Assembly: GCF_009759685.1 (NCBI RefSeq)
Contig: NZ_CP046654.1
Coordinates: 930,001-994,000, forward strand
DNA length: 64,000 bases
Reading direction: 5' to 3'
Origin: Acinetobacter baumannii
Lineage (GTDB): Bacteria; Pseudomonadota; Gammaproteobacteria; Pseudomonadales; Moraxellaceae
Shown here: in pieces, positions 1 to 64,000 of the stretch
How positions within the stretch are numbered: the stretch's first letter is position 1
Layout of the letters: every line of letters starts with the position of its first letter
Notes under the pieces: model-generated
What the model was told of the DNA's origin: nothing
The model's input: the letters and a program-made list of their open reading frames with translations, nothing else
Database searches by the model: none
Made by a program: the position numbers and the translations under genes

Positions 1-444
1 GCTGACCACTAACACGGCGCCACAAAGCCCTAGCAAAATACACAACCACTGTTTGAACCGAATATGCTCTTTAAAAACCAAAGCTGAAATAATAAAAGTG
101 AATAGCGGAATAGATTGACTCAAAATACTAGAAGCGACAGCAGTTACATATTGCTGCCCCGTATTGATAAGCAAATGATGCAGCGTTACAGAGAAAAACC
201 CTAATACGGCAAGCGCAGGAACATCTTTCCATTTTAAAAGCTGAATCCCTTTTTTCATGACTAAAAGCAGCAAGAAAACCGATGCAATCAAAAAGCGAAG
301 CAAGGCAATGTGCTGCGGTGTATATGAATGCAAAGCACTATGTACACCAATAGGTGAATAGCCCCAACAAAAAACGGTTACAGCAATACATAAGTAAAGC
401 TTAAATGCTGGAGGCTGGGTTTCGGCAGCAAGAGAAATTGCCAT
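1..444 (-). CDS. EamA/DMT family transporter, N-terminal part
   Basis: The reverse strand reads in frame from an ATG at 444 to the window edge, giving 148 residues; the C-terminal half lies outside. The protein is a chain of hydrophobic segments with the usual 10-TM drug/metabolite transporter start, including the sequence FCWGYSPIGVHSALHSYTP and a TM segment ending in LLLLVMKKG. EamA proteins are inner-membrane exporters or permeases of small metabolites; the substrate cannot be told. It is divergent from the LysR gene at 553 with 108 bases between them, a common arrangement in which the regulator controls its neighbour. Confidence 0.85.
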   Translation of the reverse strand, partial: MAISLAAETQPPAFKLYLCIAVTVFCWGYSPIGVHSALHSYTPQHIALLRFLIASVFLLLLVMKKGIQLLKWKDVPALAVLGFFSVTLHHLLINTGQQYVTAVASSILSQSIPLFTFIISALVFKEHIRFKQWLCILLGLCGAVLVVS

Positions 445-527
445 GTTAAATCTGCACTAATGAAATGGAACTCTTTCATCATATGCGTATAGATAGTTGA
501 ATAAAATTAACTTATATTGAGTCAAAT

Positions 528-544
528 ATTCATTAAAAGTGAAT
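528..544. promoter_or_regulatory. LysR-type inverted repeat ATTCA-N7-TGAAT
   Basis: A perfect 5-bp inverted repeat with a 7-base spacer lies 8 bases before the LysR start and inside the divergent EamA/LysR spacer. Its geometry fits the T-N11-A form of LysR-family sites. It may be an autoregulatory operator. This is inference from position and symmetry only. Confidence 0.35.
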
Positions 545-552
545 GATTAAAT

Positions 553-1419
553 ATGGATATTACCCAGTTAAAAATGTTTCAAACCGTGGTTGAATGCGGA
601 ACCATGGCTAAAGCATCACTACAACTACATTGCGTACCCTCCAATATCACTACACGCATTAAGCAACTTGAAGAAGAACTAGGCGCACCGCTGTTTTATC
701 GTGAAGGTAAAGCTTTAAAACTCACCCCATCAGGAGAAATCTTTCTCGATTATTGCCATAAAATTTTAGCGCTATGCGATGAAGCGAAACGGAGTATTCA
801 TCCAGATGCACCTCCCTCTGGCCCACTAAAAATTGGAGCAATTGAATCTTCTGCCACAACTCGCCTGCCCAACTTACTTGCAAAATATCATCAACGTTAT
901 CCAGAAGTTTCTATTCAAATTATTACTGGCACATGGAAACAGTTACTAGTCGATATTTCTCAGCACAAACTTGATGGAGCAATTGTTGCAGGCAATATTG
1001 AGTTTCCTATGCTGAATAAACTCAGTATTTATCAAGAAGACATGGTCTTAATTGCATCTCACTCTTTGGGAGAAATTCGTTGCCAAGAAGATTTGATTGG
1101 TAAAGAAATTTTTATGTGGACTGAAGGCTGTCCTTACCGCGCAGCTCTTGAAGAATGGCTTAAACTGAAGAATATCTCTCTCCCTATCACCAGTATTACC
1201 AGTTACGCCACCATTATTGGGTGTGTCAGTGCGGGTTCTGGCGTGGCGTTAGTGCCTAAGAGTATTTATGAGCAATATAAAAATTTAGCGCATATTCAAA
1301 GTTATAAATTCGAATACCTTGCCTTTATGCAAAATCATTTTTTCTGGCATAAAAATGTGAGTAACCATAAAGCGAGAGACATGTTTATAGAATTGATTAA
1401 GTCTGAGTTTTGTTTATAA
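553..1419 (+). CDS. LysR family transcriptional regulator
   Basis: The 288-residue protein has normal length for the family. Residues 1-60 form the winged helix-turn-helix (MDITQLKMFQTVVECGTMAKA, then SNITTRIKQLEEELG), followed by a linker helix and a substrate-binding effector domain from about residue 90 (GPLKIGAIESSATTRLP). It should bind DNA as a tetramer and answer a small-molecule co-inducer. The likely target is the divergent EamA transporter at 1-444. No clear Shine-Dalgarno precedes the ATG, but the HTH begins at the usual distance from it. Confidence 0.9.
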   Translation: MDITQLKMFQTVVECGTMAKASLQLHCVPSNITTRIKQLEEELGAPLFYREGKALKLTPSGEIFLDYCHKILALCDEAKRSIHPDAPPSGPLKIGAIESSATTRLPNLLAKYHQRYPEVSIQIITGTWKQLLVDISQHKLDGAIVAGNIEFPMLNKLSIYQEDMVLIASHSLGEIRCQEDLIGKEIFMWTEGCPYRAALEEWLKLKNISLPITSITSYATIIGCVSAGSGVALVPKSIYEQYKNLAHIQSYKFEYLAFMQNHFFWHKNVSNHKARDMFIELIKSEFCL

Positions 1420-1567
1420 AGCATTTGGGTAAGGATGCTATTCCCTTCAAATGATGATTTCTCGTAATCAAATCGTATGGGTTTTATCTCATGTCTGCAC
1501 AAGATTTATTTTTAACAGTAAGATCAGCTATCTATATTTTGATAGTCATTGGGGAGATTAATCCAAA

Positions 1568-1987
1568 ATGAAAGCCATAAAAATTTTATGTATTACAAGC
1601 TCTATCTTGGTTTCATCATCTCTCTTTGCTGAAACACCTCAACCTCAACAAGTGAATGAAGCAACCTCTAAGACAATGCCTTATGGCGATAATCCAAGCT
1701 TAGGCCGCGTACTGTTATACAAAACAGGAAAAGGAATTCAAAATTTAGGAGATTCTATTCAAGGCGCTTCTGAAAAAACTTCAAATAAAATTAGTGAAAA
1801 ATGGAAAGATACGAAAGAATTTACCGCCGAAAAAGCAGAAGTTGTTCAACAAAAAGCGGATACAGCCAAAGTATTTACTGAACAGAAAATAGAACAAGCT
1901 AAGCAAAATATCACCAGCAGTAGAAACGGTGAAAATATTCCAATCGAACAAGGTGAGCTAAGTAAATCTAGTACGACTGCCAATTAA
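1568..1987 (+). CDS. Secreted helical protein, unknown function
   Basis: 139 residues with a clear Sec signal peptide ending SSSLFA at about residue 21. A GGGGAG ribosome site lies before the ATG. The mature part is hydrophilic and predicted to be helical and Lys/Glu/Gln-rich from residue 55 on, with KDTKEFTAEKAEVVQQKAD and a similar block TAKVFTEQKIEQAKQ. The KEFTAEK motif recurs in the larger repeat protein at 4905-5666, so the two may be related. It is followed by a GC-rich hairpin at 2002-2020. Function is unknown; a periplasmic, LEA-like or apolipoprotein-like helix is possible. Confidence 0.75.
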   Translation: MKAIKILCITSSILVSSSLFAETPQPQQVNEATSKTMPYGDNPSLGRVLLYKTGKGIQNLGDSIQGASEKTSNKISEKWKDTKEFTAEKAEVVQQKADTAKVFTEQKIEQAKQNITSSRNGENIPIEQGELSKSSTTAN

Positions 1988-2001
1988 GATTAAACCAGAT
2001 T

Positions 2002-2020
2002 AGCGCGATCATATCGCGCT
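2002..2020 (+). terminator. GC-rich hairpin after the 1568 gene
   Basis: A perfect 8-bp stem (AGCGCGAT, loop CAT) lies 14 bases after the stop codon. It has no U tract, so it may slow or protect RNA rather than fully terminate. Confidence 0.4.
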
Positions 2021-2081
2021 TCCAAAGAAACACACTTTAAAAAAGACATACATCCACTACAAAGAGCTAGGAACCTGCCTT

Positions 2082-2513
2082 ATGAACAGTCAAAAACTTC
2101 TCTTTTCTACCCTGTGCTGCTTAGCATTAACTGCATGTGCAACTACCGCACCTCTTTCTTCTTATCCTCAGGCACAAGTTTTAGAACAAGATACCAATAT
2201 CGAAGCTTATCCAACCACCACAGGCAATGTAGCCAAGCTCATTAAACACGATAAGCAAGCTTGTATGATTGAATTTACGGGTTATTTAGGTGGTGGACAA
2301 GTAACTGAACATTGGATTTTTAATAATAAAGGTCTGATTTCAGCTCAATCATTTACAGAACAATATCCAGACTCTTCTGGCATATTAAGTCAAGCGACCA
2401 ATTCGACAACCAAAAGCTCTACCACTTTTAATATCCAAGATCCCGAAATTCAAAATAATTTCAAAAAACTTCAAAGTAATTTTAGTAAAGACAACTTAGC
2501 AAAGTGTGATTAA
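2082..2513 (+). CDS. Predicted outer-membrane lipoprotein, unknown function
   Basis: 143 residues with a lipoprotein signal: a hydrophobic stretch and lipobox LTAC, giving Cys19 as the lipidated residue. Asp is not at +2 (it is Ala), so sorting to the outer membrane is expected. The mature domain has short beta-like strands (QACMIEFTGYLGGGQVTEHWIF) and one further Cys near the end (LAKCD). No family was recognised. It is convergent with the subtilisin gene at 2613-3968. Confidence 0.8.
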   Translation: MNSQKLLFSTLCCLALTACATTAPLSSYPQAQVLEQDTNIEAYPTTTGNVAKLIKHDKQACMIEFTGYLGGGQVTEHWIFNNKGLISAQSFTEQYPDSSGILSQATNSTTKSSTTFNIQDPEIQNNFKKLQSNFSKDNLAKCD

Positions 2514-2524
2514 GGCTTTTTCAT

Positions 2525-2561
2525 AAAAAAACTCGTTGCAGAAGTTATCTTTTGCAACGAG
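2525..2561 (-). terminator. Intrinsic terminator of the S8 peptidase gene
   Basis: Read on the minus strand, a perfect 9-bp stem CTCGTTGCA/TGCAACGAG is followed by a run of seven T. It lies about 50 bases after the peptidase stop at 2613. Confidence 0.8.
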
Positions 2562-2612
2562 CCATAGCCATTTAAATTTTTTGGACCTAATAAAAAATTA
2601 TAAATATGCTAT

Positions 2613-3968
2613 TTAGTTAACGGTTAAACCATTGGTTGCCGCCAGTAAATCAATCCGTGGGAAAACCAAGCCCGTTCTTGAGTCAGTAATAGGTTTACCC
2701 GTAGCTTTTAACCGACTAATGGTTTGATCGATACTTTCAGTTGGACTCACACTATTCGCTCTCAATAGAGCAATCGCGCCTGCCACGTGTGGCGTCGCTT
2801 GAGAGGTACCGCCCATGGTATAGCCACCTGCGGTAATCATTGCACCCGGCGCCAATAAAGTCACAAGGCTTCCCCCATTACTAAAGCAGGCTACCTTATC
2901 TGCTGCTGTAGTTGGGTCAGAACATTTCACGGGGTTACCCCATGACACACCACCAATATTACTATCATAAACAGCACCTACCCTTACTGCCCCTGCCACA
3001 CAAGCAGGAGATGAAATGCCGTCAGGGAAGGCATCATTACCAGAGGCTACAACCGGAACCACGCCAGCAGCTCGCGCATTGGCAAATGCTGTTCCATAAC
3101 TACTATCGCTACACTCAGAGGTATATTTGACTCCTGGCACGCCAAGGCTCAAATTCACCGCTTTAATATTATAGGTTTGTGCATTGTTTACAGCCCAGTT
3201 AATCCCCGCGAGAATATCACTATCATAAGCGGTGCTTACCCACTTACCTTGCGATCTGACCTTTCTAAATACATCAATACCAATAATTTTAGTTTTAGTA
3301 GCGACTTTCGACACAATAGCGGAAACGTTACTGCCATGCCCATCATCATCCAAAGTGCCATCATCTGGTGCACTATCAAAAGAATAAACCACGCGGCAAG
3401 TACTTGATGGAGTATTCACAGCGGTACATCCGAAATCTGAATGTAGATAATTTACCCCTGTATCCAGCACAGCAACACTAGATCCCTCCCCCGTAAAACC
3501 ATTGGTATTGGCTTGTGGTTGATTAATCAAAGGCAAACTTTCAGTAGTTGTAGTACGGTTAATACGGTTTGGATAAACTGCTTTAACGTTCGGATCATTT
3601 AATAAAGATACTAAAGCCTCACGGTTACTAATCCGATAAAAAGCTAAAGGCAGGTTATTGTAATCCCGAAGTACTTGTACACCGCCGGCACGATTAAACC
3701 TTGTCTGAAGATTCTTTTTATTTGTAGCAATATAACTTCGCCGTTCTAAACCAGAAGGTACGCTCGATGAAGGAATATTGTATTCGACAATTAAATCGTT
3801 TGAATCATTACTAACCAAGGCATCTAAATCTATTTTACCTTGGAATACTTTTTGTTTTGCTGCTTGAGTTAACCGCTGTTTGGCCCCTTTGGAGTCCAAA
3901 GGAAGAGCGGACGCAGTTGTACTGAAAATTGTACATAGACCTAATAGAAACAACGTTTTACTTTGCAT
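2613..3968 (-). CDS. Secreted S8 family serine peptidase (subtilisin-like)
   Basis: 451 residues from the ATG at 3968, which has a GGAG site 8 bases upstream and opens a good signal peptide (MQSKTLFLLGLCTIFSTTASA). The in-frame upstream extension lacks such features. Residues about 60-135 resemble an I9-type propeptide (LAFYRISNREALVSLLNDP). The catalytic triad is visible: Asp169 in AVLDTGVNY, His211 in DGHGSNVSA, Ser389 in GGTSQATPHVAG. Several Cys pairs suggest disulfides in the periplasm. It should be exported by Sec, probably released by the type II system. It follows a 103-residue membrane-anchored protein by 35 bases, likely one operon. Confidence 0.92.
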   Translation of the reverse strand: MQSKTLFLLGLCTIFSTTASALPLDSKGAKQRLTQAAKQKVFQGKIDLDALVSNDSNDLIVEYNIPSSSVPSGLERRSYIATNKKNLQTRFNRAGGVQVLRDYNNLPLAFYRISNREALVSLLNDPNVKAVYPNRINRTTTTESLPLINQPQANTNGFTGEGSSVAVLDTGVNYLHSDFGCTAVNTPSSTCRVVYSFDSAPDDGTLDDDGHGSNVSAIVSKVATKTKIIGIDVFRKVRSQGKWVSTAYDSDILAGINWAVNNAQTYNIKAVNLSLGVPGVKYTSECSDSSYGTAFANARAAGVVPVVASGNDAFPDGISSPACVAGAVRVGAVYDSNIGGVSWGNPVKCSDPTTAADKVACFSNGGSLVTLLAPGAMITAGGYTMGGTSQATPHVAGAIALLRANSVSPTESIDQTISRLKATGKPITDSRTGLVFPRIDLLAATNGLTVN

Positions 3969-4003
3969 TATTTTTCTCCGTAGTTTTTCAACTAACAATT
4001 TGC

Positions 4004-4315
4004 TTATTTCGCTTTTATTTCATTTGCTGGATCTTTTTCTGGATCAATCGGTTGAATCGAAGGATCACTTTTTGTGTCATAAAAAGGAACGGTATCTGCT
4101 GATACCGATTGAGAGTGATTTGAATTTAAAGATACGTTTTTAGGTTGAGTAGGCTCCTTAAGTTTAGAAAGGGAAGATGAAGTATCTGGTTGTGGTGAAT
4201 TCGTCTCATGTAAAGCAGAATTGAATACATCAGATGCACCGCTTGTGGGTTTGAAATAAAGAACAACGGCGATCAAGCCGACTATTACAAGTAAGGAAGC
4301 TATAATTTTCATCAT
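4004..4315 (-). CDS. Small membrane-anchored protein upstream of the S8 peptidase
   Basis: 103 residues. Residues 3-20 form one hydrophobic segment (IIASLLVIVGLIAVVLYF) that is not followed by a cleavage site, so the protein should stay anchored in the inner membrane with an approximately 80-residue periplasmic tail. The tail is rich in Ser, Pro, Asn and Asp and looks disordered. No domain was recognised. It shares a transcript direction and a 35-base gap with the secreted peptidase, so it may assist or restrain that enzyme; this is inference from context. An MM pair allows a start 3 bases later. Confidence 0.65.
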   Translation of the reverse strand: MMKIIASLLVIVGLIAVVLYFKPTSGASDVFNSALHETNSPQPDTSSSLSKLKEPTQPKNVSLNSNHSQSVSADTVPFYDTKSDPSIQPIDPEKDPANEIKAK

Positions 4316-4904
4316 TTAAGATCTCTGTTCTTTTGTTTATAGACATCTATATTTATTTTTGATTATTCGAAATAAAGAGACATTTCTTGAGTTACATTTC
4401 ATGTGAAATTTCTATTTCATAAAATGTATAAACATGAGAAAAGCTAAAATATCTTTTCTCGAATAAGCAAAAATACAGTTCTGCCCTTTACGTTTATATT
4501 TCTGGCAGAATAAGGTTCAAAAAAGTGCTAAAAAGCACCCTATTCTCATAATAAGCAATTATTATGCCGTTTCCTCTAATAAATAACGAGAACTACATCA
4601 CATTTATAGATATAGGCATGTATCACATGAACAACGATAGAAAAATTTAGGAGATGAAGGTTAAAAAGCTGTAAGATGAAAATAGGACCAGCTTAATAAG
4701 AATAACTAAAAAATAAATGTTCTTTTTCACTTTATTATTAATTTTTATTAATCTTCACAATTTATCCCTAGTCTGTTTACTCAATGTAACACTGTTGTAA
4801 CGTTTTGATGAAGTGAGTTCCCAAGCTCATATTTCCTTAGCTATGATGCGATTGCGTTTATGAAATACCTCACTAAAAGGGTATATTCTTTGAAGGATAT
4901 CGCA
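4316..4904. other. 589-base gene-free region with hairpins
   Basis: No ORF of useful length was found on either strand. It holds two hairpins: an 8-bp stem with a GCAA loop at 4547-4566, and a minus-strand terminator-like hairpin at 4519-4538 that serves no visible gene. The right end should carry the promoter of the repeat-protein gene at 4905. Most of the sequence is AT-rich. Confidence 0.6.
4519..4538 (-). terminator. Orphan terminator-like hairpin
   Basis: On the minus strand the stem GTGCT/AGCAC with a four-T loop is followed by TTTTTT. No minus-strand gene lies between it and 4860, so it would end an unannotated transcript. The stem is short (5 bp), so it could also be chance. Confidence 0.4.
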
Positions 4905-5666
4905 ATGAAAATGATGAAAACAGCTATCGTTACTGCAAGTGTACTTGCTTCTGCCTCTATTTTTGCACAAAGTGCGGGCGTTAATGCAGGTGCATCTGCT
5001 CAAGTCAACGTACAACCAGGTGGTCTTGTTAGTGGCGTAGCCAATACAGTCAAAAATACTGCACATACTGTAGGGAACACAGCAAAACATGCTGGTCATG
5101 TAGCTGCTGACACAACCGTTAAAGCTACAAAAAAAACAACAGGTAAAGTAACTGAACTTTCTTCTAAAGCTGCTACTGGCACTAAACATGTAGCAAGTGA
5201 AGCTGTAACTGGTACTAAACATTTTGCTACCGAAGCTGCTACAGGTACAAAAAATTTAGCGACTAAGGCTGCAACTGGCACTAAAAACCTAGCAGTTGAA
5301 GCTAAAGCAGATACAAAAGCACATCTTGATGCTGTAAAAACTAAGGTAGCAGAAAAACAAGCTGACCAAAAAGAATTTACTGCTGAAAAACAGGCCGATG
5401 CTCAAGCACGCGTAGATGCTGTTAAAGCTCGTGTAGCACAAAATCAAGCTGAGCAAAAAGAATTCGTTGCTGACACTAAAGCTGATGCTCAAGCAAAATT
5501 AAATGCAGCTCAACCGGCTCATGGAGTTAACGCTCAAACAGGTGTAAACGTTGGTGTTAATGTTGCTGGTATTAATGCAAATGCAAACGTAAATGCAGGC
5601 GCTCAAGCGACTACACAAAAAGGCGAAAAGAAATCTTTTATTAAAGGTCTTTTCGGTACTAACTAA
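4905..5666 (+). CDS. Secreted repeat-rich helical protein, unknown function
   Basis: 253 residues from the ATG at 4905, which has GAAGGA upstream and opens the signal peptide MKMMKTAIVTASVLASASIFA. The mature chain has three parts: an Ala/Thr/Lys-rich region with four 11-residue repeats (residues 89-132, type AATGTKHVASE), about two and a half copies of a roughly 29-residue helical repeat containing KEFTAEK/KEFVADT, and an Asn/Gly/Val-rich stretch (VNVGVNVAGINANANVNAG) before a basic tail KKSFIKGLFGTN. Eleven-residue periodicity is typical of LEA and apolipoprotein-like amphipathic helices. It shares KEFTAEK with the 1568 gene. No catalytic motif is visible; an envelope stress or surface role is possible. 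Confidence 0.75.
   Translation: MKMMKTAIVTASVLASASIFAQSAGVNAGASAQVNVQPGGLVSGVANTVKNTAHTVGNTAKHAGHVAADTTVKATKKTTGKVTELSSKAATGTKHVASEAVTGTKHFATEAATGTKNLATKAATGTKNLAVEAKADTKAHLDAVKTKVAEKQADQKEFTAEKQADAQARVDAVKARVAQNQAEQKEFVADTKADAQAKLNAAQPAHGVNAQTGVNVGVNVAGINANANVNAGAQATTQKGEKKSFIKGLFGTN
5169..5300 (+). repeat. Four 33-bp in-frame tandem repeats
   Basis: Four consecutive 33-bp units start at 5169, 5202, 5235 and 5268. Each encodes an 11-residue unit with the core TGTK followed by H/N and a small-residue helix. The protein repeat is better conserved than the DNA, where third codon positions differ, so the array looks old and selected. Confidence 0.85.
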
Positions 5667-5679
5667 TTAAGTTAGCAAT

Positions 5680-5708
5680 AAAAAAGGGCGATTCATCGCC
5701 CTTTTTTA
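5680..5708. terminator. Bidirectional terminator
   Basis: A 6-bp GGGCGA/TCGCCC stem is flanked by A6 on the left and T6 on the right. It lies between the repeat-protein gene and the convergent astE, and can serve both. Confidence 0.9.
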
Positions 5709-5727
5709 TTTGTCTAAAATTAACTAT

Positions 5728-6702
5728 TCAGATTGTTTCAGTTAAAACCAAGCCTGCACGTAAACCAATCTTCACATTCGGGTTTGGAAATAAAATCCAG
5801 ACCTGATCTTGTTCAACTACATAGTTACCAGAAGGTTGAGTCGCAATGATTTCGCCTTTAGTAAAAGTTGAAAAGTTGGGAGCCTCAGCAGATAAATTCA
5901 GGTGGAACTCTTCATCTTTTTTTATTAAAGAGTCAGATACCTGAAACACACGAATTTTTGGTTTATTACGCACTGGTAAAGCTTGCTCAGAAACCACGTT
6001 ACGAATGACTTCATCAATTGAAGCAAATTGACTCAAGTCATTTTGTCCAAATGGCAATGCTTTGCCTAACTCTAAAGTTGCACTCGCCGCCTTAAAATTC
6101 TCACTCGTAAAATGGGTAAACGTTTTACCTATCGCATTATGATAAACCAAAGCATCCAAATCAGCTGCTTCAAGACTTGCTGTTAAATCAGCATCATAGC
6201 CATGTGTTTGATATGGAAATAAAGCAAATGTTGGTAATAATGAAGCCCGAATTGCGGTGTGCAAATCATAATGATAACGTTTTGCCTGACTCGAACTTTC
6301 CTGAAAGAAAGTGGCAACAGTCTGCTCTAAAACCTCAGCACGCTTAGATTCTTCAGTTACAGGCAGATTTTTATACCCACCACAGAACATACGGTTTACA
6401 TCGTCATGTACATAACGCTTGCCTTGACGCATCGCATAGGGATTACCCAATACAAGCAATAATCTCACCGCAAGCTTTAAACGCCCAGCAAATAAATCGG
6501 TGCAAAGATGAGATAGCAATTCAATTGGTGCCGTTTCATTTCCATGTACTCCAGCTGACAGTACGACAGCTTTGTCGTACTGCGCATGTGGTGTACATTC
6601 AAGAAGTCCCTCACCTAACCAACGCCAAGAAAAATTTGCTTGTTTTCCCTCGCGCGTTGCAGGTTGCTCACCTTGTAAGGTTAATGCTAGAAAATCTTGC
6701 AT
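5728..6702 (-). CDS. astE: Succinylglutamate desuccinylase
   Basis: 324 residues, last gene of the AST operon and last step of the pathway: hydrolysis of N-succinylglutamate to glutamate and succinate. It belongs to the zinc carboxypeptidase-like AstE/AspA family. The zinc ligands are visible in [11 protein letters not shown] (His and Glu) and HYDLHTAIR (His), and the catalytic Glu in [13 protein letters not shown] very strong AGGAGGTG ribosome site precedes the ATG at 6702. It follows astB by 12 bases. Confidence 0.95.
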
Positions 6703-6714
6703 GTCACCTCCTCA

Positions 6715-8058
6715 TTATTTTTGGAAAGGATAAACCGAACCTAAACCTAAAATTTTAGTCAGTTCATCAAGTGCCATACGGCTTTCCATGAGTAAATGCG
6801 GATCTGCCAAATCTTCTTGTGCTAAACGATCGCGATAGTGTTTATCTACCCACTGATTAAGTGTCATAAACAATTGATCATTCATGAGAACTTTTGGATT
6901 TACGGCATTTAATTCGGTTTCATTTAATGCTACACGTAAACGCAAACAAGCCGGACCACCACCGTTACGCATACTTTCACGCAAGTCATAAACCTGAATT
7001 GCATCAATTGGTGTACCCATTTGAATCATGTCATTCAAATAGCTCCATACTGCAGCATTTTGGCGAGACTCTTCTGGCACAACAATGGTCATTCCACCAT
7101 CTGGACGAGTCAAAATCTGACTATTAAATAAATATGTTGCAACAGCATCGTCCACAGTCACACGGTTTTCAGGCACTTCAATTGAAATAAAGTCTTCACC
7201 GATGCTTGCCATTTTCTGACGAATTTCGGCAAATGCCTGATCTTGATTTAAAAATGCATGTTGATGGTGGAATAAAACCTGCTGGTTACTTACCGCAATT
7301 ACATCATTATGGAAAACACCCTGATCAATCACATCCGGGTTTTGCTGAACAAAAACGGTATGTGCTTCATCTAAACGGTGCAATCGTGCAATGGCCTCGC
7401 TCGCTTCACGTGTCTGACGTGCAGGATAACGTTTTGGTCCCGGTAAACCATTATTTAAATGTTGTTGACCATAAACAAACACCTGAACACCACGTTTAGC
7501 ATAATCACCACCTAAACGATTGTGATTTGCTGCCCCTTCATCACCGAACAAAGCCACTTGCGGTAAAGCTTCATGGTGTACAAAATGACGTTCATTTTTA
7601 AAGATCGCTTGTAAAACTTGGCTTGTAGTTTCAGCTTCAATTGAACGGTGAAATTTATTGTTCAGGTTAGCCGCTGTAAAATGCACGCGCTCATCTTGGC
7701 TATCAGCCGAAGGTGAAACAGTCGCAGCATTTGCAGTCCACATTGGAGAAGCTGAGCTTAAAGATGACAGTAGCTCTGGTGAATAACGCATTGCTTGAGC
7801 CACAACACTAATGTCATCTCCGGTAAAACCTAAACGGCGTAACATCGGAACATGTGGACGCTCATGCGGAGCAAGTACACCTTGTTTCATCCCCATGTCA
7901 GCCAAAGCTTTCATTTTTAATAAGCCTTGTTTCGCCGCCAATTTTGGGTTAGACAAATTATTGCGGTTTTTGGTCGATGCTTCATTACCAAAAGACAAAC
8001 CCGCATAGTGATGTGTTGGTCCCACTAAACCATCAAAATTTACTTCATATCCTTTCAT
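6715..8058 (-). CDS. astB: N-succinylarginine dihydrolase
   Basis: 447 residues, the usual length. It converts N2-succinylarginine to N2-succinylornithine, two ammonia and CO2, the second AST step. Recognisable family blocks are [18 protein letters not shown] at the N terminus, [10 protein letters not shown] (catalytic Glu region), [11 protein letters not shown] (catalytic His region) and [11 protein letters not shown] carrying the nucleophile Cys371. It lies 17 bases after astD and 12 before astE in one transcript. Confidence 0.96.
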
Positions 8059-8075
8059 TTTTTCTTTCCCTAGTG

Positions 8076-10576
<2,501 letters not shown>

Positions 10577-10594
10577 GGCTAGCTTTCCTTTTTT

Positions 10595-11809
10595 TTATTT
10601 AGCCAACTTTGCCAAAGCTCTTTTTAAACGAGCAATCCCTTCATCAATATCTTGTTCAGGAATAATTAGAGAAGGAGTGAAACGAACCACGTTAGGTCCT
10701 GCGATTAAAGCGAGTAATCCTTCTTCGCCTGCCCATGTGGTAATGTCTTTCGCTTTACCTGCATATTCAGCTTTTAGTACACAGCCAATCAATAAACCTT
10801 GACCACGAATTTCATCAAATACTTGATATTCAGCATTTAAAGTATTTAATGCATCAAGGAAATATTGATGACGGTGTTTCACACCTTCAAGTACTTCTGG
10901 TGTATTAATAAACTCAAAAACTGCACCTGCAACTGCACTTGCTAACGGATTACCACCATAAGTCGTACCATGTGTACCTACAGAAAAATGCGGTGCGAAC
11001 TTATCAGTTGTTAACATTGCACCGACCGGGAAACCACCGCCCAATGCTTTTGCAGTCGTAAGTACATCCGGAATCACACCGTAGTTCATGTAGGCATAAA
11101 GTGCACCTGTACGACCTACACCAGTTTGTACTTCATCAAAAATAAGTAAGGCACCGAACTGATCACACAGTTCACGTAAACCTTTTAAAAATTCGATGTC
11201 AGCAGGAATAACCCCGCCCTCACCTTGTACAGGCTCCACAATTACTGCACAAGTTTGTTCATTTATGACTGCTTTAGCTGCTTCTAAATCATTATAAGCA
11301 ACATGGCTAATACCGTTTGGAAGTGGTGCAAAGTCTTGTGAATATTTTGGTTGGCCACCTGCTGAAACGGTAAATAAAGTACGGCCGTGGAAAGCATTGT
11401 TAAATGCCACAATGCCACTTTTACCTGCAACACCGCTGTCGAGTCCAACTTTACGCGCAAGTTTTAATGCTGCTTCATTCGCTTCTGCACCTGAGTTACA
11501 GAAGAAAACCTTGTCTGCAAATGTATTTTCGGTGAGTTGTTTAGCAAGGCGTAGTACTGGTTCATTGGTATAGCCATTACCAACGTGCCAAAGTTTTTTT
11601 GCTTGTTCTGTTAACGCATTGACTGCCACTGGATGCGCATGACCTAATGCATTTACTGCAATCCCGCCTGCAAAATCGATATATTCTTTATTTTCTTGAT
11701 CCCAGATACGTGAACCTTCACCACGTACCGGAATGAAATTTGCCGGTGCAAATACTGGAACCATCCAGTCATTAAAGTTGCTTCGAGTTACAGAAATTGG
11801 CTGTTCCAT
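10595..11809 (-). CDS. astC: Succinylornithine/acetylornithine transaminase
   Basis: 404 residues, class III aminotransferase. It moves the delta-amino group of succinylornithine to 2-oxoglutarate, giving succinylglutamate semialdehyde and glutamate. PLP-site residues are visible: [17 protein letters not shown], Asp225 in [13 protein letters not shown], and the Schiff-base Lys254 in [14 protein letters not shown]. Proteins of this group often also act on acetylornithine. It is the first gene of the AST operon, with a TGAGGT ribosome site, and is separated from gdhA by a terminator. Confidence 0.93.
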
Positions 11810-11873
11810 GCTTACCTCAGTATCTATTTAATTTATTTAATCTGTCTTACTGTCTTTAATTTAATTCATTTAG

Positions 11874-11925
11874 AAAAAGGGACCGAACAAATAACCCTAT
11901 AACATCCTTTATATTTGCTCGGCCC
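11874..11925 (-). terminator. Terminator between gdhA and the AST operon
   Basis: On the minus strand a long imperfect stem (about 14 bp, one bulged base and one G-U pair) is followed by TTTTT. It lies 28 bases after the gdhA stop and means astC very likely has its own promoter in 11810-11873, unless read-through is allowed. Confidence 0.75.
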
Positions 11926-11953
11926 ACCTTTCCTAAAAGGTAGTTTCCTCAGA

Positions 11954-13225
11954 TTAGCCTGGGAAAATACCGCGTTCTTTACGAGCTTTTAAGATACGCT
12001 CACATGCCAAGATGTAAGCTGCTGTACGTAAAGTACAAGCATTCTTGTTCGCTGTATTCCAAACGTCATCCATTGCTTGAACCATCAACTTGTCTAAACG
12101 CTCGTTGATTTCTTCTTCGCTCCAGAAATAGCTCGCCATGTCTTGAACCCATTCGAAGTAACTTACAGTTACACCGCCGGCGTTACATACAACGTCAGGA
12201 ACTACAACAATGCCACGCTCAACCAATACATCTTCAGCTTTAGGATAAGTCGGGCCGTTCGCGCCTTCTAAAATCAACTTAGCTTTAAGTTTTTCAGCAC
12301 GCTCAACTGTAATTTGGCCTTCTAATGCAGCAGGAATAATGATGTCTACTTCTGCAGTCCAGAAATCTTCATCTGCAATTGCTTGTGCACCAGCAAAACC
12401 ACCAACACCTTGGTTTGCATTTACGTGATCACGTAGCGCAACAAGATCAATACCATCAGCATTGAAAATTGTGCCAGTATGGTCTTGAACGTGAGTGATT
12501 TTTGCTTTTGATTCAACAAATAAGAAAGCAGCTTCACTACCTACATTACCAAAACCTTGAACAGCAACTTTTGCGCCTTCAATTGGTAAGTTGATTTTTG
12601 CAGCAACTTCACGACCAGTAACGAATACACCGCGACCAGTTGCTTTCACACGACCTAAAGAGCCGCCTAAGTGAACTGGTTTACCAGTTACAACACCCGT
12701 CACTGTGTGACCCTGGCTAGTAGAGTAAGTATCCATCATCCAACCCATGATATTGGCATTTGTACCAACGTCTGGAGCAGGAATGTCTTTTTGAGGTCCG
12801 ATAATGTGACCAATTTCAGTCGTATAACGGCGAGTTAAACGCTCTAATTCACGATTTGATAATTTACGTGGGTCAACACGGATACCACCTTTTGCACCAC
12901 CAAATGGCAAGTTCAAAACAGCAGTTTTAATTGTCATCCATGCAGACAATGCCATCACTTCATTTAAGTCAACATTTGGATGGTAACGAACACCACCTTT
13001 ACCAGGACCACGAGACAAGTTGTGTTGTACACGGTAGCCTTCAAAGTGCTGGATTGAACCGTCGTCCATTACAATTGGCACGTCCACAATAAGCGCACGC
13101 TTAGGACGTTTTAAAGTATCGATATAATCAGCTAAATGTTCTAAGTATGGCGCTACACGGTCAATTTGAGCCAAGTAAGTTTGCCATGCATCGCTATGTT
13201 CGTTTACGTATGAAAGATCTGACAT
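11954..13225 (-). CDS. gdhA: Glutamate dehydrogenase, small hexameric type
   Basis: 423 residues, the length of the hexameric enzymes. It interconverts glutamate and 2-oxoglutarate plus ammonia. Seen motifs are the substrate Lys in [14 protein letters not shown], the catalytic Lys112 in [14 protein letters not shown], and the Rossmann segment [17 protein letters not shown]. The sequence type (close to Gram-positive RocG/GudB rather than E. coli GdhA) and the position before the AST operon, which makes glutamate, suggest a catabolic NAD-linked role; coenzyme choice is inferred. An AGGA site precedes the ATG. Confidence 0.93.
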
Positions 13226-13599
13226 CTTTTTTCCTATCTACCTACACAGACTCAGATGTGATAAATCTGCAGTCTTTATTATTCAGCAACCAAAACCTTG
13301 CAATAACAATGTTTTGATTTATTTATAAAATCTTCAGCTCTTCTAAAGCTTTAGACCTTTTAAATTCCATCTTGTGATATCAAAAGTACGATTTACTTTT
13401 ATATATCGATATCTTTTACAATATTCTTTTGCCTCATCTGCCATTTATAAAAAGTCTTTATAAAAGCAAAAGTTCCACCGCAACCAACTCAAATAAGTCG
13501 ACTGGAAATAAGTACAAAAGAGGTGACATAACCGTTTGGGAGTTAAAAAGAACTAGGGTTCATGAAACAAAAAAACCATAAGTCCCTAAAATTATTTTT

Positions 13600-13632
13600 G
13601 ACTAATCGATAGATCCCTCCATTAGTCTTTTT
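13600..13632 (+). terminator. Orphan terminator-like hairpin, plus strand
   Basis: A 7-bp stem GACTAAT/ATTAGTC with a 14-base loop is followed by TTTTT. No plus-strand gene precedes it within 10 kb. The stem is short and AT-rich, so it may be chance. Confidence 0.3.
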
Positions 13633-14205
13633 AAATAAAAATTGTTCAGTAATACTGCAAGTTTCACATCACTACTCAAGCGAGTTAATCAAGCCTTCAT
13701 ATAGACATAAAATCTTTAAGTAAATATAGCACAGAGCAAGTTAATTTAGAACATTTTAAAATAAACAAGCAGAGAAAAAATAATCAATTTTCTCTATTTT
13801 TTATAATAAAAAAGTAACCAGACCTAAAAAAACACTACACTATAATAATTTTATTTTATGGAAATTAAAAAAATATTAAAATTAAAAATGATTAAAAAAT
13901 TACCATTTAATAACAACAACTTAATTAACAAAAAATTTCAAAAAATTCTTAAAATTTCTATAAATTTTCATAATATTTATTCAGTTTCTCTAATTCAAAA
14001 CAAAGATATATAAATATTTAAACAATCTCTTTATTAAATAACCATGATAAACATATACTTATTTAAAAACTTATAATAATTAGCTATTAATAATATTCCG
14101 ACAAGTGGTTAATTTATGTGTCAATATTTGCTTTTATTATCAAAACAAAAAAAACATTTTCAAAAAAAATATATAAAACTCACTTTAAAGCTCAAGTTAC
14201 GCCCA

Positions 14206-14231
14206 TGAAAAAAGGCCCCATAAGGAGCCTT
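14206..14231 (-). terminator. Terminator of the amino acid permease gene
   Basis: On the minus strand AAGGCTCC pairs with GGGGCCTT with one mismatch, followed by TTTTTT, 29 bases after the permease stop. Confidence 0.75.
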
Positions 14232-14260
14232 CAATCAACACAACCAAGTTAGCAAAAGAC

Positions 14261-15694
14261 TTAGTTTTGAGCTATATCTTTTTTACGATAAAAGATGAAA
14301 TAGCTGACATAGCATAGCAAGATAAAAATAATGCAGCAGATAAAGCCCACTTGCATAGAAGGATCAAATACCATACTGATACAAGTAACTATACAGAATA
14401 GCCCGCCTACAATTGGAGTAAGAGGAAAAAGTGGTGCAGCGAAACGTAGATCTTTTACTGTTTTTCCTGACTTATACCACTGTCTACGGAAGTTAAATTG
14501 CGAAATACAAATTGCAATCCAAACGACAACCATTGTAAAAGCAGCAACACCCAACAAATTTTTAAAAATTGTTTCTGGTGCAAATTGTTCTGAAAGCAAT
14601 CCTGGAATAGCACCAAACATGGTGACAATAATGGCAATAATAGGTGTTCCAGACGGCGTGAGTTTCGCGAAAATTTTAGGTAATTGATTTTTTGCTGAAA
14701 GCGACCACATCATACGTGATGCAGCAAATAGACCCGAATTAGCAGCTGAAAGTAAAGCCGTAATAATTACGAAACGGATAATATCCTCTGCATACGGAAT
14801 ACCAATGTAATTAAATACAGTCACAAATGGGCTACTGCTCACATCATTTGCACTAAGACCTGCTAGGTGGTATGGCAATAGTGAGCTAATCACTACAATC
14901 GTACCAACAAAGAAAATCAATAAGCGCCAAATAGCCGCATTAATTGCCTTAGGAACTGTTTTTGCTGGATTCTCAGCTTCGCCAGCCGCCACCCCAATTA
15001 ATTCTGTGCCAGAAAATGCAAAGTTAACGATAAGCATAGTGGCAAAAATTGGGAAAAGACCATTTGGGAACCAACCATGAGCAGTCAAATTACTGAACAA
15101 TGGTGCTGTTTCATGCCCCTGATAAGGAATAAAGCCAAAAATCGCCAGTAACCCCAAACCAATAAAACAGATAATGGTGATTACTTTTACAAGCGCCAGC
15201 CAAAATTCAGACTCTGCAAATAAGCGGGTGGAACTTACATTAAGAAAGAAAACCAAGGCGCCAAAGAAAAGAGTCCAAGCCCACACCGAGGTAGATGGAA
15301 ACCACTCCTGAACCAACAAGGCCGCAGCGGTAAACTCAGTCCCCAAAGTTGCAGTCCAAGTCAGCCAATACAGCCAAGTAATCATATACCCCGTACCTGG
15401 ACCGATATAACGCCGTGCGTATTCACCAAAAGAGCCAGACTCAGGGACATGAACCGCTAGCTCACCGAGACACAGCATAACGGTATAGGCAATTAGACCG
15501 CCCAAGAAATAAGAGATAATTGCGCCAATTGGACCTGCTTGAGAGATTACGTCGCCAGACCCAAGAAAAAGACCTGTACCTATGGCACCGCCAAGGGAGA
15601 TCATCACCAAATGTCGAGTACTCATTGCTCGTTTCAAAGGTGCAGAACTTCCATGTTGCGATGCATCATTATTCCGATAATTTAATGATTGCAT
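14261..15694 (-). CDS. Basic amino acid permease, LysP-like APC family
   Basis: 477 residues with about 12 membrane segments. The first carries the APC signature SLGGAIGTGLFLGSGDVI. Other family blocks are LGELAVHVPESGSFGEYA and the LysP-like FSGTELIGVAAGEAENPAK. Such proteins bring amino acids in by proton symport at the inner membrane. LysP-like sequence and the neighbouring AST operon point to arginine or lysine as substrate, but glutamate or aromatic amino acids cannot be ruled out. It has its own terminator and a long upstream region. Confidence 0.88.
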   Translation of the reverse strand: MQSLNYRNNDASQHGSSAPLKRAMSTRHLVMISLGGAIGTGLFLGSGDVISQAGPIGAIISYFLGGLIAYTVMLCLGELAVHVPESGSFGEYARRYIGPGTGYMITWLYWLTWTATLGTEFTAAALLVQEWFPSTSVWAWTLFFGALVFFLNVSSTRLFAESEFWLALVKVITIICFIGLGLLAIFGFIPYQGHETAPLFSNLTAHGWFPNGLFPIFATMLIVNFAFSGTELIGVAAGEAENPAKTVPKAINAAIWRLLIFFVGTIVVISSLLPYHLAGLSANDVSSSPFVTVFNYIGIPYAEDIIRFVIITALLSAANSGLFAASRMMWSLSAKNQLPKIFAKLTPSGTPIIAIIVTMFGAIPGLLSEQFAPETIFKNLLGVAAFTMVVVWIAICISQFNFRRQWYKSGKTVKDLRFAAPLFPLTPIVGGLFCIVTCISMVFDPSMQVGFICCIIFILLCYVSYFIFYRKKDIAQN

Positions 15695-16107
15695 ATAAAA
15701 AACTGTAACGACAATTTAGTAAAAAATCATTTTAGGATAAAAAAATAAATATGCAATTATCTTTGAATAGTGAAGTTATTTTAAGCAATCTTTTGCCAAT
15801 CAAATAAAATATATATTAAAAACAATCAATTAATAATTATTAGGGTAATTATTGTATTTTAATTAATCTTGCATCATTTCTTTAATTTATATAAATTAAA
15901 AAATCATACTTTTTAAAATATAATAATTTTTCACTTAATTCACTATACCTACTTTTAGCTCTATCTTTATTTAAAAATTAGAGACACTATTTATTTAAAT
16001 AATGACTTTTAATTTTATATACAAATAAATTGATAAAAAAATATTTTTTAAGCAAAAAATAAAGCTCAAATCTCGAGATTTGAGCTTTATTTAATCGAGG
16101 AAATAAC
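15695..16107. other. 413-base AT-rich spacer
   Basis: No coding sequence seen. It holds the upstream region of the permease gene (left end) and the palindromic terminator of the 16108 gene (16057-16092). The rest is very AT-rich without a clear motif. Confidence 0.6.
16057..16092 (-). terminator. 36-bp perfect palindrome acting as terminator
   Basis: Two 18-base arms pair without loop or mismatch around the centre CTC|GAG. On the minus strand the stem runs into TTTATTTTTTGC, 16 bases after the 16108 gene stop. The absence of any spacer is unusual; in RNA a few central bases must open to form the loop. Confidence 0.75.
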
Positions 16108-17385
16108 TTAGTAACTGGTCAATACAAACTGTTGAGATGGCTGAATGGAACTTTCAACGTAATCACATACACCTTGTTCATCACAATTTAAATTTAATTG
16201 CTTATAGCTTAACGCAAAGAAATCAGAATATTGCTTAATAACAAACGGACTCATATCCGAAGTGAGTGCATCACCCTGTTTAAACAATTTAATAATTTTT
16301 CGATCATTCATCCCTAACAAATAAAGTTCATTATTTAACTCAATCTGAACAACCCCAGTGTGTTCTGCCACAATCGGAATCAAATATGATGGGTTTGCCA
16401 ACACTACATCTACAGCATAGGTTTCAAGCTTTAGATTAATCAAATTAAATACTAGTATTGCATTAAATTGATTTTTAAAACCTTTTTTAGGGTTTTCAGC
16501 TTGCTGGCTATACTGAATTTTAATTCCAAGCTTCTGAAAATCTTGCTCTGTAGCTTGCTTTGTTTTAATAAGACTACGTGAGACCGCTTGCTTAAGCGCA
16601 TTGTCTAAATAACGTTCATCTAACTGAAAGTCATTTTGACGCAATATTTTCAATAACATGCTGTCATGGTATGTCAGCACATTTGCAAGAACATTACGAT
16701 AATAGAACTTACTTTGTTTTTTGATTTTACGAACTTGTTGATAGAAATACGTTTCATCAAATTCATGCTCAATAAAATCATGTAAAAGGCTTGAGCTTGC
16801 CAATACAGATAAAGCTTCATGTCCTGTAAAAGGCAAATGAATTGTATGTAAACTTGGTAAGATCTCTTTTATTTTTAAGTAATGTTCGCGATCAATTGAA
16901 AAGTAAGGGTCATAAACAATAATGTATTCACGACTTGCATCTACATCTTGCAGCTGAATTTGCATGTCTTTATTCGCGACAGCATCGAAAAACTCAGCAT
17001 AGCGTCGGTCTTCAACTTGTTCAGGGTCAATTGAATACTGAGGCACAAATGCAATGATTCGATTCATATTTAATAAATTCGAATATTTAATTGCTGCATA
17101 GCCGCCCATTGAGCCGCCATAACCTACAATATTTTTAAAACGCTGAATAATAGGCAAAATGACTTTTGCCAGCTCAACCATACTGGCCTTTGGGAACCAT
17201 GATTTTTGTTTTGGCATCACCCCAATAACACTGTATTGGTACTTTATTAGAGACTTTTCAGCATTGATAGATAAGCCACTCGCCCGGGTAATCAAATCGC
17301 CAAAAGAGAGAACTAATGTATTAGAATCGCCTTGTAAAAAAATGGCTCTAATGTGTTCGTCTTCAAAAATAATTTGCTTATCCAT
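16108..17385 (-). CDS. Alpha/beta-hydrolase-like protein, unknown function
   Basis: 425 residues from the ATG at 17385 (MDKQIIFEDEHIRAIF). A TTG start 69 bases upstream is possible but lacks support. Residues about 20-200 look like an alpha/beta hydrolase core: VLSFGD early, then the nucleophile elbow GYGGSMGGYAAIKYS, then YDPYFSIDREHY and a candidate catalytic His in LPFTGHEALSVL. The C-terminal half has no recognised domain. It has no signal peptide, so it is cytoplasmic. The substrate is unknown. It is divergent from the methyltransferase at 17513. Confidence 0.75.
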   Translation of the reverse strand: MDKQIIFEDEHIRAIFLQGDSNTLVLSFGDLITRASGLSINAEKSLIKYQYSVIGVMPKQKSWFPKASMVELAKVILPIIQRFKNIVGYGGSMGGYAAIKYSNLLNMNRIIAFVPQYSIDPEQVEDRRYAEFFDAVANKDMQIQLQDVDASREYIIVYDPYFSIDREHYLKIKEILPSLHTIHLPFTGHEALSVLASSSLLHDFIEHEFDETYFYQQVRKIKKQSKFYYRNVLANVLTYHDSMLLKILRQNDFQLDERYLDNALKQAVSRSLIKTKQATEQDFQKLGIKIQYSQQAENPKKGFKNQFNAILVFNLINLKLETYAVDVVLANPSYLIPIVAEHTGVVQIELNNELYLLGMNDRKIIKLFKQGDALTSDMSPFVIKQYSDFFALSYKQLNLNCDEQGVCDYVESSIQPSQQFVLTSY

Positions 17386-17512
17386 GCTCACACCGAAAGA
17401 AAATTTACTCCCACATACATCGTCAAAAATGAAACAAAATAGGTGTTTTGCCAATTTATGATTGCGGAGTATCTTATTTTATAGATGCCAGTCAGATTAA
17501 AAAGCGCAAAAT

Positions 17513-18307
17513 ATGACACAATCCTTACATCCTGCCGCTCAAAAAGGCTTCAGCTCTGCTGCTGAGCTTTATCAGCAAGTTAGACCAAATTATCCCGTAG
17601 AAATAGTAAGTTGGCTACAAGATCGGCTCCAAATACATGAAAATTCTACTGTTATCGATCTTGGATCGGGTACTGGCAAATTCTTACCTTACTTAAAACA
17701 GACACATGCCAATATTATTGCGGTAGAGCCAATTGGCGAGATGTTACAACAGCTTCAGCAAGCCTATCCTGATATTAAAACTATACAAGCCTTTAGCCAC
17801 AATATTCCGGTAAATGACCAACAGATTGATGCTGTCATTTGTGCCCAATCTTTTCATTGGTTTGACAACATAGAAACATTGACCGAAATCCATCGGGTAT
17901 TAAAACCTCAAGGACATTTAGGACTTGTTTGGAACCAGCGCGATGAAGGTACAGACTGGGTAAAAGCCTTAGCGGATTTTCTACTACCACTCGAAGGTGA
18001 TACACCTCGTTACCATAGTGAAAGGTGGAAAAAGGTTTTTGAAGAGCAAGATTTATTTACTTTTGACAATTTAAATACTTTTTCGCAATCGCAGCATGGT
18101 ACTGTCGAACAAGTGGTGAGTAAACGGTTACTTTCAACAAGTTTTATTGCAGCAATGACTGAAAAAGATCAACTACAGCTCAAAGCTCAGTTTGAAAAAA
18201 TTGTTTATGATTTTACTGGGTTAGGCCCACAAGATCAGATTGTTTTTCCATATATTACATATGCATATCATTTTCAAAAAAGTACGTCGTCAAATCATAG
18301 AGAATAG
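17513..18307 (+). CDS. Class I SAM-dependent methyltransferase
   Basis: 264 residues. The SAM-binding motif I is STVIDLGSGTGKFLPYL (about residues 43-59), followed by the acidic strand IIAVEPIGEML and the motif IV region IDAVICAQSFHWFD with LTEIHRVLKPQGHLGLVW, a typical Methyltransf_11 layout. The methyl acceptor is unknown. The lipoprotein gene follows closely and may be co-transcribed. Confidence 0.9.
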   Translation: MTQSLHPAAQKGFSSAAELYQQVRPNYPVEIVSWLQDRLQIHENSTVIDLGSGTGKFLPYLKQTHANIIAVEPIGEMLQQLQQAYPDIKTIQAFSHNIPVNDQQIDAVICAQSFHWFDNIETLTEIHRVLKPQGHLGLVWNQRDEGTDWVKALADFLLPLEGDTPRYHSERWKKVFEEQDLFTFDNLNTFSQSQHGTVEQVVSKRLLSTSFIAAMTEKDQLQLKAQFEKIVYDFTGLGPQDQIVFPYITYAYHFQKSTSSNHRE

Positions 18308-18322
18308 GTTCGGTTGAAAGCT

Positions 18323-18856
18323 ATGTTAAAAAAAACGCCTCATATCATCTTAATGTCTTTGCTCAGCTCTAGCCTATTATTGACGGCTTGTAAAAAAGCA
18401 GATGAGCCAGCAAAGACTGAACAATCTCATACAAGTTCATCTACCGACCAGGTCTTGGAAAAACTCAATGAAAGACCAGTGAAGAAATTCCCAGCTACTG
18501 CGGATGATGCCCATGATATTGCGCTACTAGAAGATTACGATCGCCGCTTTACTGAAATGAGTGACGAGATGGAAAATGAGTTAGCGAAAATGCATGAGGC
18601 TGGCACACTCACCGCAGAGTTTGAACAAAAACGTACGCTTGATAATGTGCGCTCAGCATTGACCATGTTAAAAGACCTCGATTTAAAAACTGAACAAGGT
18701 CGTTATATTCAGGGCTTACTCTATCAATATTGGGAAAACCAAGAAAAGAACTTTAGTGATAAGCAGGCAAGTAAAGATGAACAGGTCAAACAGCTTGCTG
18801 ACTATTTACAAGCACAAAATCAGTTAAAGTACTGGAAAGCCTCACAGCAGCATTAA
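18323..18856 (+). CDS. Predicted lipoprotein with helical mature domain
   Basis: 177 residues from the ATG at 18323; a TTG start 9 bases earlier is also possible. The signal segment ends in lipobox LLTAC followed by Lys-Lys. The mature part is charged and helical (DYDRRFTEMSDEMENELAKM, DKQASKDEQVKQLADYLQ). No family was recognised. It begins 15 bases after the methyltransferase stop, so an operon is likely, and ends at a strong bidirectional terminator. Confidence 0.78.
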   Translation: MLKKTPHIILMSLLSSSLLLTACKKADEPAKTEQSHTSSSTDQVLEKLNERPVKKFPATADDAHDIALLEDYDRRFTEMSDEMENELAKMHEAGTLTAEFEQKRTLDNVRSALTMLKDLDLKTEQGRYIQGLLYQYWENQEKNFSDKQASKDEQVKQLADYLQAQNQLKYWKASQQH

Positions 18857-18872
18857 TTTAACTGCATGCAAT

Positions 18873-18902
18873 AAAAAGCCTTCTTATAAAGAAGGCTTTT
18901 TT
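18873..18902. terminator. Bidirectional terminator
   Basis: The stem AAGCCTTCTT/AAGAAGGCTT with A- and T-runs on either side lies between two convergent genes and can end both. Confidence 0.9.
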
Positions 18903-18905
18903 AAT

Positions 18906-19469
18906 TTAAATATTTTGTTTTTCAACCCAGTGAATGGATTGAACACGGAAGAGTTCACATGCACCATCGCCGGTATCAGTTGGGGTCAAAGATGACTTCC
19001 AAACCAAATCTTTATCTTTGATTTCAACCAGATCACCTTTTAAATAAACCAAATCACCACGTTTAACTTGCTTAATTTGTTGGGCGATTTCAGGGTTTGC
19101 AGGAATAATGTGCATATTCGATACCATCTGCATCGCTTGCTCAGCGGGTACAGGAAGTTTTGCTATTTTCCAGTTTAAATAGCGGTCATATTGTTTCACT
19201 GAAATATGTCGTGCGATTTCAGGTTGAGCAAATAAACCCCAACTTACCGCATAATCAATCGGTGAAAATTTGGCTTGCTCATCATTGTGATAAATTTTTG
19301 AACCTAAAATCCTAAAATTTCCCTGAAATGGTTGTAATACAGAAATTGATTGATCTTTTTCAACTGGAAGCAAGCCATTGGCAATATTGTATTCACTCGA
19401 GGTTGATGCAAATGCTGAACCCATGCCTAAAGTCGCCAGCAAAGCTATCATCAAACGTTGTTTTTTCAT
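18906..19469 (-). CDS. Exported protein, unknown function
   Basis: 187 residues from the ATG at 19469, chosen because GAGG lies 9 bases upstream and the ATG opens a signal peptide ending GMGSAFA. The mature part contains WGLFAQPEIARHISVKQYDR and a C-terminal region with KRGDLVYLKGDLVEIK and GDGACELFRVQSIHWV, which looks like a small beta domain. The family was not recognised. It is a lone gene between a convergent lipoprotein gene and a resolvase-like gene. Confidence 0.75.
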   Translation of the reverse strand: MKKQRLMIALLATLGMGSAFASTSSEYNIANGLLPVEKDQSISVLQPFQGNFRILGSKIYHNDEQAKFSPIDYAVSWGLFAQPEIARHISVKQYDRYLNWKIAKLPVPAEQAMQMVSNMHIIPANPEIAQQIKQVKRGDLVYLKGDLVEIKDKDLVWKSSLTPTDTGDGACELFRVQSIHWVEKQNI

Positions 19470-19608
19470 CGCTTTATACCTCAAATATTGCTAGATCAAA
19501 TTCATTAGATCTTCGTTTTATGGTAGCTCTAAGGTATGAAAAAAATATCGGAATTTAGTAACAATACAGATCAATTTCGTCTATTTTTGTGCCTAATTAA
19601 ATAGATTA

Positions 19609-20076
19609 TTAATCTTCAAAATCTATTCTCAACGTTTCAAAGCGAACTTTCCCTTCCTTAATTGCCTGAGCAATTGCTTGCTGCCCTTTTGTTAAACGTG
19701 CCCCTCCACTTTTGACATCTAGCAAAATAATTTGAATATCATCGGCAGTTCCGTCTCCATCTCGAAAATCGGTATAGCCATCGAAAATAATATAATCAAC
19801 TGGGTCGCCCATAAACTTGGCATCACTTGGCAAATACTGAAATTCCGGCAAGACTGGCGCAAATTGTTCTGCCATTTTTCCTTTTAATACGGCGCGGCTC
19901 GTATTTACACTTCTCTTTTGTGCTTGGGCAAGGGCTTGTTGATGCTCAAGCTCCAACTCGGCAATATATTGCTCGTATTCAGCCTTGATTCGGCCATTAC
20001 GGGTATTTGATAAAATAAGCGTCGTGATAATAATACCAATACCAGCACCAATAAGCATGGCCAGCCATACGGACAT
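19609..20076 (-). CDS. Membrane-anchored Holliday junction resolvase-like nuclease
   Basis: 155 residues. Residues 4-22 form one membrane segment (WLAMLIGAGIGIIITTLIL), followed by a charged coiled-coil-like stretch and then the Endonuc_Holl-type domain: KGKMAEQFAPVLPEFQYLP, AKFMGDPVDYIIFDGY, and the core IQIILLDVKSGGARLTKGQ. The (D/E)-x-K pattern in DVKSG fits the PD-(D/E)xK nuclease fold. Proteins of this group are annotated as resolvase-related, but the biological role is not established. It is divergent from the orphan parA. Confidence 0.82.
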   Translation of the reverse strand: MSVWLAMLIGAGIGIIITTLILSNTRNGRIKAEYEQYIAELELEHQQALAQAQKRSVNTSRAVLKGKMAEQFAPVLPEFQYLPSDAKFMGDPVDYIIFDGYTDFRDGDGTADDIQIILLDVKSGGARLTKGQQAIAQAIKEGKVRFETLRIDFED

Positions 20077-20234
20077 AAATTTTCCTTAACAAATACACAT
20101 CATCGCGATAGATGAGCAATCATATCTAAAATTAGGGAGTAGCTTAAACTTTTGTCAAAGGCAGTCATCTACTTCACATAAAAAGATGCTAAGGTATAAG
20201 TAGAACAAGTGTGCTGCTGAATATAACTGAATTT

Positions 20235-20879
20235 ATGAAAACGATACTTATTGCAAATCAAAAGGGCGGATGCGGAAAAACCATGACAGCCATTACGTTG
20301 GCAACAGCTTTGGCACAAAAAGGATATAAAGTAGCATTGGCAGATTCTGACAACCAGAAATCTTCCTTACAATGGTTAAAGCAACGTCCAGATAACGTAG
20401 CTGTAATTCAAAGCCTCGACTGGCGTCAAGAAAAATCAATTGGTGATGCACCTAAAAATTTAGACTATTTAATTATTGATGCACCGGGTGCTCTTTCAGG
20501 TGATCATGCTGAACAATTAGTCAGCGAAGCCCATGCGATTATTACTCCACTTCAGCCTTCATTTTTCGATATCGACAGTACACGACGTTTTCTCAAGCAT
20601 TTGCAGGATATTAAACGTATTCGTAAAGGTAAAGTACAAATTTTACTACTTGCAAACCGAGTTAAACCGAACAGCGCCAGCTCAAAAGATATTCAGCAAT
20701 TTTTTGAAAAAATCGAACATGAACCTATCGCATGGATTGCAGAGCGTAGTGCTTATGGCAGTTTAGCAATGCAAGGTTTAAGTGTATTTGATAAACCACA
20801 AAAGAACTTTATTGCAATTCAAAGCCAGTGGCAGCCTCTTTTAAATAAACTGATTGAAGATAAATCTGAATGGTTCTAA
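20235..20879 (+). CDS. ParA family ATPase without partner ParB
   Basis: 214 residues from the ATG at 20235; a GTG 24 bases upstream is also in frame. The deviant Walker A box [15 protein letters not shown] opens the protein, Walker A' and B follow as [13 protein letters not shown] and [10 protein letters not shown]. Such single-domain ParA/MinD-like proteins position cargo on nucleoid or membrane. No parB or centromere repeat is nearby, so this is an orphan whose cargo is unknown. Its short length lacks an N-terminal HTH. Confidence 0.88.
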
Positions 20880-20891
20880 AACCATCTCTCT

Positions 20892-20936
20892 ATTTTAGGT
20901 GGGCAAGATGCAGAAATGAGCACGCCTGCCTAAAAT
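20892..20936 (+). terminator. Weak terminator-like hairpin after parA
   Basis: A 13-bp imperfect stem starting ATTTTAGG and ending CCTAAAAT lies 13 bases after the parA stop. No good U tract follows. Confidence 0.4.
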
Positions 20937-21001
20937 TTGTCTCAGGTCATTTTTCAGTTAATATGACCTTATTCTATTTTAAAAATTAGAGAATTTTGTT
21001 C

Positions 21002-22120
21002 GTGCATCCATACGCTCCTACTTTACAGCGCGTTTTATTGTTTGGGCTGTTTTTTATCCTGATCTTTTTAGGATTTAACATCCTGAAGTACTTTATTGTA
21101 CCTGTACTTTGGGCTGCCATTATTGCCTACATGACTTGGCCGATTTATTTAAGAATTCAGCATTTTTTTGGTGAAAACCGTAATAATTTAAATGCTACAG
21201 TTATGATTAGCTTAGTCATTTTAATTGTTGGTGTGCCATTTACATGTGCTATTTTTATTCTACAACATGAAGGCCGAAACCTTTATTTTGATTTACAGCG
21301 TCAAGTCTTTTCAGGTCATTTAAGCGTTCCCGATTTTATTCGTAATCTTCCGTTTATTGGTAAAGAAATATCTCGCACACTCAACGAAATTAACACAGAC
21401 CCTAATAGTACTATTCAAAATATTGCAGCTTGGGTACAAAGCCATTTAAGTTATGGGCGTGTGTTATTAAATGAAATTAGTAAAAATATCGTCAAACTTT
21501 GTTTTGCAATTTTAAGTCTTTTCTTCTTTTATCGTGATGGCCACACGATCTTAACCCAAGTGAGTAAAGCCTTGGAAATGGTGATTGGGCCACGTATTCA
21601 TCATTATCTCGACACAATTTCAGAAACCACACGTGCCGTTGTGTATGGCGTGGGTTTAACTGCAATTGCTCAAGCTGTACTTGCTGGATTAAGTTATTTC
21701 GTCGCTGGTGTACCTAATCCAATGGTTCTCACCATTGCAACGTTCTTATTAGCGCTAATTCCGTTTGGTACTCCTGTTTCCTATTTAGGTGTTGGTCTAT
21801 GGTTGTTCTCTCAAGGTCAAACCATGGAAGCTATTGGCGTCATCTTATGGGGTGTGCTGATTGTAAGTAGTTCAGACAATGTGATCCGCCCACTTGTAAT
21901 CTCTGGTGCGACTCAAATTCCGTTTTTATTGATTATGTTCGGTGTATTGGGTGGAATTGCAAGTTTTGGTTTAGTTGGTCTATTTATTGGCCCTGTTATT
22001 TTAGCTGTTTTATTAGCAATTTGGCGTGAATGGCTTCATGAGACAATTGACCCTGAACCCATGCCAAAAACAACCATGATTTATGATTCAGATGATGATT
22101 TACCGCCATCTAAAAACTAA
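21002..22120 (+). CDS. AI-2E family (PerM-like) membrane protein
   Basis: 372 residues from a GTG at 21002; a TTG at 20996 is possible. The protein has about eight membrane segments in the usual two groups, with the conserved GVPNPMVLTIATFLLALIPF and VIRPLVISGATQIPFLLI blocks of the AI-2E/PerM family. Members include TqsA and sodium/proton antiporters; substrate cannot be assigned here. The tail is acidic (DSDDDLPPSKN). It is probably monocistronic. Confidence 0.88.
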   Translation: MHPYAPTLQRVLLFGLFFILIFLGFNILKYFIVPVLWAAIIAYMTWPIYLRIQHFFGENRNNLNATVMISLVILIVGVPFTCAIFILQHEGRNLYFDLQRQVFSGHLSVPDFIRNLPFIGKEISRTLNEINTDPNSTIQNIAAWVQSHLSYGRVLLNEISKNIVKLCFAILSLFFFYRDGHTILTQVSKALEMVIGPRIHHYLDTISETTRAVVYGVGLTAIAQAVLAGLSYFVAGVPNPMVLTIATFLLALIPFGTPVSYLGVGLWLFSQGQTMEAIGVILWGVLIVSSSDNVIRPLVISGATQIPFLLIMFGVLGGIASFGLVGLFIGPVILAVLLAIWREWLHETIDPEPMPKTTMIYDSDDDLPPSKN

Positions 22121-22235
22121 GCTAATGATTTAAAAATATTTCAAGATACAAAGTGACTATTTAAATTAACTTGTAGGGTTCACGCACCTTTGCTTGAATA
22201 AAAAAATCAGATTTATAGTTATAAGGATATCTATA

Positions 22236-22811
22236 ATGCCAGTATTTAATAAAATTGGTGCAGTATGTGCACTGACAGCTTTATTAACGGTTGGTTGTAG
22301 CACGGTAAGTAAGACTGTATCTGATACAGCCCATGCACTTACCACAATGCATACTAAAAAAGTGGTGGATGTTAATGAAGTGACAGCTAATGGTATAGGT
22401 AAAAAAATTGGTACTATTAGCTTTCAAGATAGTGATAAGGGCTTAATCATTACCCCTGCTTTAGCAGATTTACCAAGTGGTACTCGCGGTTTCCACATCC
22501 ATGAAAATCCATCTTGTGCCCCTGCTGTTAAAGATGGAAAACCAGGCGCTGCTTTAGCTGCTGGTAGCCACTATAACCCTAACCAAGCCCCCCATCATGG
22601 TACGCCAACAACTGGGCATTTAGGCGATTTACCAGCATTAGTCGTTGACAATACTGGTGTAGCTACAACTGCTGTTATTGCACCACGTTTAAAACTTGCT
22701 GACATTCAAGGTCGCGCTATCATGATTCATGCTGGTGGTGATAACTATTCAGATTCTCCTCTGCCTCTAGGTGGTGGCGGAGCGCGAATTGCATGTGGTG
22801 TAATCAAATAA
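22236..22811 (+). CDS. sodC: Superoxide dismutase [Cu-Zn], lipoprotein form
   Basis: 191 residues from the ATG at 22236, which has AAGGAT upstream. It converts superoxide to oxygen and hydrogen peroxide outside the cytoplasm. The copper and zinc ligands are visible in FHIHEN, the His-rich loop NQAPHHGTPTTGHLGDLP, and MIHAGGDNY; the disulfide Cys are in NPSC and ARIACGV. The N terminus carries a lipobox LTVGC (Cys21), so it should be membrane-bound and not free in the periplasm. A terminator follows at 22823. Confidence 0.95.
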   Translation: MPVFNKIGAVCALTALLTVGCSTVSKTVSDTAHALTTMHTKKVVDVNEVTANGIGKKIGTISFQDSDKGLIITPALADLPSGTRGFHIHENPSCAPAVKDGKPGAALAAGSHYNPNQAPHHGTPTTGHLGDLPALVVDNTGVATTAVIAPRLKLADIQGRAIMIHAGGDNYSDSPLPLGGGGARIACGVIK

Positions 22812-22822
22812 GTGCTATTTTT

Positions 22823-22865
22823 AAATTGTGGGTATCTAAAAAGATATCCACAATTTTGTTATTTT
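22823..22865 (+). terminator. sodC terminator
   Basis: A 15-bp stem with one wobble pair and an AAAA loop is followed by TTTTGTTATTTTATT. Confidence 0.8.
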
Positions 22866-23003
22866 ATTAAGCAACTTAGACTAATTAATTATTATAAAAT
22901 CTTAAAAAATAAACTGACTTTTTTAGACAAAACGCATAATATTTTTCAAGTAATAAAAATTTAAATACCTATTGTCACGTACCCTCTCATTTAGAAAAAA
23001 GCC

Positions 23004-25154
23004 GTGAATAATCTGACTCAACTATTCAATCGTTTTAAAGCGAATTCAATTTTAATTTATTGCCTGCAAATTTTAATTGTACTCACAGGCACAACTTTAG
23101 GTTTACTTTGGTTAGGTCATAATGAGCTGATCGTTCCTGTGACTTTAGGTGCGATTGCTGCTGCACTTACTGATTTTGATGATCGCTTAAGTCTTCGTTT
23201 ACGCAACCTGCTCTATGTCTGCCTACTCTTTTTTACTGTTAGCACTATTCTTGGTTTTTTAGCACCTTATAAATTTTTATTTATTTTATATCTTTCAATT
23301 TCCAGTGCTTGTTTCATTTTATTGGGAGCTTTAGGGCAACGCTACGCCACCATTTCTTTTGGTACGATTTTACTCTCAATTTATAGTATGTTTGGTTTAG
23401 GAGAATATGCACACTGGTACCAACAGCCTACTTATTTTGTCTATGGTGCGTTGTGGTACGGCCTAACTTCTATTTTATTTTTTATTCTTAAACCAACACT
23501 TCCTTTACAAGATAAACTTTCACAAATTTTTGAAGAAATTTCAGCCTTACTTCAAGCTAAAGCACGGTTATTCGACCCAGATAATAAAGAAAATGTTGAA
23601 CAGCTTTTATTTGAATTATCACTACAAAATACACAAGTTGCACAGAGCCTTAACCAAATACGCAGCTCTCTGCTGACTCGCCTTAAGGCATCACGAGTCA
23701 GTAATAAAAGTATTTACTGGTTAAACCTATACTTTTTTGCGCGAGATATACACGAGCAGGCAACTTCTAATTATTTACACTACGAGCATATCCAACAAAA
23801 TTTTAGCCGTAGTGATCTCATTTTTCGTTTTCAGAAAAACCTACGCTTACAGGCACAAGCTTGCCATGATTTAGCCCAATGCATTTTGCATAATCAACAA
23901 TATCAGTCTTCTCAAGAAAGCCAAATTGGCCTAAACCATTTGGAAAGCTCTTTGAAAGACTGGATACAACAGCATCCACAAAATTTTGAAGTTAAAAATT
24001 TAAAGCTAATTTTTAATAATTTAAAAGGAATGCATGAACAATTTGAGCAGCTTCAATATGCTCAACCGTTTAATGAAACGCTAAGTCAGAACAAGCAAGA
24101 ACATCTCAATTTACTAGATGATGATATTCAAGGATTTTCAGACCTTGTTTTAAAAATTCGGCAGCAACTGACGCCACAATCGGCCCTATTTAGACATGCA
24201 GTACGAATTGCGGTTGTATTTGCCGCAGGTTATGCCATTTCCCTCTTACCTTTTGCCCAACATGGTTACTGGATTTTGCTCACCAGTTTATTTGTTTGCC
24301 AAATTACTTACTTTGCAACCAAAAGTCGTTTAAAGCTTAGAACGATTGGGACTTTACTCGGCGTTTTATTGGGTATTCCCATTTTATATTTTGTTCCTAG
24401 TATTGAAGGTCAACTCATTCTTACCATTATTTGTGGAGTTAGCTTTTTCTACTTACGCCAGAAAAAATATGCGCTGGCAACACTGATGGCAACCTTAATG
24501 GTATTGCTCATTTTCAACTTAAAAGGTGCAGGTTACAGCATTATTTTACCTCGCCTAATCGACACCTTATTAGGCTGCTTTATTGCTTGGCTTGCTGTTA
24601 ATTTTATTTGGCCAGACTGGAACTTCCGTAATATTCCAAACAATATTAAGAAAAGTAGCCAAGCAACCTTCGATTACTTCAATGTGATTGTTGAGCAATA
24701 TCAGCACGGGAAAAATCAAGACATTGAATATCGTAGAATTCGCCGAGCTGCACATAACGCGCAAATTGAACTGTCGAATATGATTTCAAGCTTAAGTGCC
24801 GAGCCCAACCCAAATCCCGAGCTGATTCATTACGCCTTTCGTTATTTGGTTTATAGCCACAGCCAGTTGAGTTATGTCGCAGCATTAGGCAGCCAAAGAC
24901 AAAAAATTGATGATCAACAGGTATTACAACTTTTACTGGATTGTCAGCAAATTCTTAAACAAAGTTTATTTGAACAAGCTTTGGTTAACTTTAATTTTCT
25001 TGAACAGACTTTAAAGCAAATTCAAAGTTTAATAACTCACGAACATTTTTCAGAGAACTACACACTTGTCTTAAAACAGATGAGTTTATTATTAGAAACC
25101 TTGCCTGAACTCTTAAGCTTAAAAGGCAAACTTTTAGAGCATGAAATTAAATAG
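23004..25154 (+). CDS. YccS/YhfK-type FUSC family membrane protein
   Basis: 716 residues starting at GTG. It has two sets of membrane segments: residues about 15-160 and 395-530, with a long soluble region between and a C-terminal soluble domain. This is the layout of the YccS family, related to aromatic acid exporters. Blocks such as HGYWILLTSLFVCQITYFATKSRLKLRTIGT and the following GLL/LLG-rich segment fit. The substrate is unknown. It shares a bidirectional terminator with craA. Confidence 0.85.
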   Translation: MNNLTQLFNRFKANSILIYCLQILIVLTGTTLGLLWLGHNELIVPVTLGAIAAALTDFDDRLSLRLRNLLYVCLLFFTVSTILGFLAPYKFLFILYLSISSACFILLGALGQRYATISFGTILLSIYSMFGLGEYAHWYQQPTYFVYGALWYGLTSILFFILKPTLPLQDKLSQIFEEISALLQAKARLFDPDNKENVEQLLFELSLQNTQVAQSLNQIRSSLLTRLKASRVSNKSIYWLNLYFFARDIHEQATSNYLHYEHIQQNFSRSDLIFRFQKNLRLQAQACHDLAQCILHNQQYQSSQESQIGLNHLESSLKDWIQQHPQNFEVKNLKLIFNNLKGMHEQFEQLQYAQPFNETLSQNKQEHLNLLDDDIQGFSDLVLKIRQQLTPQSALFRHAVRIAVVFAAGYAISLLPFAQHGYWILLTSLFVCQITYFATKSRLKLRTIGTLLGVLLGIPILYFVPSIEGQLILTIICGVSFFYLRQKKYALATLMATLMVLLIFNLKGAGYSIILPRLIDTLLGCFIAWLAVNFIWPDWNFRNIPNNIKKSSQATFDYFNVIVEQYQHGKNQDIEYRRIRRAAHNAQIELSNMISSLSAEPNPNPELIHYAFRYLVYSHSQLSYVAALGSQRQKIDDQQVLQLLLDCQQILKQSLFEQALVNFNFLEQTLKQIQSLITHEHFSENYTLVLKQMSLLLETLPELLSLKGKLLEHEIK

Positions 25155-25157
25155 AAT

Positions 25158-25192
25158 AAAAAAATACCGGAATATAAATTCCGGTATTTTTT
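25158..25192. terminator. Bidirectional terminator between yccS-like gene and craA
   Basis: A perfect stem AAATACCGGAAT/ATTCCGGTATTT with flanking A and T runs touches the craA stop codon. Confidence 0.9.
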
Positions 25193-26420
25193 AATGTAAG
25201 TCTTGTGCAACTCTTTCCTGCATTTCTCGTTTTAAAGCTAAACGTGGTTGAGTAAACCACAAGGCAATAAATGCAAAAGCAGATAAGACAAAAGCCCATA
25301 AATGAAATTGAGTGTAGAGATAGCGTACAAGCTCAATCATTGCAAAAAAGCTCGTCATCAATAGCATTGAAACAGCAGCAGCTACAGTTCCTTTTGACAC
25401 TTCAGATGACATGAGTGCAAAACGGTACAACACTGAGAAGCTAATTCCTTCACCAAAACAAATGAGTGTCATACCTATTAACAAGCAAGGAATTAAATAG
25501 GCTTGCCAGACAACACCTAATATTAAAATTAGCGTACCAGTGAGCATAATCGGTAAGCCAATTAAGACAGTTTTACCTAAAGCTAAACGGTCAATAATTT
25601 TAATTAAAACAATGTTACCAACAATTAAACCTAAAAATACCGGGAACTGTGCTAAACCATATTGCACGCTCGTTAGCTTCAGTTCATCGACCAAAATAAT
25701 TGGTGATAACGCGATCCAGAGCATAAGCGGCATACCTACAAGCGGTAAGGCCAACGTTAACCCAAGGAACTGCCGATTGCTAAATACCTTTTTAAAGTCA
25801 TCAAAAAGATAACTAAAAGGCTGTTTGGTTACACTCACCTTATGACTAGGCATTTGTTTCTTTAAGCCAACCCAACTCAGCAGTGCAAGTAAAGCAATTG
25901 CCACGAAACCCCAGTGCCATGAAACATAATCAATTAAGAAAGCTCCAAGTACAGGCCCTAGCAAAGGCGCAAGCAATGAAATATTTGCCATGAGGGCCAT
26001 GACTTTAATCGCATCACGCTCGGCAAAGTTTTCCTGAATTGCGGCATATCCCACTGCTGAAATTACGCTTAACCCAATACCTTGTAAAAAACGTAATGTC
26101 AGAAAGTGTTCAATTTGCCGCGTTAATAAAATTAAAAAACAGCACAAGGCAAAAAATAAAACACCAGACAAAAGTACTTTTTTACGGCCTAATCGATCTG
26201 ATAAAGGTCCTAGTAACCATGCAACAGATGCACCACCTAATAAATAAAATGACATTGAAGACGGCGCCCAAGTTGCACTTACACCGAAATCTTCAGTAAT
26301 TGCCAACATGGCTGGCTGAATCAGGTCATTACCAATATAAACCGCAAATTCAAATAGCACTAAAGCTAAAGGAAACATCAACGTCGTACGGTTCAACGCT
26401 GTCGTTTGAATATTTTTCAT
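25191..26420 (-). CDS. craA: MFS chloramphenicol efflux pump CraA
   Basis: 409 residues from the ATG at 26420 (MKNIQTTALNRTTLMFPLAL). It is a 12-TM drug/proton antiporter of the MdfA group. The first membrane segment has Glu24 and Asp32 in FEFAVYIGNDLIQPAML, matching the two acidic residues used by MdfA for drug and proton binding. The motif A loop is GPLSDRLGRKKVLL. CraA is known as the intrinsic chloramphenicol pump of A. baumannii; the sequence matches my memory of it closely. An upstream in-frame TTG would add 14 residues. Confidence 0.9.
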   Translation of the reverse strand: MKNIQTTALNRTTLMFPLALVLFEFAVYIGNDLIQPAMLAITEDFGVSATWAPSSMSFYLLGGASVAWLLGPLSDRLGRKKVLLSGVLFFALCCFLILLTRQIEHFLTLRFLQGIGLSVISAVGYAAIQENFAERDAIKVMALMANISLLAPLLGPVLGAFLIDYVSWHWGFVAIALLALLSWVGLKKQMPSHKVSVTKQPFSYLFDDFKKVFSNRQFLGLTLALPLVGMPLMLWIALSPIILVDELKLTSVQYGLAQFPVFLGLIVGNIVLIKIIDRLALGKTVLIGLPIMLTGTLILILGVVWQAYLIPCLLIGMTLICFGEGISFSVLYRFALMSSEVSKGTVAAAVSMLLMTSFFAMIELVRYLYTQFHLWAFVLSAFAFIALWFTQPRLALKREMQERVAQDLH

Positions 26421-26789
26421 GAGTTTGTACACTTCAAAATAGCGGCCAATATGTCTCAGCAACTACATATTGAAATAAATAATGTAGTCATGACGATGAC
26501 AGTATGGTCAGTCAATCTTTAGTTAAGTTGTTATATGCCGTGAGAGTGCATGTTTAGAATGTGAAACACCGTATTCACAAGGTGTCTAAAACGAGAAAAA
26601 ATGTATGACGTGAGATTCGGTAATTTTTACCATCTGGCATAATTGCCGGATGACACAATATCACTTTTCAAATTGATCATCAATCGGACAATTCCAACAA
26701 TTTTAAATTCTATATTTTAATGATGACGAACTCATTTTTATATTGCGAATAACCCTAAAGTTATCCACATATTCAATAGTAATTCAGCT
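26421..26789. other. 369-base spacer upstream of craA
   Basis: Holds the craA promoter region (leftward) and the 3' end of the lipoprotein gene at 26790. It contains a short hairpin CATCTGGCA/TGCCGGATG and one 9-mer TTATCCACA identical to a DnaA box at 26761. No gene was seen. Confidence 0.5.
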
Positions 26790-27155
26790 TTAAGGACAAG
26801 GATTAACTTGAAAGTCTGCTGTTTCCTCGCCTTTTGTACATTGATAACTTTGTTTTTTATTCACGATTTTCCAAACAGTCTGATCTTTTTTTAATAAATA
26901 CTCAGTACGTGTTTTCGAAACAGCATCTTCACTCGGCTCTGTCTGCAAAATAGTAACTTGAGCATTAGAAGGGTCCTCTAAGGCATTCATTTGCTGTGAA
27001 ATACTTAAATTACTGGCATTATTTAAAAGATTAGGTTGATCGAGTAAAACAGCTTGTATCGGACTGTTCGCTTGAGGTGTAGGTGGATTTGTATTTGGTG
27101 TACAAGCACTCAGAATCAGCAAATTATACATCATGAGTAAACCAATCTTTTTCAT
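26790..27155 (-). CDS. Predicted lipoprotein, paralogue of the 28351 gene
   Basis: 121 residues from the ATG at 27155. The lipobox is LSAC, with Cys about residue 18. The mature domain contains ILQTEPSEDAVSKTRTEYLL, KKQSYQCTKG and a final Cys in NPCP, suggesting one disulfide. The same order of blocks occurs in the lipoprotein at 28351-28725, so the two arose by duplication. Function is unknown. Its ribosome site lies inside an 11-bp tandem repeat. Confidence 0.8.
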   Translation of the reverse strand: MKKIGLLMMYNLLILSACTPNTNPPTPQANSPIQAVLLDQPNLLNNASNLSISQQMNALEDPSNAQVTILQTEPSEDAVSKTRTEYLLKKDQTVWKIVNKKQSYQCTKGEETADFQVNPCP

Positions 27156-27158
27156 ACT

Positions 27159-27191
27159 CAACTCCACCACAACTCCACCACAACTTCACCA
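27159..27191 (-). repeat. Three 11-bp tandem repeats carrying the ribosome site
   Basis: Units at 27159-27169, 27170-27180 and 27181-27191 read CAACTCCACCA twice and CAACTTCACCA once on the plus strand. On the minus strand each of the two identical copies gives TGGTGGAGTTG, so GGAG is present at two spacings before the lipoprotein ATG. Copy-number change could alter translation. Confidence 0.85.
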
Positions 27192-27390
27192 TGATGCTAA
27201 AGGCTACAAACAATTTTTTCCGTTCAACTTTGTAAAGTATTTACCATTAAAATGAAGAAACCAGTATGAGGTATCAAACCAAGATTAATGATTTTTAATC
27301 AATAATATTTTTCCAATTACTACATTTTTCTTTAAGAGTAAGTTCTCTAAAGTATCGCTCAAGTTTAAGAATTGAATTAGAGTAACTCCC

Positions 27391-27978
27391 ATGAGCAATA
27401 TTTTAGTCATTAATGGTGCCAAACAATTTGCCCACTCAAATGGTGAATTAAATGACACACTCACGACATTAGCAACGAATCATCTCACTGAACTCGGTCA
27501 TGAAGTAAAAGTCACTCGTGCAGATAGCGACTACAATGCTGAAGCCGAAGTAGAAAAGTATTTATGGGCAGATGTCGTAATTTATCAAATGCCTGGCTGG
27601 TGGATGGGTGCACCGTGGACCGTAAAAAAATATATTGACGATGTATTTACGACAGGTCATGGTTCTCTTTATGCAAATGATGGTCGTAGCCGCTCTGATA
27701 CCTCAAAAAAATATGGTTCAGGTGGTTTAATTCATGACAAAAAATATATGCTGTCGCTTACTTGGAATGCGCCAATGGAAGCATTTGACGATGCGGATCA
27801 GTTTTTCCATGGCGTGGGTGTAGATGGTGTTTATTTACCATTTCATAAAGCAAATCAGTTCTTAGGTATGAGTACCCTACCAACATTTATTGTAAATGAT
27901 GTAATTAAAATGCCTGATGTAGATAGTTATGTGGAAGCATACAAAGCACATTTGAACACACTATTTGCAGCAGCCTAA
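27391..27978 (+). CDS. mdaB: NAD(P)H:quinone oxidoreductase MdaB
   Basis: 195 residues, flavodoxin-like fold. It reduces quinones by two electrons with FAD and NADPH, avoiding semiquinone. Strong family blocks are ILVINGAKQFAHSNGELN, MPGWWMGAPWTVKKYIDDVF and LTWNAPMEAFDDADQFF. The next gene 13 bases downstream is ygiN, as in E. coli, where YgiN is a quinol monooxygenase; together they may run a quinone redox cycle. Confidence 0.93.
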   Translation: MSNILVINGAKQFAHSNGELNDTLTTLATNHLTELGHEVKVTRADSDYNAEAEVEKYLWADVVIYQMPGWWMGAPWTVKKYIDDVFTTGHGSLYANDGRSRSDTSKKYGSGGLIHDKKYMLSLTWNAPMEAFDDADQFFHGVGVDGVYLPFHKANQFLGMSTLPTFIVNDVIKMPDVDSYVEAYKAHLNTLFAAA

Positions 27979-27991
27979 TCCGGAGAAAACC

Positions 27992-28306
27992 ATGCTTACT
28001 ATTATCGCGGAAATTCGTACTCAATCGGGTGGGCAGCACCGCCAAAACGTATTGAATGCATTTCAAAAAATCATTCCAACTGTTTTAGCAGAAGATGGTT
28101 GCCATGGTTATGAACCTTTAGTTGACCACATTTCAAATGCGAGCTTCCAGAACAAAGACCCTGACATTATTGTGATGTTAGAAAAATGGGAAAGTGTAGC
28201 TCATCTTGAAGCACACTTAGCTACACCTCATATGCAAGCGCATCATGAAGCAGTCAAAGATGATGTAGTTGACGTCAAAATTAAAATTTTAGAAAGCGGC
28301 GTATAA
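27992..28306 (+). CDS. ygiN: Putative quinol monooxygenase YgiN
   Basis: 104 residues from the ATG at 27992, which has CGGAG 7 bases before it. This is the ABM (antibiotic biosynthesis monooxygenase) fold: MLTIIAEIRTQSGGQ, then GCHGYEPLVDH and LEKWESVAHLEAHLATPHMQAH. It works as a small dimeric barrel without cofactor. It is co-transcribed with mdaB. Confidence 0.9.
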   Translation: MLTIIAEIRTQSGGQHRQNVLNAFQKIIPTVLAEDGCHGYEPLVDHISNASFQNKDPDIIVMLEKWESVAHLEAHLATPHMQAHHEAVKDDVVDVKIKILESGV

Positions 28307-28314
28307 TTTAAGAA

Positions 28315-28346
28315 ATAAAAAAGACGATATATTTATCGTCTTTTTT
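28315..28346. terminator. Bidirectional terminator after ygiN
   Basis: Stem AAAAAAGACGATA/TATCGTCTTTTTT, serving ygiN on the plus strand and the lipoprotein gene on the minus strand. Confidence 0.9.
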
Positions 28347-28350
28347 ATGC

Positions 28351-28725
28351 TTAAGAACAAAGCTGCATTTGGAAACCTTTAGAACCTTTTCCTCTTGCAC
28401 ATTGGTAGCTCTTTTGCTTATTTTGCAATTGCCACTTTTCATCAACCAATTTAAATAAATATTCCGTCCGAATTGCTGAGACAGAGTCATCCATTAAACC
28501 GGTTTGTATAACAGTAATGCGAGAAACAGTTGGGGATTCTACTCGGTTAAATACCTGCTGAACTGAAGTATTGTTATGCTCTTTTACAATCTCGGGTTGC
28601 GTTTTAAGTACTTGTTGCATTGGGGTTTCCGAGCCCACAAAAGGAATTAATTTACTTGTAGTTGCACAACCCGTCATAAGTCCAGCACAGAGTGCAGAAA
28701 TTAAAAATAAACGTTGCATTTTCAT
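28351..28725 (-). CDS. Predicted lipoprotein, paralogue of the 26790 gene
   Basis: 124 residues from the ATG at 28725; a second ATG at 28718 has a better placed GGTGA. Lipobox LMTGC. The mature part has VIQTGLMDDSVSAIRTEYLF, KQKSYQCARG and a final Cys in MQLCS, aligning along its length with the lipoprotein at 26790-27155. The two copies flank mdaB-ygiN. Function is unknown. Confidence 0.8.
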   Translation of the reverse strand: MKMQRLFLISALCAGLMTGCATTSKLIPFVGSETPMQQVLKTQPEIVKEHNNTSVQQVFNRVESPTVSRITVIQTGLMDDSVSAIRTEYLFKLVDEKWQLQNKQKSYQCARGKGSKGFQMQLCS

Positions 28726-28731
28726 CACCAA

Positions 28732-28767
28732 AAAACAAAAGGCATAGCTTTATGATGCTATGCCTTT
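28732..28767 (-). terminator. Terminator of the D2HGDH gene
   Basis: A perfect 11-bp stem AAAGGCATAGC/GCTATGCCTTT is followed on the minus strand by TTGTTTTTT. It lies between the D2HGDH stop and the lipoprotein start. Confidence 0.85.
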
Positions 28768-28814
28768 GTCGGTTACTCTGTAGAAACTATGTAGTTCTAC
28801 AAAATAGATCTAAT

Positions 28815-30224
28815 TTAAAGATCGAATAATTTACCCGGATTCATAATACCTTTCGGGTCAAATACTTTTTTCAAAGCTTTCATATATTCGATTTCTTCAG
28901 CTGAGCGTGAATATTCCAAATATGGCTTTTTCGTCATACCTACGCCATGCTCGGCAGAGATTGAACCATCGTATTTTTTAACGGTATCAAATACATATTT
29001 ATTCACGACCTGACACTTCGCAAAGAACTCATCTTTGGTCAAGTTTTCAGGTTTTAAAATATTTAAGTGTAAGTTACCGTCGCCAATATGGCCGAACCAG
29101 CAAATTTCAAAGTCAGGATAGTTTTCTTGAACAATCGCATCAATTTCACGAATAAATGCAGGTACGTGAGTAATTAATACTGAAATATCGTTTTTGTACG
29201 GAATAAAAGGCGCGATTGATTCAGAGATATCTTCGCGTAAACGCCACAAGCTCTCTACTTGGTCAAGACTCTGGCTCATTACACCATCAAGTACCCAACC
29301 TTGTTCCATACAGTGCTCGAAAATCTCCATTGCTTTGTCGATAATCGGTTCGTATGGCGCTTCAAACTCAAGCAATACATAGAATGGACATTGAGTTTCA
29401 AAGGGACGTTGAACATGACCACGGTCGAGTACTTTTTGCATTGCAAGCTCACCAAAGAACTCAAATGCAGTTAAGTCGATATCTTTTTGGAAAGCATGTA
29501 ACACAGGCATTACTGCATCAAAATCAGGAACACCTAAAACTAAAACTTGTAGGTTTTGTGGTTGACGCTCAAGTTTAATTTCTGCTTCAGTCACTAAACC
29601 TAATGTACCTTCACCACCAATAAACAAATGCTGTAATGCATATCCAGTTGCATTTTTAATCATGCCTTTGTTTAAACGTAAAATGTCGCCCTTACCCGTC
29701 ACTACAGTTAAACCGAGTACCCAGTTACGCGTCATGCCATATTTAATGACTTTAATACCACCAGCGTTGGTACCGATATTACCGCCAATCTGACTAGAAC
29801 CCGCTGATGCAAAGTCAACCGGATAATACATACCCTGCTCTTCTGCATAATTTTGCAATTGCTCAGTCACAACACCAGCTTGTACACGGACCATACGGTC
29901 TGCCGGGAAGAACTCAAGAATCTGGTTCATTTTGTCCATGCTAATGACAATTTCACCATTGGTTGCTACAGCACCAGCAGAGAGTCCAGTACGACCACCT
30001 GACGGTGTAATTGCGATATTAAACTGGTTTGCAAGCTTCACAACTTCCTGAACTTGTTCAGTCGTTGATGGAAAAACGATGACCGATGGGTTCGGATTAA
30101 AATGCTTGGTATGATCTTTACCCCAGTTTTCGAGACTATCAGCATCGGTTTTAATACGGTTTTCACCGACGATTGCTGTTAATTGGGTGAGTAACTCAGG
30201 TGTTAAAGCGACTGGAGCATTCAT
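28815..30224 (-). CDS. FAD-linked D-2-hydroxyglutarate dehydrogenase
   Basis: 469 residues from the ATG at 30224. It has the GlcD/D-lactate dehydrogenase layout: an N-terminal PCMH FAD domain (ITPSGGRTGLSAGAVATNG, SSQIGGNIGTNAGGIKVIKYG) and a C-terminal FAD-oxidase domain (CWFGHIGDGNLHLNIL, ISAEHGVGMTKKPYL). It is divergent from serA. In Pseudomonas the gene next to serA is D-2-hydroxyglutarate dehydrogenase, which re-oxidises the D-2-hydroxyglutarate that SerA makes and so pulls serine synthesis forward. That context decides the call; a D-lactate or glycolate enzyme is less likely. Confidence 0.85.
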   Translation of the reverse strand: MNAPVALTPELLTQLTAIVGENRIKTDADSLENWGKDHTKHFNPNPSVIVFPSTTEQVQEVVKLANQFNIAITPSGGRTGLSAGAVATNGEIVISMDKMNQILEFFPADRMVRVQAGVVTEQLQNYAEEQGMYYPVDFASAGSSQIGGNIGTNAGGIKVIKYGMTRNWVLGLTVVTGKGDILRLNKGMIKNATGYALQHLFIGGEGTLGLVTEAEIKLERQPQNLQVLVLGVPDFDAVMPVLHAFQKDIDLTAFEFFGELAMQKVLDRGHVQRPFETQCPFYVLLEFEAPYEPIIDKAMEIFEHCMEQGWVLDGVMSQSLDQVESLWRLREDISESIAPFIPYKNDISVLITHVPAFIREIDAIVQENYPDFEICWFGHIGDGNLHLNILKPENLTKDEFFAKCQVVNKYVFDTVKKYDGSISAEHGVGMTKKPYLEYSRSAEEIEYMKALKKVFDPKGIMNPGKLFDL

Positions 30225-30603
30225 CGTTTGCAGACCTAGCAAGAAGTAAACTGTGGTGGGACTATGACCTCATATTTCTCTAGGTTTTCACCTGAGCAAA
30301 GCCATAATGTTCAAGGAACTCCTATATTCTACATGTAACAGCACAAGCGATAAAGTTCAGAATAGAGATACTGTCACTACAAAACATGTTTAACACCAAT
30401 AAAACACTTTTTATAAGGCCTTAAAGGAAAATTTGGGCCTAAACGTAGATCAAGCATATTTTGTAATGTTCGACAAGCCATAAATGGAAGTGATTAGACA
30501 TAGATAAAATTGCCATAAGGCGATGGTATAAACGAAATATCTATAGCGCTGCCCAGTATGTTATTATACCGCCACCAAATTTGGCCTTTGTAGCGGAGCC
30601 GTA
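30225..30603. other. 379-base divergent promoter region, D2HGDH/serA
   Basis: No gene was seen. It should carry the promoters of both divergent genes. A GGAG ribosome site precedes serA at about 30595. No operator could be named. Confidence 0.5.
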
Positions 30604-31836
30604 ATGAGCCAACATCTTTCACTACCTAAAGATAAAATCCGTTTCCTTTTGTTAGAAGGCGTTCACCAAAACGCAGTCGATACTTTAAACGCTGCGGGTT
30701 ATACCAACATTGACTATCGCAAAACTGCTCTTGAAGGCGAAGCGCTTAAAGAAGCAATTAAAGATGCTCACTTTATTGGTATTCGTTCGCGTACCCAATT
30801 GACTGAAGAAGTTTTCGAAGCTGCAAATAAATTGATCGCAGTAGGTTGTTTCTGTATCGGAACAAACCAAGTAGATCTTAAAGCAGCGATGGCACGTGGT
30901 ATCCCTGTATTTAACGCACCATATTCAAATACGCGTTCGGTTGCAGAGCTCGTACTTGCTGAAACTATTCTTCTTCTTCGCCGTGTTCCTGAAAAGTCAG
31001 CGGCTTGTCATCGTGGTGGTTGGGACAAATCTGCTGTGGGTTCTTTTGAAACTCGTGGCAAAACTTTAGGTATTGTGGGTTACGGTTCCATCGGTTCTCA
31101 ACTTTCGGTTCTTGCTGAAAGTATGGGTATGCATGTCATTTATTATGATGCAGTCACTAAATTACCAATGGGTAATGCTCGCCAAGTTGGTTCTTTAGAT
31201 GAACTTTTAGCAACTGCTGATGTTGTGACTTTGCATGTACCGGATGTTCCGTCTACACGTAACTTCTTCACTAAAGAACAATTTGCAAAAATGAAAGAAG
31301 GCGCGATCTTCTTAAATGCTGCACGTGGTACATGTGTAGTAATCGAAGATTTAGCTGATGCAATCAAATCTGGTCACCTTGCAGGCGCGGCAGTTGACGT
31401 ATTCCCGAAAGAACCAAAAGCAAATGGTGAAGAATTCCAGTCTCCACTTCGTGGTTTAGACAACGTGATCTTGACTCCTCACGTTGGTGGTTCAACAATG
31501 GAAGCTCAAGCAAACATCGGTTTAGAAGTAGCAGAGAAATTTGTTGCTTACTCTGATAAGGGTATGACACTTTCTGCCGTAAACTTCCCAGAAATCGCGT
31601 TGCCATTGACAGCGGGTCAACACCGTTTACTACACATCCACAAAAACGTACCGGGTGTATTGTCTAAAATCAACAACTTGTTTGCTGAACAAGGCATCAA
31701 CATTTCTGGTCAGTCACTTATGACTAAAGGCGACATCGGTTACCTTGTAATGGACGTAGATGCTTCTGCCTCTCAAGAAGCTTTAGATATGTTGCATGAA
31801 GTTGAGGGCACAATTCGCGTACGCGTATTGTTCTAA
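30604..31836 (+). CDS. serA: D-3-phosphoglycerate dehydrogenase
   Basis: 410 residues, the same length as E. coli SerA. It oxidises 3-phosphoglycerate, the first step of serine synthesis. The NAD-binding motif is GIVGYGSIGSQLSVLAE; the catalytic Arg, Glu and His are in NAARGTCVV, AAVDVFPKEP and ILTPHVGGST. The C-terminal 75 residues form an ACT domain (LLHIHKNVPGVLSKINNL), the site of serine feedback in the E. coli enzyme. The following terminator ends the unit. Confidence 0.96.
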   Translation: MSQHLSLPKDKIRFLLLEGVHQNAVDTLNAAGYTNIDYRKTALEGEALKEAIKDAHFIGIRSRTQLTEEVFEAANKLIAVGCFCIGTNQVDLKAAMARGIPVFNAPYSNTRSVAELVLAETILLLRRVPEKSAACHRGGWDKSAVGSFETRGKTLGIVGYGSIGSQLSVLAESMGMHVIYYDAVTKLPMGNARQVGSLDELLATADVVTLHVPDVPSTRNFFTKEQFAKMKEGAIFLNAARGTCVVIEDLADAIKSGHLAGAAVDVFPKEPKANGEEFQSPLRGLDNVILTPHVGGSTMEAQANIGLEVAEKFVAYSDKGMTLSAVNFPEIALPLTAGQHRLLHIHKNVPGVLSKINNLFAEQGINISGQSLMTKGDIGYLVMDVDASASQEALDMLHEVEGTIRVRVLF

Positions 31837-31852
31837 TACAGACTGTAACTTT

Positions 31853-31883
31853 AAAAGCCACAGCATTGTCTGTGGCTTTTTTA
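31853..31883 (+). terminator. serA terminator
   Basis: Stem AAAAGCCACA/TGTGGCTTTT followed by further T, 17 bases after the stop. Confidence 0.92.
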
Positions 31884-31934
31884 TAGGTATTTACATTATC
31901 ATGTGAAAAGTATACCAATTGATCAAATAATAAA

Positions 31935-32819
31935 ATGTCCAGTCCAAGCCAGAAATCCCAGCTTCATGCTTTGGGCTTTCTTATTCTTGCCATGTTAAGT
32001 GTCCAAAGTAGCGCATCCTTAGCTAAAGTCCTGTTTCAGAACTTTCCTGTACTGACTGTTTCTGCAATGCGTTTATGTATCGGGGCATTTATTTTGGCTT
32101 TCATTTTTCAGATCTGGAAAATTAATTTTAGTCAGGTCCGATGGAAAGCTATTTTAAGTTATGGCTTTGCTCTTGCTGGCATGAATGCCCTTTTCTATTT
32201 ATCGCTTGAACGTTTACCCATTGGTATTGCGGTTGCATTTGAATTTATTGGTCCACTCAGTGTGGCCCTTTACCATGCTAAACAAAAATATGATTTTGTC
32301 TGGGTCACTTTCGCAATTATTGGTCTCATTTTATTATTTCCTTTTAACCAAGCACATAGTTTGGACTGGATCGGAGTCCTATTTGCGATGAGTGCGGGTG
32401 CTTGTTGGGCCCTATATATTATTGCAGGGCAAAAGCCTTCTGGTATCTCAGGTAATCATACAGTTTGTTTGGGCATGACTGTAGGTGCTTGTATACTTTT
32501 ACCTATTACTTTTTTCTCAGGCTCGATTGGGCAAGTTATAGAATTACCATACTTTTTTTATTTTATTGGTCTCGCCGTTTTAGCCAGTGCACTTCCATTC
32601 TCTTTAGAAATGTTAGCTCTACGCAATTTAACACCTTTAAGTTTTGGAACATTGATGAGCCTAGAGCCAGCTGTTGCTGCACTTTCCGGTTTTATCTTCT
32701 TAGGTGAATACCTGTTATGGAATCAATGGTTGGCACTCGCCACTATTATTACTGCTTCTGTGGGTTGTACCATAACCACCCAAAGAGCCCGACAACAACG
32801 TGAAAAAACAGTAAGTTAA
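31935..32819 (+). CDS. RhtA-like EamA exporter, copy 1
   Basis: 294 residues with ten membrane segments in two EamA halves. Blocks such as MLSVQSSASLAKVLF, LPIGIAVAFEFIGPLSVAL and LPFSLEMLALRNLTPLSFGT match the threonine/homoserine exporter RhtA. It would expel amino acids or toxic analogues at the inner membrane. A second, related copy follows at 32911. Confidence 0.85.
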   Translation: MSSPSQKSQLHALGFLILAMLSVQSSASLAKVLFQNFPVLTVSAMRLCIGAFILAFIFQIWKINFSQVRWKAILSYGFALAGMNALFYLSLERLPIGIAVAFEFIGPLSVALYHAKQKYDFVWVTFAIIGLILLFPFNQAHSLDWIGVLFAMSAGACWALYIIAGQKPSGISGNHTVCLGMTVGACILLPITFFSGSIGQVIELPYFFYFIGLAVLASALPFSLEMLALRNLTPLSFGTLMSLEPAVAALSGFIFLGEYLLWNQWLALATIITASVGCTITTQRARQQREKTVS

Positions 32820-32910
32820 TTCTGCAAAACCTGCGAGTTGAAACCCAGTATTGACTATAATGAATCACTCTTATTTTTTTACATATCAAATGAAGCGTTA
32901 AGGTACTTCC

Positions 32911-33771
32911 ATGCAAAATCTTCCAATTATTGCTGTGCTCTATATGATTTTGTCGATGGTTTCGTATCAAATCAGCGCTTCATTTGCCAAGCAACTTATC
33001 GCGGCTTTAGATCCGCTTACCGTTACTATTTTAAGACTATGTTTTGCAGCAGTGATTGTTGCCGTTATGTTCCGTTCTTGGAAAATCTGGTCTCGTTTAC
33101 CTTATTTAAAATGGCGTGATTTATTAATGTATTGCGCATCTTTAGGGTTAATGAATATCTTATTTTACACATCTCTTGGGAAATTGCCCCAAGGGATTGC
33201 AGTAGGTCTAGAATTTATTGGTCCATTAGGCCTAGCCCTAGTTTCTATCAAACAAAAGAGCGAATATATCTGGGTAGCTTTTGCCATGCTGGGTATTGCA
33301 CTCATGGTACCTTGGCAAGATCCAACTCAACACCACTTTTCTTACGTAGGTGCAGCCTGTGCTTTAGGCGCAGGGCTTTGCTGGGCATTCTATATTTATT
33401 TTGGTCAAAAAGTTGTAACTCAAAATATAGGAATGCATGCCTTAACCATAGGGATTACCGTATCTGCCATCGCCTTATTACCAATTGGTATTTGGTATAA
33501 TGGCCCAGCATTACTTGATACACAGTACTGGGGTAAAGCCTTACTTATTGCAGTTTTAGCGACTGCTATTCCCTATGCACTCGACCTAATGGCACTCAAA
33601 CAACTTAATAAATTAACTTATGGCACCCTAACAAGTTTAGCGCCAGCATTGGCAGCATTAACAGGTTTCTTATTACTTCACGAAGAAATCAGCATGCTGC
33701 AATGGGTGGCTTTAGCTTGCGTAATGCTAGCGTCAATTGGGGTTACTTTAAGAAGTAAAACAGCATCATAG
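32911..33771 (+). CDS. RhtA-like EamA exporter, copy 2
   Basis: 286 residues, ten membrane segments. It aligns with copy 1 through LPQGIAVGLEFIGPLGLAL, IPYALDLMALKQLNKLTYGT and SLAPALAALTGFLLLHEE. The glutamate of the last motif is kept, but the SLEM of copy 1 is ALDL here, so substrate may differ. It lies 91 bases after copy 1 with its own AAGG site. It ends 7 bases before the convergent hemerythrin gene, and no terminator was found between them. Confidence 0.85.
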   Translation: MQNLPIIAVLYMILSMVSYQISASFAKQLIAALDPLTVTILRLCFAAVIVAVMFRSWKIWSRLPYLKWRDLLMYCASLGLMNILFYTSLGKLPQGIAVGLEFIGPLGLALVSIKQKSEYIWVAFAMLGIALMVPWQDPTQHHFSYVGAACALGAGLCWAFYIYFGQKVVTQNIGMHALTIGITVSAIALLPIGIWYNGPALLDTQYWGKALLIAVLATAIPYALDLMALKQLNKLTYGTLTSLAPALAALTGFLLLHEEISMLQWVALACVMLASIGVTLRSKTAS

Positions 33772-33778
33772 GTGTAGC

Positions 33779-34222
33779 TTATTGCTGTTTTTTATACTTT
33801 TTATATTCCTTTAAATATTTATTGCCTAGCGTTTCTTTTTCACTGTCTTTAAGAATTTTACCGGCTTGCTGAAAAAATTTATGCTCTTCTTCTTTTAAGT
33901 GGTGATGGACTTTTTCGCTCAACTGTTTAGCGGTTGCCAACCAACTTGGGCTACTCATATCCGTTTTTTCGAGTTGCTCGACCAACTCATCCATTTCATG
34001 GTGTTCAGATAAAGCATGTCTCGTAATATCCAAACCGACATCATCAAACATTAAAGGGATATATAAATAACGGTCTTCGGCAACTGAGTGAGCATAAAGT
34101 TCGTTTTTTAATGCATCAAATAATTCTTTTCGTTCTTCGGTTAAACCATGTGTCTGGATTAATTGTTCAGAAAGGTTGCGTTGATTTTCGTGGCTTTCTC
34201 TTAATGCTTCGAAAATATTCAT
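33779..34222 (-). CDS. Hemerythrin HHE domain protein
   Basis: 147 residues from the ATG at 34222, which has AGGAAG in front of it. One HHE domain covers most of the protein: RESHENQRNLSE, LKNELYAHSVAEDRYLYIPL, HALSEHHEMDELVEQLE and EKVHHHLKEEEHKFFQQ supply the His and Glu of a diiron site. The tail is basic (LKEYKKYKKQQ). Such proteins bind oxygen or nitric oxide or act in stress and iron repair; the role here is not known. Confidence 0.88.
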   Translation of the reverse strand: MNIFEALRESHENQRNLSEQLIQTHGLTEERKELFDALKNELYAHSVAEDRYLYIPLMFDDVGLDITRHALSEHHEMDELVEQLEKTDMSSPSWLATAKQLSEKVHHHLKEEEHKFFQQAGKILKDSEKETLGNKYLKEYKKYKKQQ

Positions 34223-34385
34223 TCTCTTCCTCATTTTTAGTTAAAAAATCTTTTTTATTTCAAGGTTTATCGTACGGCAAAATTTATATTATTTAAGTAG
34301 CTTAAAATGAGACTATTTTTTACACAGTTTTCTTTCTAGTAAGTTTCTGTAATGTTTTTTATATTTCTAATTTTAAAAGATACAT

Positions 34386-34424
34386 AAAAGTATGAACCAC
34401 TCCTCAGGAACAGTTCATACTTTT
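34386..34424 (-). terminator. Terminator of the TSUP gene
   Basis: A 12-bp stem AAAAGTATGAAC/GTTCATACTTTT with a 15-base loop lies 9 bases after the TSUP stop, with a short T run on the minus strand. Confidence 0.7.
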
Positions 34425-34432
34425 TATCTTAT

Positions 34433-35209
34433 TTAACCTGTAACAAACATTTGATATCCCAAACGGCAAATCAGGATACTCACCAAAATTAAAAAGATAA
34501 TACGTACAAACCCACTACCGTATTTAAGTGCGGTACGCACCCCAACAATAGAACCTAGCACGTTAGCCGCTGCCATCATTAAACCAATATGTAAAATAGC
34601 GTGCCCAGTTGGAATGAGGAAACTCAGCGCAGCTAAGTTAGTCATAAAATTACCGATTTTTGACAACGCCGAAGCATGTAAAAAATCGACTTGTAAAAAA
34701 CGAATGAAGAAAAAGATAAAGAAACTACCAGTACCCGGTCCGAAAATACCGTCATAAAAGCCAATCGCCAGACTACCGATACCAGCTAAAACGAGCATTT
34801 TCGTGGTAATTTTTTGCTCGGTATGAACCTGTCCGAAGTTCTTTTTAACTAGGGTATAAATCGCAATCACAATCAACATCACAAAAACGAAAGGACGCAA
34901 TACCGATTGAGGGATAAGCGACAAACAAGCTGCACCAGCGAAAGAACTAATCAAGGCACAAATGGCAATAACGGCTAAAAGCTTCCATTGCAACTTTACT
35001 TTTTTAGCAAATGTATAAGCTGCCGATGCCGTACCAAAAATGGATGAGACTTTATTGGTACCAATCACCGTAGCAGTCGACATGTTAGGGAAAGTGCTCA
35101 TGATCCCGGGAATCTGGATGAGTCCGCCGCCACCAACAGCAGCATCAATTGCTCCCGCAGTAAACGCAAAAAAGATCAAACTAAGGATAACATCCCATTC
35201 CATGCCCAT
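34433..35209 (-). CDS. TSUP family permease (YfcA/TauE-like)
   Basis: 258 residues with about eight membrane segments. The duplicated TSUP signature is visible as AGAIDAAVGGGGLIQIPG near the N terminus and GFYDGIFGPGTGSFFIF in the middle. Members export sulfite, sulfonates or organic anions. Substrate cannot be set. It lies 19 bases after truB on the same strand, so co-transcription is likely. Confidence 0.88.
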   Translation of the reverse strand: MGMEWDVILSLIFFAFTAGAIDAAVGGGGLIQIPGIMSTFPNMSTATVIGTNKVSSIFGTASAAYTFAKKVKLQWKLLAVIAICALISSFAGAACLSLIPQSVLRPFVFVMLIVIAIYTLVKKNFGQVHTEQKITTKMLVLAGIGSLAIGFYDGIFGPGTGSFFIFFFIRFLQVDFLHASALSKIGNFMTNLAALSFLIPTGHAILHIGLMMAAANVLGSIVGVRTALKYGSGFVRIIFLILVSILICRLGYQMFVTG

Positions 35210-35228
35210 GTTTTATACTCTACATCTA

Positions 35229-36134
35229 CTACAAATTTAAGATACGTTTAGGTACCAACCGTTTTTTATCGGTAATTTCAGCTAAACCTAGACAGCGTTC
35301 ACCCGAAAAAACCAACACTTCTGCTTCTGCAGAATGATCAATATTGCTTTCTAGACCGTTACAAAAATATTTTTCCCGTCCTTCGGGAACCTGAATTTTT
35401 AAGAAATGGTCAATTGGAGCATATACGGGCAGTAGCGAAGCTTCTCTTTGCTCTTCCGTTAAGCTTTCCAAATATTCAATGGTATAACTTGGGATGAGTT
35501 CAAAATGTCCAGTTTGAATACGGTGAAGCATGGTTAAATGACCACCACAACCAAGTGCCTCACCAATATCTTCACCTAGCACACGAATATATGTTCCTTT
35601 AGAACAAGTTACATCTAAAGTGATACTATTTTCAGTAAATTCAATGAGTTCTAAGGCATAAATCGTAACTGGGCGTGCCTCACGCTCAATCTCTATACCC
35701 TTTCTGGCCAGCTCATATAGTGGCTTACCTTCTTTTTTTAATGCCGAGTACATCGGTGGAACTTGTTGAATATCGCCCCTAAACTTTTCTAAAGTTTGCT
35801 CAATAAGCTCTTTGCTAAGAACCGGGATAGGACGTTCTTGTAAAATATCGCCTTCAACATCACCTGTTGTTGTAGTTTGGCCTAATCGAACAGTAGTTTG
35901 ATAACGCTTTGTCGAGTCCAGCAAGTAATGTGAGAATTTAGTGGCCTCTCCTAAACAAATAGGAAGTAAACCGGTTGCTAATGGATCTAATGCACCAGTA
36001 TGACCCGCCTTTTGGGCACGGTAAAGCCAACGCACTTTTTGCAAAGCAGCGTTAGAACTTAGCCCTAATGGTTTATTTAAAAGAAATACACCACTGATAT
36101 GGCGACGAGAAATTTTTTGATTTTTTGTCGTCAT
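35229..36134 (-). CDS. truB: tRNA pseudouridine(55) synthase
   Basis: 301 residues. It makes pseudouridine 55 in the T-loop of tRNAs. The catalytic Asp is in [20 protein letters not shown]; later blocks are [18 protein letters not shown] and [15 protein letters not shown]. The C-terminal PUA-like region is RVEF-poor but ends in the usual basic tail. In many gammaproteobacteria truB lies with rbfA and infB; here it stands with a TSUP gene instead. Confidence 0.95.
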
Positions 36135-36287
36135 TTTTACTGGAACACAAAGCTAGAGAAAAGTGCCGACATGTTAGCAAATTCAGCAAGATATTTTCAT
36201 AATATTTAGGTGCCTTTTCACTTATTTTATGGCACATTAATGATCGAGTAAAAAAACAACAAATGAAAACTTAAGGAAGATATCTTT

Positions 36288-37319
36288 ATGCAAAGGATGC
36301 AGAAAAAGATATGGTGGTGTGTGCTCGGATTTTTTATTTTGAGCCTCATCGCATGTGTGTATTGGCTAAGCCCAGACTCGGAAAATACTTCACCTCAGCC
36401 AAATCAGGATGAAGCTAGGTTGGTAGCTACTTCACAATCTACTTTAAATTCACCATTAAACGAAAATACTTATTTGAGTAAAAGTCAGCAAGATACTCAA
36501 GTTAACTGCCAATTAAAAATTGATAGTTCACAGCATTTAGTTGTGAATAGCCAAACCCGTGACTGCTTTGAATATTTTATTACGCAGTATGGCGAGAGCA
36601 ATTTACAACAAGTTAAAACTCATTTTGAGAAATTTATACAAGATCAATATTTAGAGCCAGCCCGCTCACAGATTATTGATTTGTGGACGCGTTATTTAAA
36701 ATACCGTGAGCAGCTTGCACAAATTCAACCGCCTCAATCTAAACAACAGGATCAAAATTATTTTCAAAAGATCTTCAGTTCAATTCAAGATATAAGAAAA
36801 CGTTTCTTCTCTGCCTCTGAAATTGAAGGGTTATTTTCAACAGAAGACATTTATCAGAACTACACATTAGATCGCATGAAGATTTTAGAAGATTCATCTT
36901 TAAGCGAAATTGAAAAAGCTAAAAAACTCAAAGAGCGCTTTGAACAATTACCAGAAGACTGGCAAGAAAACCTACAAGAACTCTCAAAGCTTGATGATTT
37001 ACACACACTGACCAAACAAATTAAAGCTCGCAATGGTTCAGCAGAGGAACTTCGGCAAATGCGTACAGCACTTGTTGGAGCCGAGGCAACTCAACGATTA
37101 GAAACTTTAGATATACAGCGTAATGCGTGGCAACAGCGAGTGACTGGCTACTTAAATCAACGTGATGAAGTCCTGCATAGCAATATGAGTGACAGCGCTA
37201 AAAAACAAGCTATTCAACAACTACGCCAACAACAATTTAGCTCATCGCAAGAACAGCTTCGTCTTAGAACTTTTGAAACAGTCCATGACCAAGGAGGTGA
37301 ACTACCCTTTAACTACTAG
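36288..37319 (+). CDS. lifO: Lipase-specific foldase (lipase chaperone)
   Basis: 343 residues. One N-terminal membrane anchor (IWWCVLGFFILSLIACVYWL) is followed by a Ser/Pro/Gln-rich linker and a helical foldase domain. The chaperone signature appears as DCFEYFITQYGE, and FFSASEIEGLFSTEDIYQNY is also typical. It folds the secreted lipase in the periplasm. A GGAAG site precedes the ATG. It comes before its lipase, as known for Acinetobacter and opposite to Pseudomonas. Also called lipB. Confidence 0.93.
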   Translation: MQRMQKKIWWCVLGFFILSLIACVYWLSPDSENTSPQPNQDEARLVATSQSTLNSPLNENTYLSKSQQDTQVNCQLKIDSSQHLVVNSQTRDCFEYFITQYGESNLQQVKTHFEKFIQDQYLEPARSQIIDLWTRYLKYREQLAQIQPPQSKQQDQNYFQKIFSSIQDIRKRFFSASEIEGLFSTEDIYQNYTLDRMKILEDSSLSEIEKAKKLKERFEQLPEDWQENLQELSKLDDLHTLTKQIKARNGSAEELRQMRTALVGAEATQRLETLDIQRNAWQQRVTGYLNQRDEVLHSNMSDSAKKQAIQQLRQQQFSSSQEQLRLRTFETVHDQGGELPFNY

Positions 37320-37400
37320 GCTTTTCTATTTCAAAGTGAGCCAAACCTTATCCAGCAGTAGAAGCTGCTTCTCATACAAAATAAAAATAGTGAGTAAAAA

Positions 37401-38375
37401 ATGAAAAGGAACTTAATATTTTTCTGTGCTGCAATACTCTCAGGACTGAGTGTTTCAGCAACCCATGCCACAAATGCAGAGCAAGTCAAAAGCTCATTCG
37501 TCTATTCAACTTATGCACAAACCAAATATCCATTGGTTTTTAACCATGGTATGGCTGGTTTTAACCGAGTTGGAACAGATACGCTTGGTCTGGACTACTG
37601 GTATCAGATTCTTCCTGATCTTGCGCGTAACGGAGGAAATGTCTGGGCAACAAGAGTTTCACCGTTTAACTCAACTGAAGTTCGTGGAGAACAACTTGCC
37701 CAACAAGTAGAAGAAATTATTGCCATCACTGGAAAGCCTAAAGTCAACTTGATCGGACATAGCCACGGGGGACCTACAATTCGCTATGTCGCTGGGATCA
37801 TGCCTGAAAAAGTCGCTTCGCTTACTACTATTGGTGCACCTCACAAAGGATCGCCAATGGCAGATGTCATCCTGAATGTTGAGGGTACTCCTCTATCCGG
37901 ACTGGCAACATTAGTAAACTGGTTTTCCGCAGCAATTACTTGGGCAGGAGGTCTAGACCCAAATAGTTATCCGCATGACTCCTTAGCAGGTGCCCACAGT
38001 TTATCGACTCAAGGCTCTGCACAGTTTAATTCTCAATTTCCAATGGGTGTTCCTACCACGTCTTGTGGTGAAGGTGCTTATCAAGAGAAAGGAATCTATA
38101 TGTATTCATTCTCTGGCAATAAAGCACTCACAAATCCATTAGATCCTTTTGATATTGCATTAACAGGAAGTAGTCTAGTGGTTGACCCATTTGGGGATAA
38201 TGATGGGCTGGTTTCTCGATGCAGTGCCAAATTTGGTAAAACTATTCGTGACGACTATAACTGGAATCATTTAGATGAAGTCAATCAGGTCATGGGAATA
38301 CGTTCTATTTTTGCAGCAGACCCTGTCTCGGTTTATCGTCAACATGCTAACCGTTTAAAACTTCAAGGATTATAA
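37401..38375 (+). CDS. lipA: Secreted triacylglycerol lipase
   Basis: 324 residues with signal peptide MKRNLIFFCAAILSGLSVSA-THA. It is an alpha/beta hydrolase of bacterial lipase family I. The nucleophile is Ser121 in IGHSHGGPTIRYV, the acid lies in DPFGDNDGLVS, and the His in NWNHLDEVNQ. Two Cys (TTSCGE, SRCSAK) should form the family disulfide. It is folded by the upstream lifO product and exported by the type II system, as known for A. baumannii LipA. Confidence 0.94.
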   Translation: MKRNLIFFCAAILSGLSVSATHATNAEQVKSSFVYSTYAQTKYPLVFNHGMAGFNRVGTDTLGLDYWYQILPDLARNGGNVWATRVSPFNSTEVRGEQLAQQVEEIIAITGKPKVNLIGHSHGGPTIRYVAGIMPEKVASLTTIGAPHKGSPMADVILNVEGTPLSGLATLVNWFSAAITWAGGLDPNSYPHDSLAGAHSLSTQGSAQFNSQFPMGVPTTSCGEGAYQEKGIYMYSFSGNKALTNPLDPFDIALTGSSLVVDPFGDNDGLVSRCSAKFGKTIRDDYNWNHLDEVNQVMGIRSIFAADPVSVYRQHANRLKLQGL

Positions 38376-38384
38376 GCTTTAAAA

Positions 38385-38415
38385 CAAAAAAATGCGCCAA
38401 AAGGCGCATTTTTTA
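38385..38415. terminator. Bidirectional terminator, lipA/rplS
   Basis: Stem AATGCGCC/GGCGCATT with A6 and T6 flanks, between lipA and the convergent rplS. Confidence 0.92.
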
Positions 38416-38427
38416 CTCGCTATAAGC

Positions 38428-38796
38428 TTACGCTTTACGAGCTGGTAATTTTTCACGAATACGTGCAGCTTTACCAGACAAGTCACGGAGGTAGTAAAGT
38501 TTAGCACGACGAACGTCACCACGACGTTTCACTTCGATTTTAGCAACAACTGGTGAGTGAGTTTGGAATACACGCTCAACACCAACACCGCTAGAAATTT
38601 TACGTACTGTGAACGCAGAGTTCAAACCACGGTTTTTCTTAGCGATTACAACACCTTCAAATGCCTGAAGACGTTCACGGTCACCTTCTTTTACTTTAAC
38701 TTGAACAACTACTGTGTCACCAGGAGCAAATTCAGGAAGGTCAGTTTTTAACTGTGAATTTTCAATAGCTTGAACTAAAGGATGTTTACCACTCAT
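38428..38796 (-). CDS. rplS: 50S ribosomal protein L19
   Basis: 122 residues from the ATG at 38796 ([20 protein letters not shown]), which has GGAG upstream. Conserved L19 blocks are [34 protein letters not shown] and [22 protein letters not shown]19 sits at the subunit interface of the ribosome. It is the last gene of rpsP-rimM-trmD-rplS, but a 208-base spacer separates it from trmD. Confidence 0.97.
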
Positions 38797-39004
38797 TGTG
38801 GGAATCTCCAATATGTGCGGAGTCAGAAGAGGCCTGAGTTTCCGCTGGGGATAGAGGCTAAAGCGCATATCAACCCGTTTAACTTTCCCTTTACGACAAC
38901 CGTAAAGAGCCTTAAGTGCACATAAATCTATAAAAAAATAGACTTATGCTTTAATTCGAAGCAAAGCTTCTCATCTTTTGCTCAGAAAAACACAGGGAAT
39001 ATGC
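38797..39004 (-). promoter_or_regulatory. Long structured spacer between trmD and rplS
   Basis: 208 bases between two genes of a tight operon. It holds at least three hairpins: CTTTACG/CGTAAAG at 38889-38907, an 11-bp imperfect stem around an A-rich loop at about 38921-38946, and GAAGC/GCTTC near 38959-38971. It may be an RNA leader for L19 or an internal processing or promoter site. No experimental evidence is implied. Confidence 0.45.
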
Positions 39005-39745
39005 TTACCCTTGTTCATCTGACAGCCATTTTTTTTGCTGCTTAGTCAACGTAACCTGTTCAATCAACTCAGGTCGACGCTCTAAAGTTCGTTGATAACG
39101 CTGCAAAAAACGCCATTTCTCAATATTGGCATGATGTCCCGACTTTAAAATTTCAGGAACATCTAAACCTTCAAACTGGTCTGGCTTAGTGTATTGCGGA
39201 CAATCCAAAAGACCATCTACAAAAGAATCCTGTATCGCTGATTGCTCATCTGACATTACATTCGGCAAACGGCGAATAATACTATCAAGCAACACCATGG
39301 CAGGTAGTTCACCACCAGATAAGACGTAATCTCCAATCGACCATTCCTGATCAACATAATGCTGGATCAAACGCTCATCGACGCCTTCATAACGCCCACA
39401 CAATACAATTAAGCCATCATAATCGACAAACTGCTGTACTGCCTGTTCATTTAAAGTTTTGCCTTGTGGAGACATATACACCACAGGTACATGAACACAT
39501 CCTGCTTGCGAAGCAAGTTGTTTGGCATGGTTAATTGCTTTTGCCAAAGGCTCCGCCATCATCACCATACCAGGACCACCACCAAATGGACGTTCATCCA
39601 CTCTTCGGTAATTCCCTTCAGCAAAATCACGTGGATTAATACAAGTGACTTGTACTATGTCACGTTTTGCTGCACGCCCGCTAATCCCGTAGGCTGTAAT
39701 CGCTTCAAACATTTCAGGAAAAAGCGTAATGACTGCAAAAAACAC
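39005..39745 (-). CDS. trmD: tRNA (guanine-N1)-methyltransferase
   Basis: 246 residues starting at GTG 39745, which has GGAG 7 bases upstream. It methylates G37 of tRNAs with SAM and keeps the reading frame. The SPOUT knot motif is visible in [12 protein letters not shown] and [19 protein letters not shown]; the N-terminal [19 protein letters not shown] is typical. It lies 45 bases after rimM. Confidence 0.97.
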
Positions 39746-39790
39746 CGCAGACTCCTCTATTTTCCTGCTGCGTTAATCCTATAAAAAGGA

Positions 39791-40339
39791 TTAATAATCT
39801 ACGCCCCAATTGACGTAAATGCGACCAGCTTCAAGATCAACGCGTTGCACCACATCTTTATGCCACGGGATCATGCGTTCTTCTGAATCAATGCTGTCTG
39901 GTGTAGCGCGTACAACCATCACATCATTGGCTCCAGTTTCAAACAACTCATGAATTTGCCCCAAGTTCACTTCCTGTTCGTCGTCATCAAGACCTAACAC
40001 TGTTAAGCCTTTCAAATCTGACCAGTAGTACTCATCTACATCTGCTTTCGGCAGTTGAGATTTAGCAATCCAGATATTAGCGCCAACCAAGCTTTCTGCT
40101 CCTGTGCGATCACTCACACCTTTTAGAGCAACAACCAGGCCTTTGCCATGTGGTTTCCAACGTTTTACATCAACGATTTGCCAACCGGCCTTGGTCTCGA
40201 TGTACCAAGGCAAGTAGTCAAACATATTGCTCATGGGTTCTGTATTGGAATACACCCAGAGCCACCCATTTAATCCATAAGCTGAACGTAACTGTCCAAT
40301 CTGAATACGATCTTCGGGAACATTCTGTGTTGGTGTCAT
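39791..40339 (-). CDS. rimM: 16S rRNA processing protein RimM
   Basis: 182 residues. The N-terminal beta barrel (IQIGQLRSAYGLNGWLWVYS) is followed by a PRC-barrel domain (YYWSDLKGLTVLGLDDDEQ, IPWHKDVVQRVDLEAGRIYV). It helps mature the 3' major (head) domain of the 30S subunit through contact with S19. A TAGGTAG site precedes the ATG. It lies 19 bases after rpsP. Confidence 0.96.
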   Translation of the reverse strand: MTPTQNVPEDRIQIGQLRSAYGLNGWLWVYSNTEPMSNMFDYLPWYIETKAGWQIVDVKRWKPHGKGLVVALKGVSDRTGAESLVGANIWIAKSQLPKADVDEYYWSDLKGLTVLGLDDDEQEVNLGQIHELFETGANDVMVVRATPDSIDSEERMIPWHKDVVQRVDLEAGRIYVNWGVDY

Positions 40340-40358
40340 GGGCTACCTACTACAATAA

Positions 40359-40610
40359 TTATGCAGTAGCTTTTTTAGCTTGAGCAGCCAAAGAAGCAAC
40401 ACGTTCAGAAGGTTGAGCACCTTGAGAAACCCAGTGAGCAAAACGGTCTGCATCTAAACGAAGTTTTTCTGCTTGACCTTGTGCAGTTGGGTTAAAGAAA
40501 CCGATACGCTCGATGAAACGACCATCACGTGCATTGCGGCTATCAGTCACAACGATTTGATAGAATGGACGTTTTTTTGCGCCGCCACGTGCTAAACGAA
40601 TAACAACCAT
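40359..40610 (-). CDS. rpsP: 30S ribosomal protein S16
   Basis: 83 residues from the ATG at 40610 ([20 protein letters not shown]), with AAGG 8 bases upstream. Blocks [20 protein letters not shown] and [20 protein letters not shown] are standard S16. It is the first gene of the operon; its promoter must lie in 40611-40756. Confidence 0.97.
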
Positions 40611-40756
40611 GATAAAAGCCTTATAATTCTTACGGATTATCCCTGCGCCGACCATCGGCAACACTTCAAACCCCTTTCATAGAGGGCGACATTCTACGTG
40701 ATTTTCACCCTGAAAGAAAGATTAAATTTTGAGTTATCCGCAGTTTTGAATTTAAA

Positions 40757-41182
40757 TTACTCTGTCCAACTTGATGAAGCCGATAGTGCACAATCTGTAG
40801 CACCTTTTGCCCAAAATTTTTGCCCTTGATCATTTAAGCAAATAATTCCATCACCAGCTTGTGAAGTATTAGCGATTGGTGTTGCCGTAAGCACCCATGT
40901 CGAATCGTTTAAAGTAGTAAAAGCTAAAGTATATAAAGCTTTGCCCTGAAGAGGACTCACATTAGAACCATAAATCGACTGTATGGTCGCATTCGACGAA
41001 TAACGATTGTGAACTACTTTTTCTGATTCTAATGTTTGGGCAATATTCATCATTTCGGATTGAACAGCTGTACGATGCCCTTTACGTAAATATTGCAAAT
41101 ATGAAGGTGTCGCTATAGCTGCTAAAATTGCAATTATCGCTACTACAATCATGATTTCTATTAAAGTAAAACCATTCTTCAT
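40757..41182 (-). CDS. Type IV pilin-like protein (PilE/ComE type)
   Basis: 141 residues from the ATG at 41182, which overlaps the stop of the previous pilin by ATGA. The prepilin site is MKNG|FTLIEIMIVVAIIAILAAI with Glu at +5. The mature domain has two Cys (GIICLND, TDCALS) and the motif HNRYSSNATI usual in PilE-like minor pilins. It should be processed by PilD and join the tip or the fibre. It is the last gene of the minor pilin operon. The names comE and pilE are both used for such genes in Acinetobacter. Confidence 0.85.
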   Translation of the reverse strand: MKNGFTLIEIMIVVAIIAILAAIATPSYLQYLRKGHRTAVQSEMMNIAQTLESEKVVHNRYSSNATIQSIYGSNVSPLQGKALYTLAFTTLNDSTWVLTATPIANTSQAGDGIICLNDQGQKFWAKGATDCALSASSSWTE

Positions 41183-41661
41183 TGCCAATTCTCACTATTT
41201 GTTTCACATACATTGCAAGTGACTGTTCCACCACAGTCATTATCAACAGCCGTAGCTGTTAAACTTTGACAACGCAAACCTGAATTCTTAGCAATAAAAT
41301 TAAAGTTTCTTGAATCTGTAGTTGTCGCTTTAATGACCCATGTTTGTCCATTTGCAGCAGCATTCGTCAATAAATTTCCTGTCGTCGTATCATCAGTAAT
41401 CTGAATCGTATATCCCCCGCGAGGTAGGGTTATAGAGGTTGTGGTAAACCCCCTATAAGTAAAATTTCTTGATTTATGCTGTTCCAATTGTTCAGCTAAT
41501 TTCAAAATTTCACTTTTAGCCGCAGATGCAGTAGCTCTACGGCTATAACTTTGATATGAAGGGATAGCAATTGAAGCAAAAATAGCAACGATAACAATCA
41601 CGACCATAAGCTCAATCAAGGTAACCCCTTGATTGAACCGTAGAATAGAGTACTTATTCAT
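41179..41661 (-). CDS. pilE: Type IV pilin-like protein (PilE type)
   Basis: 160 residues. The prepilin site is RFNQG|VTLIELMVVIVIVAIFASI, so +1 is Val and not the usual Phe, while Glu at +5 is kept. The mature domain has four Cys near the C terminus (LRCQS, DNDCGG, VTCNVCET). It follows pilY1 by 12 bases and overlaps the next pilin by 4. It should act as a minor pilin primed with PilY1 for pilus assembly. Confidence 0.83.
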   Translation of the reverse strand: MNKYSILRFNQGVTLIELMVVIVIVAIFASIAIPSYQSYSRRATASAAKSEILKLAEQLEQHKSRNFTYRGFTTTSITLPRGGYTIQITDDTTTGNLLTNAAANGQTWVIKATTTDSRNFNFIAKNSGLRCQSLTATAVDNDCGGTVTCNVCETNSENWQ

Positions 41662-41673
41662 AAGCTGTTCCTT

Positions 41674-44600
41674 CTAGCGATAGCGCTCATACCAGCGCAC
41701 AGGAAGTAAATGACTTGTACATTGCCACTCACCTGTTCCGTTCTCGTTTCCAGACAGCTGTAATTTCCCACAACTATTAGTCACAGGAGGTTCATCTCTT
41801 TTTGGAACAAATGTGATATTACGAATACCTGCACCAATGACATTTGTATTACATTCAGAGACTCCAGCTGGACAGTTACTACCAGTTTTTGTTTGAAACC
41901 CGCTCGGGTTTTCTTTATTTGAATTAATGGTTCCATCCGGATTAAGACAAGCACCAAATGGTAAACAATAAGTTTGTCGGTCTGTTTCTCCCACAACACG
42001 AGGTAGACAAGGATCTGCCGCAACAATTCCCGTTCCTTGAGGGTCATAAACTGGAATAATTAAATTACCCGTAATTGCCATTGGTTCCTCAAAAGCTTTG
42101 AGTCCTCCTTTAATACGAAAACTATTATTAGCTTTTTCTGTACCATCGCTCGTACTAGAAAGCGAGCGATACCAACCACCTTTACCTACTCCTGTAGTGG
42201 GGAAGAAAATTTGAGCTACTCTTGTTTCACCTGTTCTTAGAATTTGTGGATTTTTTCTTAAGCCTGTCCGTGTAATATCTTTTGTTTCAAGCTGATTATC
42301 AGTTAAAGACATTAAGTTCTTTTTAACAAAGTCTTTATCAATAATTCCATATACATTATTTACAGGACGTCCACTTAATGCACTTGCAGGCGTCATACCT
42401 TCACGACCTGTGAGTGGGTAAACGTCTAAAGGTGTACTACGGTCTCCTGATGCAATACCTACTGTAATAAAAGTGTGAATTCCATAATCGTGGATCGTTA
42501 CTGTTGGAGGCTCATAAAAACGAGGAGCATTCCCACCTGTATAATCATTTGTGCCATCATAAGTTGAATCATTTGTTGCTAAATTCGCTAAACGCACAAC
42601 TCTGACACCAAAACTGCTATAGGTCGAATTGGTTTTTGTCTGATTATTATTAAGGTCCACGCGAAAAATTTGTCCGCCTAAATCTCCAAAATATAGATGG
42701 TCGACTAAGCCATCAGCATCACGGTCTAAAGTACTAATACGGCTAACAATACTATGCTTCATATTGGCGTTATCAGTATTAGAACCTGTATCACTTGTCC
42801 ACCACAAACGCTGACCAGTTTTTGCGTCAATAATATAGACAGCATTTCCTTTTGCTTTTCCATTGGTAAAGCAAGCGTCAGTCAACGTAATATTTGGTTT
42901 TTCATAACACTGATCATAACCACCGCCAACAATCAGGACGCGTCTAATAGAACCGTTATAACGGATGTTCGCGAGTACGGGTTTAGACCAGCTTTGACCC
43001 ATACGGCTATAGTCAGTCTGGTCTGCCCCTATTCTAAAAAGCAGTTTCGGTGAAGTAGGGCTTAATACATCTAGTCCGTAGTAGCTACTTCCTCCCATAC
43101 GCATGCCGCCATAAATATTCATTTGCTTTGCAGTTACTTTTGATACTGCCGAGCTACCACTTCCTACTGTAGTAATATTATAGGCTGGATCAGATACCCA
43201 AGCTCCGTCCATACCATGAGCGGGAGCTGAAGCATCACTTTGACCAACAACTAAAGCTTTGGAAGCAACTGAATCATTTAAAATATCTGCAGGAACAAAG
43301 ACCATTTGCTCAATACCAGATGAAGCATCCACAATATGTAATCCGCCTTCCATAGTTCCATAGAGGATGGATTGTTCTCGGGCAGATGTTAAATTCCCAT
43401 TATCATCTAGTGTTCCATTGTAGGTTAGTTGAACCGGTAAAGAGTGAATACTTCCCCCCATCGATAAATAAGGTTCATTCGATGTAACCAAAGATGAAGG
43501 CAGAGTTGTTGCATTAATATCTGTTGAATAACCTAAATAATTTAATATTTTTAATTTCAAGCTTATAGGAAAAGCTTTTAAAATATTTTGTCCAGTTGAT
43601 GGATCAAATTTACCTAAAACATAACTTGCTGTATTAGCCACCGTATCAAAAGGATTAGTTCCTTCTGGTGGAGCAGCTGGAATTTTTAGCAAATTAGTTC
43701 CAGAAGTTGAAATTTTCGTTAAGCTACCATCTGCTGCAACGGCGGAAACATCAGTAAATAAGTTGCGGATTTTACTTTGTACTGCGTAATAATATTTTGT
43801 GATATTTCCTTCTGCATCACGTGTTTCAGGTTGTCCAGCAATGGGTAAAGGCACATTCGCATATGAACCACCTAAAAAGACTTTGCCTCCGTCAGTATAA
43901 GTAGAGCTATTCCAATAATCCTTTGTTCCAGTCCTAAAAGCCCCACTTGCATTGTAGACTAATCCGCCAGAATTGGCCTCAAAAGCACCTGCATTCGCTC
44001 CAGATAAAACAACATGATATTTCTTTAAATTTCCACGCCATGTTAAGTACGTGTTAGCTGGATTTGGCTCAAAAGCTCGTAAATAACCATATTCCTGTAA
44101 ATTTTTGGGATTCAATGCATCATATGGAACTGAGATAGCACCTGTGGTTAAGGGTTCTAAAGGAACTTTATCTAAATTATTAATAAATGCGATAACGCTG
44201 TCTGTTACGCCTTGTGAACTCTGAGTAGGGAAAAAACCACCATTCCCATAACCTGGTGCAGCTACCGCATTTGTAGATTGATTCGGTGAACACGCATCAT
44301 CTCCTTTTCGGTCAGACTGGGTTCTCGAACTTAAACGGCAGGCATTTTTTACATCAGAAGAACTCAAACTAGAAAAGTCACTACCAAAACCGACAAATGC
44401 TGTTTGAATAGAAACTCCGGCAGGGTTCTTTGTTTTATCAAATAATCTTTTTGCAAACTCCCCCATACAAGCCCAACCAGAGTCTGCCGTAGTGTTAGAT
44501 AAACCTCCAGAACAATTAAAATCAGCTCCAAAAGTACTACCTAAAGCAGTCGACATGACACTTGCCGAACGTGTATTTGTTGTATTGTTCGGTTCGCCAT

Positions 44601-45540
44601 CCGATAAGAAGTAAATACCTTGCCCATCACAACTCTGGCGATTCGCTACTGCAGGTAAAGGTGACTGATACACTGCATTGGAGTTAGTAGCATTTCGGTC
44701 TACAACAATATTCGGATTGCTAGCTGTATCGTTTGATTTAGATTTTGGAATACCGCTATCTGCATTTGCTACAGCATAATTAAAAGTGGTGTAGTAATAA
44801 GTATAGTAATAAGTCCAGTCAGATGAAGTATCATAAGCAGTAGCATTATCCACACCTGGATTATTTGTTGACCAGCTACTCCAATAACTATTTGAACGAC
44901 AAGGTTGCCATAGGTTGGCTGTATCAATTTGCGAATCACGGTAATTAGTACAATATGAATATTCAGTTCTATTATCAGATCTTCTTACACGTTTGATATA
45001 ACTATCTTTACGAATAGCATAATTCGTCTCTGAATATGTGGTTGTCCCCATTAAGTAAGCAGCTGCTTCAGCATAAGCGTGGGCTGAAGGTGTTGAGCCT
45101 CCCGCAGTTAAATTAGCAACAGCTTGTTTTAATTTATAACGTTGTGAGCCTACCGTATTTAAAGTACTTGCATCACCTAAAGGAGCAGCAGCCACTAAAA
45201 TTTGTCCACTTCGGCTGTCACCATTTGCCGAGAAATTTCCTAAACCTACTCGCGTATCATTTAAGACAGGGTTATTGCTAGCCAAAAAAGCATTCATACC
45301 ATTTTTAAGCATGGCTAAGCGGTTTTCACCATAACTATTGTTGGTCATACTTCCTGATGTATCCAACATCATCACAATTGTTTTTTTACCTGCTGTAGGT
45401 GAGGCATAAATTTGTAAATCACTTGCTTGCACCACAGAGCTTGTCATTAGCCATGTGAATATCATTGAGCTTGAATAGACGGCATACCACAAATTATTTG
45501 GCTTAAAATTCTTCAATTTTAGTTTCATGATATTCCCCAT
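41674..45540 (-). CDS. pilY1: Type IV pilus tip adhesin/assembly protein PilY1
   Basis: 1,288 residues; an ATG at 45528 with GGGGA just upstream is an equally good start. A signal-like segment (SMIFTWLMTSSVVQA) precedes a von Willebrand A-like domain with the MIDAS motif MLDTSGSMTNN at about residue 60. The C-terminal half is the PilY beta propeller; a calcium loop of the type DRDADGLVDHLYFGD starts at about residue 939. PilY1 sits at the pilus tip, aids extension, adhesion and DNA uptake; ComC in A. baylyi is the same family. The start overlaps the pilX stop by one base. It is somewhat longer than P. aeruginosa PilY1. Confidence 0.93.
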   Translation of the reverse strand: MGNIMKLKLKNFKPNNLWYAVYSSSMIFTWLMTSSVVQASDLQIYASPTAGKKTIVMMLDTSGSMTNNSYGENRLAMLKNGMNAFLASNNPVLNDTRVGLGNFSANGDSRSGQILVAAAPLGDASTLNTVGSQRYKLKQAVANLTAGGSTPSAHAYAEAAAYLMGTTTYSETNYAIRKDSYIKRVRRSDNRTEYSYCTNYRDSQIDTANLWQPCRSNSYWSSWSTNNPGVDNATAYDTSSDWTYYYTYYYTTFNYAVANADSGIPKSKSNDTASNPNIVVDRNATNSNAVYQSPLPAVANRQSCDGQGIYFLSDGEPNNTTNTRSASVMSTALGSTFGADFNCSGGLSNTTADSGWACMGEFAKRLFDKTKNPAGVSIQTAFVGFGSDFSSLSSSDVKNACRLSSRTQSDRKGDDACSPNQSTNAVAAPGYGNGGFFPTQSSQGVTDSVIAFINNLDKVPLEPLTTGAISVPYDALNPKNLQEYGYLRAFEPNPANTYLTWRGNLKKYHVVLSGANAGAFEANSGGLVYNASGAFRTGTKDYWNSSTYTDGGKVFLGGSYANVPLPIAGQPETRDAEGNITKYYYAVQSKIRNLFTDVSAVAADGSLTKISTSGTNLLKIPAAPPEGTNPFDTVANTASYVLGKFDPSTGQNILKAFPISLKLKILNYLGYSTDINATTLPSSLVTSNEPYLSMGGSIHSLPVQLTYNGTLDDNGNLTSAREQSILYGTMEGGLHIVDASSGIEQMVFVPADILNDSVASKALVVGQSDASAPAHGMDGAWVSDPAYNITTVGSGSSAVSKVTAKQMNIYGGMRMGGSSYYGLDVLSPTSPKLLFRIGADQTDYSRMGQSWSKPVLANIRYNGSIRRVLIVGGGYDQCYEKPNITLTDACFTNGKAKGNAVYIIDAKTGQRLWWTSDTGSNTDNANMKHSIVSRISTLDRDADGLVDHLYFGDLGGQIFRVDLNNNQTKTNSTYSSFGVRVVRLANLATNDSTYDGTNDYTGGNAPRFYEPPTVTIHDYGIHTFITVGIASGDRSTPLDVYPLTGREGMTPASALSGRPVNNVYGIIDKDFVKKNLMSLTDNQLETKDITRTGLRKNPQILRTGETRVAQIFFPTTGVGKGGWYRSLSSTSDGTEKANNSFRIKGGLKAFEEPMAITGNLIIPVYDPQGTGIVAADPCLPRVVGETDRQTYCLPFGACLNPDGTINSNKENPSGFQTKTGSNCPAGVSECNTNVIGAGIRNITFVPKRDEPPVTNSCGKLQLSGNENGTGEWQCTSHLLPVRWYERYR

Positions 45541-46358
45541 TATGAACCTGGTGCCGTGATTTCAGTCAGCTTATTGGTATAGTTAAATTCTTGAACTTGA
45601 GTACTAAAAGGTACGTTATGGTTTGCCAAACAATCAGCTAGAGTTTGCTTATCCGTTAATGCACTATCAAAGTTGTCACTAATTTTTGCGGAACTCGTAC
45701 TTAAGCAATCAGATTGCAGAGTTTCTAAAGAAGTTGATGCATAAGCAGGTAAAAACGCTGTTGTAATAACCCGAATACGTTGCGTAGATAGCATACTTTT
45801 AGGAAGTTGGGTTCCTTCGGAAAGATTTATGTCCCGAGGTAGATTTGAACCCGGAATATCAGGCATGGCATCGGTTGGGATACTGACAGCAACTTGAGTA
45901 ACTACCGCTTGACGATTACTTCCATAGTCACTTGTTAAATCGCAGAAACCTGCTACTCCACCGTCTTCAACCACAGCATTATTGGCGCTGCCAGCCCGAA
46001 GCAAACTTGCTCCCCGAGTTTGAGCAAAACTTACAGATGTAGAGGTTGGTTTATAGCAAAAGTTATATTCCGCACCAGGGTTACTTTCATGTGCTTTAAG
46101 TGCTGCACCAATCACATTGGTAATATTTGTCAATGTGGTTGGGTTCATCTGTACAATAAGCTCTAACGGAGTATCTGAAGATTGAAAGTTTAATTGGCCA
46201 ACTTGGCTATTAGTTGCAACTTTTAGAGAAACAATCGCTACTCTTATTGCCAAAACCCCGACAGAAATAACAATCAATAAAATAATAAGTACAACAATAA
46301 GTGTGGCACCCGTTTCCTTAGATCGACCTTTAATATTTTTATAATTTAAATGGGTCAT
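45540..46358 (-). CDS. pilX: Type IV minor pilin PilX
   Basis: 272 residues. The leader ends ETG and the mature chain begins ATLIVVLIILLIVISVGV, with no Glu at +5, as is typical of the PilX/GspK group at the tip of the pseudopilus. A soluble domain of about 230 residues follows with several Cys. The start overlaps pilW (ATGA) and the stop overlaps pilY1. Confidence 0.88.
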   Translation of the reverse strand: MTHLNYKNIKGRSKETGATLIVVLIILLIVISVGVLAIRVAIVSLKVATNSQVGQLNFQSSDTPLELIVQMNPTTLTNITNVIGAALKAHESNPGAEYNFCYKPTSTSVSFAQTRGASLLRAGSANNAVVEDGGVAGFCDLTSDYGSNRQAVVTQVAVSIPTDAMPDIPGSNLPRDINLSEGTQLPKSMLSTQRIRVITTAFLPAYASTSLETLQSDCLSTSSAKISDNFDSALTDKQTLADCLANHNVPFSTQVQEFNYTNKLTEITAPGS

Positions 46359-47356
46359 ATTGTTTCCCCCATTGCATTGCGTAAAGCAATTGTCACGCTA
46401 TATACGCGTCGCAAAAAGCGAGTTCTGTTATCGGCAGCATGCACATTCTGATCTAGCATAAGAAAAAACTGATTAGGGTCTATTGCCTTATTTTGAGCAT
46501 TATTTGTAGAACGGGCTAATACCGATATTTGTATTGACAGAATTCTTGGAGCAGCCACAGCTGGACTCGCATCTCGAGCAGCTTGTGCAGCCACCCGATA
46601 CTGAGGAATTGTGTAATAAGCAAAATTACCAGCTGCGTTTTTCGCACCTAATAAGACATGAAAATGGTCAATACGAGGCAGTATAATTTGCCCTGCATCT
46701 CCTAATCCATTAACGATATCAGGTTGAGCTGTAGCACTAACCGCAGGGGTATTCGCATCACATGCAAGTGCATAATCCTGTTGAGAACTACCATTATTAT
46801 CAACACGTAAAAAATACCGTTGAACTATTAGGTCCCCCGCTAACACATTCACACCTTCACAATTAGTCATATTGGTCGGGGCAATGAATTGAATAGTTAG
46901 TTGATCGCTTTGTACTTCAGCATTTGAACTATTCTGTATATTTGAAAGACCTTTCCAGTGGTTATTCACTGTACTTACCGTATCACCTGCACCACGGCTT
47001 AATAACGCTTCCGGAATATAAGTATTTGTATCAACTTTTGGAATAAAATTAATATTGTTGGCATTTGTTGCTGTTGAACCTGTTAATACAATACCTCCCC
47101 AAGGCGTTGTATCTGTTAATTGTGGATTTACAACATTTCCATAATTTAGAAGCCGTATATCACGTGCCATATATTCCAAACCAAAAATACCGCTGTCCTG
47201 AATTTCAGCATTGGCCTTTTGCAATCGGCTGGATAAAAGCCCTCCAATAAATAGCTGTGTTGCAGCAGCCACTAATATTAGGCCTAAAGCTAAGGCGACT
47301 ATAAGTTCAATCAAGGTAAAACCTTGTTCTTTATTAGAAATAAATGATTGAGCCAT
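46355..47356 (-). CDS. pilW: Type IV minor pilin PilW
   Basis: 333 residues. Prepilin site NKEQG|FTLIELIVALALGLILVAAATQ with Glu at +5. The long C-terminal domain contains GIFGLEYMARDIRLLNYGN, common in PilW, and two Cys pairs. It forms the initiation complex with FimU, PilV and PilX. The ATG directly follows the pilV stop. Confidence 0.9.
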   Translation of the reverse strand: MAQSFISNKEQGFTLIELIVALALGLILVAAATQLFIGGLLSSRLQKANAEIQDSGIFGLEYMARDIRLLNYGNVVNPQLTDTTPWGGIVLTGSTATNANNINFIPKVDTNTYIPEALLSRGAGDTVSTVNNHWKGLSNIQNSSNAEVQSDQLTIQFIAPTNMTNCEGVNVLAGDLIVQRYFLRVDNNGSSQQDYALACDANTPAVSATAQPDIVNGLGDAGQIILPRIDHFHVLLGAKNAAGNFAYYTIPQYRVAAQAARDASPAVAAPRILSIQISVLARSTNNAQNKAIDPNQFFLMLDQNVHAADNRTRFLRRVYSVTIALRNAMGETI

Positions 47357-47911
47357 TTAATATGCCTCCATCATTAAGCAAGTTGAATTATTCACGTAAA
47401 CACCGTTATTACTCATACAACTTGAAACATCCACACTAGTATTTGTTCCATTTGTAGTAATCACTGGCGCAGTTTTACCCCAAAAGACAAATAGGCACTG
47501 GCGTTGTTGCACCATTGTATTTGTAACGCCAGGGCAATTTGACATCGTAATTCTCATACCCAGTTGATTAGCATTTCTAGCTGCTTGATAGGCATCAAAT
47601 TGAGCAAGTTGGGAGGCAGTACATAGAGAGTTAAAACATGACGTGGGTGCAGGAGTATCAGATGTATAGTTGCTATAACTACGCACAAATGTAGGATACT
47701 GGCTAGCTTGAGTACTATTTGTACGGATATTTTCTGCTAATCCCCTCATCACTAGAATGGCTTGAGATTTACTTAATGCTTCTGAAGATGCATCCATAGC
47801 TCTTAGCTGCAAGGCAACATAACCTAAAACTCCAATAGCAAGTAAAATTAAGGCAACCAAAACTTCGAGTAAGCCCACCCCAGCTTGGGCTTTTTGCTTA
47901 TAGTGATGCAT
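47357..47911 (-). CDS. pilV: Type IV minor pilin PilV
   Basis: 184 residues from the ATG at 47911, which overlaps the fimU stop by one base (TAATG) and has GAGGAG upstream. Prepilin site KAQAG|VGLLEVLVALILLAIGVLG with Val at +1 and Glu at +5. The mature part has Cys residues in TSCFNSLCTASQ and near SSCMSNN. It belongs to the PilV/GspI group. Confidence 0.9.
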   Translation of the reverse strand: MHHYKQKAQAGVGLLEVLVALILLAIGVLGYVALQLRAMDASSEALSKSQAILVMRGLAENIRTNSTQASQYPTFVRSYSNYTSDTPAPTSCFNSLCTASQLAQFDAYQAARNANQLGMRITMSNCPGVTNTMVQQRQCLFVFWGKTAPVITTNGTNTSVDVSSCMSNNGVYVNNSTCLMMEAY

Positions 47912-48384
47912 TAACAAGTCTCCTCGGCCTTAAAAACTAAAGTGCCAAGCTTGGTCAAAATAATGACTTTCTTTTTATTTATTCTAGAATTACAAATAGA
48001 TAAAAGCGTATCTTGAGTTATATTTGCCACTACTCCATTTGCATTAAAAGCTAAAGTGGTAGTCGTTAAAGAACTTTGCGTACCATCAGCGGCTATATTT
48101 TTTAGCTCAAGAGTATTATTAGAAGCTGTCTTCCAATTTAATGAAGTGGGTGTATTTGAAGCTGTTGAGTTCAAGTTAACAGAAACATTCTGACGACCTA
48201 AAATTGCCTGACTTTTCGCTTCTGATAAAGTGTTGATTAAGTCTCTTTGATTAGCATCTAAACGTTTACTTTCTAATAAATTTGACATTGATGGCGCAGC
48301 CATCAGTGCAATAATAGCCATGACTGCAATCGTCACCATTAGCTCGACCAAGGTGAACCCTTCTTGTGGAATAATTCCCCTCAT
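47911..48384 (-). CDS. fimU: Type IV minor pilin FimU (GspH/FimT family)
   Basis: 157 residues, first gene of the minor pilin operon. Prepilin site IPQEG|FTLVELMVTIAVMAIIALM with Glu at +5. The C-terminal GspH-like domain has TTTLAFNANGVVANI and two Cys (SICNSR and the last residue). The upstream region to 48477 should carry the operon promoter. Confidence 0.9.
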   Translation of the reverse strand: MRGIIPQEGFTLVELMVTIAVMAIIALMAAPSMSNLLESKRLDANQRDLINTLSEAKSQAILGRQNVSVNLNSTASNTPTSLNWKTASNNTLELKNIAADGTQSSLTTTTLAFNANGVVANITQDTLLSICNSRINKKKVIILTKLGTLVFKAEETC

Positions 48385-48477
48385 CCCCAGAACCCCAAAT
48401 AAAACTAAAATTTTTTATTTCTTATTTAAATTTTACTTTTACAAACTACAAAACAAATACAAAACAGACAAAGGGTA

Positions 48478-48516
48478 TAAAAAAACAGATAACTGTCATG
48501 TTAACAATTATCTGTT
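48478..48516 (-). terminator. ispH terminator
   Basis: A 9-bp stem AACAGATAA/TTATCTGTT with a loop of 15 bases is followed by T7 on the minus strand, 38 bases after the ispH stop. It separates ispH from the pilin operon. Confidence 0.8.
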
Positions 48517-48553
48517 TAACTATTTAAAATCAGTATGTTAAATAAGTCACATT

Positions 48554-49504
48554 TTATGCCTGGGTCACATGAATACGTAATTCTTTAGGAAGACTAAAAG
48601 TAATATTTTCCTCACGTCCTTCTAATTCTTTAGGCGCCTGAGCTCCCCAATCTTGTAAACGTTGAATCACTTGCTTAATTAAAATTTCTGGGGCTGAAGC
48701 TCCTGCTGTAACACCAATTTTACAAGTATCATTGAACCATGATTGTTCAAGTTGATCTGCATTATCTACTAGATAAGCAGCTTTCCCCATACGCTCAGCA
48801 AGCTCACGTAAACGATTCGAATTTGACGAGTTAGGCGAGCCAACAACCAGCACAACATCACATTTTTCAGCTAAGTCACGTACTGCATCTTGTCTATTTT
48901 GAGTTGCATAACAGATGTCATCTTTACGCGGACCTTGAATATTCGGGAATTTTGCACGCAAAGCATCAATCACTTTTGCTGTATCATCAATAGATAAGGT
49001 CGTTTGCGTAACAAATGCTAATTTTTCCGGATGTCTAACCTCAAGTGCTGCCACATCAGCCTCATCTTCAACCAGATAAATATCGCCACCTTTTAATTTG
49101 TCATATTGTCCCATCGTACCTTCAACTTCTGGGTGTCCTTCATGACCAATTAAAATAGCTTCTGTCCCTTCGCGAGCATATTTAGTTACTTCAATATGTA
49201 CTTTAGTCACCAATGGACAAGTCGCATCAAATACTTTTAAGCCTCGACGCTCTGCTTCTTGCTGAACTGCTTTTGAAACACCGTGCGCACTGAAAATTAC
49301 AATAGAATCATCTGGCACTTGGTCCAGCTCATCAACGAAAACAGCCCCTCTTTGGCGTAAGTCATCTACCACAAATTTATTGTGTACAACTTCATGACGT
49401 ACATAAATAGGAGGATTAAAACATTCCAAAGCCCGATTGACGATTGCTATGGCTCGATCAACACCGGCACAAAAACCACGCGGATTAGCTAACACAATTT
49501 CCAT
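48554..49504 (-). CDS. ispH: 4-Hydroxy-3-methylbut-2-enyl diphosphate reductase
   Basis: 316 residues, typical length. It makes IPP and DMAPP in the last step of the MEP pathway, using a [4Fe-4S] cluster. The three Cys ligands are in [12 protein letters not shown] (Cys12), [13 protein letters not shown] and [11 protein letters not shown]. It is divergent from gmk, with 122 bases between the two starts. Confidence 0.96.
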
Positions 49505-49626
49505 AACAGCCTCAAAATTAATAAAACAGGGGAACTTCTCGTAAATATTTGCAGTTAAAACTATTCAGTTTAAACGCACGGTACACTACAATAGCGAAGA
49601 TATTTTATCATATCAGGAAAAATATC

Positions 49627-50256
49627 ATGTCGGGTCTATTGTTTGTCGTTTCTGCTGCATCAGGAACGGGCAAAACATCTTTGGTGAAAGCCCTACTTGA
49701 CCGTGTGAGCAATTTACATGTTTCAGTTTCGCATACTACCCGAGGTCAACGACCAGGTGAGTTAGATGGTGTTCACTATCACTTCACAACAAAAGATGAA
49801 TTTTTAGACCAAGTAAACCAAGGTGGATTTATCGAATATGCTGAAGTATTTGGTAACTACTATGGCACTTCGCAAGCAACCGTAAAACAACAGTTAGCTC
49901 AAGGACATGATGTCTTGCTTGAAATTGACTGGCAAGGTGCAGAGCAAGTACGTAAGCTGTTTCCTGAATCTAAACAGATCTTTATTTTACCACCTACTCA
50001 ATTCGATTTACGTCAACGTTTATCTAACCGTGGTACAGACTCTGTTGAAGTTATTGAACACCGCTTAAGCTGTGCTGTTGAAGACATGCAGCATTATGTA
50101 AATTTCGACTATATCATCATTAATGATGACTTTAATAAAGCCCTACATGAGCTTGAAGCCGTCATTACGGCAAATCGTTTAGTCTTATCTCAACAGGCAA
50201 AAAGACATCAAAATCTAATTCAAGACTTGATTACTCCACAACCAAAACAGGAATAA
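49627..50256 (+). CDS. gmk: Guanylate kinase
   Basis: 209 residues from the ATG at 49627, with AGGA upstream. It phosphorylates GMP to GDP with ATP. The P-loop is SAASGTGKTSLV (Lys16), followed by the GMP-binding region HTTRGQRPGELDGVHYHF and GFIEYAEVFGNYYGTS, and the Walker B-like VLLEIDWQGAEQVRK. It is followed by rpoZ and spoT, an order seen in many gammaproteobacteria. Confidence 0.97.
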   Translation: MSGLLFVVSAASGTGKTSLVKALLDRVSNLHVSVSHTTRGQRPGELDGVHYHFTTKDEFLDQVNQGGFIEYAEVFGNYYGTSQATVKQQLAQGHDVLLEIDWQGAEQVRKLFPESKQIFILPPTQFDLRQRLSNRGTDSVEVIEHRLSCAVEDMQHYVNFDYIIINDDFNKALHELEAVITANRLVLSQQAKRHQNLIQDLITPQPKQE

Positions 50257-50328
50257 CTTGAGTCTGGAACGAAAGCCTTTTATACTATTTAGTCTGTTCA
50301 AATTTACCATTCCAAAACGAGAACTTTT

Positions 50329-50607
50329 ATGGCACGCGTCACCGTTGAAGATTGTTTAGATCATGTAGACAACCGTTTTGAGCTTGTGCTCGTTGCAAGT
50401 AAACGTGCTCGTCAATTGGCACGTCAAGGCATGGAGCCAACTGTAGAATGGGATAACGACAAACCAACAGTTGTTGCTTTACGTGAAATCGCTGTAGGTC
50501 ACGTAACGAAAGAAATTCTTAAACAACGTGAGCAAGATTACCAAACTTCTAGTCTTGATCTTGCCCTTTCTACAAACAGCTTAAATTTAGAAGGTTTTTC
50601 TTTCTAA
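50329..50607 (+). CDS. rpoZ: RNA polymerase omega subunit
   Basis: 92 residues. [20 protein letters not shown] and [14 protein letters not shown] are the omega signature. It stabilises the beta' subunit and forms part of a ppGpp site in E. coli RNA polymerase. It lies 72 bases after gmk and has a strong terminator. Confidence 0.96.
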
Positions 50608-50623
50608 TTACTCCTGTTTCTAT

Positions 50624-50655
50624 AAAAAACCATCGTTTTTTTGCGATGGTTTTTT
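50624..50655 (+). terminator. rpoZ terminator
   Basis: Stem AAAAAACCATCG/CGATGGTTTTTT with a T-rich loop, 16 bases after the stop. spoT therefore likely has its own promoter. Confidence 0.92.
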
Positions 50656-50815
50656 ATTTGGCTTATGCATATTTAAAACATATTGGTAAAAGCAATTATT
50701 TTCATTGAAAAAAAAATACACTTTTTCAAACGAAAAAATTGACAAGTTCCGCAATATGCTTTTCATTAAGAAGTAGATAGATTTAGTTTTTTAAGCAACA
50801 GAAAAAGGGTGGTCT

Positions 50816-52921
50816 ATGCCAGGCGAAGAGGTCAGCCAAGCCAAGCAACAGCTCAAATTAATTATCGACCCTTACTTATCGGTAAGTGAAGTCGAAAAAG
50901 TGCTTGCTGCCTGCGATTTTGGAGATCTGGCACACACTGGTATTACCCGTAAAAGTGGTGAACCTTATATTCTGCATCCTATCGCGGTTAGCTGTATTTT
51001 AGCGAATATGCGTCTGGATCCTGAAACATTAATGGCTGCACTTTTACATGATGTCATTGAAGACACTCAATATACAAAAGACGATATTATTGAGCGATTT
51101 GGGCAAACAGTTGCAGAGCTTGTTGATGGCGTAACCAAATTAAGCCAGTCGAGCGATAAAGAATATAATAAAGCTGCTTCTTTTAGAAAAATTCTACAAG
51201 CTACTTTGCAAGATCCACGCGTCATTATTATTAAACTAGCTGATCGCTACCACAATATGACCACATTGGGCGCCTTACGGCCCGATAAGCGTGCTCGTAT
51301 TGCTCAAGAAACCTTTGATATTTTCGTACCGATGGCAAGATTAGTCGGCATGAATGAAATGGCCGATAACCTTGAAAATTTATGTTATCAAAATCTCGAT
51401 TTAGATATGTTTGATAACGTTCAAAATGCGTTGCTTCAAACCAAACCAGAGCGATGTAAATACCAAAGTATCTGGGAACAAAATCTTGCGGAGCTTCTCC
51501 ACAATTATCATATTCAAGGTCGAATTAAAAAGAAAAATAATAATATTGAGCTCTTACGCCATTTCGTAAAAAATGAAATGGATTTACAAGAACTTACTCA
51601 TAGCCATGCCTTTGAAATCGTTTTGCAATCCATTGCAGACTGCGATCGTTTAGTAGCAGCCTTAAAAGAAAATTTTCAGGTCATCCAATATCAAGATCAT
51701 ATCCGCCGCCCGTTACCAGGTGGCAATCAGTCATTAATGATCAAGCTTAAGGGTGAAAAAACTACCTTATCGCTCACTATTCAAACTGAGTTGATGCGTA
51801 AAGCTGCACGTTTCGGTGTAGTACTCGGCGAAAATGCCCCACAAACTTGCCGCTCTGCCATTCAAGCCTCCATGCAGAACCTAAATACACTCATTGATGG
51901 TGAATGTGCTAAAACGACTTTTAATGACTTACTTGATTATTTGCATCAAGAAAAAATTTGGGTTTACACACCACACGGCCAGTTACATGAGTTACCACAA
52001 GGTGCCACAGTAGTTGATTTTGCCTATTCAGCTAGTCTTTTCTTAGGCAACCATGCGGTAGGTGCGAAAGTTGATGGTGAAATTAAGCCACTTTCTACAC
52101 CATTAGTTAGTGGGCAGGTTATTGAGATTATTACTGACGTTTTAGCAACGCCAAATCCAGATTGGCTGAGCTTCATTAACACTCAAAAAGCTCGCCGTGC
52201 TTTACAGCACGTACTCAAAGACCAAGATATTGAAGAACAACGTTTAGTTGGTGCCCAAGCACTTTCACGAGCTTTGAAACTCTTTAATCGTTCTATTAAC
52301 GACCTTTCAGATGCAGATTGGTTGGATCTTTTACAATGGCGTCATATTGATAATAAAGATGCATTATTTGAGCAAATTGCTGTTGGAGATTTACTTCCTC
52401 AACTTGTAGCTAACCATTTGTTTGCAAATGACAAGCATCCTCGAGCAGAAAATTCAGATCGACTAATTCAAGGAACTGAAGGCATTGATGTTAAATATGC
52501 CCACTGTTGTAATCCTATTTTAGGCGATCCAATTCAAGGCCATTTAACACGACGTGGTTTAATTGTGCACCGTATTCGTTGTCATAATTTGCTTCATGAA
52601 CAACATTTACACCCAGAAAACATTATGCCGCTTCAATGGAAAGCAGATGACGTAGATGATGTACGTTTTACTGCTTACCTTGCGATTTATATGGCAATGA
52701 ATGATGAACAGGTATCAGACCTCATCTACCAATGTCGTAAAAATAATGCTGGGGTAGAAATGGTACATTCCAACGAACAGCGTACTTTCGTCAATATTGT
52801 AGTAAACAACCGTAAACATATTGCAAAAGTCATTCGTGATTTACGAATGCACTATGGCTTCCCACGTATTGAGCGTCTAGACGCCCCTGCTCCACAAATG
52901 GAAATTTCCAAAGTCAGCTAA
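50816..52921 (+). CDS. spoT: SpoT, (p)ppGpp hydrolase with degenerate synthetase domain
   Basis: 701 residues. The HD hydrolase site is intact: His54 in YILHPIAVS, His78-Asp79 in ALLHDVIEDT with Glu82-Asp83, and LADRYHNMTT (Asp143, Asn147). Residues about 220-380 occupy the synthetase place, but the usual motifs (YSIYRKM, GYQSLHT, EVQIRT) are replaced by KKKNNNIELLRHF, GGNQSLMIKLKG and SLTIQTELMRKAA, so synthesis is unlikely. TGS (about 385-445) and the C-terminal regulatory domains including ACT are kept. Moraxellaceae SpoT is reported as a monofunctional hydrolase. It precedes ridA, as in other gammaproteobacteria. Confidence 0.93.
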   Translation: MPGEEVSQAKQQLKLIIDPYLSVSEVEKVLAACDFGDLAHTGITRKSGEPYILHPIAVSCILANMRLDPETLMAALLHDVIEDTQYTKDDIIERFGQTVAELVDGVTKLSQSSDKEYNKAASFRKILQATLQDPRVIIIKLADRYHNMTTLGALRPDKRARIAQETFDIFVPMARLVGMNEMADNLENLCYQNLDLDMFDNVQNALLQTKPERCKYQSIWEQNLAELLHNYHIQGRIKKKNNNIELLRHFVKNEMDLQELTHSHAFEIVLQSIADCDRLVAALKENFQVIQYQDHIRRPLPGGNQSLMIKLKGEKTTLSLTIQTELMRKAARFGVVLGENAPQTCRSAIQASMQNLNTLIDGECAKTTFNDLLDYLHQEKIWVYTPHGQLHELPQGATVVDFAYSASLFLGNHAVGAKVDGEIKPLSTPLVSGQVIEIITDVLATPNPDWLSFINTQKARRALQHVLKDQDIEEQRLVGAQALSRALKLFNRSINDLSDADWLDLLQWRHIDNKDALFEQIAVGDLLPQLVANHLFANDKHPRAENSDRLIQGTEGIDVKYAHCCNPILGDPIQGHLTRRGLIVHRIRCHNLLHEQHLHPENIMPLQWKADDVDDVRFTAYLAIYMAMNDEQVSDLIYQCRKNNAGVEMVHSNEQRTFVNIVVNNRKHIAKVIRDLRMHYGFPRIERLDAPAPQMEISKVS

Positions 52922-52972
52922 AATTTGTTCTGCTTTACTAAAATCTAACTTCTAGAAGTACTTAATCAATTA

Positions 52973-53008
52973 AATCGATGATACTTTTGTCAAAACGTAT
53001 CATCGATT
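52973..53008 (+). repeat. Long inverted repeat between spoT and ridA
   Basis: Perfect 12-bp arms (AATCGATGATAC) enclose a smaller inverted repeat TTTTG-T-CAAAA, making a nearly continuous 36-base hairpin 33 bases before the ridA start. No U tract follows on either strand. It could be an operator, an RNA stability or processing site, or a weak terminator. Confidence 0.6.
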
Positions 53009-53041
53009 ATGATGAAAAAAGATTTAATCAAGGAGAACCAA

Positions 53042-53425
53042 ATGTCCCGTCAAGTCATTCATACTGAAAATGCCCCTGCTGCCATCGGCACATATTCTCA
53101 AGCCATTTTAGTAGGTAACACACTATATCTATCAGGGCAAATTGGTTTAGATCCTTACAGTATGGAACTTGTAGACGGCATTGAAGCTCAAATCCGCCGT
53201 GTTTTTGATAACCTTAAAGCAGTATGTGAAGCTGCAGGCGGCACACTTGCAGATATTGCAAAGCTCAATATTTTTCTTACTGATTTATCTAATTTCCAAC
53301 TCGTTAACCAAATTATGGGCGAATATTTTGCTCAACCATACCCAGCGCGTGCTGCACTTGGTGTAGCAAGCCTGCCTAAAGGGGCTTTAGTTGAAATGGA
53401 TGGAATTGTTATTATTAATCAGTAA
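53042..53425 (+). CDS. ridA: RidA family enamine/imine deaminase
   Basis: 127 residues from the ATG at 53042, with AAGGAG upstream. It hydrolyses reactive 2-aminoacrylate-type enamines made by PLP enzymes. Seen are [21 protein letters not shown], the active-site region [19 protein letters not shown] with the key Arg, and the conserved acidic end. It follows spoT by 120 bases with a hairpin in between. Confidence 0.95.
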
Positions 53426-53465
53426 GATAAAATATTAACTAGAAATTATTTAGCTCTAAAATTAG

Positions 53466-53527
53466 ATACCACCCCAGCTTAAAAAGCTGAGTAACTCTCA
53501 GATTTCCGCTTAGGTGGTATTTTTTTA
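53466..53527 (+). terminator. Branched terminator after ridA
   Basis: Outer stem ATACCACC/GGTGGTAT closes an interior with a second hairpin CAGCTT-AAA-AAGCTG and a small GAG/CTC pairing, then T7. The branched shape is more complex than other terminators in the window. Confidence 0.75.
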
Positions 53528-53571
53528 TCCAAAATCCCAATAACGATAAATGAGATTTTAAATGAATTTCA

Positions 53572-53601
53572 TTGACAAACGATAATAATTATCAATAATA
53601 T
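53572..53601 (+). promoter_or_regulatory. bfd promoter
   Basis: A perfect -35 TTGACA at 53572-53577 and a -10 like TAATAT at 53596-53601, 18 bases apart, precede bfd. The spacer and -10 are covered by a Fur box, which fits repression when iron is plentiful. Confidence 0.6.
53581..53599 (+). promoter_or_regulatory. Fur box upstream of bfd
   Basis: The 19-mer starting GATAATAATTATC matches the Fur consensus GATAATGATAATCATTATC at 14 of 19 positions by my count. It overlaps the bfd promoter spacer and -10. Bfd is an iron-starvation protein under Fur control in other gammaproteobacteria. Confidence 0.7.
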
Positions 53602-53634
53602 CAATTATCGCATTTATATTTGGGGATTACTCCC

Positions 53635-53829
53635 ATGTACGTTTGCTTGTGTCGTGGCATTACCGATCAGGATATTAAAGACGCTATTGAAAATGGCGCT
53701 GAAAGCTATCGTGAAATTCGCGATTTGCTTGATCTTGGTACTTGCTGTGGACGCTGTGCACCAGAAGCACGTGCTATTATTAGTGAAGAATTAGCAGAAA
53801 TTGCTGCTCGCATTTCTGTAGCTGCATAA
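53635..53829 (+). CDS. bfd: Bacterioferritin-associated ferredoxin
   Basis: 64 residues from the ATG at 53635, with GGGGA upstream. The four [2Fe-2S] ligands sit as in E. coli Bfd: Cys4, Cys6 in MYVCLCRG, and Cys38, Cys41 in GTCCGRCAPEARA. Bfd docks on bacterioferritin and passes electrons to the heme to release stored iron. The adjacent bfr is the expected partner but has its own upstream region. Confidence 0.95.
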   Translation: MYVCLCRGITDQDIKDAIENGAESYREIRDLLDLGTCCGRCAPEARAIISEELAEIAARISVAA

Positions 53830-53868
53830 TAAAAATTAATATTTAACAAAAATTTATTGACTCCTCCA

Positions 53869-53916
53869 CCGCTTTTTGCGGAACGTTAAATGTTCCTCAT
53901 TGAAGCGGTTTTTTTT
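53869..53916 (+). terminator. bfd terminator with internal hairpin
   Basis: Outer stem CCGCTT/AAGCGG encloses a second hairpin GGAAC/GTTCC and is followed by T8. Confidence 0.8.
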
Positions 53917-54029
53917 GGAAGGAAATTCACATTTACCAATATCGTGTTGTTTTTGATTGCGATTTTCATTTGCTGTTCCATAAATTACTCGCCATATCCA
54001 TGATTGTTCACTAAAATGAATTTATAGAT

Positions 54030-54050
54030 TGCCTTAATTGAATTAAGGCA
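54030..54050 (+). promoter_or_regulatory. 21-base inverted repeat before bfr
   Basis: Perfect 9-base arms TGCCTTAAT/ATTAAGGCA with a TGA centre lie 23 bases before the bfr start. It could be an operator or an mRNA hairpin just upstream of the ribosome site. Confidence 0.5.
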
Positions 54051-54073
54051 GAAATTGTTTTGGAGTAGCTACA

Positions 54074-54538
54074 ATGAAAGGCAATCGTGATCTCATTAAT
54101 CAGCTCAACCAAGTGCTGTATCATCATTTAACTGCAATTAATCAATACTTTTTACACTCTCGTATGTTTAATGATTGGGGAATTGAACAACTCGGTTCTG
54201 CCGAATATAAAGAATCAATTCGCCAAATGAAGCATGCTGATAAAATTATTGAGCGTATCTTATTTTTAGAAGGTCTCCCTAATCTTCAACACTTAGGTAA
54301 ATTGTATATCGGTCAACATACAGAAGAAGTTCTGCAATGCGACATCCGTAAAGTAAAAGAAAATATTGAAGCAATTCAGAAAGCGGTCGCTTTAGCCGAA
54401 ACAGAACAAGACTATGTAACGCGTGATTTGGTACAAGAAATCTTAGAAAAAGAGGAAGAATATTGGGATTGGTTAGATACTCAAATTGATCTTATTGGCA
54501 GTGTTGGTATCGAAAATTATATCCAAAGCCAAATGTAA
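54074..54538 (+). CDS. bfr: Bacterioferritin, heme-type subunit lacking ferroxidase ligands
   Basis: 154 residues, collinear with E. coli Bfr without gaps. Met52, which binds heme between two subunits, is kept in QMKHAD. Of the six ferroxidase ligands only His54 and Glu127 remain; positions 18, 51, 94 and 130 are His, Gln, Val and Tyr in place of Glu, Glu, Glu and His. In Neisseria and some pseudomonads such subunits mix with a second, catalytic subunit. It therefore may need a partner Bfr encoded elsewhere. It follows bfd. Confidence 0.93.
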   Translation: MKGNRDLINQLNQVLYHHLTAINQYFLHSRMFNDWGIEQLGSAEYKESIRQMKHADKIIERILFLEGLPNLQHLGKLYIGQHTEEVLQCDIRKVKENIEAIQKAVALAETEQDYVTRDLVQEILEKEEEYWDWLDTQIDLIGSVGIENYIQSQM

Positions 54539-54545
54539 TTCCTCA

Positions 54546-54582
54546 TAAAAAAAATCCCCTTGTACTCAAGGGGATTTTTTTT
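54546..54582. terminator. Bidirectional terminator, bfr/pglL
   Basis: Stem AATCCCCTT/AAGGGGATT with long A and T flanks between two convergent genes. Confidence 0.93.
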
Positions 54583-56209
54583 ATTTATTTTTTAACAACT
54601 CTGCCAAAGTTATTTGCTGTCGATAAAGATGCTGCAAAATAAATATTTGCTGCTCGGCCTGTTCTACTTTTCCATTATAGGCAAGTAGCTGGGCATATTT
54701 ACGCAAGTTATAAGGCGTCGCTTTATTCTTCACAAAATTACCCCATACTGCTAAATCAGCATCAGATAAAGTAGTTTCAGGCTTCATCTCAATCCATTTT
54801 AGACGCTGCTCAAACTGCGTTAAAATAAAAATCTGATTACTTCCTAAAATCTCAGCATTTGGCTGTTTATTCTTAAACAGCAAATTACTATTTGTGACAT
54901 AGACATTATAGTCACGCCAAATTGCTACCAGAAGTATTACACTTATTCCCCAAATTAATCGAAGAACCTGCTTGTTGAGTACAATACCTTTGAGTACAGG
55001 TGTCTGTGCCTGAATTATGCCTAATAAGAAACCACAAGTAAGTAAGAAGTAAGCGTAGCGTTGAGGAAACTCTAACATGGCATGAATGAGTACGGTACAC
55101 ACCATCATAATTGCAATAATTGAGATAGTTTCTTTAGCCTGCTGATTTAGCCAAACGAACCAACATGCAAAGTAAGCAATAATGACTATACCTATTGGGA
55201 TACCGTTCCAGATGATGAGATCTAATAAAATATTATGGGCACTGGTCGTCCACTCAGTTGTTGGAAAAAGAGCATAAGCTGACATTTGCGCCACACTGGT
55301 TTGGTGCCAACCATACCCCAACCAAGGATGCTGCTGTACAGCAAGTAGCATTTGGGTCCAGATATTAAAACGTAAATATCCAGAACTTGCTCTTTCAACT
55401 AAACTACTTGCTTGGGTTACTTCAGCGCTTGACCATGCTTCAATTAAACTAGTAGCAAATGGCAGAATCACGCCAGCTATTACAAAAAAACCAGCGCACC
55501 ACAAGAACCCTTGCATAAAACCAAATCTTTTTTGTTTTCCAAATAGTTTAACTATCCAATAGATAAGTAAAAATGGAAAAACGACCCAAGACGTTCTTGA
55601 TTGGCTTAAAGTGATTGTAAACAAGATAAGGAGTGCTGAAGGGAAAAGTAACCAAACTGTTGCTTTATTCTTTTCATATAAAAATAGACAACCTAATAGC
55701 CCCATAATCAGAAAGGTTGCCATATTGTTAGGTTGACCAAAGTTGCCGTAAGGACGGTTACCAATTAAATGCAACATATGCACAAAATGAGACTCAATAT
55801 TTAACCATTGGCATATCGCAATAAAGCTGGTCGCAATTGATACAATAATCAGTAATAAACTAAAGCCTGTAAAAATTTGATCTCGCTTTTGTTGATCTAG
55901 TGACAAGTTATAACCCGCCACAACCATAAACCAGAAGCCTAATAAGTAAAGTGAACTTAACAAAGCTGTACTAAAATCAAAAACTAGACCAAAAGCCCAC
56001 TGCACCACTGGAATTAAAATAAATGGCAATAGCAATAATTGTGCACGCGGAATTTTAATATTTTGATAAAAAAGTGCAGCTAAGACACTTAAACCTGCCG
56101 CAAAAGTACTCATTTCACTAGAAAACATTACCCAAGGGTTATAGTGAAATGGTGATAACCACGCAAAACCCAACAAAATTGCTGCGAGGAACAGAAAGAA
56201 TACTTGCAT
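54581..56209 (-). CDS. pglL: O-oligosaccharyltransferase PglL
   Basis: 542 residues with about 12 membrane segments and a C-terminal soluble tail. The Wzy_C/PglL signature is seen around the periplasmic loop with QQHPWLGYGWHQTSVAQM and the NAHN-like SAHNILLDLIIWNG. PglL moves undecaprenyl-linked glycan to serine or threonine of many periplasmic and outer-membrane proteins. In A. nosocomialis and A. baumannii it lies next to tfpO and pilA, as here. It lies 106 bases after tfpO. Confidence 0.87.
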   Translation of the reverse strand: MQVFFLFLAAILLGFAWLSPFHYNPWVMFSSEMSTFAAGLSVLAALFYQNIKIPRAQLLLLPFILIPVVQWAFGLVFDFSTALLSSLYLLGFWFMVVAGYNLSLDQQKRDQIFTGFSLLLIIVSIATSFIAICQWLNIESHFVHMLHLIGNRPYGNFGQPNNMATFLIMGLLGCLFLYEKNKATVWLLFPSALLILFTITLSQSRTSWVVFPFLLIYWIVKLFGKQKRFGFMQGFLWCAGFFVIAGVILPFATSLIEAWSSAEVTQASSLVERASSGYLRFNIWTQMLLAVQQHPWLGYGWHQTSVAQMSAYALFPTTEWTTSAHNILLDLIIWNGIPIGIVIIAYFACWFVWLNQQAKETISIIAIMMVCTVLIHAMLEFPQRYAYFLLTCGFLLGIIQAQTPVLKGIVLNKQVLRLIWGISVILLVAIWRDYNVYVTNSNLLFKNKQPNAEILGSNQIFILTQFEQRLKWIEMKPETTLSDADLAVWGNFVKNKATPYNLRKYAQLLAYNGKVEQAEQQIFILQHLYRQQITLAELLKNK

Positions 56210-56315
56210 AGTGATAGGTTTGAGACTATTAGAAATGGGTGAAATTATACATGGAACCCTAAAGAAAAATGTATGAGTCTATATGAAAAGGACTTGATAA
56301 AGTTTACTTCAAAAG

Positions 56316-57626
56316 TTAAGGAATTTTTGAGGTTGGTACTAAGTGCTCCGCACCACCATAAAACCAAAAGTTTGGAGCCATTCGTCCTCCATAGCTTCCA
56401 CAATTCCAACAATTTAAATCTTGTCCTAAATACATTATTGTGATGTATAAGAATAAAACTCCCCATAAAGCAATCAGTATTTTTGTCGATCTAAAAGAAT
56501 ATTGGGAACTAGAAGTTAACTCTCTATGAGAAAAAGTAAAAGCTATAAATAATACACAGGCAATTTGTGACGCTGGGTACACCATACTACCTGAGAACAT
56601 TGCATCAACTAAAACGGCGATCACACCAACTTTCAAAATTAGTGAAACAGTTTTATCTTTAAATAAGCCAATTAACTGGGTCAACATCCATATACAGAAT
56701 ATGAGACCTATAATGCCCCATTCAAAAATAAGTCTTAAATATAGATTATGTATATGACGTCCATACGCATACTGGATCTTAGACAAATAGCCACCACCAA
56801 CCCCAGTAAATGGGTGCTGTTTCCATTGTTCAAATACAAACTTCCACATTTCTGCGCGCAGCGATGTCCCCGCTCGTATTACAGTCATTGTACTTTTTTC
56901 AGCTAAAAAAATAGTAATTTTATAAACAAAAAAAGCTAAAAAAATATAAATACAGCTTTGCAAAATAAGCTTTCGATTTTCTTTAGAGTATATAAAGAGA
57001 ACTAGTAATCCTGTCATTACCGCAAGTAAAGCGGACCTAGCTCCATCAAAAAACCATGCTAAAGCAAAAAAGAAAATTGCTATAGGGTAAGAATAAGAGA
57101 TATAAGGATATTTCTTATTTTTTAGATAAATCAGGAAGAAAAACAAGGGAACAATAACACTATCATAAATCCGAATCGTGCCAGAGTTAAACTGCCAATC
57201 AAACCATTGTTGATGGATAATAAAATTAAAAATAGAAATCAAAATAAACAAACATGGAATAATCGCTGTAACTACAATTAGTGCAATACCATGCTCTATA
57301 TTTTTTATATTCCTTAACTCATATGTTAAGGCAGAAAATATAAAAAGTAATGCTATCACAGACCAAAGCTCTTGAAACTCAAAAATTTCCCAATTTATTT
57401 GTTGAGTTAATATGAGCCCAGCAATAATAAAAAAAGTAATTTGACTATAAATTGAAAATTTTAGTTTTTTTGCGAAGATTAATATTAATAAAGCATATAG
57501 CGCTAAAGGAAACTGCAATAAACGAAGTTCATCATATTGAAAAATAGACCAGCCAGTTTGATACCCTAATATAGCTGTAATAAGATAAATTGCGACTAAT
57601 AGAAATAGAATAATTTTTTTTAACAT
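56316..57626 (-). CDS. tfpO: Pilin-specific oligosaccharyltransferase TfpO
   Basis: 436 residues from the ATG at 57626; a TTG 15 bases upstream also opens the frame. It has about 10-12 membrane segments and the Wzy_C ligase block FEQWKQHPFTGVGGGYLSKI followed by GRHIHNLYLRLIFEWG. The base composition is more AT-rich than its neighbours. TfpO glycosylates the C-terminal serine of the type IV pilin, and the pilA next door does end in serine. A terminator lies between the two genes, so tfpO is either read through or separately started. Confidence 0.85.
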   Translation of the reverse strand: MLKKIILFLLVAIYLITAILGYQTGWSIFQYDELRLLQFPLALYALLILIFAKKLKFSIYSQITFFIIAGLILTQQINWEIFEFQELWSVIALLFIFSALTYELRNIKNIEHGIALIVVTAIIPCLFILISIFNFIIHQQWFDWQFNSGTIRIYDSVIVPLFFFLIYLKNKKYPYISYSYPIAIFFFALAWFFDGARSALLAVMTGLLVLFIYSKENRKLILQSCIYIFLAFFVYKITIFLAEKSTMTVIRAGTSLRAEMWKFVFEQWKQHPFTGVGGGYLSKIQYAYGRHIHNLYLRLIFEWGIIGLIFCIWMLTQLIGLFKDKTVSLILKVGVIAVLVDAMFSGSMVYPASQIACVLFIAFTFSHRELTSSSQYSFRSTKILIALWGVLFLYITIMYLGQDLNCWNCGSYGGRMAPNFWFYGGAEHLVPTSKIP

Positions 57627-57643
57627 ATTTATTTTCTTCAATA

Positions 57644-57674
57644 AAAAAAGAGAGGCCGAAACCTCTCTTTTTTA
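57644..57674 (-). terminator. pilA terminator
   Basis: Perfect stem AGAGAGG/CCTCTCT with A and T runs on both sides, 8 bases after the pilA stop. It should make most pilA transcripts monocistronic and lower tfpO expression. Confidence 0.88.
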
Positions 57675-57681
57675 TATCAAC

Positions 57682-58110
57682 TTATGAAGCTGTAAAAGAT
57701 TGTGGAAGTAACTCAGCTGGAGCATTAGTACTGCTATTCTTTGTTAAAATACCTGTTTCGCTTACATTCATTACAATCTGTTTAGAAGTAAGTTTAGTTG
57801 ATACACCCGATGATTTGAATGTATAGGTGATCGTACAATTTGGTGCAGTTCCGCCAATCTCAGCATCACCATATTTTCCAGCTACTTGATCAGCGGCCGT
57901 TGCTGCAGTAGCGCCGCCAGCAAAACATGTCCCAGCCTGTAAATTAGTATTAATTGTTGTTTTCAATCCATCTGCTAGAGTAAATGCCTCAGATGCTTGT
58001 GACTTAGCAATATAGTTTTGATACGCAGGAATCGCAATTGCCGCCAAAATACCGATAATGGCAACCACGATCATAAGTTCGATTAATGTAAAACCTTTTT
58101 GTGCATTCAT
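57682..58110 (-). CDS. pilA: Major type IV pilin PilA
   Basis: 142 residues. Six-residue leader MNAQKG is cut by PilD before [19 protein letters not shown]; Glu at +5 is kept. The mature chain is 136 residues, with two Cys (GTCFAGG and APNCTIT) that may pair, and ends in SFTAS, so Ser136 is the C-terminal residue, the known TfpO glycosylation site. PilA polymerises into the fibre used for twitching and DNA uptake. A sigma-54 promoter lies upstream. GGGGA precedes the ATG. Confidence 0.95.
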
Positions 58111-58171
58111 AGCCTTTTCCCCAAAGATTGTATGTATGTTTTTATATAAGCTTTTCAGCTATCAAATATAT

Positions 58172-58187
58172 TGCAGCAACCATGCCA
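58172..58187 (-). promoter_or_regulatory. Sigma-54 promoter of pilA
   Basis: Minus-strand TGGCAT-N5-CTGCA has the invariant GG and GC of sigma-54 promoters at the required 10-base spacing. A start would fall near 58161, giving a leader of about 50 bases to pilA. Pilin genes of Pseudomonas use RpoN with PilR. Confidence 0.75.
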
Positions 58188-58261
58188 ACTTTTATTATTG
58201 TTAAAAAACATAAACTTATAATTTATAAAGCCTTATTTTAGTAGCTTAAGCTGTAATTAAC

Positions 58262-58276
58262 TGACAAAAATTGTCA
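58262..58276 (-). promoter_or_regulatory. Candidate PilR site 1
   Basis: Palindrome TGACA-AAAAT-TGTCA, centred about 108 bases upstream of the inferred pilA start. It contains the (C/G)TGTC-like core known for PilR sites in P. aeruginosa. Assignment to PilR is inference. Confidence 0.5.
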
Positions 58277-58382
58277 CTAGGAATTTAGTAGAACTGAATC
58301 ACCGATAAAAGTTAATTTATTGCCTATTTCATTTTTTTAATATCGAATGTGATAAAAATCTCTATAAAAATAATCAAATAGG

Positions 58383-58397
58383 TGACATTTTTTGTCA
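58383..58397 (-). promoter_or_regulatory. Candidate PilR site 2
   Basis: Palindrome TGACA-TTTTT-TGTCA with the same arms and spacer length as site 1, centred 121 bases further upstream. It is nested in a second repeat GGTGAC/GTCACC (58381-58403). Confidence 0.5.
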
Positions 58398-58452
58398 GTC
58401 ACCTTATTGAGCAAAAATTTAAAAAAAACAGTTAAATTTTTGAGTCAATCAT

Positions 58453-59013
58453 TTAATTAATAATGATAGGTGCGTTACCTAATTCATTTAATTGATCTGG
58501 CATGTTTTCATCGTAAAAGCGCGCCATCACTTCTCCAATTTGCTGAACTCCTGTAACTACCGCTTTCTGATATTGTTTTTGTTGAAGCTGCTCTACAATC
58601 GACTTACAAATCTGCTGCCATATTTGTTCAGTAGTTGCATTCCTAATCCCACGATCAAAGATGATTTCTACTGTGCGTTCACACAGATTTAAATAGAGCA
58701 ATACACCACTATTGAGCTCTGTATCCCATACACCCAGTTCTGCAAATAATTGCTGGGCTCTTAAACGTGTATTTTGTCTATACGCTTGTGAACATGGGAT
58801 ATGGCCTTCTATGACAACCTGTATTTCGCCAACATGTCCATGCTCTGCTTGCTGTACAGCCTCAGCAATAACTTGTTTGTCTTGTTTGGAGAAATATCTG
58901 CTACTTGCTGGTAAATAACAAAAATGCTTAAACCAACGTTTTAAACTTGGCTCTACAGATTCCTCAATTTTTGGCTGAGTAATAATTTGGGTTGTTTCTG
59001 ATGTTGTTACCAT
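58453..59013 (-). CDS. TPM domain protein, second copy
   Basis: 186 residues. The TPM (Psb32/YgcG) domain is visible in FSKQDKQVIAEAVQQAEHGH, GEIQVVIEGHIP and ELNSGVLLYLNLCERTVEII. No signal peptide is present, unlike the partner at 59007. It overlaps the stop of that gene by 7 bases, so translation is coupled. LemA and TPM proteins often occur together; their job is unclear. Confidence 0.85.
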   Translation of the reverse strand: MVTTSETTQIITQPKIEESVEPSLKRWFKHFCYLPASSRYFSKQDKQVIAEAVQQAEHGHVGEIQVVIEGHIPCSQAYRQNTRLRAQQLFAELGVWDTELNSGVLLYLNLCERTVEIIFDRGIRNATTEQIWQQICKSIVEQLQQKQYQKAVVTGVQQIGEVMARFYDENMPDQLNELGNAPIIIN

Positions 59014-60089
59014 GAGCCTGAAGCACCTCCACCGCCAAAACGTCCACCGCCGCCGCCATAGCCTCCGCCACCACCGCCAAAGCCTCCTCCGCGCCCACCG
59101 CCACCAGCTCCACTCAGAATAGCCTGTAAAATCAGTTGGGCAATTGAAGTTATGAGTAAAAAGAAAATACCAAAACCTAGTAGTAAACTCATTACTACGC
59201 CAGCACCATTTACAAAACCAGCTACCGCTGCCGCAACGCCAGCTGTTGACGCGCTAAGTGGTCGTCCAACAATAAATGAACCCACAATTCCAGCAACCAG
59301 AATAAATAAAGCCATTGTCAGTGTTGTCTGTTTGGCTTGTTGTTCTTCAGCAGCTTGATGTTGGCGTTCTTTTAAATCTTGAGCAGCTTGCTGTGCTACT
59401 TCTGGGTCAAGATTTAAAATTCTTCCGATTTCATCGATACCTGCACTCAAACCTTGTGCATATTGGGCTTGTTTAAAATAAGGTGTAATTTGGTTTCGAA
59501 TAATCCGACTTGCCACAATATCCGGCAACACACCTTCTAAGCCATAACCGGTTAAAATTTGCATACGGCGATCATTTACAGCGACTGCAATGAGTAATCC
59601 ATTATCACGTTTAGATGATCCCAATTGCCACTTTTCACCAACGCGCAATGCATAATCAAAGATATCTTCTTGGCCAGTGGTAGGAACAATCACAATACCA
59701 ATCTGCGCTTTGCCTTGTTGATACAAACTTAGAATTTTTTGATCGAGCTGTTGCTTCTCAGCCTCACTTAAAATGTTAGCTTGATCAATTACCGGCTGGT
59801 TCAAAGTTGGTAAACCACGTATTGATTCACCATCAGCCATATCGTTAGCAACTTGAACTTGAGGAGCAGGACCTGAAGCAGCTTGCCCCTCTAGTTTAGA
59901 TGCAGCAGCTTGAGCTTGTTGCTTTTGTATAATTTTGCCAGCAACTACTGCATCAGCCTCATCAGTAGCAGTTGCAATATTACTTTCACTCCATGCCGTA
60001 TTCTGGAAAAGAACACCACAACAGAGCAAAATTAAGGTCGAAATAAAGACCTTAATTTGCTTTGATTGAAGCAATAGAGTATTTCTCAT
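59007..60089 (-). CDS. TPM domain membrane protein (YgcG-like)
   Basis: 360 residues. An N-terminal signal segment (IKVFISTLILLCCGVLFQNTAWS) is followed by a linker, the TPM domain (QANILSEAEKQQLDQKILSL, RDNGLLIAVAVNDRRMQIL, GYGLEGVLPDIVASRII), two membrane segments, and a tail of Gly/Phe/Tyr repeats (FGGGGGGYGGGGGRFGGGG). The glycine-rich end is typical of YgcG proteins. It lies 24 bases after lemA. Confidence 0.88.
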   Translation of the reverse strand: MRNTLLLQSKQIKVFISTLILLCCGVLFQNTAWSESNIATATDEADAVVAGKIIQKQQAQAAASKLEGQAASGPAPQVQVANDMADGESIRGLPTLNQPVIDQANILSEAEKQQLDQKILSLYQQGKAQIGIVIVPTTGQEDIFDYALRVGEKWQLGSSKRDNGLLIAVAVNDRRMQILTGYGLEGVLPDIVASRIIRNQITPYFKQAQYAQGLSAGIDEIGRILNLDPEVAQQAAQDLKERQHQAAEEQQAKQTTLTMALFILVAGIVGSFIVGRPLSASTAGVAAAVAGFVNGAGVVMSLLLGFGIFFLLITSIAQLILQAILSGAGGGGRGGGFGGGGGGYGGGGGRFGGGGASGSW

Positions 60090-60113
60090 ACGGCACTCCT
60101 TTGATTTATAAAA

Positions 60114-60704
60114 TTAATCAAAAGAAACTTTTGGAGCCTGCTGAGCAGATGCTTCTGCAGAGAAATTGGCTTTAGGATGCATGCCAATCACTTTTGCTGT
60201 TACTGCTTGTGGGAATTGACGAACATAAGCGTTATAGTCCTGAACAGTTGTAATATAACGATTACGGGCAACAGCAATTCGGTTTTCTGTTCCCTCAAGC
60301 TGAACTTGCAATTCTTGGAATTGGGTATTGGCTTTTAAATCTGGGTAATTTTCTGAAACGGCAATAAGTCGAGATAATGCCCCAGTTAACTGGCTTTGTG
60401 CCTGTTGATATTTTTCAAGTAATGCTGGGTCTTCTAATACTTCTTTATCAACCTTCAAGCCTGCAACATTGGCACGTGCTTGAGTGACTTCTGTTAAAAC
60501 CTGTTCTTCATGTTTAGCATAACCTTTTACAACATTTACCAAATTTGGAACTAGATCGGCACGACGTTGATATTGGTTTTGTACTTCAGACCAAGCCGCT
60601 GTTACAGCTTCATCTTTAACCTGTAAGGTATTATAGCCACAGCCTGAAAATAGTAGGGTACTGGCAAGTGTTGTCGCGATAGCAAGTTGTTTAAACGTTT
60701 TCAT
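60114..60704 (-). CDS. lemA: LemA family lipoprotein
   Basis: 196 residues from the ATG at 60704; a GTG at 60710 has a closer GAGGA. It has a lipobox-like LLFSGCGYN, so it is probably lipidated. LemA blocks are AWSEVQNQYQRRADLVPNLV, LSRLIAVSENYPDLKANTQF and LEGTENRIAVARNRYITTVQ, forming a long helical bundle. It heads an operon with two TPM proteins. Confidence 0.92.
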   Translation of the reverse strand: MKTFKQLAIATTLASTLLFSGCGYNTLQVKDEAVTAAWSEVQNQYQRRADLVPNLVNVVKGYAKHEEQVLTEVTQARANVAGLKVDKEVLEDPALLEKYQQAQSQLTGALSRLIAVSENYPDLKANTQFQELQVQLEGTENRIAVARNRYITTVQDYNAYVRQFPQAVTAKVIGMHPKANFSAEASAQQAPKVSFD

Positions 60705-60802
60705 CGTCACATTATCCTCAAGTTTTTCTTTATATTTTTAACCACTTTTCCCGATTGTATGACGATTTTGGCATTATTGTGTTGCTTTTATTTTATAGAT
60801 TT

Positions 60803-60833
60803 AAAAAAACCGGATTTTTAAATCCGGTTTTTT
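60803..60833 (-). terminator. Terminator of the 60835 gene
   Basis: Stem AAAAAACCGGATTT/AAATCCGGTTTTTT, directly after the stop codon on the minus strand. Confidence 0.92.
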
Positions 60834-60834
60834 A

Positions 60835-61722
60835 TTAGCTTGGTCTTGGATTTTTTTCCTCTTGGAAACTTGTCATTTGATATTCATCAGCCAAATAACT
60901 TTTCCAATAATCGACCATATGACCATAATCTTTTTGACTCGGGTGGAAGTCCTTTTTGTAATAAGCAAAATATTCAGGAGTTAGCTGTATAAGCATTTTA
61001 ACAAGCAAATACACACCAAAAATATTTCCTCCCATTTTAGGCAAGCTTTTCCATTTATCTTGCCAAAATAATCGCGTCGTACCATAGAAAGCAAGACTCG
61101 CAAATCCTGTAGTGACACTACGCATTAATAATCTGCGAATACGGTCATCGCCATAGACATGTTGATAGACATCAAATGCAACTGAACGATGTTCAATTTC
61201 CTCAATAGCGTGCCAGACCCAAAGCTTTAACGCATCTTGATCCAAAGTTTTTAATAATTCAGGATGCTGTAAAATATATCCTCCAAGCAAAGCCGTAAAA
61301 TGCTCAAATGCACATGTCAGTGCCAGCTGTAGCTTAGGTGGAATTGTTCTTAAATATTTGTCACGCTCATTCAACCAGTTTTGAAAGCGATCCAGATTAT
61401 AGTCATCACGACGCCAAGCCTCATTGAACTCTCCATGTGCTTTCGAATGCATTGCTTCTTGCCCAATAAATGCCGCAATCTGAGCCTGTAGTTGAGGGTC
61501 GGAAACTTTGTCACGTACATTACGCACGCTATTTACAAAAAACTGTTCTCCTACGGGAAATGTTGAAGAGAGTGCAGTTAAAAAATGGGACATTAAAGGC
61601 GAATTTGCAAAATAATAGCGTTTGATAGCTTGAGGATTAAACTCAAGGCGACGCACTGTAATACCCAACGCTTTTCGACGATTTAAATATGATTTTTCTG
61701 CCGTCATGCCTGCGATGTTCAT
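60835..61722 (-). CDS. Predicted metal-dependent hydrolase (diiron-like)
   Basis: 295 residues from the ATG at 61722, with AGGTG upstream. It matches the family annotated as metal-dependent hydrolase (PF10118 type). Candidate metal ligands are in GQEAMHSKAHGEFNEAW, TCAFEHFTALLGG and WHAIEEIEHRSVAFDVYQ, a pattern of Glu and His pairs like a ferritin-fold diiron centre. The substrate is unknown. It appears to be a single-gene unit. Confidence 0.83.
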   Translation of the reverse strand: MNIAGMTAEKSYLNRRKALGITVRRLEFNPQAIKRYYFANSPLMSHFLTALSSTFPVGEQFFVNSVRNVRDKVSDPQLQAQIAAFIGQEAMHSKAHGEFNEAWRRDDYNLDRFQNWLNERDKYLRTIPPKLQLALTCAFEHFTALLGGYILQHPELLKTLDQDALKLWVWHAIEEIEHRSVAFDVYQHVYGDDRIRRLLMRSVTTGFASLAFYGTTRLFWQDKWKSLPKMGGNIFGVYLLVKMLIQLTPEYFAYYKKDFHPSQKDYGHMVDYWKSYLADEYQMTSFQEEKNPRPS

Positions 61723-61835
61723 ATTCAACACCTATTGTATTGAAGAAGGAAGTTTTGAGTATCTCTTGCGACTAAGGGGCTAAACAGGGCAAAAAAGCTT
61801 ATTGTATTTGCCAAAAACATCAAACTGATTAATGG

Positions 61836-61870
61836 TAAAAAAAATAAAGCCTGCATATCGCAGGCTTTAT
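61836..61870 (-). terminator. gltBD terminator
   Basis: Perfect 11-bp stem ATAAAGCCTGC/GCAGGCTTTAT followed by T8 on the minus strand, 28 bases after the gltD stop. Confidence 0.9.
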
Positions 61871-61897
61871 CAAAAACTTTAATAATGATTTTTTAGA

Positions 61898-63388
<1,491 letters not shown>

Positions 63389-64000
63389 TTATTGTGGGTC
63401 AGCTTGTGTAGTTTTCAAAAGCGATTGCAAGTTAGCAGCTTTTGGTTTCACAAGCCAGAATTTACGGCTGTAGAAGTCAAACTCATTGCGGATTTTGTAA
63501 GCCCAAGCACTACCTGTTTCCTTGATGTGCTCGTCAATAATACGCAACAAGAACTCTTTATGATCTTCCATAGATTCTGTTGAAATACGGGTTAAGTCAA
63601 TTAACTCGTGGTTGTAGTAATCTACAAAGTCATTATCGAGGTCAAGCACGTAAGCAAAACCGCCTGTCATACCTGCACCGAAGTTATGACCCACTTTTCC
63701 AAGCACAGTCACAACACCACCAGTCATATATTCACAGCAGTGATCACCTGCACCTTCAATAACAGCAAACGCACCAGAGTTACGAACCGCGAAACGCTCA
63801 CCTGCTGTACCTGCAGCAAATAACTTACCGCCAGTTGCACCATACAAACAAGTATTACCAATAATTGCTGTATTTTGTGTCTGGAAAGGTGAACCTTTTG
63901 GTGGGAAGATCGAAATACGACCACCAGCCATACCTTTACCTACATAGTCATTTGCATCACCTTCAAGACGGATGTGCAAACCACCAGCATTCCAAACACC
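63389..64000 (-). CDS. gltB: Glutamate synthase large subunit, C-terminal part
   Basis: 203 residues of the C terminus lie in the window; the frame is open to base 64000, so the start is outside. The sequence is the GXGXG-type beta helix of [58 protein letters not shown] and [20 protein letters not shown]. The tail to the stop is helical. With gltD it forms GOGAT. Confidence 0.96.

Follow-up and report, generated by a model that had tools for sequence, protein, structure and literature searches.

The closest described system is the control of the major pilin gene in Pseudomonas aeruginosa, which combines an RpoN promoter, a PilS protein with six transmembrane segments, and the regulator PilR, with upstream sites made of GTC-containing half-sites. 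The Acinetobacter locus described here appears to have the same parts. Jin, in 1994, is said to have described (C/G)TGTC repeats as the PilR sites of P. aeruginosa. A second relevant system is NtrC, whose sites are of the type GCAC-N5-GTGC. These enhancers resemble the present locus in having half-sites one helical turn apart, a Fis-type helix-turn-helix (HTH) protein, and a position upstream of a -24/-12 promoter; the half-site here, unlike that of NtrC, is TGACA and the target is a pilin gene. In Acinetobacter, pilA serves in twitching and DNA uptake.

In the available part of the published description, the PilR marks of P. aeruginosa are TGT-N11-AGA and GTCT elements (PMC6058289). Compared with that description only, the sequence reported here has GTC cores in common with these marks and differs in arrangement: it is an inverted TGACR-N5-TGTCA with an A/T spacer, and one species complex has two copies. 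In A. baumannii A118, deletions of pilS and pilR reduce the pilA transcript and render tagged PilA undetectable, and PilSR is essential for transformation (PMC8088505, available part), whereas in A. baylyi mutation of pilR or pilS leaves transformation normal and diminishes twitching (PMC5542475, likewise). In strain ATCC 17978 the annotation splits pilR into three pieces (PMC5382811). Literature searching, limited in part to sections and passages, turned up no Acinetobacter results on binding by PilR, on RpoN or on the start site. None of the matches listed (titles and the beginnings of abstracts, subscription papers being mostly outside) concerned this palindrome or a change of sigma factor by PilR. 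PilR and sigma54 at a pilin gene are already known; what would be new is the definition of the operator and a second site specific to one species complex.

The window is the whole stretch of A. baumannii DNA that was analysed, 64,000 nt in length. The features of the pilA region are:

57682..58110, minus strand, pilA, type IV pilin of 142 aa (PF00114 Pilin, PF07963 N_methyl)
58111..58160, minus strand, predicted pilA leader with GGGGA ahead of the start codon, strongly conserved in the species complex
58161, minus strand, predicted transcription start (+1), from the -12 spacing
58172..58187, minus strand, -24/-12 (sigma54) promoter TGGCATGGTTGCTGCA, with GG at 58185-58186 and GC at 58173-58174 (GG-N10-GC)
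58252..58256, minus strand, TTACA, third element, located downstream of TGTCA by one step of 10 nt, possible extra half-site
58262..58276, no strand, proximal palindrome TGACAAAAATTGTCA, TGACA-N5-TGTCA, centre at -108, likely PilR dimer site
58383..58397, no strand, distal palindrome TGACATTTTTTGTCA, TGACA-N5-TGTCA, centre at -229, likely second PilR site
58453..59013, minus strand, TPM-domain protein (PF04536), upstream neighbour of pilA and anchor of the comparative search

The +1 position was set 12 nt past the C of the -12 element, and the palindrome centres are counted from there. Genes for LemA and the TPM protein precede pilA on the same strand. Downstream of pilA, at 54581-57641 of the window, are two O-antigen-ligase-type genes (PF04932) in tandem, one of which is nearest to NCBIfam TfpM with a score below the cut-off. 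Presumably one of the two is a pilin-specific ligase and the other a general protein glycosylation ligase.

A sequence-only reading of this DNA had pointed out a minus-strand TGGCAT-N5-CTGCA with strict GG/GC spacing, and both its sequence and its coordinates (58172-58187) are correct. It is the sole exact match to TGGCAYN6TGCW in the window and has GG-N10-GC within it. Because 0.84 such matches are expected by chance in the window, the element alone is not significant; the weight we would give it is that of its conservation, which it shares with an activator-type site upstream.

The same reading had described two palindromes with equal 5-base arms and 5-base spacing. This is exact, and the centres are 121 nt apart. 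When read on opposite strands, the two are nearly one 18-mer, GTGACA(A/T)TTTTTGTCAGT. The genome scan for TGACA-N5-TGTCA that it had called for (3.99 Mb) found four places, two of them at pilA, and the pattern read backwards occurs at one place in the whole genome. The window was expected to have 0.06 palindromes, and none of 100 dinucleotide shuffles had two. Since, in addition, half of the genome's four are found here, the pair is beyond chance. As to the other two places, the palindrome at 304012 (L001:1501-1525) has an extra TGTCA one step on and is located about 80 nt ahead of a 136-aa open reading frame that is without a -24/-12 element; the one at 3481812 is within a 515-aa open reading frame, transporter-like as judged by eye.

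The comparison of pilA upstream regions across Acinetobacter, also called for by the sequence-only reading, used named loci fetched via the neighbouring TPM protein (the best 80 of 123). Seventy of these have a pilin gene behind TPM. The palindrome is present with at most one mismatch in all 70 and is perfect in 46, and TGGCA-N7-TGC is found in 61. The ten loci left out of the counts comprise two at contig ends (L006, L081) and eight with no match to the pilin pattern. In seven of the eight the palindrome is in place (L027, L031, L034, L040, L042, L061, L067), and in six of these it precedes a start reading GFTLIDTP followed by a stop codon, L027 being seen incompletely; the eighth, L076, is rearranged.

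Both elements are present in 61 loci (again from the best 80 of 123); the gap from palindrome to TGGCA is 74-75 nt in 11 of them, 92-93 nt in 24 and 97-100 nt in 22, and the remaining four have gaps of 89, 89, 106 and 118. Gaps were sought at 60-130 nt and the groups were defined by the gap, which in part accounts for their narrowness. In the three groups the TPM stop codon is at a distance of 26-180, 13-343 and 160-261, respectively. With a narrow gap in 57 of the 61 loci and a TPM-stop distance of 13-343, the site therefore travels with the promoter: the spacing of the palindrome is, on this comparison, tied to the promoter, unlike its distance to the upstream gene.

The two elements were then treated as one composite, TGACRN5TGTCA-N71..101-TGGCAN7TGC, in a genus set of 175 genomes, where it is present in 123. 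Its chance origin was rejected, the reversed controls giving 0 in the genus, family, order and G425-family scans. A pilin start, GFTLI[E/D], is at most 450 nt away from 135 of the 138 genus composites (122 with E; 13 with D, reading GFTLIDTP and then stop). Two of the others (L128, L190) have the same insertion directly behind the promoter, which splits it from the pilin gene, and the last (G064) is within an apparent coding sequence and looks like a chance match. Thus the composite in the genus is almost confined to pilins. The composite spacer is 97% A/T. Of 137 composites, 50 have the TTACA element at a 10-nt step past TGTCA. Among the 73 composites of the 92-93 nt class, cTGtTTTT and taTAAT blocks are conserved just upstream of the -24 element; these are possibly a second, sigma70 promoter.

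Outside the genus, 17 of 19 composites in the family sample precede a pilin gene. The order sample gave 17 composites, of which two (the genome's own and that of G179) were already counted and nine of the other 15 precede a pilin gene; the family of G425 gave 11, two already counted, with six of the other nine preceding one. A pilin gene is thus behind 15 of 24 further composites outside the family. The spacer is A/T-rich also in pilin loci of 55-61% G+C, and in 10 of the 11 outside-genus composites without a pilin gene it contains G or C. The eleventh, L327, is without a pilin gene but has an A/T spacer, and may represent another kind of target.

Second pilin genes away from TPM bear the same composite. 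In 13 genomes the reading frame of the composite-bearing pilin ends at an identical codon (GFTLIDTP, then stop), and a common sequence follows. In six islands (L426-L431) a second pilin start, convergent and equipped with a palindrome and a sigma54 promoter of its own, is found 11-17 kb off. A 24-nt repeat, CCATAAGT..TATGGACAT, follows the pilin stub in the islands, and the same repeat, inverted, precedes a start-less and promoter-less pilin body in three of the six (L426:569 on the minus strand, L427:13513, L428:12950). The arrangement of stub and repeat suggests a system for pilin switching or one of silent cassettes. Inside one island (L431:9015-14430) are three large open reading frames in a row (475, 645 and 688 aa), which we take to resemble tyrosine recombinases.

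The composite is absent from 52 of the 175 genus genomes, and the TPM anchor is present in 49 of these. Forty-five composite-negative loci were examined: 30 by eye, with a pattern scan on 15 of those and on 15 new ones. Twenty have a sigma54 promoter, and their palindrome is weaker, shifted or off by one mismatch. In 17 the palindrome is present and the canonical -24/-12 is absent; one of them, L343, has a weak GG-N10-GC (TTGGCAACTTTGAGGC) near the palindrome. Five are pilR-negative and three are interrupted by contig ends.

The genome encodes one RpoN (PF04552 match, E 8e-69). Its proteins with a Sigma54_activat domain amount to three strong and four weak matches. The strong ones are NtrC, located beside its kinase and above the NCBIfam cut-off, PilR, located beside PilS, and one protein without a receiver domain. 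PilR consists of REC, Sigma54_activat (PF00158) and HTH_8 (PF02954) domains, and PilS carries PF25323 6TM_PilS. No NCBIfam model names this PilR above its cut-off; the name is given because of its domains and the PilS alongside. The sigma54 loop of this PilR is intact (GSFTGA), and with its cognate PilS it makes up a PilS-PilR pair.

These data make it very probable that the pilA control region consists of an RpoN -24/-12 promoter with PilR acting at the palindromes. Sigma54 activators work by a general mechanism that is established. At pilA, polymerase with sigma54 (RpoN) would be held at the -24/-12 element, unable to open the DNA unaided. A dimer of PilR, phosphorylated with PilS as its kinase partner, would occupy TGACA-N5-TGTCA about 108 bp upstream. 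PilR would then oligomerise and, via looping, bring about promoter opening with its AAA+ domain and GSFTGA loop. Another site of this kind, present about 121 bp further upstream in the A. baumannii/calcoaceticus complex, probably raises the amount of PilR close to the promoter. PilR binding to the palindromes, RpoN-dependent transcription and the role of the distal site are what we infer. The sequence-only reading had proposed a sigma54 promoter with a PilR-type enhancer, and this is the best fit to the computed evidence (RpoN, the PilS-PilR pair, and the coupling of palindrome, -24/-12 and pilin gene). It is also more general than was proposed, as the composite is genus-wide and occurs elsewhere in the order.

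One part of that reading was two matching enhancer sites. The proximal site is indeed general; equal status of the two does not hold, as the distal palindrome is found only in close relatives of the window. It is present in all 10 loci of the window's complex (nine named loci and the window), and a second perfect palindrome is present in none of the 61 other named pilin loci (best 80 of 123), four of which (L035, L036, L063, L082) have a one-mismatch version. This distribution would suit a distal palindrome that is a relic or without a role, the proximal site acting alone. The distance between the two sites fits this as well: 121-123 nt is about 11.6 helical turns (10.5 nt per turn), which places them on roughly opposite faces of the helix. 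Conservation within the complex argues the other way. In 11 aligned upstream regions, 14 of 15 columns of the distal palindrome are invariant, compared with 12 of 15 for the proximal palindrome, 11 of 17 for the -24/-12 stretch and 44% for the region overall. The distal palindrome is thus among the best-conserved blocks, with parts of the leader better conserved. Moreover, the exact pair occurs in 11 of 175 genomes at a conserved spacing, 121-123 bp in the complex. A relic is therefore considered rather unlikely, and the distal palindrome is likely a further PilR site, an assignment held less firmly than that of the proximal palindrome.

Another regulator, e.g. NtrC or a factor unrelated to sigma54, might occupy the palindrome in place of PilR. 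NtrC and a third enhancer-binding protein are also encoded in the genome, and the palindrome persists at loci without -24/-12. Calls of pilR (E of 1e-110 or less) were positive in 167 of the 175 genus genomes, some of the eight negatives being incomplete assemblies. The composite is kept in one genome where pilR was not found (G169), that is in 1 of 8, as against 122 of 167 with pilR (one of these being the chance match in G064; Fisher p 0.0009, uncorrected for kinship), and 45 of the 167 are without the exact composite. Of the five pilR-negative TPM loci, four are without a palindrome before the pilin gene (one of them, L371, has a -24/-12-like sequence), and the palindrome of the fifth, L358 in genome G046, has G+C in its spacer and is ahead of a different pilin-like gene. 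The near confinement of the genus composites to pilins also argues against another regulator, as does the PilR recognition region, which is nearly constant wherever the palindrome is kept (80 genomes, including the clade with altered loops described below). In addition, the pilA transcript is lowered in A. baumannii mutants of pilR and of pilS (PMC8088505, available part), and another regulator is regarded as improbable.

The palindromes could also be stem-loops that terminate LemA/TPM transcription rather than protein sites. In named loci with a short gap of about 200 bp (best 80 of 123) the palindrome is 8-27 nt past the TPM stop codon, and a T-run of 5 or more occurs within the next 9 nt in two spacing classes (31 of 73 composites in one, 24 of 35 in the other). 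Of the 17 loci that lack -24/-12, 16 have a T-run behind the palindrome. Termination is highly improbable for pilA, since the window's control region (58050-58480) has no terminator-like site (GC-bearing stem followed by a T-run), for which the terminator reading was rejected there, only 2 of 23 composites of the window's spacing class have the T-run, the palindrome keeps its distance to the promoter and not to the TPM stop, the same composite occurs at second pilin genes remote from TPM, and several of the 11 relatives have disrupted outer pairs flanking the distal site with an intact inner palindrome (these sequences being palindrome-selected).

The 17 loci with a palindrome and no canonical -24/-12 show that the palindrome is not tied to sigma54 alone. 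The PilR loops of 80 of the 167 pilR genomes were compared: 61 with a sigma54-type pilin promoter, 17 without -24/-12, and two set apart. G044 is counted as sigma54-type though a contig end removes its promoter (L331). All 61 genomes of the first group have the loop GSF[TS][GN]A (54 GSFTGA, 5 GSFSGA, 2 GSFTNA). The sigma54-contact loop is altered in 17 of 17 genomes of the second: nine have GCFSGA and two HSFAGA, and GCFPSA, GSFVGA, NSFAGA, GSFYGA, GHLPDV and ATSAGT are found once each. Of the two set apart, G058 has the loop GCFSGA yet has a composite before the pilin gene. GCFSGA may therefore be compatible with sigma54 activity; such activity is harder to square with the eight remaining altered loops. 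G148 (2.4 Mb, 99% complete) has a full-length PilR with the loop GSFAGA, no composite and no RpoN match. Since RpoN is present in all 17 genomes without -24/-12, its loss was rejected as an explanation of the altered loop.

The PilR recognition region is modal in 13 of the 17. A TTG hexamer starts 61 (14 loci), 62 (1) or 63 (2) nt past the palindrome start in all 17, with TA[AG]AAT 16 nt beyond it in 12 and a poor -10 in the other five. The best sigma70-like site is at that place in 13 of 17, compared with a mean of 0.83 and a maximum of 5 in 200 sets of shuffles, and the sequence between palindrome and sigma70-like site has a mean identity of 51%. Among the named loci with such a promoter are A. 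guillouiae (L050), A. piscicola (L037), A. silvestris (L079) and A. rongchengensis (L030). On the PilR tree the 17 genomes group into a single clade that also contains G058 and the sigma54-type G004 (7% contaminated), and some of its branches are long. In essence this amounts to a single event, so that the 17 cases lack independence and counting cannot test the relationship (at most 2-3 changes and two independent pairs, with no statistical power).

Tentatively, and somewhat short of probable, PilR in this one clade may have switched from a sigma54 enhancer-binding protein to an activator of sigma70 polymerase, with helix and palindrome kept. The window promoter is in the sigma54 state, which could have been the starting point of such a switch. 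Alternatively, pilA in the clade would be constitutive and PilR decaying, with the palindrome retained as a terminator; the T-run in 16 of 17 is consistent with this, and the kept PilR helix and the rigid spacing argue against it. Enhancer-binding proteins (bEBPs) without GAFTGA that are active at sigma70 promoters are known (PMC10274813). As far as the available part of that source goes, Rhodobacter capsulatus NtrC, Caulobacter NtrC and VspR are like the clade in having an altered or missing sigma54-contact loop and a target without -24/-12. Both NtrC proteins have loop deletions; the loop of the clade PilR is substituted, and the window PilR keeps GSFTGA.

A defined operator would allow a direct test of PilR action and would provide a search pattern for the genus that is nearly exclusive to pilins. 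It would also give a handle on the difference between A. baumannii and A. baylyi in their need for pilR and pilS. If true, the switch in the sister clade would be a natural experiment in which an enhancer-binding protein changes its polymerase and the DNA site is kept.
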